NCBI GenBank assembly: GCA_903847405.1
Contig: CAINDP010000011.1
Span: forward strand, 1-32,577
Reading direction: 5' to 3'
Length of the DNA: 32,577 nt
Source: an uncultured Myxococcales bacterium
GTDB lineage: Bacteria > Myxococcota_A > UBA9042 > DTJE01
The notes beneath the pieces are model-generated. The model saw nothing but the letters and a program-made list of their open reading frames with translations. It did no database searches and had not been told where the DNA came from. The position numbers and the translations under genes are program-made. Shown here piece by piece: positions 1-32,577 of this stretch (the stretch's first letter is position 1; each line of letters starts with the position of its first letter).

Positions 1-119
1 ACCGGAACACGCGAACCCGGATGAATCGTGCCGAGTATAGCGTCCCCCCGTAGGGGGCGTGTCGGATTTTTCCAAAACCGGTTCCAATTGTTCCGAAACA
101 CCCGCCCGGGCGCCGCTCC

Positions 120-148
120 TTGACCCGCGCACCTCGAAACCCTATTCT
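120..148 (+). promoter_or_regulatory. Predicted sigma-70-type promoter for the TolQ/ExbB-family gene
   Basis: TTGACC (120-125) and TATTCT (143-148) are separated by exactly 17 bases. Transcription would start near 155 and give a leader of about 48 bases before the ATG at 203. This favours 203 over the in-frame GTG at 59, which would lie upstream of the promoter. It is a motif match only. Confidence 0.4.
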
Positions 149-202
149 CGCCGCGCTCCCCCGGAAGGCCGATTCCGGGACCTCCCGCGCCTGGAGTTCA
201 GG

Positions 203-853
203 ATGCTGACCGAACGGCTCATGCAGGTGACGCTCCTCGGCACCGAGTGGGTCCTGTACCTGCTGATCGCCCTGTCGGTGGTGTCGATTTCCCTGATGAT
301 CGAGCGCGTCCTGTTCTTCCGTTCCAACCGTCTGGCCTGGGACAAACTGCTGGCCCGCGTGGATCCCCTGCTGCACGCCGACGACCCGAAAGGCCTGGCC
401 GAGGTCCTGCGCTCCTGGCAGGGGCCCGAGGCGGACGTCCTGCGGGCCGGGGTCCTGGGCGCCCGGAAGGGCAAGGCGGCTGCCGAGCGCCTGGTCCATG
501 CGGCCCTCCTCGTCGAAACGCAGCGCCTGGACCGTCGCCTGGCGTTCCTGGGCACCCTGGGAAACAACGCGCCGTTCATCGGCCTCTTCGGGACCGTCAT
601 GGGCATCATCCGCGCGTTCCACGACCTGTCGCTGGACGTGAAGGGCGGCGCGAACGTGGTCATGTCCGGCGTGTCCGAGGCCCTGATCGCCACGGCCGCC
701 GGCCTCTTCGTGGCCATCCCGGCCGTCATCGCCTTCAACGCCTTCCAGCGCCGCGTGTCGAAGGACGTGAACCGCGCCGAGGCCTCGGCGGATCGGCTCC
801 TCGCCATCCTCGTCGGCAGCGACGACTCCGGCTCCGACGAAACCACCGACTGA
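203..853 (+). CDS. MotA/TolQ/ExbB proton channel family protein
   Basis: A 216-residue inner-membrane protein of the TolQ/ExbB/MotA family. Relatives form proton-driven stators that energise outer-membrane uptake (ExbBD-TonB) or envelope constriction (TolQR). Predicted membrane helices lie at about 15-35, 114-140 and 158-178. The family core is clear: GNNAPFIGLFGTVMGI at 120-135 and ALIATAAGLF at 160-169. The threonines in these stretches (131 and 164) match the conserved channel threonines of TolQ. The cytoplasmic loop between helices 1 and 2 is short, as in ExbB. The frame is open back to a GTG at 59, but that extension is hydrophilic and unlike the family; ATG 203 follows a CTGGAG sequence and a predicted promoter. 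An ExbD/TolR gene normally follows, but the next gene is a histidine kinase, so this copy looks orphaned. TolQ versus ExbB cannot be decided. Confidence 0.9.
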   Translation: MLTERLMQVTLLGTEWVLYLLIALSVVSISLMIERVLFFRSNRLAWDKLLARVDPLLHADDPKGLAEVLRSWQGPEADVLRAGVLGARKGKAAAERLVHAALLVETQRLDRRLAFLGTLGNNAPFIGLFGTVMGIIRAFHDLSLDVKGGANVVMSGVSEALIATAAGLFVAIPAVIAFNAFQRRVSKDVNRAEASADRLLAILVGSDDSGSDETTD

Positions 854-901
854 CGCCCCGAAACCCCGGACGAATCCCGCCCGCATGATGCGCGTTCCCG
901 C

Positions 902-932
902 TTGCAGAGCCGGCGTCGCGACGTGCTACAAT
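902..932 (+). promoter_or_regulatory. Possible promoter for the histidine kinase/HD-GYP operon
   Basis: A TACAAT box at 927-932 (5 of 6 to consensus) is preceded by a weak TTGCAG at 902-907 with a long 19-base spacer. Transcription would start near 939, 37 bases before the ATG at 976. The -10 box is the main support. Confidence 0.35.
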
Positions 933-975
933 CCCCGGGACCCACGCTCCTGGACGCGAGGAAAGGTTGAGCGAC

Positions 976-2301
976 ATGGACTTCCTCGAACGTGAACCCG
1001 GCGATCGTGCCGAACTGATCGCGACGGCGATGACCCTCGCCGGAGCCGCCGCCCGGGTCGCCCACGAACGGACCCTGGAAGGGGTCTACCGCTCCCTCAG
1101 CGCGGCCGGCGAAGGGTTTCCCGGGCTGGTGATGGGATGGGTGGGACTGATCGAGAGAACCGGTCCCGAGGTGATCCCGGTCGCTTCCTGGGGCGACAAG
1201 GATTCCTACCTTCGGGCCGTCCGGATCACCACGGACGAATCGGCAACCGGCAAGGGCCCGGTCGGCACGGCCTTGCGAACCGGCAGGATCGCCGTCGTCG
1301 ATGCCATTGACGACCCCGGGTTTGCGCCCTGGCGCCAGGAGGCCCTCCTCCGAGGCTACCGGTCGGTCGCCGCCATCCCCTTGAAGAACCAGGACGACTC
1401 GCTGGTGGGCGCCCTGGCGCTGTACAGCGACCAGGAGCACTTCTTCACGCCGATCCGCCGGGCGATGTTCCTGGTGCTGGCGGAAGCCGCTTCGGCCGCA
1501 ATCGAAAATGCCCGTCTGGCCGAAAGCCTGGCGACCCGCGCGGCCGACCTGGAAACGACCATCCGCGGCCGCACCGAGGAACTGGAGCGGCGGAACGAGG
1601 AACTGGCCCAGGCCAACGCCCAGTTGGCGGAGGCCTCGCAGTACAAGACCGAGTTCCTCAGCCACATGTCCCACGACCTCCGATCGCCGCTGACCGCGAT
1701 CCTCGGGTTCGCGGAGGTCCTCAAGGACGAACTGTACGGGCCCCTCAATGCCCGCCAGAAGGAGCATCTGGGACACATCTGGCAGTCGGGCCGCCAACTG
1801 CTGGACGTCATCGACGACGTGGTCGAGTTGTCCCGCATCGAATCCGGTCGGCTGGTGCTGGACACCCAGGCCTGCTATCCCCGGCAGATCCTGGAAGCCG
1901 CGGCGGCCCAGTTGGCCCAACTGGCGACGACCTCCCGGGTGACCATCGCCTGGAGCGTCCGGCCGGATGCGGAACGCCCGATCCAGGCCGATGCCCGCAA
2001 GATCAAGCAGGTGCTGTTCAATCTGGGCTCCAGTGCCGCGCGCAGCGCCGGGTCGGGGGGACGCGTTTCCCTGGTCGCCGAGGCGTCCGACAAGGCAATC
2101 CTGGTCGATATTTCGTGGGTCCGACCGGGCCCCGCTATCGTTTCCCTGGACCCGACCATCCGGCGGACCCCCGGGTTCGGCGTGTCCCTGGCCCACCGGC
2201 TCGTGGAAATGCACGGCGGGACGGTCGACCGGAAGGACACGCCGGAAGGCGGGCGCTACGTCGTGTCCCTTCCGTTGCCAGGCGGTACCGCCGCGGGCTG
2301 A
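976..2301 (+). CDS. GAF-domain sensor histidine kinase with degenerate ATP-binding domain
   Basis: A soluble sensor kinase of 441 residues with no membrane segment. A GAF domain covers roughly 20-185 (note GPVGTALRTGR and the following VVDAIDDPGF). A short coiled coil follows at about 188-225, then a dimerisation/phosphoacceptor domain with SHMSHDLRSPLTAILGF, where His233 is the predicted phosphorylation site. The catalytic domain is unusual. The N box reads NLGSSAARS rather than NLxxNAxKF, so the second, Mg-ATP-binding Asn is Ser. No DxGxG G1 box is visible; the matching place reads VRPGPAIVSL. The G2-like GFGVSLAHRLVEMHGG is kept. The protein may therefore be a weak kinase, a phosphatase or a sensing scaffold. 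A TTG at 967 is in frame, but GAGGAAAGG (958-966) is correctly spaced for ATG 976. It lies 25 bases upstream of the response regulator, its likely partner. Confidence 0.88.
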   Translation: MDFLEREPGDRAELIATAMTLAGAAARVAHERTLEGVYRSLSAAGEGFPGLVMGWVGLIERTGPEVIPVASWGDKDSYLRAVRITTDESATGKGPVGTALRTGRIAVVDAIDDPGFAPWRQEALLRGYRSVAAIPLKNQDDSLVGALALYSDQEHFFTPIRRAMFLVLAEAASAAIENARLAESLATRAADLETTIRGRTEELERRNEELAQANAQLAEASQYKTEFLSHMSHDLRSPLTAILGFAEVLKDELYGPLNARQKEHLGHIWQSGRQLLDVIDDVVELSRIESGRLVLDTQACYPRQILEAAAAQLAQLATTSRVTIAWSVRPDAERPIQADARKIKQVLFNLGSSAARSAGSGGRVSLVAEASDKAILVDISWVRPGPAIVSLDPTIRRTPGFGVSLAHRLVEMHGGTVDRKDTPEGGRYVVSLPLPGGTAAG

Positions 2302-2326
2302 ACCCCGGGGCGTGCGCGAGGATGCC

Positions 2327-3844
2327 ATGCACCCGATCCGCGTCCTTCTGGTCGACGACTCCTCCCAGAACCGCGTCCTCATCCGGGCGATCCTCGAGGC
2401 CGAGCACTACGAAGTGGTGGAGGCGGACACCGGCGAGGCGGCGGTCGAGGCGTTCCGGGCCGAGGCCTTCGACCTGATGATCCTGGACCTGGTCCTGCCG
2501 GGACTGGACGGTTACGGTGTCCTGAAGGCGGTCAAGAGCACGCCGCGGGCAGGCGACACGCCGGTCCTGTGCATGAGCGCCCTGGGCGAGGAGCAGACCC
2601 GCATCCAGGCCCTGGACATGGGCGCGTCGGACTTCCTGACACGCCCGGCCAGCCGAGCCGAACTGGTGGCACGGGTTCGCGGCCTGATCCGCACCAAGGT
2701 CCTGCAGGAGCGCCTGGACGAATCCTTCAGCAAGCTGACGGCGCTGGGCCGTACCGCCGAGGTGCACCTGGCCGACCTGAACGCCATGGGAACCCTGGCC
2801 CCGGATCCCCTCCCGGCACTGGTCGAACAGTTGCGTTCCGCCAGCCGGGCGGGCCGCCTGCCGGACATCATCGCGGCGCTGGACCGCACGGACACCGGCT
2901 TCGAGGGACGGCTGTTCCTGGACACGCTGCAGGAAGTACCGGCCCGGATGGAGTGCGTGGGCAGAACCGACCGGCCCGCGTCGTACGTCGCGCCCGTCGT
3001 CGGGACCTGGACGGCCGGGGACGGCGACGGGTCCTCGCCGTGGATCCAGTGCTTCCTGGACTGCCTGAACCCCGTGGCCGGCGAGATCCAGAACATGGCC
3101 TACTGCGTGACGCCCGGGGCCGCCCTGGCCGCCGTCAACTACCCCGGAGGCGTGGACGCGCTGGATGCCGAGGTGGTCCGAGGCTTCGCGCTGCACTGGG
3201 AGTTCGTGCGACGGATGTCCGCCGCGACCCGCGAAATCGAGGAGGCCTTCGAGTACACGGTGCGCGCCCTGTCCCGCGCCGCCGAGGCGAACGACCCCGA
3301 CGTCGGCGCCCACCTCCAGCGGGTCAACGCCTACAGCCGCATGCTGGCCGAGGCGGTGGGGATGCCGGCGTCCTTCGTGCGCACGATTTCGGTCCAGGCC
3401 CAGTTGCACGACGTCGGCAAGATCCAGATCTCGATGGACCTGCTGAAGAAGCCCGACCGGCTGACCGAGGACGAGTACGAGGTGATGAAGGCCCACACCT
3501 GGCACGGTGCGCGCATCCTGGGCGAGCACCCGCGCCTGGCCATGGCCGCCGCGATTGCCCTGACGCACCACGAGCGCTGGGACGGCACCGGCTATCCCCG
3601 GGCCCTGAAGGGCGAGCACATCCCGATCGAGGGGCGCATCGTCAAGCTGGCGGACGTGTACGACGCGCTGCGCAGCGTGCGGCCCTACAAGGCCGCCATG
3701 GCGCATCGCTACGCGGTGGAATGCATCCTGCGCGGCGACGGCCGCATCGGCCCCGACCACTTCGACCCGGCGCTGCTGGACGCCTTCCGGCGCGTCACGC
3801 CCCGCTTCAACGAGATTCACGAGTCATTCGTGGAAGTGATCTAG
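2327..3844 (+). CDS. Response regulator with receiver and HD-GYP phosphodiesterase domains
   Basis: A 505-residue two-component output protein. The receiver domain (about 1-122) has the acidic pair Asp10-Asp11 and phosphoacceptor Asp54 (MILDLVLPGLDG). The usual lysine after strand 5 is Arg (DFLTRPAS in place of the common YLTKP). Residues about 123-300 are not a standard domain; the part ending NYPGGVDALDAEVVRGFALHWEF resembles the end of a GAF-like module. The C-terminal HD-GYP domain (about 300-505) is complete: His361-Asp362 in LHDVGKI, HHERWDGTGYP at 414-424 and LADVYDALRSVRPYK. This family hydrolyses cyclic di-GMP and is typically controlled by phosphorylation. ATG 2327 is the only methionine that starts directly at the receiver fold. 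The stop codon shares a CTAG tetramer with the stop of the convergent aminotransferase gene. Confidence 0.93.
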   Translation: MHPIRVLLVDDSSQNRVLIRAILEAEHYEVVEADTGEAAVEAFRAEAFDLMILDLVLPGLDGYGVLKAVKSTPRAGDTPVLCMSALGEEQTRIQALDMGASDFLTRPASRAELVARVRGLIRTKVLQERLDESFSKLTALGRTAEVHLADLNAMGTLAPDPLPALVEQLRSASRAGRLPDIIAALDRTDTGFEGRLFLDTLQEVPARMECVGRTDRPASYVAPVVGTWTAGDGDGSSPWIQCFLDCLNPVAGEIQNMAYCVTPGAALAAVNYPGGVDALDAEVVRGFALHWEFVRRMSAATREIEEAFEYTVRALSRAAEANDPDVGAHLQRVNAYSRMLAEAVGMPASFVRTISVQAQLHDVGKIQISMDLLKKPDRLTEDEYEVMKAHTWHGARILGEHPRLAMAAAIALTHHERWDGTGYPRALKGEHIPIEGRIVKLADVYDALRSVRPYKAAMAHRYAVECILRGDGRIGPDHFDPALLDAFRRVTPRFNEIHESFVEVI

Positions 3845-5019
3845 CCGAAGGCCTTCCGAATCCGCCCCGCCGCCTCCGCCACCCGTTCCACCGACGGCAC
3901 CAGGGCGAACCGGACGTGGCGCTGGCCGGGATGGGTGCCGTCCGGGAGCGCCTCGCCCAGCGCGGGGCCGGGGCTGCACACGACCGCGACGGCCGGGTCC
4001 AGCAGGCGCTTCGCGAACTGCAGACCGTCCATGCCCGCGGGGACGCGCGGCCACACGTACAGCGTCGCTTCCGGGGTGAACACCTCGCATCCCACGTCCC
4101 GCAGGGCGGGCACCAGCAGGTCGCGCTTCTGGCGATACAGGTCCCGCATCGCGGCGACGTGCGCCTCGTCGCCCAGGGCCGCCACCGCGCCGTCCTGGAT
4201 GTAGGTCGCGGTCCCCGAGTCGATGTTGGTCTTCAGCTTCTTGAACAGGTCCACGATCCGCGCATCGCCGGCCACCCAGCCGACCCGGTGGCACGTCATG
4301 TTCGAGCGCTTGGACAGCGACTGGAACACGATCACGCCATCCCGGCCGAACTCCAGCAGCGTCCGCGGAGGCTTGTCGAACCACACTTCCGTGTAGGCCT
4401 CGTCCGACGCCACGACGATGTCGTGCCGGGCCGCCCAGGCCAGCAACCCCGGCCAGAAGCCGTCCGGCGCCACCCGGCCCGACGGGCTGTTCGGGTAGTT
4501 CACCCAGATCAGCCGGGCACGCGCCAGCACGTCGGCGGGAATCGCCTCGAGGTCGGGCAGGAAACCGTCCTCCATCCGCAGCGGGTAGTAGTACGGCACG
4601 CCCCCCGCGAACAGCGTCCCGCGGTTGTAGGGCGGGTAGCCGGGGGTCGGGCACAGGACCACGTCCCCGGGATCGATCAGGCAGTTCGGGAAGTTGAACA
4701 CGGCTTCCTTGGCGCCGATCGTCGCGCACACTTCCCGCTCGGGATCCAGCGGGACGCCGAAGCGCCGGCCGTACCACGCCGCCACGGCCCCGCGGAACTC
4801 GCCGGAGCCGACGTACGACGGGTAGCCGTCCCGGGCCCGGGTGTCCACCGCCGCCTGGATGGCCCGACGCACGACCTCGGGCGTGGGCTCGGTCGGATCG
4901 CCGACGCCGAAGTCGATGGGGTCGTGCCCGCCGGCCTTCAGGGCCCCGACCATGCGGTCGACCTCGGCGAACGGGTAGCCGGGCAGGGATGCGATGCGCT
5001 TCGACGGCCGGATGTCCAT
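3841..5019 (-). CDS. PLP-dependent class I/II aminotransferase, LL-diaminopimelate / succinyldiaminopimelate aminotransferase-like
   Basis: A cytoplasmic fold-type I aminotransferase of 392 residues, a normal length. The opening RIASLPGYPFAEVDRM and IDFGVGDPTEPTP is typical of the DapL/DapC group, which transfers an amino group in lysine and diaminopimelate synthesis. Active-site features are present: NYPNSPSG (174-181), DEAY (206-209), and SLSKRSN, in which Lys237 should form the Schiff base with PLP. A C-terminal HVRFALV supplies the substrate carboxylate-binding Arg. After the PLP lysine the sequence is NMTCHRVGW, with Cys where Gly is commoner. Substrate cannot be settled by eye; an alanine/aspartate-type enzyme is the alternative. 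The ATG at 5019 follows a GAGGAG ribosome binding site that touches the end of a palindromic repeat. Rho lies upstream on the same strand, 140 bases away. Confidence 0.85.
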   Translation of the reverse strand: MDIRPSKRIASLPGYPFAEVDRMVGALKAGGHDPIDFGVGDPTEPTPEVVRRAIQAAVDTRARDGYPSYVGSGEFRGAVAAWYGRRFGVPLDPEREVCATIGAKEAVFNFPNCLIDPGDVVLCPTPGYPPYNRGTLFAGGVPYYYPLRMEDGFLPDLEAIPADVLARARLIWVNYPNSPSGRVAPDGFWPGLLAWAARHDIVVASDEAYTEVWFDKPPRTLLEFGRDGVIVFQSLSKRSNMTCHRVGWVAGDARIVDLFKKLKTNIDSGTATYIQDGAVAALGDEAHVAAMRDLYRQKRDLLVPALRDVGCEVFTPEATLYVWPRVPAGMDGLQFAKRLLDPAVAVVCSPGPALGEALPDGTHPGQRHVRFALVPSVERVAEAAGRIRKAFG

Positions 5020-5029
5020 GGGTGCTCCT

Positions 5030-5091
5030 CGAAAAAGGGGACTGCCTCTTTTTCGTCTCTAGGGCGAAAAAGGGGGCTGTCCCCCTTTTCG
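5030..5091. repeat. Tandem pair of A/T-edged, G/C-centred palindromes
   Basis: Two similar palindromes lie side by side, at 5030-5055 and 5065-5091, separated by 9 bases. Each begins CGAAAAAGGGG and ends with a C-run, T-run and CG. The first can pair over 11 positions, including one G-T, around an ACTG loop. The second pairs ggggg with ccccc and aaaa with tttt around CTGT, with one bulged A. They look like two diverged copies of one unit, the arrangement of a REP-type doublet. Palindromes of this general form (AAAAAGGGG..CCCCTTTTT) are, from memory, dispersed in many environmental bacterial genomes. The left edge abuts the aminotransferase ribosome binding site at 5025-5029. Confidence 0.8.
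5065..5091 (-). terminator. Probable intrinsic terminator downstream of rho
   Basis: Read on the minus strand this is a GGGGG/CCCCC stem with an ACAG loop, followed at once by TTTTT, the form of an intrinsic terminator. It lies 68 bases past the rho stop codon. The A-run on the other side makes it symmetrical, so it could act in either direction. It is part of the tandem palindrome, so termination may be incidental to a repeat. Confidence 0.5.
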
Positions 5092-5159
5092 AACGCAGGC
5101 ATACCATGGGAGGTGCGTTCGGGCAACGGAGATGCGGGCAAGCGGTGTGGCGGTGGGCG

Positions 5160-6407
5160 TTACTGGTTCATGCTGTTCAGGAACTGCTTGTTGCTGTCGT
5201 AGCGGGACAGCTTGTCCAGCAGGAACTCCATCGCGTCCAGGACGTTCAGCGGGTGCAGCAACTGGCGCAGGATCCACACGCGGTTCAGCGCGAGTGGGTC
5301 GAGCAGCAGTTCTTCCTTTCGCGTGCCGGACTTGTTGATGTCCAGCGTCGGGAAGATCCGCTTCTCCATCAGCTTGCGATCCAGGTGCAGCTCGCAGTTG
5401 CCCGTGCCCTTGAACTCTTCGAAGATGACTTCGTCCATGCGCGAACCGGTGTCGATCAGCGCGGTGCCGATGATCGTCAGGCTGCCGCCGTCCTCGATGT
5501 TGCGCGCCGCGCCGAAGAAGCGCTTGGGCTTGTGCAGCGCGTTCGAATCGACGCCGCCGGAGAGGATCTTGCCGGACGGGGGAACGACGGTGTTGTAGGC
5601 ACGGGCCAGGCGCGTGATGGAGTCGATCAGGATCACGACGTCGCGCTTGTGCTCGACCAGGCGCTTGGCCTTCTCGATGACCATTTCGGCGACCTGCACG
5701 TGGCGGGCGGCCGGCTCATCGAACGTCGAACTGATGACCTCGCCCTTCACCGAACGCTCCATGTCGGTCACTTCCTCGGGCCGCTCGTCGATGAGCAGCA
5801 CGATGAGGTAGACCTCCTTGTGGTTCGTGGCGATGGCGTGGGCCATGTCCTGCAGGATGACCGTCTTGCCCGTACGGGGCGCGGCGACGACCAGCGTGCG
5901 CTGCCCCTTGCCCTGCGGGCAGAGCAGGTCGATGACGCGGGTCGAGTAGTTCTTGGCGTCGTACTCGAGGTTGAAGCGCTCGTTCGGGTACAGCGGCGTC
6001 AGGTTGTCGAAGAGGGTCTTGGTCTTGGCGACTTCCGGATCCTCGTAGTTGATCGACTCGACCTTGAGCAGCGCGAAGTAGCGCTCGCCGTCCTTCGGGG
6101 GACGGATCTGGCCGGCCACCGTATCGCCCGTCCGCAGGTTGAACCGGCGGATCTGGGAGGGGGACACGTAGATGTCGTCGGACCCCGGCAGGTAGCTGGT
6201 GTCGGGGGCGCGCAGGAAGCCGAAGCCTTCCGGCAGCACCTGCAGGACGCCTTCGCCGAAGATCGAGCCGTTCTGCTCGGTCTGGGCCTGGAGGATCGCG
6301 AAGATCAGTTCCTGCTTGCGCAGGCCGCGAGCGCCGTCCAGGTTCAGATCCTTGGCGAGGATCAGCAGGTCCGAGATCTTCATGTCCTTTAGTTCTTTCA
6401 GGTTCAC
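5160..6407 (-). CDS. rho: Transcription termination factor Rho
   Basis: A 415-residue hexameric RNA-dependent ATPase that terminates transcription; E. coli Rho has 419. The N-terminal part has the Rho helix bundle ([12 protein letters not shown]) and the RNA-binding cold-shock fold with EGFGFLRAP and [19 protein letters not shown]. The ATPase core has P-loop AAPRTGKT (175-182), [41 protein letters not shown] and the Q-loop/R-loop region [20 protein letters not shown]. No insertion is seen between the RNA-binding and ATPase domains. GTG is the chosen start: [14 protein letters not shown] aligns with the usual MNLxELK opening, and GGAGG lies five bases upstream. The next ATG would remove eight family-typical residues. 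The gene has its own leader of about 150 bases and a predicted promoter. Confidence 0.98.
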
Positions 6408-6566
6408 ACGGTCCTCCGTTGCGAAGGCGACTTTGACGCCTCGTGAAGTGGGGTTCCGTAGCCGTCTGAGCGCCGCTCTGCGGGACTCCAACTGACGGTA
6501 TAAGAAAGCCGGAACCAAGTGGAAAAAGCGCGGATGGGCGGGCCGATCCGCGGGAAGCACGGGAGG

Positions 6567-6595
6567 AGGTTAGCAACGCACCGATCGGTTGTCAA
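6567..6595 (-). promoter_or_regulatory. Predicted rho promoter and leader
   Basis: On the minus strand a perfect TTGACA (6590-6595) is followed after 17 bases by TAACCT (6567-6572). Transcription from here would give a leader of about 150 bases before the GTG at 6407. The leader contains a split inverted repeat, GGTTCCG with CGGAACC, flanking a second short pairing of CCGTC with GACGG. In E. coli rho is autoregulated through its leader; this leader is long enough for similar control, but nothing in the sequence proves it. Confidence 0.5.
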
Positions 6596-6618
6596 GATCT
6601 GCGAATGGGACCTTCCCT

Positions 6619-8094
6619 TTACACGCGGGCGACGGCCGCCCGGTACTCGCCCAGGCGCCTGGCCCGGGCCGCGGCGTCCAGGGTCGGCTGGAACCGGCGA
6701 TCGGTCGCGGCCAGGCGGGCCAGGTCGGGCTGCGTCCACAGGCCCACGCCCAGGCCCGCCAGCATCGCCGCGCCCATGGCGGTGGTGTCGACGTTGCGCG
6801 GACGGATCACGGGGATCCCCAGGATGTCGGACTGGAACTGCATCAGGAGGTCGTTCGCGCAGGCGCCGCCGTCCACGCGCAGTTCCGCGACCGGCACCCC
6901 GGTGTCCCGGCCCATGGCCTCGATCAGGTCCGCCACCTCGAACCCGATGCCCTCCAGCACCGCCCGGGCCACGTGGGCACGGGTCGAGCCGCGGGTCAGG
7001 CCGAACAGGGCGCCGCGGGCCTCGGGACGCCAGTAGGGCGCGCCCAGGCCGGCCAGCGCGGGAACGAACACGACGCCGCCCGAGTCCGGGACGGAAGCCG
7101 CCATGGACTCGATTTCCGCCGCGGCGGCAAAGAACCCCAGGCCGTCCCGCAGCCACTGCACCGCCGCACCGGCGATGAAGGCGCTGCCTTCGAGGGCGTA
7201 GGACGTCTTGCCGTCGACCGTCCAGGCCACGGTGGTCAGGAGGCCCGACCGGGAGGGCACCGCCGTCGCGCCGGTGTTCACCAGCAGGAAGGCCCCCGTG
7301 CCGTAGGTGCACTTGGACTGGCCCGCGGCGAAGCACGTCTGGCCGAACAGCGCGGACTGCTGGTCGCCCGCGATGCCCGCCACCGGGATCCCGTCGGGCA
7401 GGAAGTCGATGCCCTTCGTGACGCCCAGCACGCCCGACGACGGCATGACCCTGGGCAGCACGGACATCGGCACGCCCATCTCGGCGCACAGTTCCGGATC
7501 CCAGTCCAGCGTCTTCAGGTTCATCAGCAGCGTCCGGGACGCGTTGGACACGTCCGTCGCGTGGGTCACGCCGCCCGACAGGCGCCACAGCAGGAAGCAG
7601 TCCACGGTACCGAACGCCAGGCGGCCGGCCTCGGCATCGGCCCGCAGCCCCGTGACGTTGTCCAGCATCCAGCGGATCTTGGTGCCGCTGAAATAGGGGT
7701 CCAGGACCAGACCCGTGCGCTCCCGGAACGTCGGTTCCAGGCCCTTCGCCTTCAGCGTGTCGCAGAACGGCGCGGTGCGGCGGCACTGCCACACGATCGC
7801 GTTGTGCCGGGGCGCGCCGGTCGTCCGGTCCCAGAGGATCGTGGTTTCGCGCTGGTTCGTGATGCCGACCGCGGCGCAATCCCGGGGATCCACGCCCGCC
7901 GCCATCATCGCCTGGCGCGCCGACGTGATCGTGGCGCCCCAGATGGCGTCGGGCGAATGCTCGACCCAGCCCGGCTGGGGGTAGATCTGCGGTATTTCGT
8001 TGGAAGCCTTGGCGAGGCACGCGAGGTCGGTCCCGACGACGACGGCGGTCGTGGCGGTCGTCCCCTGGTCCAGAGCGAGAATGAAGCGCGGCAT
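6619..8094 (-). CDS. glpK: Glycerol kinase
   Basis: A cytoplasmic FGGY-family kinase of 491 residues (family about 500) that makes sn-glycerol 3-phosphate from glycerol and ATP. The N-terminal phosphate loop is ALDQGTTATTAVV. GITNQRETTILWDRTTG, YFSGTKIRWMLDNV and the long GDQQSALFGQTCF segment are characteristic of GlpK rather than of xylulokinases. The C-terminal nucleotide-binding signature DGGACANDLLMQFQSDILG begins at about 408. ATG 8094 is preceded by GGGAGGG at good spacing; upstream in-frame codons only add an unlike hydrophilic stretch. No glpF or glpD lies beside it; its neighbours are rho downstream and a predicted barrel protein 54 bases upstream. Confidence 0.96.
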   Translation of the reverse strand: MPRFILALDQGTTATTAVVVGTDLACLAKASNEIPQIYPQPGWVEHSPDAIWGATITSARQAMMAAGVDPRDCAAVGITNQRETTILWDRTTGAPRHNAIVWQCRRTAPFCDTLKAKGLEPTFRERTGLVLDPYFSGTKIRWMLDNVTGLRADAEAGRLAFGTVDCFLLWRLSGGVTHATDVSNASRTLLMNLKTLDWDPELCAEMGVPMSVLPRVMPSSGVLGVTKGIDFLPDGIPVAGIAGDQQSALFGQTCFAAGQSKCTYGTGAFLLVNTGATAVPSRSGLLTTVAWTVDGKTSYALEGSAFIAGAAVQWLRDGLGFFAAAAEIESMAASVPDSGGVVFVPALAGLGAPYWRPEARGALFGLTRGSTRAHVARAVLEGIGFEVADLIEAMGRDTGVPVAELRVDGGACANDLLMQFQSDILGIPVIRPRNVDTTAMGAAMLAGLGVGLWTQPDLARLAATDRRFQPTLDAAARARRLGEYRAAVARV

Positions 8095-8148
8095 GACATC
8101 CCTCCCGGCAGTTACCATTCCCACGACCGCCGGCCCGGGTTTCCCGGC

Positions 8149-8772
8149 CTACCAGCGGGCGTGCAAACTGAGGCTGACACTGTAGCGGAGGGATATGGAC
8201 AGGTCTACCCTGCTGAACGACCCGTATCGCTCAAAACGATACCAATCGATATCCAGCGCGAACGGTTCGACCGCCAGGTCCAGGAACGTCGTCAGAAGGA
8301 ACGTCGCGCGGAACCCGGGCCGGACGATCAGGTGCACGCCGTTCGCGCCGCCGAACAGGATCATCGGCGAAACCTCCAGGAACGGCGCCAGGAGGACCGG
8401 CCCCACCCGCCAGTCGTAGGACAGGCGGAGGTCGGTCGTGATCTCGTGCACGGTGCGCAGGATGCCGTCCGCGGGGTCCAGGCGCCGCTCCTGGCCATAG
8501 CGGATGGCCAGGCCGAAGAAGCGGTCGCCGACCTCGACGCCGTAGGTCATCAGGTACCGGTTCTGTGCTCGGCCGGACTGGGTGCAGTTGACCAGGCAGA
8601 ACTGCGGGCGGAACACCGCGCCGGCGTATGTGCTGTTGTAGCCCCACGCGCCTACGGTGTCCGCCGCGGGCGCAGGGACCGGCGCCGCCGCGTCTTCCGC
8701 GGCCCCGGCGGGCGCGATCGCCAACAGCGTCGCCAGGAGGACGCCGCCGACGGCGCAGGAACGCGGACTCAT
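8149..8772 (-). CDS. Exported protein, probable small outer-membrane beta-barrel; function unknown
   Basis: A 207-residue protein of no family I recognise. It begins with a clear signal peptide (hydrophobic VGGVLLATLLAIAPAGA, probable cleavage near residue 24) and a short Ala/Pro-rich linker. The mature part alternates hydrophobic and polar residues in strand-like blocks, such as TTDLRLSYDWRVG, LDLAVEPFALDIDWYRF and SRVDLSISLRYSVSLSLHARW. It ends in an aromatic residue (Trp), as outer-membrane barrel proteins often do. Two cysteines lie close together (FCLVNC, about 58-63). The ATG has a GGAGG site. It sits 36 bases after the permease gene and 54 before glpK, so it is probably cotranscribed with them. 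An outer-membrane channel for a glycerol- or nucleobase-related solute is possible but is inference from position only. Confidence 0.7.
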   Translation of the reverse strand: MSPRSCAVGGVLLATLLAIAPAGAAEDAAAPVPAPAADTVGAWGYNSTYAGAVFRPQFCLVNCTQSGRAQNRYLMTYGVEVGDRFFGLAIRYGQERRLDPADGILRTVHEITTDLRLSYDWRVGPVLLAPFLEVSPMILFGGANGVHLIVRPGFRATFLLTTFLDLAVEPFALDIDWYRFERYGSFSRVDLSISLRYSVSLSLHARW

Positions 8773-8808
8773 GGGTCCCTCCTCGTCAGGTGCCCGTACC
8801 GCCCCCGA

Positions 8809-10311
8809 TCACTCGCGGGCGGGACCGAACTGCAGGAGCCCCGCCAGCAGCACCCCGGTCGCCCCGTAGGCGATGCACAGTTCCCAGGGCGTCCGGACCA
8901 GGGCGTTCCAGGGAAGGGTCAGGGCGCCGGCCGGGTCCGACGAATGGATGACCCCGAACAGGCTGAACAAGGCCATCACCAGGAAGGCCAGCAGGACCGG
9001 CAGGGCGCGCCGATCGATCAGCCAGGCCGTCGCGGTCCCCCACAGCATGGCCGTCAGGATGAAGCCGCGGCCCAGGATCGCGAGGGTCCCCACCTGGCTG
9101 GCCAGAAAGGGATCGGGCTTCGCGCCGGCGGCCATCAACTGCCCGGTATAGATCGACACCAGGTAGGCCAGGGTCGGAATGAAGGACAGGACCACCGCGG
9201 GCAGGTGCCTCCGGGGCGGCACGTGGAAGGCCTGCACCGCGATTTCCAGGCCCACGAACAGCAGGATCGGCGCGATCGCGACCTCGGGCAGCCAGTCCAC
9301 CAGCACGCCCAGCAGGCCGAAGCAGCCCCCGATGCCGATCACCAGGCCCGTGGCCAGCGTGTAGCCCGCCCGGGCCTTCATGGCCTTGTAGGCCGGGTGG
9401 CCGATGTAGGGCGTGGACTGGGCGACGCCGCCGAAGACGCCGGCCACCAGGGTGGCCACGGCCTCGACCAGCAGGATGTCCCGCGTGCGGTAGTCGTCGC
9501 CCGCTTCCCGGGCCGAAGCCGCCACGTTGATGCCCCCGATCACGGTCAGGAGGCCGAAGGGGATGCTGATGGGCAGGTAGTCCAGCGCCAGGGGCAGGCC
9601 GGCCCACAGGTGGTCCAGTTGCGGCATCGGCGGATGGAACCCCAGGGCGACGGCGGCCGGGGCGTGGGCCGGGGTCCAGCCGGCCAGGACCGTGACGAAG
9701 TACAGGAGGGCGCCGACCACCAGGGCGGCCAGGGCGCCGGGAATCCGGAACGGCAGCACGTGGCCCGCGACCAGGGAATACAGCACCAGGCCCATCGCCA
9801 CGATGCCGGCGATCGGCACGCTGAAGATCCGCACCACCGGGAACAGTCCCAGCAGCGCCAGGCCCACGCCCGCGATGGGCCCCAGCAGCCCCGCGACCGG
9901 CACGATGCGCGTCACGGCATCGCCCGCGAAGGACAGGACCAGTTTCGCGACCCCCATCAGGACCAGGGTCGCCATGCCGACCTCCCACGCCACCATCGGG
10001 TCGCGGGATTGCAGGAACACCGGCCCGATGACGGCGACCGCCATGCCGATCGTGGACGGGGTGTCCAGGCCCAGCGGCATGGCCGTGGCGCCGACCCCCT
10101 TCCGGATGGCCATCCAGGAGTAGGCCAGGTCGCCGACCAGGACGCCCAGGGCGGTGCCGGGAATCATCCGGGTCAGGACGAAGTCGGCGGGCATCCCGAA
10201 GCCGAAGGTCAGCAGGGCGCCCAGGATCACCAGGTTGACCACGTTGTCCAGCACCAGGGCGAAGAAGGCGTTCAGGTCGCCCAGAGCGTACCAGGCGGAG
10301 CGTTGCCGCAC
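8809..10311 (-). CDS. NCS2-like (xanthine/uracil-type) membrane permease
   Basis: A polytopic inner-membrane transporter of 500 residues with many hydrophobic helices over nearly the whole length. ALGDLNAFFALVLDNVVNLVIL near the start, then ADFVLTRMIPGTALGVLVGDLAYSW and AMPLGLDTPSTIGMAVAV, resemble a permease group related to the NCS2 xanthine/uracil and AzgA-like purine transporters. GVAQSTPYIGHPAYKAMKARAGYTLATG is the second conserved core. The substrate is not evident. GTG 10311 is preferred over the in-frame TTG at 10350: a GAGGTGA sequence lies just upstream and the protein then begins directly with the family sequence. It starts the run permease - barrel protein - glpK, and ssb lies 90 bases upstream on the same strand. 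Confidence 0.82.
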   Translation of the reverse strand: MRQRSAWYALGDLNAFFALVLDNVVNLVILGALLTFGFGMPADFVLTRMIPGTALGVLVGDLAYSWMAIRKGVGATAMPLGLDTPSTIGMAVAVIGPVFLQSRDPMVAWEVGMATLVLMGVAKLVLSFAGDAVTRIVPVAGLLGPIAGVGLALLGLFPVVRIFSVPIAGIVAMGLVLYSLVAGHVLPFRIPGALAALVVGALLYFVTVLAGWTPAHAPAAVALGFHPPMPQLDHLWAGLPLALDYLPISIPFGLLTVIGGINVAASAREAGDDYRTRDILLVEAVATLVAGVFGGVAQSTPYIGHPAYKAMKARAGYTLATGLVIGIGGCFGLLGVLVDWLPEVAIAPILLFVGLEIAVQAFHVPPRRHLPAVVLSFIPTLAYLVSIYTGQLMAAGAKPDPFLASQVGTLAILGRGFILTAMLWGTATAWLIDRRALPVLLAFLVMALFSLFGVIHSSDPAGALTLPWNALVRTPWELCIAYGATGVLLAGLLQFGPARE

Positions 10312-10401
10312 GGAGTCACCTCGAAACGGGGCGCTGCGAATGTATCCCAATTCCGCGACGGGGAGGCAGGCGGCGGCAGGGGTTCGGAAACGCGGGGAGG
10401 A

Positions 10402-10863
10402 TCAGAACGGAACGTCGTCGTCGCTGATCGCGGCCGGGGGCGGATTGTCGCGGCCGACCGGCTCGGCCATGGGCGCGTCGAAGGAATGCCCGCCGTCCGG
10501 GCCCTGCCCCTGTCCCTGCCCCTGGCCCTGCCCGCCGATGAACTCGACGGTGTTGGCGATGACTTCCGTCATGAAGCGCTTCTGCCCGCTCTGCTTGTCC
10601 TCCCAACTGGAGGTCTGCAGGCGCCCCTCGACGAACACCGTGCGGCCCTTCTTCAGGAACTGCATGCACTGGTCGCCCAGGCGCCCGAAGACGACGACCT
10701 TGTGCCACTCGGTCCGCTCCTGGCGGGTGCCGGCGGTCTTGTCGAACCACGATTCGTTCGTGGCGACGCTGAACCGCACCACGGACTGCCCGCTAGGAAA
10801 CTCCTTCTTTTCCGGATCGTTCCCCAGGTTCCCCAGGATCAGCACCTTGTTCAACGACGCCAT
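10402..10863 (-). CDS. ssb: Single-stranded DNA-binding protein
   Basis: A 153-residue SSB that coats single-stranded DNA in replication, repair and recombination. The OB fold fills about 1-110: SLNKVLILGNLGNDPE, VVRFSVATNESW, RTEWHKVVVFGRLGDQCMQFLKKG and VFVEGRLQTSSWED. A flexible Gly/Gln linker made of repeated GQ units follows, then an acidic tip ending DDDVPF, which is the docking peptide for partner proteins such as exonuclease I and RecO. ATG 10863 has a GGAGG six bases upstream; the longer open frame adds unrelated residues. Aspartokinase lies 88 bases upstream on the same strand. Confidence 0.96.
   Translation of the reverse strand: MASLNKVLILGNLGNDPEKKEFPSGQSVVRFSVATNESWFDKTAGTRQERTEWHKVVVFGRLGDQCMQFLKKGRTVFVEGRLQTSSWEDKQSGQKRFMTEVIANTVEFIGGQGQGQGQGQGPDGGHSFDAPMAEPVGRDNPPPAAISDDDVPF
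10501..10530. repeat. Five tandem hexamers encoding the SSB Gly-Gln linker
   Basis: Five consecutive hexamers of pattern NCCCTG (plus strand) encode the GQ repeats of the SSB linker. Gain or loss of a unit would change the linker by two residues without shifting the frame. Confidence 0.85.
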
Positions 10864-10951
10864 GAATGCCTCCGTATCAACCACGCCATGCCCCGCAGCA
10901 GGCCCCGATGCCGGCCGCGTACGGGGAAATCGAACGAACCGTCCGAACGTT

Positions 10952-12166
10952 TCACGTCCCGGCCTGCGGACCGGCGACGGCAGGATCGCAGCCCCCGACG
11001 CACGCCGCGTGCAGGGCCCGGATGGCGTCATCCACCCGATCCTCCGGCACCACGACGGTCACCGCCGTCGGGGACACCAGCATGCCCTTCACCTGCGACA
11101 TGGCCTGCAGGCACGGAAGCAGGCGGCTGCGCAGTTCCGGGTGCGCCGCGACGTCGCCCACCACGGTCACCAGGCCCAGGCCCGTCGTGACACGCGCGGG
11201 GACTCCCGAAAGCGCCGCCTCCAGCATGCCGGCGAGACCCACGTTCGCGGCCTCGCTGAACAGCAGCCACGCGCCGCCCGACGGGCCCGCGGTCACGAAG
11301 TCCGGCACCAGGCCGCATCGCGACAGCAGGGCCGTCGCGCCGGCAAGCGCAGTGCCATCGCCCGAGGGCAGTTCCACGCCCACCACGCCCTTCCGGCCGG
11401 CGACGCCCGTGACCGGACGGGGCTCCCGCGGGGGGTTCGACCGGATGACCGTCCCCGCCAGGTCCGGCTGGAAGGTGGACCGGGTGTAGACCGCGATGCC
11501 CGCCCGGCGCGCGAACTCCACCGCCTCGGCGTTCAGGACCTTCGCCCCGTGGCGCGACAGGTCCAGCATCTGCTCGTAGGTGACGTCGGCCAGGCGACGG
11601 GCGTCCAGGACGACCTTCGGGTCCGCCGTGTACACGGCCTCGATGTCCGAATAGATCTCGCACCGTTCCGCGTCCAGCGCCGCCGCCAGGGCCACGGCCG
11701 TCGTGTCGGAACCGCCGCGGCCCAGCGTGGTGATTTCGCGCTTGTAGGAGGTGCCCTGGTATCCCGCGACCACGACCACGCGGCCGGCTTCCAGTTCGTC
11801 CCACACCCGGAACGGGCGGATTTCGATGATGCGCGCATGGGAGTGCGAGGCGTTCGTCAGGATCCCGCACTGGGACCCCGTCAGCGACACCGCGTCCTGG
11901 CCCAGTTGCTGGATGGCCATGGCCAGCAGCGCGGTGGTCGTGCGCTCCCCCACCGTCAGCAGCATGTCCAGTTCCCGCGTGGACGGCACCGGGTTGATCT
12001 GCTGGGCCAGGGAAAGCAGTTCGTCCGTGGTCTTGCCCATGGCCGACACGACGGCGACCACGTCGAAGCCCTGGCGCCGCCGGGCGACCACCAGGTCCGC
12101 CACGCGGCGGATGTGGTCGATGTCGGCGACCGAGGACCCCCCGAACTTCAGCACCTGGATCGCCAT
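10952..12166 (-). CDS. lysC: Aspartate kinase (monofunctional)
   Basis: A 404-residue aspartokinase that phosphorylates aspartate, the first step toward lysine, threonine, methionine and diaminopimelate. The catalytic domain starts with [11 protein letters not shown] (Lys7 and the glycine loop). It contains [25 protein letters not shown], and [35 protein letters not shown]. Two ACT regulatory domains fill about 265-404, so feedback inhibition by lysine and/or threonine is likely from family knowledge. The length fits the single-function class; no homoserine dehydrogenase is fused. ATG 12166 has GGAGG eight bases upstream. It heads the minus-strand run and could supply the pathway in which the DapL/DapC-like aminotransferase at 3841-5019 would act. 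Confidence 0.96.
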
Positions 12167-12188
12167 GGACCGAACCTCCGGCGGTCGA

Positions 12189-12217
12189 ATCTTAGATCGG
12201 CGGGGGCCGCGCGTCGA
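12189..12217 (-). promoter_or_regulatory. Predicted promoter for aspartate kinase
   Basis: On the minus strand TCGACG (12212-12217) and TAAGAT (12189-12194) are 17 bases apart, each four of six to consensus. A start near 12182 would give a leader of about 16 bases. Confidence 0.3.
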
Positions 12218-12232
12218 TGGGATTCGCGGCGA

Positions 12233-12262
12233 TTGACACAGCGATGGCAGGGACCCTACAAC
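12233..12262 (+). promoter_or_regulatory. Predicted promoter for the DRG-like GTPase
   Basis: A perfect TTGACA (12233-12238) and TACAAC (12257-12262) are separated by 18 bases. Transcription would start near 12269, about 20 bases before the ATG at 12290. This keeps GGAG (12279-12282) in the leader and makes the out-of-frame ATG at 12271 unlikely to matter. Confidence 0.5.
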
Positions 12263-12289
12263 AGGAGGCGATGTCCACGGAGTCCCTCC

Positions 12290-13288
12290 ATGCCCGCCAA
12301 CCTGACGCAGCAATACATGTTCGCCGAGGAGCGGTTCAAGGCGGCCACGACCCACGAGGAAAAGGTCGCCGCCCTGGAGGAGATGATCCGGGAGCTGCCC
12401 AAGCACAAGCACACCGAGAAGATGTTCGCGGACCTCAAGACCCGGCTGTCGAAGCTGCGGAAGGAGGGCGAGGCGAAGACCGGAGGTCCGGCCCGCCATG
12501 CGACCGAACTGGTCATCAAGAAGGAGGGCGCCGGCCAGGTCATCCTGCTGGGCGGGCCGAACACCGGCAAGTCGGCGCTGCTGGGGGCGATGTCGAATGC
12601 GGTGGTCGAGGTGACCGAGTACCCCTTCGCGACGCGGAAGCCCGTGCCGGGGATGATCGCCTACGAGGACGTCCGGATCCAGGTCGTGGACACGCCGTCG
12701 GTGGACCCCGACTTCCAGGACGCGGGCCTGATGCCGATGGTGCGCCAGGCCGACGCCGTCGCGATCTGCGTGGACCTGTCGGCGCCGGAGTGCCTGGACC
12801 AGCCGGGGTGGGCGTTCGCGGCCCTGGACGAAGCGCGGATCGACGTGGTCCCTGGGACCGTGTTCAGCGTGCCGAAGGGGCCGGGCCGCACCGTCCTGCC
12901 GGGCTTCATCGTGGCCACGCGGGCCGACCACCCCGACGCGCCGCTGGCCCTGGAACTGCTGGCCGACGTGCTGGGCGGGCGGCTGCCGGTGGTCGCCACC
13001 AGCACCAACGACCCGGCGTCGCTGAAGGGCTTCGCCCTCGCCTGCTTCCACCTGTTCGGCGTGGTCCGGGTCTACAGCAAGCAGCCGGGCCACGACGCCG
13101 CCATGGACGCGCCGTTCCTGGTTCCCCTGGGCGGGACCGTGCTGGACTTCGCCGAGCGCGTGCACCGCGACTTCCGCGATCGCTTCGACTTCGCGCGGGT
13201 CTGGGGACCGGGGAAGTACGACGGCCAGCGCGTGGCCCGGGACTACCAGGTCGCGGAAGGGGACGTGATCGAACTGCACGTGCGGTAG
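12290..13288 (+). CDS. DRG-like GTPase with C-terminal TGS domain
   Basis: A 332-residue GTPase of the Obg/DRG superfamily. The charged helical start ([16 protein letters not shown]..., then [24 protein letters not shown]) is typical of bacterial DRG-like proteins. The G domain has the P-loop [12 protein letters not shown], the switch region [17 protein letters not shown], and VVDTPS as G3. G4 is not a clean NKxD; the likeliest equivalent is ATRAD. A TGS domain ends the protein: [32 protein letters not shown]. Eukaryotic DRG proteins bind translating ribosomes; the bacterial role is not established, so a ribosome-linked function is inference. ATG 12290 has GGAG seven bases upstream. The gene is divergent from aspartokinase and converges on the RND pump gene ten bases away. 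Confidence 0.88.
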
Positions 13289-13298
13289 CGCCGCGGCG

Positions 13299-16200
13299 TC
13301 ATTCCACCCCGGGCGTCGCAACCCGGCGGCGGAACCAGGTGTACAGGATCGGGATCAGCACCAGCGTGAAGACCGTCGAAACCGTCAGGCCGCCCACCAC
13401 GGCCCGGGCCAGGGGCACGTTGGCCTCGCTGCCCTCGCCGATGCCGATCGCCATGGGCAGCAGGCCCAGCAACGTCGTCAGCGTCGTCATCAGGATCGGG
13501 CGCAGGCGGGTCCGGCCGGCCTGGATCACCGCCTCCTCGGACGTGGCGCCGGCCTCCAGCGCCTTGTTCGCGAACTCGACCAGCAGGATCCCGTTCGACA
13601 CCACGATGCCGACCATCATGATGATGCCCATGAAGGCGTTCACCGACAGCGGCGTGCCCGTCAGCCACAGGGCCCAGACCACGCCGATGAGGCCCATGGG
13701 CACCGAGAACATCACGACGAAGGGTTCGCGCAACGACTTGAACTGCGACGCCATGGTCATGTAGACCAGCATCAGCGCCAGGCCCAGCGCCATGAACAGG
13801 CCTCCGAAGGAATCCTTCTGCTGGGACCGCTCGCCCCCCAGGCGAATCGTGAAGCCCTCGGGAATCTCGACCGACCCCAGGCCGGCCTCGACATCGCCCG
13901 CCACGTCCCCCAGCGGGCGCCCCGACACGTTGGCCGTCACGTGGACGATCCGGTCCTGGTACTTGCGGTCGATCTGGACGGGACCCACGCCGGGCGTGAC
14001 GTCCGCCAGGGTCCGCAGCGCCACCGGCCGCCCCGTCTGCAGCGGCACGGGCACGTCCTCGAGGTCCGACAGGTCGTCCCGGTCCCGCTCCTGCAGGCGC
14101 ACGACGATCCAGTACTCCTTGCCGGTGATGGGGTCCGTGTAGACGCCCGGCACGTTCACGTTGCCGGCGACCGACGTCAGCACCGCCTGGGCCACGTCCC
14201 GCGTGGTCGCCCCCAGGACCGCCGCCTTTTCGCGATCGACCTTCACGTCCAGTTCGGGGTACTCGTCCTCGCGACTGACACGGACGTCCGTGGCCCCCGG
14301 GGTCGCCTCGACCAGGCGGCGCACCTGGTCCGTGACGCGCCGGGCATCCTCCAGGTCGTACCCGGTAATCTCGACGTCCAGCGGCGCCTCGGACCCGAAG
14401 TTCATGACGCGCCGGACGATGCCGCCGGCGTCGAAGTAGACCAGGGTGCCGGGCAGGCGATCGCCGATGGCCGCGCGGACCTTTTCGATGGCCTGGGTAT
14501 CCGTGAAGGACCGTCGGTTCGGGGGCACCAGGCGCACGCGGACGCTGGACTGGTGCGCGCCCGAGTTGTGCCCTCCCCCGCCGCCGCCGCCCATCTGGCG
14601 GACGCCCGAATCGGACGTGACGGCCACGACGTTTTCGGCCCCGAGGGCCTCGACCACCGACCGTTCGATGATGCCGGCCTGGACCGCGGTCTGCTCGACC
14701 CGGGTGCCGATGGGGCCGCGCATCGACACGGTGAACTGGCTTTCGTCGGTCCGCGGGAAGAACTCGGTGCCCAGGCGCGTGAACAGCGCCATGGACCCCA
14801 GGAACACCGCCAGGATCAGCACGGCCAGGGGCCCGCGACGTTTCAGCGATGCCCGCAGCACGGCCTCGTAGAAGTCCTCGACGGCCCCCAGGCCGGCCGC
14901 CCAGCGCCGCTGGATACGGTCGATCAGGCGCCTCGAGCCGGCCGCGGGTTCCACGACCGGTTTCACGAACCGCACGGTCAACGGCGGGATGACCGCCATG
15001 GAGACCACGTAGGAGGACGCCAGCGCGAAGACGATCGTCAACGTCATCGGGATGAACAGCAGCTTCGCGATGCCGGTCAGGAAGATGACCGGGATGAACA
15101 CCGCGATGGTGGCGATGGTGGACGCCAGGACCGGCATCGCAACCTCGCGGGCGCCGACCAGGGCGGCCTCCATCGGCTTCCTGCCCAGGGTCCGGTGCCG
15201 GAAGATGTTTTCCAGCACGACGATCGAATCGTCCACCAGGCGCCCCACGCCCAGCGCCAGCCCCCCCAGCGTGAAGGTGTTCAGGCTCTGGCCGCCCGCG
15301 AAGAACAGCAGGATGAAGGTCGCCAGGATCGACAGGGGGATGGACAGCGCGATGATGGCCGTGGAACGCAGCGACCGCAGGAACACGAACATCACCGCGA
15401 TGGCCAGCAGCGCGCCCATCAGGGCCTCGTTCACCAGGCTGTCGATGGACTTTCGGATGTACTGGGCCTGGTCGAAGGTGGGGGTCACCCGGACGCCGTC
15501 CGGGATGCCGCGCAGGACGGGCACCGCGGCCAGGACCGCGTCCACGACCTCGACGGTGTTGGCGCCGGGCTGCTTGCGGACCCACAGGTTCACGCCGGGC
15601 TTCCCGTCGACGCGGACGACGTTCGTCTGGTCCTCCGCGCCGTCCAGCACGTCGGCCACGTCCCGGACGAAGATGGGCGCCTGGCCCTCGCCACCCACGC
15701 GGATCACGACGTCGTTGAAGCGCTCGATGACGTTGATCTGGGTTTCGGTGAAGACGTTGTAGTCCAGGGGACCCACGCGCACCGTGCCCGAGGGCAGCAG
15801 GAAGTTCGCCTGGGCCAGGGCGGTGACCACGTCGCTGGCGGTCAGGTTCCGGGCCGACAGGGCGTCGCGGTCTGCGACGACCTTGATCTGGCGGACCAGG
15901 CCTCCGCTGATCGAGGCGGACGCCACCCCGGGGATGCGCTCGATCTGCGGCTGGATCTGGTTGTAGGCCAGGTCGTAGAAGCCGCGGTCGTCCAGATCGC
16001 CGCCCGACACCGTCAATCCCACGACCGCGAAGTTCGACTGGTCCATCTTGGTGACCGAGGGCTGCTGGGCGCCCTGGGGCAGGCTGCTCATGACCTGCTG
16101 GACCCGCTGGATGGCGTCGGACGCCCCGACGTTCACGTCGGCGCCCCAGGCGAAATTCGCCCGCACCTCGGCCACGCCCTGCCGGGAAGAACTCTCGATG

Positions 16201-16430
16201 AAGACGACGTTCGGCACCGCCGCGATGGCGCGTTCGAGGTTCTGGGTGATCGAGGCCTCGATGTCCTTCGGCCCCGCGCCCGGGTAGCTCACGCGGACCT
16301 GGACGACCGGGAAGGAGATGTCCGGGAACAGGTCCACGGGGATGCGCTGGACGGAAACGGTCCCCAGCACGACGACCGCGATGGCGATCATCGCGACCGC
16401 CACCGGGTTCTTCAGCGACATGTTCGTCAT
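13299..16430 (-). CDS. RND-family efflux pump, inner-membrane transporter (HAE1-type)
   Basis: A 1043-residue resistance-nodulation-division pump of AcrB length and layout. It has an N-terminal helix ([20 protein letters not shown]) followed by [27 protein letters not shown], two large periplasmic porter loops, and two sets of membrane helices. The proton-relay acidic pair is Asp400-Asp401 in [13 protein letters not shown]. The lysine of AcrB helix 10 is not present ([16 protein letters not shown]), as in many non-AcrB HAE pumps. A loop at 614-626 has seven glycines followed by HNSGAH. The family exports hydrophobic compounds, dyes and detergents; the substrate here is unknown. It is the third gene of the tripartite operon, and its ATG overlaps the adaptor stop codon (ATGA), which implies translational coupling. 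Confidence 0.96.
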
Positions 16431-17539
16431 GGGAGGGCCTTCGCCGGCACGGTTCGGACCTCGATCCCGTCCCGCAGCAGGTCCCGGCCGGCCACCACCA
16501 GCACGTCGCCCTCGGACAGGCCGGCCAGCACTTCCACGCGACCGTCGGGCAACGTGCGGCCCAGATCCAGGGTCACCCGCCGCGCAGCGCCGTCACGGAC
16601 CACGTAGGACGTGCCCCGGGCGTCGCGGCGGGCCACTGCGCGCGGGGGAATGATGATCGCCTTCTGCAGGCGGTCCACGACGACCGTGGTGCGGCCGAAC
16701 ATGCCGGGCTTGAGGAGTTCGTCGGGGTTGTCGAACTCGACCTCCACGTCCACGGTCCGGGTCGCCGGGTCCAGGGCCGGCGGAAAGCGCGTCACCGTGC
16801 CCGGGAAGATGCGCCCCTCCAGGCCGTCCAGGACCAGGTCCACGGACTGGCCGACCGCCACGCGGAGGGCGTCGGCCTGGGGCACCGAGGCCACCGCCTT
16901 CACGCGTCCGATGGAGCCCACCTGGAACAGGGCAGGCCCGCCGGGACCGACCAGGGACCCGGTTTCCACCAGGCGCTTCAGCACGAAACCATCGAAGGGC
17001 GCCAGGACGTCGGCATAGCCCGCCCGCGCCGAGTTGGACCGCAGCGCCGCACCGGTGGCATCCACCTCGGCCTCGGCCAGGCGCACCGCGGTGCGGGCCG
17101 TGTCGGCGTCCTGGGCGGACACGTAGTTCCTGCCGACCAGGCGCTCCACCCGGACGGCGTTCGAGCGGGCGTTTTCCAGGGCGGCCCGGGCCGATTCCAG
17201 CCGGGCCTGGGACTCGCGCTGTTGGGCCGACAACTCCTCGCGCTCGACGGCAGCCAGGCGCTGGCCCTTCTGCACGCGATCGCCCCGGTCTGCATACCAC
17301 GCCAGCACCTGGCCCGACGCCCGCGACAGGATGTTCGCCTGTTCCGAGGGTTGCAGCGTCACCAGGAAGGACCGCTGGAATTCGGCGTCCGACCGGGCCA
17401 CGGTCGTGACCTCCACCAGGGGGGCCTTCCGCTTGCCGGCACCGGCCCCGTCGGCCCCGCCAGCCTTTCCGCACGAAAGCGCCAGGCAGGCACAGGCCGC
17501 AAGGAGGATGGTGACTGCGCGCATGGGCCGGTCGTTCAT
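16427..17539 (-). CDS. RND efflux periplasmic adaptor subunit (membrane fusion protein, HlyD/AcrA family)
   Basis: A 370-residue adaptor that bridges the RND pump and the TolC channel. The start is a lipoprotein-type signal; LAAC (Cys16) and LALSC (Cys23) are both candidate lipidation sites. The barrel-sandwich begins with ANILSRASGQVLAWYADRGDRVQKGQRLAAVE. A helical hairpin of alternating Ala/Arg/Glu residues runs from about 100 to 170. The lipoyl half returns at ADVLAPFDGFVLKRLVETGSLVGPG. Beta-barrel and membrane-proximal domains complete it (PGTVTRFPPALDPATRTVDVEVEFDNPDELLKPGMFG). ATG 17539 has GAGGAGG upstream and overlaps the tolC stop by four bases; the gene's own stop overlaps the pump start in the same way. 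Confidence 0.95.
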   Translation of the reverse strand: MNDRPMRAVTILLAACACLALSCGKAGGADGAGAGKRKAPLVEVTTVARSDAEFQRSFLVTLQPSEQANILSRASGQVLAWYADRGDRVQKGQRLAAVEREELSAQQRESQARLESARAALENARSNAVRVERLVGRNYVSAQDADTARTAVRLAEAEVDATGAALRSNSARAGYADVLAPFDGFVLKRLVETGSLVGPGGPALFQVGSIGRVKAVASVPQADALRVAVGQSVDLVLDGLEGRIFPGTVTRFPPALDPATRTVDVEVEFDNPDELLKPGMFGRTTVVVDRLQKAIIIPPRAVARRDARGTSYVVRDGAARRVTLDLGRTLPDGRVEVLAGLSEGDVLVVAGRDLLRDGIEVRTVPAKALP

Positions 17540-18909
17540 CGAGCCTCCTCGGCACCGATGCCCAGGGGCATCCGTCCCAGCGCCACTTCAAGTCCCACGC
17601 GGGCGACCGCCAGATCGAAGCGGGCCCGGACCAGACCGGCCTCTGCGTTCGCCAGCGCGGACTGGGCATCCAGCAGTTCGACCGAGTTCCCGGCGCCGGC
17701 CTCGTAGCGCCCCCGGGCCAGATCCCGGGCTTCGGTCGCGGCGACCACCTGCGCCCCCAGGGGCGTCAGGCGCGCCAGGGCATCGGACAGGCGGGCGACG
17801 GTCTGCCGCACCTCGGCGCGGGTGCCCATGTCCAGGGCGTCCCGCTGGCTGCGCAACTGCGCCAGGACCGCCTTGGCTTCCTGGACCTGGAACGAGGAGT
17901 TCACGGCCGACAGGATCGGCACGGTCACCAGGGCGCCGACGCCCCAGTTCCAGGCCAGGTTGTCCAGTTCGACGCCCGCATCGGTGACGGACGCGTTGGC
18001 CGACAGGATCGGCCAGTAGTTCCCGGTCAAGGCGCCAACCGCCGCTTCCTGGGCCTGGATGCGGGCATCCAGGGCCGCCCGGTCCGGACGGCGCGACAGG
18101 GCCTCGCGGACCGCGCCTTCCAGATCCTCCGGAACGACCGTCCGCGCAGGATCGTCGGAGGGAGCAATGACTGCGACATCCACGATGGTCGGGTCCCCGA
18201 TCGACGCCAGGAGGGACTCGAGGGCCACGGCCCGGGCATCATGAGCGGCCAGCACCCCGGCCTTCGCTCCCTGGGAGTCGGCCTCGGTCCGCGCCACGTC
18301 GATCCGCGGCCGCGTTCCCGCCTCGAACATCGCCTTGGCCTGCGCCGCGCTGCGCTCCGCCTGCTCGGCCGTCCGGAGGGCCACGCCGACCAGGTCCTCG
18401 GTCGCGAGGACCGCGTAGTACTGCTGCACGACCAGGCCGGCCACTGCAAGACGGACGTCCGCCAGATCCGACCGTGCGGCATCCACCCCGGCGCGCGCCC
18501 GGCGGTGCTGGCCGAGGGTCCGACCGAAGTCCCAGACGGTCTGCTGCAGCGACAGGCCGAAATTGAAGACGTCGTAGGACGTGTTGGAATTGCTCAGCGT
18601 TCCGGACGTGACGGTGGTCGGGGTCGCACCCGGCCGGGGCGTGTAGTTGCCGGTCTGACGATTGTACGAGGCGACGCCGACGACGGTCGGCAGCCACCCG
18701 GACATCGCCTGGCCCTCGCGCCCACGGGCCGCATCCAGCCCCGAGGACGCGGCCTGGAGCACCGGGGATTTCCGCAGCGCCAGGCGGACGGCATCGGCCA
18801 GCGTCAGGACGTGGGACTGGGCAGACGCAGGCGTCGGAACCAGCGGCAGCGCCAGCAGCAGACTGATCAGCGACAGAAACAAGCGCGCGGACGGTCGGAA
18901 TGCTTTCAT
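17536..18909 (-). CDS. TolC-family outer-membrane efflux channel
   Basis: A 457-residue outer-membrane factor, the exit duct of the tripartite pump. A signal peptide occupies about 1-30 (SARLFLSLISLLLALPLVPTPASA). Two repeated outer-membrane efflux domains follow. The first opens with LTLADAVRLALRKSPVLQ and carries VYDVFNFGLSLQQTVWDFGR-like strand residues. The second carries the matching WNWGVGALVTVPILSAVNSSFQVQEAKA. Long alpha-helical stretches rich in Ala, Arg and Glu form the periplasmic barrel. ATG 18909 follows GGAG and starts exactly at the signal peptide. It is the first gene of the operon and is divergent from argS across a 173-base gap, which must hold promoters for both; no strong match was found there. 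Confidence 0.95.
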   Translation of the reverse strand: MKAFRPSARLFLSLISLLLALPLVPTPASAQSHVLTLADAVRLALRKSPVLQAASSGLDAARGREGQAMSGWLPTVVGVASYNRQTGNYTPRPGATPTTVTSGTLSNSNTSYDVFNFGLSLQQTVWDFGRTLGQHRRARAGVDAARSDLADVRLAVAGLVVQQYYAVLATEDLVGVALRTAEQAERSAAQAKAMFEAGTRPRIDVARTEADSQGAKAGVLAAHDARAVALESLLASIGDPTIVDVAVIAPSDDPARTVVPEDLEGAVREALSRRPDRAALDARIQAQEAAVGALTGNYWPILSANASVTDAGVELDNLAWNWGVGALVTVPILSAVNSSFQVQEAKAVLAQLRSQRDALDMGTRAEVRQTVARLSDALARLTPLGAQVVAATEARDLARGRYEAGAGNSVELLDAQSALANAEAGLVRARFDLAVARVGLEVALGRMPLGIGAEEAR

Positions 18910-19082
18910 GGTGCTCCTGCCCCGCCCCTGGTCGGGCAACAAGGGTATGCCATCCGGCCCGCCGCGCAAGCCCCGCCCGACCCTGCGGGCGCTTCTCCTT
19001 GCCCTTTGGAGGCGCCCGGCCGAAAATGCGGCGGGCGAAAGCCTGCCTCCGGATTGACCCTGAGGCGCCTCGAGGGGAAATC

Positions 19083-20804
19083 ATGGAAGCAATTGTCGAA
19101 CGGGTGCTGTCGGAGGCCATGGAGCAGCTTCGCGCTGCGGGGAAGGTGCCCCAGGACCTGCACCTTTCGATCGTCATCGAACGGCCGAAGCGCGAGGAAT
19201 TCGGCGATTTCGGCTGCGCGCTGCCCCTGGCCCTGGCCAAGGCGACCCGCCGGAACCCGATGGAGTGCGGGAAGGAGTTGATGGCGGCCATCCAGGCCCC
19301 CGAAGGGCTCTTCGATGCCGTGACCTTCGCGCCCCCCGGCTACCTGAACTTCAAGGTCGCCACCGCGGCCTGGTTCGACCGGATGAAGGACGTGACCACG
19401 CTCCCGGCCGTGGGCGCCGGCGAGAAGGTGCTGCTGGAGTTCGTGTCGGCCAACCCGACGGGGCCGCTGCACGTGGGCCACGGCCGCGGCGCGGTGCTGG
19501 GCGACGCCATCGCGCGCGTGATGCGGGCCACCGGGTACGCGGTCCAGACCGAGTACTACGTCAACGACGTGGGCAACCAGATGGCCATGATGGGCCTCTC
19601 GCTGCACTGCCGCGGACGCGAGGCCCTCGGGCTGTCCGACGGGTCCGACTTCCCCGAGAACGGCTACAAGGGCCAGTACGTGCGCGACGTGGCGGCGGAA
19701 TTCGTGGCGACGGCCGAGGGCAAGGCGGCCTGCGAGCAGCCTTACGAGGACATCGGCGCCCGGGACGACAACCCCTGCACGCATTTCGCGGAGCAACGCC
19801 TGCTGGTGGTCATCCAGGACACGCTGAAGGCCGGCGGAATCCACTTCGACCGCTGGTTCACGGAACGGACCCTGCACCAGAACGGGGCGCTGGCCGCGAC
19901 CGTGCAGCGCCTGCTGGACCAGGGCCACGCCTACCGCGACGAGGCGGGGGCGACCCTGTTCCGGATGGAGGGCAAGGCCGACGAGGACGACCGCGTGATG
20001 GTCCGGGCCAGCGGCGTCCCCACCTACTTCGCGGCCGACATCGCGTACCACGACGACAAGGCCCGGCGCGGGTTCACCCGGCTGATCAACATATGGGGCG
20101 CCGATCACCACGGGTACATCCCGCGCATGAAGGCGTCCCTGGAAGCGCTGGGCCATGACCCGGCGTGCCTCCAGGTGCTGCTGGTCCAGATGGTGACCCT
20201 GACCCGGGGCGGCGTGGCCGTGCCCATGGGCAAGCGCAGCGGCGAGTTCGTCACGCTCCAGGAGGTGCTGGAGGAGGTCGGCCAGGACGCCGTCCGCTTC
20301 CTGTTCCTGCTGAGAAAGGCGGACTCCCAGATGGAGTTCGACCTGGATCTGGCCAAGTCCCAGTCCATGGAAAACCCGGTCTATTACGTGCAGTACGGCC
20401 ACGCCCGGGTGGCGTCGATCCTGCGCAAGGCCGCGGCCCAGGGCATCGCCGTGCCCGGCTGGGAGGCCGGGATGGGCGATGTGCTGACGCTGCCCGAGGA
20501 GGCTGCCCTGGTGAAGGACCTGGCGCGCTTCGCGGCCGTGGTCGCATCGGCGGCCCGGCGCTGCGAGCCTCACCACATCGCTTTCTATCTCATGGACTTG
20601 GTGAAGGGCTTCCACGCGTACTACACTCGCAACGCACACACCGAGAAGGTGATTTCGGCCGACCCCGTCAAGACTGCGGCCCGCCTGTTCCTGGTGGCGC
20701 GCGTGCAGTCGGTTCTGGCCGAGGGCCTTGCCCTCCTGGGCGTGTCGGCCCCTGAGGAGATGCGCCTGACGGCGGACGATGAGCCGGCCAGTGAGCCAGA
20801 CTGA
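19083..20804 (+). CDS. argS: Arginyl-tRNA synthetase
   Basis: A class I aminoacyl-tRNA synthetase of 573 residues (family about 550-590) that charges tRNA-Arg. The N-terminal additional domain is followed by EFVSANPTGPLHVGHGRGAVLGD, with the HIGH motif as HVGH at 130-133. The signature YVNDVGNQM and WGADHHGYIPRMKA come next. The loop equivalent to KMSKS is MGKRSGEFVTL at 382-392. The C-terminal anticodon-binding domain has VYYVQYGHARVASILRKA and ends with the DALR-type helices (FHAYYTRNAHTEKV). ATG 19083 is preceded by GAGGGG at good spacing. Its last 26 bases overlap the SPOR gene; an argS-SPOR (ftsN-like) order is also found in other proteobacteria. Confidence 0.97.
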   Translation: MEAIVERVLSEAMEQLRAAGKVPQDLHLSIVIERPKREEFGDFGCALPLALAKATRRNPMECGKELMAAIQAPEGLFDAVTFAPPGYLNFKVATAAWFDRMKDVTTLPAVGAGEKVLLEFVSANPTGPLHVGHGRGAVLGDAIARVMRATGYAVQTEYYVNDVGNQMAMMGLSLHCRGREALGLSDGSDFPENGYKGQYVRDVAAEFVATAEGKAACEQPYEDIGARDDNPCTHFAEQRLLVVIQDTLKAGGIHFDRWFTERTLHQNGALAATVQRLLDQGHAYRDEAGATLFRMEGKADEDDRVMVRASGVPTYFAADIAYHDDKARRGFTRLINIWGADHHGYIPRMKASLEALGHDPACLQVLLVQMVTLTRGGVAVPMGKRSGEFVTLQEVLEEVGQDAVRFLFLLRKADSQMEFDLDLAKSQSMENPVYYVQYGHARVASILRKAAAQGIAVPGWEAGMGDVLTLPEEAALVKDLARFAAVVASAARRCEPHHIAFYLMDLVKGFHAYYTRNAHTEKVISADPVKTAARLFLVARVQSVLAEGLALLGVSAPEEMRLTADDEPASEPD

Positions 20805-22101
20805 CCCCGACCGGAAGAGCCCGGCCCGGAGCTCCCGTCGAGGCCATGCCTCCCCGGACCGCACCGCGGAACCGGTCGCGGCCGCCGAGGTCGACGAGGG
20901 GCGCGTGCCCCAGGCGCCCGGGGGCCCTGCCGATGCGCCTGCCGGTGCTCCCGCAACCCCGCCCCGTCGTCCCGAGCGTCCCGCCATCGACGTGAGGGTC
21001 CGCGACCTGGACCGCATCGTCGAAAAGACCCCCGTCTACCTGGAACCGGCGCACATCGCCTGGCTTTTCGCAGGCCTGCTGGTCGTCGTCGCGGCGGTCT
21101 TCGTGGTCGGCTACTTCCTGGGACGGACCGGCGGCGACGAGGTCACGCGGCCGGCCGATCTGATGCCTCCGACGGCCTCGACCTCCGGTTCCCGGGCCGG
21201 GTCCCCCGCAGCCCTTCGAACGCCGCCCTCCGGGGCGACCCGGGGCCAGGTCCTCCCGCCGCCGCCGGAGGCCGTCGCCCGAACCTCCGAAACCGTCCGT
21301 CCGCCGGAACGACGCCCCCCGGAACCCCCGCCACCGGTTCCCCCGGCGCCACCGGTACCGGCCGTCGAGGCCCTGCCCGCCGCGGCGGCCCCGATCCCGC
21401 CGGCGCCCGTCGCCGTCGTGGCGACGCCGGCGGCTGAGGCGTTCCCGGCGCCCCGGGCCGACCCCGAGGAACCTCCGCCGGCCATCTGCGCCCCTGCCGC
21501 TCCGTGCGACGAGGAAAACGGAAAGCGGGAACCGGCGAAGGCTGCCGTGGCATTGCCCCCGCCGCCCCCTCCCATCGGCGACGGTTTCTGGCCGGGCGTG
21601 CTGGTGACCGACATGGCGACCTGCGTCTCGTGCATCATCGCGGACGGTGCGTGCGGACCCGCGACGATCGCGCCGATCGCCGCCGCTCCGGCCCCGGCGC
21701 CGGCCCCGGTGGTCGCCATCGCGGCGGTCCCGGCCGTGGAACCTGCCCCGGAACCTGTCCCGGAGCCCCCGCCCGCGGCACCGGTCGCAGCCGCCCCGCC
21801 GCCGGCACCTGCGGCACCCGCGGTTCCCGCCCAGGCCCGCCCGGCCAAGCCGGCCCCGCCGGCAGGCACCTGGGCGGTCCAGGCCCGGGCGTTCCGGGAC
21901 GACCCCTCGGCGAAGGCCTACGTGGCCGAACTGAAGGGGCGCGGGTACACCGCCCGGGTGGTCCCGTTCACGGATGGAACCGGAACCACCTGGTTCCGGA
22001 TCCGGCTGGGTCGTTTCCAGGCCCTGGCCGCGGCGCAATCCTTCGCCGCGAAGTTCAACCTGCGCGAGCATGAAAACGCCATAGCGGTGGAGGTACCATG
22101 A
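20779..22101 (+). CDS. FtsN-like SPOR-domain membrane protein
   Basis: A 440-residue bitopic inner-membrane protein. A charged cytoplasmic part (1-92) precedes one membrane helix (93-115, IAWLFAGLLVVVAAVFVVGYFLG). A long periplasmic linker rich in Pro and Ala (about 120-363) ends in a C-terminal SPOR domain (364-440, TWAVQARAFRDDPSAKAYVAEL to WFRIRLGRF). SPOR domains bind denuded septal peptidoglycan, so a role in cell division like that of FtsN is likely; the argS neighbour supports this. The linker also has cysteines at 282, 285 and 292 (TCVSCIIADGAC) and two more near 235-242, which is odd for such a spacer. ATG 20779 is inside argS; an in-frame GTG at 20791 is an alternative. The stop overlaps the cupin start as ATGA. 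Confidence 0.88.
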   Translation: MSRPVSQTDPDRKSPARSSRRGHASPDRTAEPVAAAEVDEGRVPQAPGGPADAPAGAPATPPRRPERPAIDVRVRDLDRIVEKTPVYLEPAHIAWLFAGLLVVVAAVFVVGYFLGRTGGDEVTRPADLMPPTASTSGSRAGSPAALRTPPSGATRGQVLPPPPEAVARTSETVRPPERRPPEPPPPVPPAPPVPAVEALPAAAAPIPPAPVAVVATPAAEAFPAPRADPEEPPPAICAPAAPCDEENGKREPAKAAVALPPPPPPIGDGFWPGVLVTDMATCVSCIIADGACGPATIAPIAAAPAPAPAPVVAIAAVPAVEPAPEPVPEPPPAAPVAAAPPPAPAAPAVPAQARPAKPAPPAGTWAVQARAFRDDPSAKAYVAELKGRGYTARVVPFTDGTGTTWFRIRLGRFQALAAAQSFAAKFNLREHENAIAVEVP

Positions 22102-22475
22102 TCCCGTTGACCACTCCCCGACGCGTCGAGAAGCCCTGGGGCTACGAGCTGATCCTGGCCCACACGGACCGGTACGTGGGCAAGATCCTGCACATCGACC
22201 GCGGCCAACTGCTGTCCCGGCAGTACCACCGCATCAAGGACGAAACGGTGTACGTTCTGCGCGGGACGCTGATCCTCGAGATCGGCCCTGCCGAGTCGGT
22301 CGAACGCGTCGAAGTGCCGGCCGGCCAGGGCTTCCGGACCCTGCCCGAGACCATTCATCGCTACGTCGCCCCGGACGACACCGACATCGACCTCATCGAA
22401 ACCTCGACGCCGGAACTGGAGGACGTCGTCCGCCTGGAAGACGTCTATGGCCGCGAGGGCACGGACCGCCCCTGA
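22098..22475 (+). CDS. Single-domain cupin, mannose-6-phosphate isomerase type II-like
   Basis: A 125-residue one-domain cupin resembling the C-terminal isomerase half of bifunctional mannose-1-phosphate guanylyltransferase/phosphomannose isomerases. The opening RRVEKPWGYELILAHTDRYVGKIL is typical of this group. The cupin metal set is plausible from His44, Glu49 and His87 in YHRIKDETVYVLRGT and ETIHRYVAP. The likely reaction is fructose-6-phosphate/mannose-6-phosphate exchange, but stand-alone cupins of this type can also be binding proteins. It starts in an ATGA overlap with the SPOR gene and is 45 bases upstream of the RidA gene. Confidence 0.8.
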   Translation: MIPLTTPRRVEKPWGYELILAHTDRYVGKILHIDRGQLLSRQYHRIKDETVYVLRGTLILEIGPAESVERVEVPAGQGFRTLPETIHRYVAPDDTDIDLIETSTPELEDVVRLEDVYGREGTDRP

Positions 22476-22520
22476 TCGGCATCGTGCCCCGCCGATTCCC
22501 CCGAACCAAGGAGCCGTGCC

Positions 22521-22913
22521 ATGTCCAACATCACGTTCGTCGACACCGCCTCCGCTCCCAAGGCCATCGGCCCCTATGCCCAGGCCACGGAATGCCGTCC
22601 CGGGCGGATGCTGTTCCTGTCGGGCCAACTGGGCATGGACCCTGATACGGGCGGCATGGTCCCGGGCGGAGTCGAGCCCGAAACGCGCCGTGCGCTGCAG
22701 AACCTGGACGGGATCCTGACGGCCGGCGGCATGGATCGCTGGAACGTCGCCCGGACCACGATCTTCCTGGTGGATCTGGCCGACTTCGGGGCCGTCAACG
22801 CGATCTACGCCGAGTTCTTCGGCGAGCACCGGCCGGCGCGCGCCACGGTCCAGATCGCGGCCCTGCCCCGGGGCGGGCGCGTCGAAATCGATGCGATCGC
22901 CGTCGCCGATTGA
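22521..22913 (+). CDS. RidA family reactive intermediate/imine deaminase
   Basis: A 130-residue protein of the RidA (YjgF/UK114) family, full length. Relatives hydrolyse reactive enamines and imines made by PLP enzymes such as threonine dehydratase. Diagnostic segments are APKAIGPYAQATECRPGRMLFLSGQLGMDP and HRPARATVQIAALPRGGRVEIDAIA. Arg107 and Glu122 occupy the positions of the catalytic Arg and Glu of active RidA proteins. AAGGAG precedes the ATG. It is the last gene of the argS cluster and converges on the large DUF4175-type gene. Confidence 0.94.
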   Translation: MSNITFVDTASAPKAIGPYAQATECRPGRMLFLSGQLGMDPDTGGMVPGGVEPETRRALQNLDGILTAGGMDRWNVARTTIFLVDLADFGAVNAIYAEFFGEHRPARATVQIAALPRGGRVEIDAIAVAD

Positions 22914-22927
22914 CCGCGTGCAGAGGC

Positions 22928-22948
22928 CCCGGACGGCTTCCGTCAGGG
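22928..22948. terminator. Hairpin between convergent genes, possible bidirectional terminator
   Basis: A nine-position stem with one mismatch closes on a CTT loop (CCCGGACGG with CCGTCAGGG). It spans the 29-base gap between the RidA stop and the stop codon of the convergent gene. There is no T-run on either side, so any termination would need Rho or rely on the stem alone. Confidence 0.3.
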
Positions 22949-25900
22949 CTTGAGAATCGCTTCGTAGTACTGGCGGACCAGGTCCGCGAACGCCTCGGGG
23001 ACCGGCTCGGCCAGGTGTTCCCGGACGGCCCGTTCCAGGTCGTCGGACGCCCTGCGCGAGGCGGCCGGGGGCAGCGTCAACTCTTCGGGATCATCGCGGT
23101 CCGTCAGCCGGCGCGCCAGTTCCATCGAGCCGCGCTCCAGCAGGTGCCGCAGGCGGTTCAGGTCCTGGATCGCCTGGCGCTGGTGGGCCTCTGCCGCCCC
23201 CGGGTTCCACTCGGCCAGCCGGCGGGACGCCTCTTCCATGTTGCGCCGTGCCGACACGGCCACGCCCGCCGCCTCGCCGGCCTCCCCGCCGGCGGCCCGC
23301 CGCATGGCCTCCGCCACGCTCTTCGCCGCGGCAAGGGCCCGTTCCTGGACCTTCTTCTGGTCCAGGAGGTCCGACCGGTCGGCGGAATCGACCAGGGCCG
23401 TTCGATCCCGGCGCCAGGCCGACAACGTATGGGCGACCTCGGCCAGCGCAGGCGCGGCCTTCGCCATTCGCGACGACACCGCCCGCAGCGCGCCCGGGTC
23501 CCCGGGGGCGTCCTCCCGGAAGGACGCCTCCTCCCGCAGGTCCCCGGCCAGCCGCGCGGCACCGGCAGCCGCGTCCTCGGCCACGCGGGCCGCGGTCTCG
23601 AGGTCACGCCCGGCCACCAGATCCGCAAGGTTGGCCACGTCGGCCATCAGCCGGACGACGTCCTCCGCATCGTACCGATCCAGGCGGCCCACCTCGGGCC
23701 GGCCCAGGATCTCGCGCGCCTCCTCGATCCGGCCCTCCATGGCCCGGACATCCGGGGCCCGCAACTGGGCCATCGCGTCTGCTCGGCGCTTCAGCACGAA
23801 GGCCGATTGCGCCGTCCGATCCATGACCTCGCGCTGCAGGCGCCCCGCCAGTCGAAGGTTCGCGCCCACCTCGGCCGGCAGGACCCCTTCACGACCGCCC
23901 GCCAGCGACTGCCGGTCCATCGCCGACCGCCAGGAAGCGACCACGGCGGCCAGGGCCGCTGCGGCGGACCGCAGGGCAGCAGGCGGCGCCCATCCGGACA
24001 CGCGGCTGGACTCGGCCGTCAGGACGGCATCCCGGGCCAGGATGGCGGTCTCACCCAGCCTGCGCGGGGCCAGCCTCGCGGGCCCGCCCTCCAGCGTCGC
24101 GTCCCCTTCCATCCGGCGCCACGCGCCGTCCACCAGGCGCAGTGCCCGCCGCGCCCGGACCAGCAGCCGGGCCGCTTCCTCGGCCGCTCCCGCGGTGCCG
24201 GCGCCCGACGAGATTTCCCGAAGGCGCACCGACCATCGCTCGATGTCGGTCAGCCATCCCGACAGCAGCGCCCGTCGTTCCCGGGCCACCCCGTCGTCCA
24301 GCACCAGGACGGCCTGTTCCACCTGCCGCAGGGCCAGGTCGCGAAGGGTCGAAACGCCCTGTCCCGCTTCCTCCAGCGCACCGGCGGCCTGCTCCAGCAA
24401 AGGCCGCATTGCCGCCGCGTCGCTTTCGCCGGCGGCGGCCGTCGCCGCCTTGCGCACCCGGTCGGCCAGGTCGCGAAGGGCCCGCAACGACACGGGAGGG
24501 AGTCCGGGATTCCCGGGTCCCGGCAGCGCCAGGAGGTCGCCCAGGAGGGCAATCGCGGCGGCGTTCAGCCGCTCCCAGCCTTCCACCAGGGCCAGCCGAC
24601 GCACGGAGGGGACGTCGACGAAGAAGCGCACCGGCTCGCTGCGCCCCGTACCGTCCGCCCGCTGGGACAGGCGGCCGAACCCCTCGATCACGACGTCGAC
24701 CCGCCCGCCCAGGTCCAGGGCGTCGGACGGCATCAGGAACACCAGTTCGCCCGAAGCCTGCCGCAGCCCGGCGGCCACATCCCGCAGGTGGACGCGGAGG
24801 GGCGGGCGATCCGGCTCCAGCGGGAAGGTGTAGACGGCATCGACGCCGGCGATGCCCGTCGGGGAATCGACCAGCCAGCGCAGGAGCGCCGACTCGCCCG
24901 GTTCGACGCCCAGGCGCGCCGGCGCCACCACGGTCACCACCGGGGGCTCGAGGTCCGCCACGGCCAGCCGACGCCGCGCCTCCTCGTCCAGGACCAGGCC
25001 CGGGGGGACCACCACCGACAGGTGCCACTGGCCGGAAGCCCGCACGGGGAAGGTCGCCTTGAAGGCGCCGTCCGGGGCCAGTTCCAGCGGCACACGGGTT
25101 TCGCGCTCCTCTGTTCCTCCCGAGCGCGAAGGCGCAGGCGATGGGTTTCCGGAGGAAACTCTCGCCGGAGCCGAAGCCGACTCGGGACGTTCCAGGGACC
25201 GCAGGACCAGGTGCCCGGTCGTGGCCGGCCGGAACAGGCGGCCCGCCACCTCCACGGAAACGCCCACGGGGGCCGTGATGTCGCCGCTTTCGTCGCCCGG
25301 GATCCGCTCCGGTTCCCCGGAAGGGGACGGCAGCAGAACCGTCGTCCGCAGGTCATAGGCCAGGACGCCCACCGAGGTCGGGGGCCCGACCAGCCACGAC
25401 ACGGGGAAGCGCCCGGACAGGCCCAGGAGGTTCCGCACTCCCCGGGCCGTGAACCAGGGAACGGCCGCCATTCCCAGCAGGGCCAGCACCGCCACGACCA
25501 GGGCCCACCGCATCCGGCGACGGGCCCTGCCGGGCGGGCACAGCACGGCGGGCGATGCGGCGGCCAGAAGACCGGTCAACCGGCGCGCCTCCGCTGCCAG
25601 GAGGGCCGGCGAAAACGAGGTTCCGTCGTCCATCCGGGGCCGGAGGCCCGCGACGGCCTCCACGCCGAATCCCACGGCAGGGAGGCGCCGACGCAGCACC
25701 CGCCCCAGTTCTTCGGGGCGCGCCAGTCGATGGGGCAGGTCCACGAGGAGGTGCATCGACACCCCGCCCCCGCCGACCAGGAGGGCCAGGAGCAGCGTCA
25801 GGCGCACCGGGATTGCGTCGGGCGTCACGGCAGCGAGGCCCACGGCCGCGGCCAGGGCGGCCGTGCAGGCCACGGCCCCCACGGCACCCAGGTCCCGTGC

Positions 25901-25966
25901 CCGTTCGCGGATCAGCATCCGCCGAGCGGAGGCGAGGCTGCTGTCGAGGGCATCGAACGGATCCAT
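22943..25966 (-). CDS. Large DUF4175-like membrane protein with long helical C-terminal region
   Basis: A 1007-residue protein. The N-terminus has paired membrane helices at about 28-50 and 54-76 and a third at about 155-173. The next 400 residues are beta-rich and appear extracytoplasmic, with Ig-like blocks such as [34 protein letters not shown] and [25 protein letters not shown]. From about 470 onward the protein is almost all Ala/Arg/Glu-rich helix. This layout resembles DUF4175-type proteins found near MoxR/Bat-like clusters in other bacteria; no function is established. Residues about 258-284 are encoded by a 78-base palindromic repeat that also occurs in the NUDIX gene; it falls between two strands of the beta-rich part. 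The ribosome binding site is weak. It follows endonuclease III by 46 bases and is the last gene of its run. Confidence 0.72.
25116..25194. repeat. Palindromic coding repeat, copy 1 (inside the DUF4175-like gene)
   Basis: The unit (core 25117-25194) matches 31718-31795 at 71 of 78 positions without gaps. It is an imperfect palindrome with three nested stems: TCCCGAG with CTCGGGA, GGCGA with TCGCC, and GTTTCC with GGAAAC. The gene is read from the opposite strand here and the unit encodes a Pro/Ser/Ala-rich stretch. No target duplication is visible. Confidence 0.85.
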
Positions 25967-26012
25967 GGCGGGAGTCTAGCCTCTTTTTCAAGTCAGCGAG
26001 CAGGGAGTTCCG

Positions 26013-26666
26013 TCACGCCTCCCGGGCCCGTCCGAAAGAACATAGGCTCCTCAGGCGACACTCGGGACAGCGCGGGTTGCGGGCGGTGCAGAACAACCGT
26101 CCGAACCAGGTGACCCGGTGGCTGAAGGAGGTCCAGTCCGACCGGGGGACCAGGCCGCACAGGTCGGACTCGACCTTCTCGGCGTCCACCTCGGCAGTCA
26201 GTTCCCAGCGCTTCGACACCCGCAGGACATGCGTGTCCACCACCAGGCCCGGCACGCCGAAACAGTTGCCCAGCACGACGTTGGCCGTCTTGCGCCCCAC
26301 GCCGGGAAGCGCGGTCAGGGCCTCCATCGTCCCGGGCACCTCGCCGCCGTGGAGGTCCACCAATTGCCGGCAGCAGGCCTGGACGGACCGTGCCTTCGCC
26401 CGGAAGAAGCCGGTCGTCCGGATGATGGCCTCGACCTCCTCGGTCGGCGCACCGGCGATCGCGGCCGCATCCGGAAACCGCGCCAGCAGGTTCGGCATCA
26501 CCAGGTTGACCGTGTCGTCCCGGGCCTGGGCCGCCAGGATCGTCGCCAGCAGCAGTTCCAGGGGCCGATGCCACGCCAGCGGCGTGCCCGTCGAGTCGGG
26601 GTACCATTCCGCCAGGCCCGCCACGATCTTCGCCGCCCGCTCCATCCGCTGCTTCTGCGATTCCAC
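26013..26666 (-). CDS. nth: Endonuclease III (DNA glycosylase/AP lyase)
   Basis: A 217-residue base-excision repair enzyme that removes oxidised pyrimidines and cuts the abasic site. The helix-hairpin-helix is ALPGVGRKTANVVLG (119-133) with catalytic Lys126. Catalytic Asp144 lies in LVVDTHVLRVS. A C-terminal 4Fe-4S cluster is given by Cys193, Cys200, Cys203 and Cys209 (C-x6-C-x2-C-x5-C). LLLATILAAQARD is the usual LLxAxxLSAQxxD helix. The start is GTG with GGAGG five bases upstream. It follows the SDR gene by nine bases. Confidence 0.96.
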   Translation of the reverse strand: MESQKQRMERAAKIVAGLAEWYPDSTGTPLAWHRPLELLLATILAAQARDDTVNLVMPNLLARFPDAAAIAGAPTEEVEAIIRTTGFFRAKARSVQACCRQLVDLHGGEVPGTMEALTALPGVGRKTANVVLGNCFGVPGLVVDTHVLRVSKRWELTAEVDAEKVESDLCGLVPRSDWTSFSHRVTWFGRLFCTARNPRCPECRLRSLCSFGRAREA

Positions 26667-26675
26667 GGTACCTCC

Positions 26676-27446
26676 CTACCCAGGACGACGATGGATCCGG
26701 GTGAACGCGGCCTGGTCCCGGGGCTTCACCAGGATCTCGTCGATGTTCACGTGATCCGGCAGCGACAGCAACCACCGGATGCATTCCGCGATGTCCTCGG
26801 CCCGCAGGGGCGTCATCCCGCGGTACACCGCGTCCGCCTTCTCCTTGCCGCCCATGCGCACCACGCTGAACTCGGTTTCGACCATCCCCGGGTCCACGGT
26901 GCTGACCCGGATGGGCTCGCCGCACAGTTCCAGGCGCAGGGTCTGCGTGAAGGCGCGGATCGCGTGCTTGGTGCCGCAGTAGACCGCTCCGCCATCGTAG
27001 ACGCCGTGGCTGGCCGTGCTGCCCAGGAACACGACGTGTCCCCATCCCGCGGCCCGCACGTGCGGCAACGCGGCCTGGGTGACCCGCAGCACGCCCTCGA
27101 CGTTCGTTTCGAACATCTCCCGCCAGGTGGCCTCCGGGACGGTCGCCATCGGATCGGTTCCCCGGGCCAGGCCCGCGTTGTTGACGATGACGTGGATCGC
27201 GCCCAGGGACTCCACGGCGCCGTCCACGAAGGTCTTGACCGACCCGGTCGAGCGGACGTCCAGGGCACCGGTGAACGTCCGGATGCCATGCTCGGCGGCC
27301 AGTTCCTCGGCCAGTGTCCGCACGGCGGCCGCACGACGGGCCCCCAGGGCGAGGTGGTATCCCTCGGCAGCCAGGGACCGCGCGGTGGCGGCACCGATGC
27401 CCGAGGACGCGCCGGAGATCAGGGCGACGGGGTGCTGGGGTCGCAT
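26676..27446 (-). CDS. Short-chain dehydrogenase/reductase, YdfG-like
   Basis: A 256-residue classical SDR oxidoreductase. The nucleotide-binding turn is SGASSGIG (11-18), with ARR after strand 2 favouring NADP. NNAG lies at 89-92 and the catalytic Tyr156-x3-Lys160 in YCGTK, with Ser143 upstream. The C-terminal YRGMTPLRAEDIAECIRWLLSLPDHVNIDEILVKPRDQ closely resembles E. coli YdfG-type 3-hydroxy acid/serine dehydrogenases. The physiological substrate is unknown. It sits 30 bases after the acyltransferase gene and 9 before nth, so it is probably cotranscribed with both. Confidence 0.93.
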   Translation of the reverse strand: MRPQHPVALISGASSGIGAATARSLAAEGYHLALGARRAAAVRTLAEELAAEHGIRTFTGALDVRSTGSVKTFVDGAVESLGAIHVIVNNAGLARGTDPMATVPEATWREMFETNVEGVLRVTQAALPHVRAAGWGHVVFLGSTASHGVYDGGAVYCGTKHAIRAFTQTLRLELCGEPIRVSTVDPGMVETEFSVVRMGGKEKADAVYRGMTPLRAEDIAECIRWLLSLPDHVNIDEILVKPRDQAAFTRIHRRPG

Positions 27447-27476
27447 GGGAGTCCTCCCGGTTCAGCCGGGGGGATT

Positions 27477-28406
27477 CTACACCTGGCCGAGCCAGGGGAT
27501 CCGCCCCCGGGCGCGAAGATCCATCCGGGCCTGCATCGCCGCGACGACCTCGTCATAGCAGCGCTGCACGACCGCAGGATCGTCCTCGGCACCGGCGGGC
27601 AAATCGGGCCAGGTCATGGGGGGAAGGAAATCCGTGACCACGGGGGTCGGCAGCGGAAGGTACGGCAGGAACCCGGACGTGATCCCCCACGGCAGCGCGA
27701 AGACGATCGGGAACACGTTGGACTTGATGCGCCCGCGAAGGCCCAGGGCCTGCGCGATCGATTCCCCGCGCGCCAGGACCACGAACTGCTCGTGGGCCCC
27801 CGTCGTCACCACGGGCACCAGGGGCACCCGCTCGCGCAGGGCCACCTTCACGAACCCGGTCCGGCCTCCCAGCACCACGCGATCGCGGTCGGCGAAGGGC
27901 CGGAACACGTCCCAGTCCGACCCCGGGAAGACCGCGGCGATCCCGCCCGACTGCAGAACGACGTGCGCGCTGTCCGGACTGGAGGGGACCGCCCCGGCCT
28001 TGTCGGCGTATTTCCGGATCATCGGATCGCGGTGGACGAACCAGTGCGCCAGGGGATGGAACGCCCGGGCCGGTCCCTGGGCATCCCAGACGGCCAGCAG
28101 CGCCAGGATGCCGTCGAAGATCATCAGGCCGCCGCTGTGGTTCGCGACGATCAGCACCGGCCCTTCCGTCGGGACCGACTCGACGCCGTGGCAACGCCAT
28201 CGGAACCAGTACCGCGCCATCCACCGGAACGCAGGAACCAGGGTCGCCAGGAACCGCGGGTCCCGCTCCTCCGGCCGGGGAATCGGCACGGGCAGGCGCC
28301 GGCCCACGGCCGCCAGTCGGACGGCCCGCAGGATCACCACGGGGGGCAGCAGTTGCGCGAGGTCGCGGGGGGCGATGGCACGGGCCACTTCGAGCAACGG
28401 GTGCAT
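27477..28406 (-). CDS. Lysophospholipid/diacylglycerol acyltransferase-like protein
   Basis: A 309-residue member of the PlsC-like acyltransferase superfamily, which esterifies glycerolipids at the membrane. The first motif is ANHSGGLMIFDG, with His90 and Asp98 separated by seven residues rather than the four of standard PlsC; NHSGG is usual in the DGAT-like branch. The later FPGSDWDVFRPFADRD and GRTGFVKVALRERVPLVPV correspond to the substrate-binding blocks. A hydrophobic segment lies near the C-terminal third (FPIVFALPWGITSGFLPYLPLP). ATG 28406 follows AGGAA at good spacing; a GTG at 28424 is in frame but has no ribosome binding site. The stop of the upstream cytochrome-like gene is 36 bases away. 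Confidence 0.83.
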   Translation of the reverse strand: MHPLLEVARAIAPRDLAQLLPPVVILRAVRLAAVGRRLPVPIPRPEERDPRFLATLVPAFRWMARYWFRWRCHGVESVPTEGPVLIVANHSGGLMIFDGILALLAVWDAQGPARAFHPLAHWFVHRDPMIRKYADKAGAVPSSPDSAHVVLQSGGIAAVFPGSDWDVFRPFADRDRVVLGGRTGFVKVALRERVPLVPVVTTGAHEQFVVLARGESIAQALGLRGRIKSNVFPIVFALPWGITSGFLPYLPLPTPVVTDFLPPMTWPDLPAGAEDDPAVVQRCYDEVVAAMQARMDLRARGRIPWLGQV

Positions 28407-28442
28407 GCCGCGTTCCTGAATCACGCGAACAGGCCGTCCGCG

Positions 28443-28814
28443 TCAATTCGTGAGGGGCTGGGTCGTCGCAGGCGGAAGGTCGCGAACGGCCAGGATGAAC
28501 TTCAGGACGCTTTCGCGCTGTGCGTCATCCAGTTTCGCGTTCTTCGCCATCTTGATGATGATGTGGTTCCACTGTTCCACGGTCCGGCTGGCCGGCGTCG
28601 GCAACTTGTGGCAGAAACCGCCGTTCCCGCACGACGCCGTGAACAGATCACGCCCGTGCTGCAGGGAGGCCTGCGTCGCGTCGGGCCACTTGGACTGGCC
28701 GATGCGCACCAGGTCGTCCGAGACGTCGGGAGCGATGAACGCGGCGCCGCACGCCACCAGGACCGCGACGGCGGCGAACCCGACGATCAGGGACCACGTC
28801 TTCCGGGATTTCAT
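28443..28814 (-). CDS. Small cytochrome-c-like lipoprotein with an atypical CX5CH motif
   Basis: A 123-residue exported protein. LVAC at 19-22 is a good lipobox, so Cys22 is probably lipidated. The remainder looks like a small class I cytochrome c: HGRDLFTASC...CHKLPTPASRTVEQWNHIIIKMAKNAKLDDAQRESVLKFILAVRDLP. Met89 is in the place of the distal heme ligand and the two flanking helices are normal. The heme attachment site is odd: Cys62 and Cys68-His69 are separated by five residues (CGNGGFCH) instead of two. Heme attachment is therefore uncertain. A good ribosome binding site and a predicted promoter precede ATG 28814; the longer open frame to 28901 adds unrelated residues. Confidence 0.8.
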   Translation of the reverse strand: MKSRKTWSLIVGFAAVAVLVACGAAFIAPDVSDDLVRIGQSKWPDATQASLQHGRDLFTASCGNGGFCHKLPTPASRTVEQWNHIIIKMAKNAKLDDAQRESVLKFILAVRDLPPATTQPLTN

Positions 28815-28844
28815 GGTCTGCTTCCCTCGCGAATCCTGCCGACA

Positions 28845-28873
28845 ATTGGACGACGGCCCCCCGTCGAAGTCAA
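28845..28873 (-). promoter_or_regulatory. Predicted promoter for the cytochrome-acyltransferase-SDR-nth-DUF4175 run
   Basis: On the minus strand TTGACT (28868-28873) and TCCAAT (28845-28850) are 17 bases apart. Transcription would start near 28838, giving a leader of about 24 bases. The gap of 148 bases after the preceding gene fits an independent transcription unit. Confidence 0.4.
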
Positions 28874-28962
28874 CGCGGCGAACCTGCATCGCCATGCGCA
28901 TGCAGCGACTTCCACTGCGATGGAGCAGCGGGTCCGGGTGTTCCGGCGCGAATGCGCCCTGC

Positions 28963-29685
28963 TCAGCGCACGCCCGGATCCTTGAGGACCTTTTCGAACG
29001 CGGTGCCCAGCACCTTCGAGGCGGATGCCCCGCGAACCTTCAGGTGGATCACGGCCTGCTCGCCCGGGGTCGGCGCGCCGCACACGACGACCAGGAAGGT
29101 TGTCGGCCCGCGGCCATAGATGCCGCCCCAGGGGGAGCGGCAGCGCAGCGGCAGTTCGGAATCGCCAATCGCCCGCTGACGCGCCCAGCCCAGATCGTCC
29201 AGGGCCTGCTCGTAGAACCCGGACACATTGCGGGCACCGTCCTTCGAAAGCAGCACGAACTCCACCGCACCGCCCGCGGCCTCCTTCTTGTCCAGATCGG
29301 CCCCGGGGTAGACGAGGGTTCGGAACGGCTTCACCCCGCCGCCCGCGCCCAGGTGGCGCAGGGCAAGGAGGGCCGCAATCGCGACGCCGGGATGACGGTC
29401 CTGGGTACGGGCCTGGAGAATGTCGATGGCCCATCGTGCCTGAAGATCGCCCAGGCGCTGGGCCGCGGCCATGCGCCACGGCGCCTCGGCATGACGCAGA
29501 GCCTCCCGAAGGAAGGGCTGTTCGTCCACCCCCGCCTCGGTGAGGTGGATGAAGGCCTCCTTGTCGTTGTTCCGCAGGGCTCGCCCCCAATCCTTCGGCT
29601 CGCCGGCCTGGGGTCCCGCAAAGGCCACGCCGGGGATGGACGCCGCGACCACGGCGAGAATCCACGTCCAGGGGAGCCGGCACAT
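28963..29685 (-). CDS. Exported HEAT-repeat-like protein of unknown function
   Basis: A 240-residue protein with a signal peptide (about 1-23, WTWILAVVAASIPGVAFA). The next 100 residues form paired helices like HEAT repeats, for example EQPFLREALRHAEAPWRMAAAQRLGDL and HPGVAIAALLALRHLGA. The C-terminal half is different, a mixed alpha/beta region with NVSGFYEQALDDLGWARQRA, GPTTFLVVVCGAPTPGEQAVIHLKVRG; this layout recalls small domains of envelope proteins, but I cannot name it. ATG 29685 is preceded by GGAGG and opens the signal peptide directly. It is divergent from PEPCK. Confidence 0.72.
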   Translation of the reverse strand: MCRLPWTWILAVVAASIPGVAFAGPQAGEPKDWGRALRNNDKEAFIHLTEAGVDEQPFLREALRHAEAPWRMAAAQRLGDLQARWAIDILQARTQDRHPGVAIAALLALRHLGAGGGVKPFRTLVYPGADLDKKEAAGGAVEFVLLSKDGARNVSGFYEQALDDLGWARQRAIGDSELPLRCRSPWGGIYGRGPTTFLVVVCGAPTPGEQAVIHLKVRGASASKVLGTAFEKVLKDPGVR

Positions 29686-29717
29686 GGGAACCTCCGGGGG
29701 ATGGATGGGTCGTTTGA

Positions 29718-29747
29718 ATCCTAGCATGTGCCTGCCGGGGCGCCCAA
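29718..29747 (-). promoter_or_regulatory. Weak predicted promoter for the HEAT-repeat-like gene
   Basis: On the minus strand TTGGGC (29742-29747) and TAGGAT (29718-29723) are 18 bases apart; the -10 box is four of six and the -35 three of six. A start near 29711 would leave a leader of about 25 bases. Confidence 0.25.
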
Positions 29748-29809
29748 ACCCGCGACTGCGCCTGAGCCGCGGCCGCGCCTAGTGCCACGGGGCCGGGCCG
29801 TGCGCCGCC

Positions 29810-29837
29810 TTGACCCCCCTGCACGGTGTGCTAGAAG
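29810..29837 (+). promoter_or_regulatory. Predicted PEPCK promoter
   Basis: TTGACC (29810-29815) and TAGAAG (29832-29837) are separated by 16 bases. A start near 29844 would give a leader of about 22 bases that contains GGAGG before ATG 29866. Confidence 0.4.
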
Positions 29838-29865
29838 CAGGACACCACCCGATTGGAGGAACGGC

Positions 29866-31518
29866 ATGTCGCCCGCCGAGGTCGTTCATCGTCTCCTCGA
29901 GACATCCGGGACCAAGGTCAGGAACGACGCCTCCCGCCGGGACCTCGTCGGTGACGTGATCGCCCGCCGGGAAGCCTTCGTGTCGGCCTGCGGCGCGCTG
30001 GCCACCTGGGCGCCCCCCGAGTCCACCGGCCGCAGCCCCAAGGACACGGTGACCGTGCGCCGCCCGGAAAGCGAAGCGGGGATCGACTGGGACTCGCCGA
30101 ACAACGTCGGCATCGAGGCCACCACCTTCGACATGCTGCTTTCCGACGCCCTGGCCATCCTGCGCCGCAGCGACGCCGTCTGGGTGACCCATCGCGCCCT
30201 GGGCGCGGACCCTTCCTGGACCCTCCCGGTGACCACGGTGACGGATCGGGCGCTGACGGCCCTGTTCACCGACAACATGTTCCGCCCACTGCCGCCGGAC
30301 CTTTCGCTGAGCCACTTCGCCGATCGGCCGTTCACGATCATCGCCCTGCCCTGGGACAAGCTGGACCCGGGCCGCTATGCCGGCCGGCTACGCGTCGACC
30401 CGGCGACCGGGCGCACCTCGCGCATGGCCGTGGCCCTGGACTATGACCGGCGCATGGGAATCGTCATCGGTTCGGCCTACCTGGGCAGCGTCAAGAAGAT
30501 GGCCTTCACGGCCATGAACTACTACCTGCCGGCCGAAGGGATCCTGCCGTTGCACTGCTCGGCCAACGAGGGCAAGGGCGGCGACACCGCGCTGATGCTG
30601 GGCCTTTCCGGCACGGGCAAGACCACCCTGTCGGCCGACCCCCTGCGCGCCCTGCTGGGCGACGACGAGCACGGATGGGGACCCAACGGCGTGGCCAACT
30701 TCGAATACGGCTGCTACGCCAAGCTGATCCACCTGGACCCCGAAAAGGAGCCGGCGATCCACAACGCCGTGTTCCACAAGGACGATCCGTTGCAGCACGG
30801 GTCGATCGTCGAAAACGCCATGATGTATCCCTGGGGCGAATTCGACCTGGACGACGAGCGCCTGACGCCGAATTCGCGGGCATCCTACCCGCTGACGGCC
30901 CTCCCGAGCATCAAGGACAGCGGCGTCGGCGGGCACCCGTCGACGATCCTCTTCCTGACCGCGGACGCCAACGGAGTGCTGCCCCCCGTGTCCCGCCTGT
31001 CCCGATCCCAGGCCATGCTCTGGTTCCTCATGGGCTATACCAGCAAACTGGCCGGGACCGAAACGGGCGTATCCGAGCCCGGCTCCACGTTCAGCCGCTT
31101 CTTCGGCGAGCCCTTCATGCCCCGCCTGCCGCACGTGTACGCCCAGATGCTGGGCGAGCGCCTCGACCGGCACGGCACGGACGTGTACCTCGTCAACACG
31201 GGCTGGGGCGGCGGTCCTCACGGCATCGGGCGGCGCATGGACATCCGGCTGACGCGCAGCATGGTGAACGCGGCCCTCTCCGGCGCCCTCAAGGACGTCG
31301 GCTACGACGACGATCCGCGCTTCCACCTCCAGATCCCGCGGTCCTGCCCCGGCGTCCCGGACGCCTCGGTCCTGCGCCCCCGGTCCACCTGGTCCGACCC
31401 CAGGAACTACGATGCCTGGGCGGACCGACTGGCCGCCGAGTTCGCGGCCCACTTCAAGCGCGCATACGGCAACAAGGGCCTGGCCCCGGAGATTGCCGAG
31501 CAGTGCCCGGGCCTCTGA
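29866..31518 (+). CDS. pckA: Phosphoenolpyruvate carboxykinase (ATP)
   Basis: A 550-residue ATP-dependent PEPCK that converts oxaloacetate to PEP and CO2 at the entry to gluconeogenesis. STGRSPKD (53-60) binds substrate. The kinase-specific P-loop is GLSGTGKT (246-253) and the metal-binding loop GDDEHGW (265-271). NSRASYP, TEPG-like VSEPGSTFSRFFGEPFMP and LVNTGWGGGPHGIGRRM are family blocks. The segment usually written NFEGGCYAK is NFEYGCYAK here (Tyr281). Overall it is a diverged but intact ATP-type enzyme, slightly longer than the E. coli protein. ATG 29866 has GGAGG six bases upstream; the frame is open farther back but lacks a plausible site. Confidence 0.96.
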   Translation: MSPAEVVHRLLETSGTKVRNDASRRDLVGDVIARREAFVSACGALATWAPPESTGRSPKDTVTVRRPESEAGIDWDSPNNVGIEATTFDMLLSDALAILRRSDAVWVTHRALGADPSWTLPVTTVTDRALTALFTDNMFRPLPPDLSLSHFADRPFTIIALPWDKLDPGRYAGRLRVDPATGRTSRMAVALDYDRRMGIVIGSAYLGSVKKMAFTAMNYYLPAEGILPLHCSANEGKGGDTALMLGLSGTGKTTLSADPLRALLGDDEHGWGPNGVANFEYGCYAKLIHLDPEKEPAIHNAVFHKDDPLQHGSIVENAMMYPWGEFDLDDERLTPNSRASYPLTALPSIKDSGVGGHPSTILFLTADANGVLPPVSRLSRSQAMLWFLMGYTSKLAGTETGVSEPGSTFSRFFGEPFMPRLPHVYAQMLGERLDRHGTDVYLVNTGWGGGPHGIGRRMDIRLTRSMVNAALSGALKDVGYDDDPRFHLQIPRSCPGVPDASVLRPRSTWSDPRNYDAWADRLAAEFAAHFKRAYGNKGLAPEIAEQCPGL

Positions 31519-31540
31519 CCCACGCGACGACATTCGAATG

Positions 31541-31559
31541 TTCCTCCCGACTCGGGACG
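31541..31559. repeat. Probable centre-deleted remnant of the palindromic coding repeat
   Basis: Here the left edge seen in copy 1 (TTCCTCCCGA) runs straight into the right edge (CTCGGGACG), giving a 13-base palindrome with a one-base centre. This is what copy 1 would give after deletion between its two CCGA tetramers. It lies between PEPCK and the NUDIX gene, about 160 bases from copy 2. Chance resemblance cannot be excluded. Confidence 0.4.
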
Positions 31560-31671
31560 ATTCAACTAGGGGCTTGCGCCGCGTTGCCCACATGCGGCAG
31601 GATCGCTGTGTTCCCCCGGGTCGACCCCCCGATCGTGTTGCGGCGGAGGTTTGTCCCGGCCAGGAGGCGCG

Positions 31672-32577
31672 ATGGCTGAACCTGGAACCACCTCCCCGAC
31701 GGCCCCGCCCGCCATCCCTCCCGAGCGCGCAGGCGGAGGCGACGGGTTTCCGCAGGAAGCTCTCGCCGGAGCCGAAGCCGCCTCGGGACGCTCCATTGCA
31801 TCGCCCGTCCTTGCGTCCACCGTGGTGGTCCTGAGGCCCCGTCCCGCCGGCCCCGAGGTGCTGCTCATCCGGCGCCCGCCGGGGGGCTATGTCCCGGGCG
31901 ACTGGATCTTCCCCGGCGGGCGGGTGGACGCCGCGGACCTCGATGCCCCGAGCGGCTCGCTGACTCCCTGCGAATGCGGCCGGGTCCTGGGACTGGAGGA
32001 CACCGCCGTTGCCCGGGCCGCGTGCCTTGCCGCCGTTCGCGAACTGTCGGAGGAAACGGGCCTGCTGCTGGCCCGGGACCGCGCCGGGCGCATGGCCGAT
32101 GCCGAAGCGGCAACGTCCGTGGCCCAGGCGTCCCAGAAAGGGGCGTCCGCCTGGCACGCCGCCCTGGAACACCGGGGTCTGGTGCCCGCGATCGACGCCC
32201 TCGCGCCCTTTGCCCACTGGGTCACCCCCGAGGGCCTTCCGAAGCGCTTCGATACGTGGTTCTTCGCGACCCGTTGCCCCGACGGCCAGGAGGCCGCGCC
32301 CTACAACGAAACGACGGGTCTGCGGTGGATCCGCCCGCGGGACGCCGTGGCGGACAACGCCCCCGGGGGCGACATCACCCTGCCGCCACCCACCCTGGAT
32401 GCCCTGCTTCGGCTGGCCGCGGTCTTCGACGCGGGAACCGCCGGCGACACCGCGGGAATCGACGGCCTGCTGGCAGCCTGGGCGCGCCGCGGACCGCCGC
32501 GCGTCCAGCGCCCCGTGATGCTGGCGAACGGCCCGGACGGTCCCATGGTCGTCCTGCCGGGCGATCCCCTGCACCCC
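31672..32577 (+). CDS. NUDIX hydrolase, 3' end beyond the window
   Basis: An open frame of at least 302 codons that runs off the window. A NUDIX fold begins at about residue 45 (STVVVLRPRPAGPEVLLIRR). It continues with WIFPGGRVDAADLD (Gly82-Gly83) and the core of the NUDIX box RELSEETGL (123-131). About 40 residues separate the two halves of the box, more than the usual 14; NUDT7/NUDT19-type enzymes have similar insertions. WFFATRC and NETTGLRWIRPRDAV are later fold elements. The substrate is a nucleoside-diphosphate-linked compound by family; which one is unknown. AGGAGG precedes ATG 31672. Residues 16-42, before the fold, are encoded by copy 2 of the palindromic repeat. Confidence 0.88.
   Translation, partial: MAEPGTTSPTAPPAIPPERAGGGDGFPQEALAGAEAASGRSIASPVLASTVVVLRPRPAGPEVLLIRRPPGGYVPGDWIFPGGRVDAADLDAPSGSLTPCECGRVLGLEDTAVARAACLAAVRELSEETGLLLARDRAGRMADAEAATSVAQASQKGASAWHAALEHRGLVPAIDALAPFAHWVTPEGLPKRFDTWFFATRCPDGQEAAPYNETTGLRWIRPRDAVADNAPGGDITLPPPTLDALLRLAAVFDAGTAGDTAGIDGLLAAWARRGPPRVQRPVMLANGPDGPMVVLPGDPLHP
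31717..31795. repeat. Palindromic coding repeat, copy 2 (N-terminal part of the NUDIX gene)
   Basis: The unit (core 31718-31795) is 91% identical to 25117-25194 with no gap. Outer stem TCCCGAG/CTCGGGA and middle stem GGCGA/TCGCC are unchanged; the inner stem is GTTTCC with GGAAGC, one G-T pair. The NUDIX gene is read along this strand, so translation runs in the opposite sense to copy 1. It adds about 27 Gly/Ala/Glu-rich residues ahead of the fold. Confidence 0.85.

Follow-up and report, generated by a model that had tools for sequence, protein, structure and literature searches.

The window analysed here is a 32,577-nt stretch of DNA from a 5.65-Mb genome (G000; 70% GC) of a relative of the Myxococcales. 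It holds two 79-nt copies of a repeat, 91% identical and oriented along the same DNA strand, each lying inside a predicted gene. This raises the question of how one repeat can be read through in unrelated genes, and on either strand, and what kind of element it represents. G000 was compared with a congener (G001; its contigs correspond to CAIOFV01, 'uncultured Myxococcales bacterium'), with a second congener (G002) and with further genomes, all of them, like G000 itself, draft MAGs.

Two copies interrupt genes in frame

The 79-nt core of copy 2 (31717–31795, plus strand) reads PPERAGGGDGFPQEALAGAEAASGRS in phase 0 of a gene for a NUDIX-domain protein (31672–32577, plus strand). This gene is cut by the end of the contig; contig C10 opens with 141 nt (C10:1-141) that overlap its 3′ part at 100% identity, and C10 therefore probably adjoins the contig end at 32577. 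The sequence-only reading had taken copy 2 for an N-terminal extension of the NUDIX protein. Alignment to the G001 orthologue (L060, G001:C37), which is 80% identical and lacks the repeat, showed instead a net in-frame insertion of 81 nt, or 27 codons (31717–31797). The orthologue has the same AGGAGGCGCGATG start, with its ATG 45 nt upstream of the insertion site. Because the ribosome-binding site AGGAGG (31662–31667, plus strand) and the ATG at 31672, both conserved in G001, lie upstream of the repeat, the latter is internal to the gene, inserted after codon 15; the comparison with the orthologue thus did not place the start downstream of the repeat. The N-termini are MPDPGQTQPTPRPAI-ATPILAST in G001 and MAEPGTTSPTAPPAI-[PPERAGGGDGFPQEALAGAEAASGRSI]-ASPVLAST in G000, and an example of the insert-derived peptide, as predicted by translation, is AGGGDGFPQEALAGAEAASGR. 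The NUDIX domain (PF00293) follows downstream of copy 2 in the same frame, with the Pfam match starting at residue 50. Lying after codon 15 and ahead of the domain, the 27-residue insert probably has little effect on the enzyme.

Copy 1 (25116–25194, plus strand) is read from the minus strand, in phase 2, as a 25-residue peptide. Its host gene (22943–25918, minus strand; 992 codons) has no Pfam match and is interrupted in frame: orthologues in both G001 and G002 lack the insert, which amounts to 84 nt net. Since this gene lies on the minus strand and the NUDIX gene on the plus strand, two copies of the same DNA orientation are read from opposite strands, as the bare sequence had suggested.

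A genus-restricted repeat family

A whole-genome search of G000 with copy 2 as query gave 46 matches. With a covariance model built from 37 copies, to which copy 2 scores 103.5 bits, approximately 124 copies were found at E ≤ 0.01, on both strands and some in tandem, a number that puts the repeat far beyond chance. The consensus is CCTCCCGAGCGCGCAGGCGCAGGCGATGGGTTTCCGCAGGAAACTCTCGCCGGAGCCGAAGCCGACTCGGGACGATCCA; the core measures 79 nt, and insertions add approximately 81–85 nt net. At least 85 copies were present in G001, and G002 contained two relics, one clear and one doubtful. No copies were detected in 50 other genomes from the same family, order, class and phylum. Among GTDB contigs, the exact repeat pattern occurred in CAIOFV01 only, without any further species, and a search of viral contigs gave no match. 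The main G000 subfamily accounted for 48 of the 98 full-length copies and was nearly absent from G001, so its spread postdates the species split; seven G000 copies were identical to the consensus. Older subfamilies are common to both genomes. The repeat is thus a dispersed family restricted to the genus and recently amplified.

Same-site copies or decayed copies were also observed in both G000 and G001 (L205 versus G000:C99:66654, L162 versus C142:38362, and L198 versus C57:3362), so that some insertions are older than the split between these two species. Three copies (L102:3664-3757, L106:4363-4456 and L015:3644-3737) carry a 15-nt insertion of the same type, giving a 94-nt unit; this insertion preserves the reading frame, and two of the three copies lie within genes.

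Hairpin structure

The plus strand of the repeat folds as one long imperfect hairpin. By folding and analysis of compensatory changes, the outer stem of copy 2 pairs 31719–31725 (5′ arm) with 31782–31788 (3′ arm), and the inner hairpin (31738–31767) has arms at 31738–31751 and 31755–31767, all on the plus strand. The element has terminal inverted repeats, TCCCGAG/CTCGGGA, at its positions 3–9 and 66–72. The stem is kept by many compensatory changes. Double changes at four pairs were found among the 98 full-length G000 copies: TA to GC in 39, at the first pair of the outer stem, GC to AT in 34, and, within the inner hairpin, CG to GC in 18 and TA to AT in 16. In G001, 12 of 25 pairs had changed on both sides, compared to 6.0 ± 1.3 in shuffles and 3–7 after sliding. 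One-sided changes on the plus strand produced G·U more often than A·C (19 vs. 5 in G000; 31 vs. 10 in G001), which points to a single-stranded form of the plus strand, either RNA or DNA. A covariance-model search of Rfam 15 gave no match to the repeat, and ARAGORN, run on four loci, placed no tRNA or tmRNA over the copies. At L012:2575-2614, and in short matches of 34–52 nt from the covariance search, the outer stem alone is kept and the inner hairpin is lost.

Insertions in genes and their empty sites

Genes were called with a codon-usage model made for this analysis (GC3 0.918; coding density 0.89). Twenty-five of the 117 mapped copies in G000 lay within genes (24 in called genes plus the NUDIX gene, whose start had been called too late), as did 19 of 65 in G001, giving 44 in-frame coding copies over the two genomes. 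The family is therefore not confined to intergenic DNA, although it is depleted in genes, which make up 89% of the DNA in G000. Intergenic copies tracked intergenic length, with 51 between co-directional genes (44.7 expected), 33 between divergent (38.4) and 4 between convergent ones (5.0). They also showed no orientation bias, 26 lying on the same strand as neighbouring genes and 21 on the opposite one. The idea that placement depends on gene ends or promoters was accordingly rejected.

Most tested coding sites were empty in the sister species. For about a dozen G000 coding copies besides that in the NUDIX gene, a precise or near-precise empty site was found in G001 and/or G002, and approximately 10 G001 coding copies had empty sites in G000 and/or G002. 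Alignments near the insert were ambiguous at C197, C263, C106, C68, L190 and L209; divergent orthologues, for which local DNA alignments were scattered, were compared by protein alignment. Clear net lengths in genes were 81, 84 or 99 nt. An intergenic insertion, in contrast, measured 85 nt and the spacing of tandem copies varied, so divisibility by three appears to have been selected rather than built in. At one G001 coding insertion (L220:2455-2533), the G000 orthologue (L235, G000:C138 near 130434) reads LLLELTPERGGEGREFLPL, in which CCCGAGCGTGGAGGCGAG matches the 5′ end of the repeat, as if an in-frame deletion of an ancestral insert had left a scar.

According to Pfam matches, inserts lie C-terminally in HemD, an endonuclease III-like protein, a response regulator and an OEP efflux protein; N-terminally of the domain in the NUDIX, Memo/AMMECR1, Amidase, OEP and LuxE-like proteins; and between domains in an FAD oxidoreductase (DAO/DAO_C) and a 2-hydroxyacid dehydrogenase. 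In two kinases, read by motif, the insert falls in the activation loop, between the DFG-like motif and APE. Hosts in G001, identified by motif, include transketolase, argininosuccinate synthase and TruB. That the inserts are translated we infer from reading frame and homology. The proposal that the element may create new protein termini failed for the NUDIX protein, where the insert is internal; a few other copies do lie at C-termini.

Reading frames and encoded peptides

All six frames are stop-free in copy 1, copy 2 and the consensus, which bears out the earlier remark that both strands of both copies are open. Yet 24% of dinucleotide shuffles were open in all six frames as well (P = 0.24; P = 0.21 for random genomic 79-mers), so this openness is not special, and it was rejected as a distinguishing property of the element. 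The sequence-only reading had further proposed that an element open in several frames could spread into genes without breaking them. Copies do enter genes in several frames and on both strands, but openness in many frames cannot be the enabling feature since it is expected from a GC content of 70%.

The new finding is instead a preference for two of the six frames, located on opposite strands, whose peptides are the least hydrophobic and near neutral. In G000, the coding copies were distributed as 13 in frame +0 (11 scored, the NUDIX copy and a trimmed tandem copy reading the same peptide), 8 in −2, 3 in +1, 1 in −1 and none in the two others. Frames +0 and −2 together account for 21 of the 25 coding copies in G000 and 18 of the 19 in G001, where the counts were 10, 8, 1, 0, 0 and 0 (P = 3.4e-8, with the two frames fixed beforehand). 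When L213, which has a frame-shifting indel, was scored against the preference, the figure for G001 was 16 of 18 genes (P = 1.7e-6). Each used frame gives a consensus peptide with 2 hydrophobic residues, compared to 4, 4, 8 and 8 in the others; the charge of the used-frame peptides is −3 or +1, and one peptide from another frame contains 10 Arg. Only two frames occur in quantity, although all six are open in most copies. It therefore appears that insertions are filtered by the chemistry of their peptide, and also by the need for a tolerant site and for a net length that is a multiple of three.

Mean column variability was 0.070, 0.145 and 0.097 at element positions 1, 2 and 3 mod 3. Substitutions thus fell without codon-position bias, as had been noticed for the NUDIX frame. 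With no codon-like periodicity in the alignment columns, the peptide itself is not conserved, and the impression gained from the two copies held for the family.

Origin and mobility of the element

We consider it most probable (approximately 85%) that the repeat is a non-autonomous selfish palindromic element, a hairpin mobilised in trans, whose survivors within genes have been filtered at the protein level. As a long imperfect hairpin, the element would multiply within the genome, spreading in the form of single-stranded plus-strand DNA or RNA that an enzyme supplied in trans copies or inserts, presumably with low target specificity and without target duplication. It would land everywhere, and almost all insertions in genes would be purged. 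The survivors would add a multiple of three nucleotides at a terminus, linker or loop, and their reading frame would give a near-neutral, poorly hydrophobic and probably disordered peptide. Such inserts of approximately 27 amino acids are probably harmless to the host proteins. It is unlikely, in our judgement, that the element has itself adapted to coding DNA by encoding benign disordered peptides in one frame per strand, so that either orientation is tolerated. The two used frames share wobble positions. If adaptation had occurred, the element would be dual-strand, 'protein-safe' selfish DNA rather than DNA passively filtered by its host.

The frame preference could in principle be an artefact of gene calling or of stops in the other frames, and frame +1 does contain stops in 19 of 78 intergenic copies in G000 and in 16 of 56 in G001. 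The other unused frames are, however, nearly as open as the used ones. The codon score of frame −2, moreover, is among the two worst (−19.8, compared to −6.8 and −2.5 for the unused or rare frames −0 and −1), so the caller, being biased against this frame, did not create the preference; and the same bias recurred in G001 with the frames fixed beforehand. We regard such an artefact as barely credible. Strong compensatory covariation, the G·U asymmetry of the plus strand and the intergenic position of the majority of copies would also agree with a functional structured RNA or regulatory site (a riboswitch, attenuator or RNA stabiliser) placed by selection, with coding copies as by-products. The lack of an Rfam match, the even spread over intergenic DNA without strand bias towards neighbours, the unrelated host genes and the absence of most tested coding copies from the orthologous site make this reading highly improbable.

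As to the mover, a search for Y1_Tnp/RAYT proteins gave one distant match in G000 and none in G001 or G002. Mobilisation of the repeat as a REP/REPIN by a RAYT, a Y1 tyrosine transposase, would fit its palindromic form, high copy number and tandem pairs, and the single Y1_Tnp protein of G000. This protein (C82:35045) has, however, no copy of the repeat within approximately 18 kb, and none was matched in G001 despite its many copies, or in G002. The 79-nt unit also exceeds the 20–40 bp of REPs and has no conserved end tag, the G000 and G001 consensus differing at the end; we therefore find this origin very unlikely. The repeat could alternatively be a classical MITE, left by deletion within an insertion sequence and moved by the DDE transposase of that sequence, as its short inverted ends, size, copy number and recent amplification might suggest. 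No target-site duplication was visible at the junctions examined, where flanks were 8–30% diverged, and searches of G000 itself, made with the whole repeat rather than end by end, gave no match in which a long insert separates the two ends. A MITE origin is conceivable though rather doubtful; it bears on the mover alone and could hold alongside the protein-level filter. A reverse transcriptase as mover was not supported: a search for RVT_1 found none in G000, and G002, nearly empty of the repeat, has five. One weak partial RVT_1 match was seen in G001.

Relation to known palindromic elements

Rickettsia palindromic elements (RPEs) are hairpin repeats found both between genes and in frame inside the genes of conserved enzymes (PMC2229807, PMC10969869, PMC3767692). 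Like RPE-1, -2 and -3 and the Wolbachia palindromic elements, the present palindrome occurs in intergenic DNA and in frame within unrelated genes, a likeness of behaviour. It differs in its length of 79–85 nt compared to the 105–146 bp of RPE units (PMC2229807), in its host, a 70% GC myxobacterium of 5.65 Mb rather than a reduced intracellular genome, and in its use of two frames on opposite strands, whereas a given RPE reportedly encodes a single conserved peptide (PMC10969869). In enterobacteria, reading frames of the hairpin repeats RU-1 (ERIC), RU-2 and RU-3 are fused to ORFs, sometimes in a shifted or reverse frame, at 24 loci over several species, many of the ORFs being small or hypothetical (PMC2759123). 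These too are small hairpin repeats with in-frame fusions; the family described here differs in that two genomes contain 44 coding copies, of which many interrupt conserved enzymes, and in the empty sites of sister species. REPs of the GTAG and CGTC superfamilies are likewise abundant palindromes, with units of 20–40 bp that carry a GTAG or CGTC tag and some copies inside genes (PMC3733652). In addition to unit size, the missing end tag and the lack of a RAYT in G001 and G002, our repeat is distinguished from them by showing no preference for sites downstream of genes. Archaeal palindromic elements (a 2005 paper, cited in PMC2229807) resemble it in coding potential, as far as that citation describes them, and differ in having an archaeon as host. 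Literature searches, which covered few subscription papers, found no such family reported in Myxococcota, which is weak evidence.

Rickettsia and Wolbachia are the best-known hosts of in-frame palindromic elements, and weak selection in their small intracellular genomes has been a natural excuse. Here the behaviour recurs in a myxobacterium whose genome is large and GC-rich, with over 100 copies and a recent burst. In annotation, inserts of this kind should not be taken for domains, and they can cause start sites to be called wrongly. The sister genomes provide clean before-and-after pairs, among them the genes of transketolase, argininosuccinate synthase, GH35 and the NUDIX protein. With six frames usually open and just two used in numbers, the family offers a natural experiment that can show what kinds of 27-residue insertion a proteome accepts.
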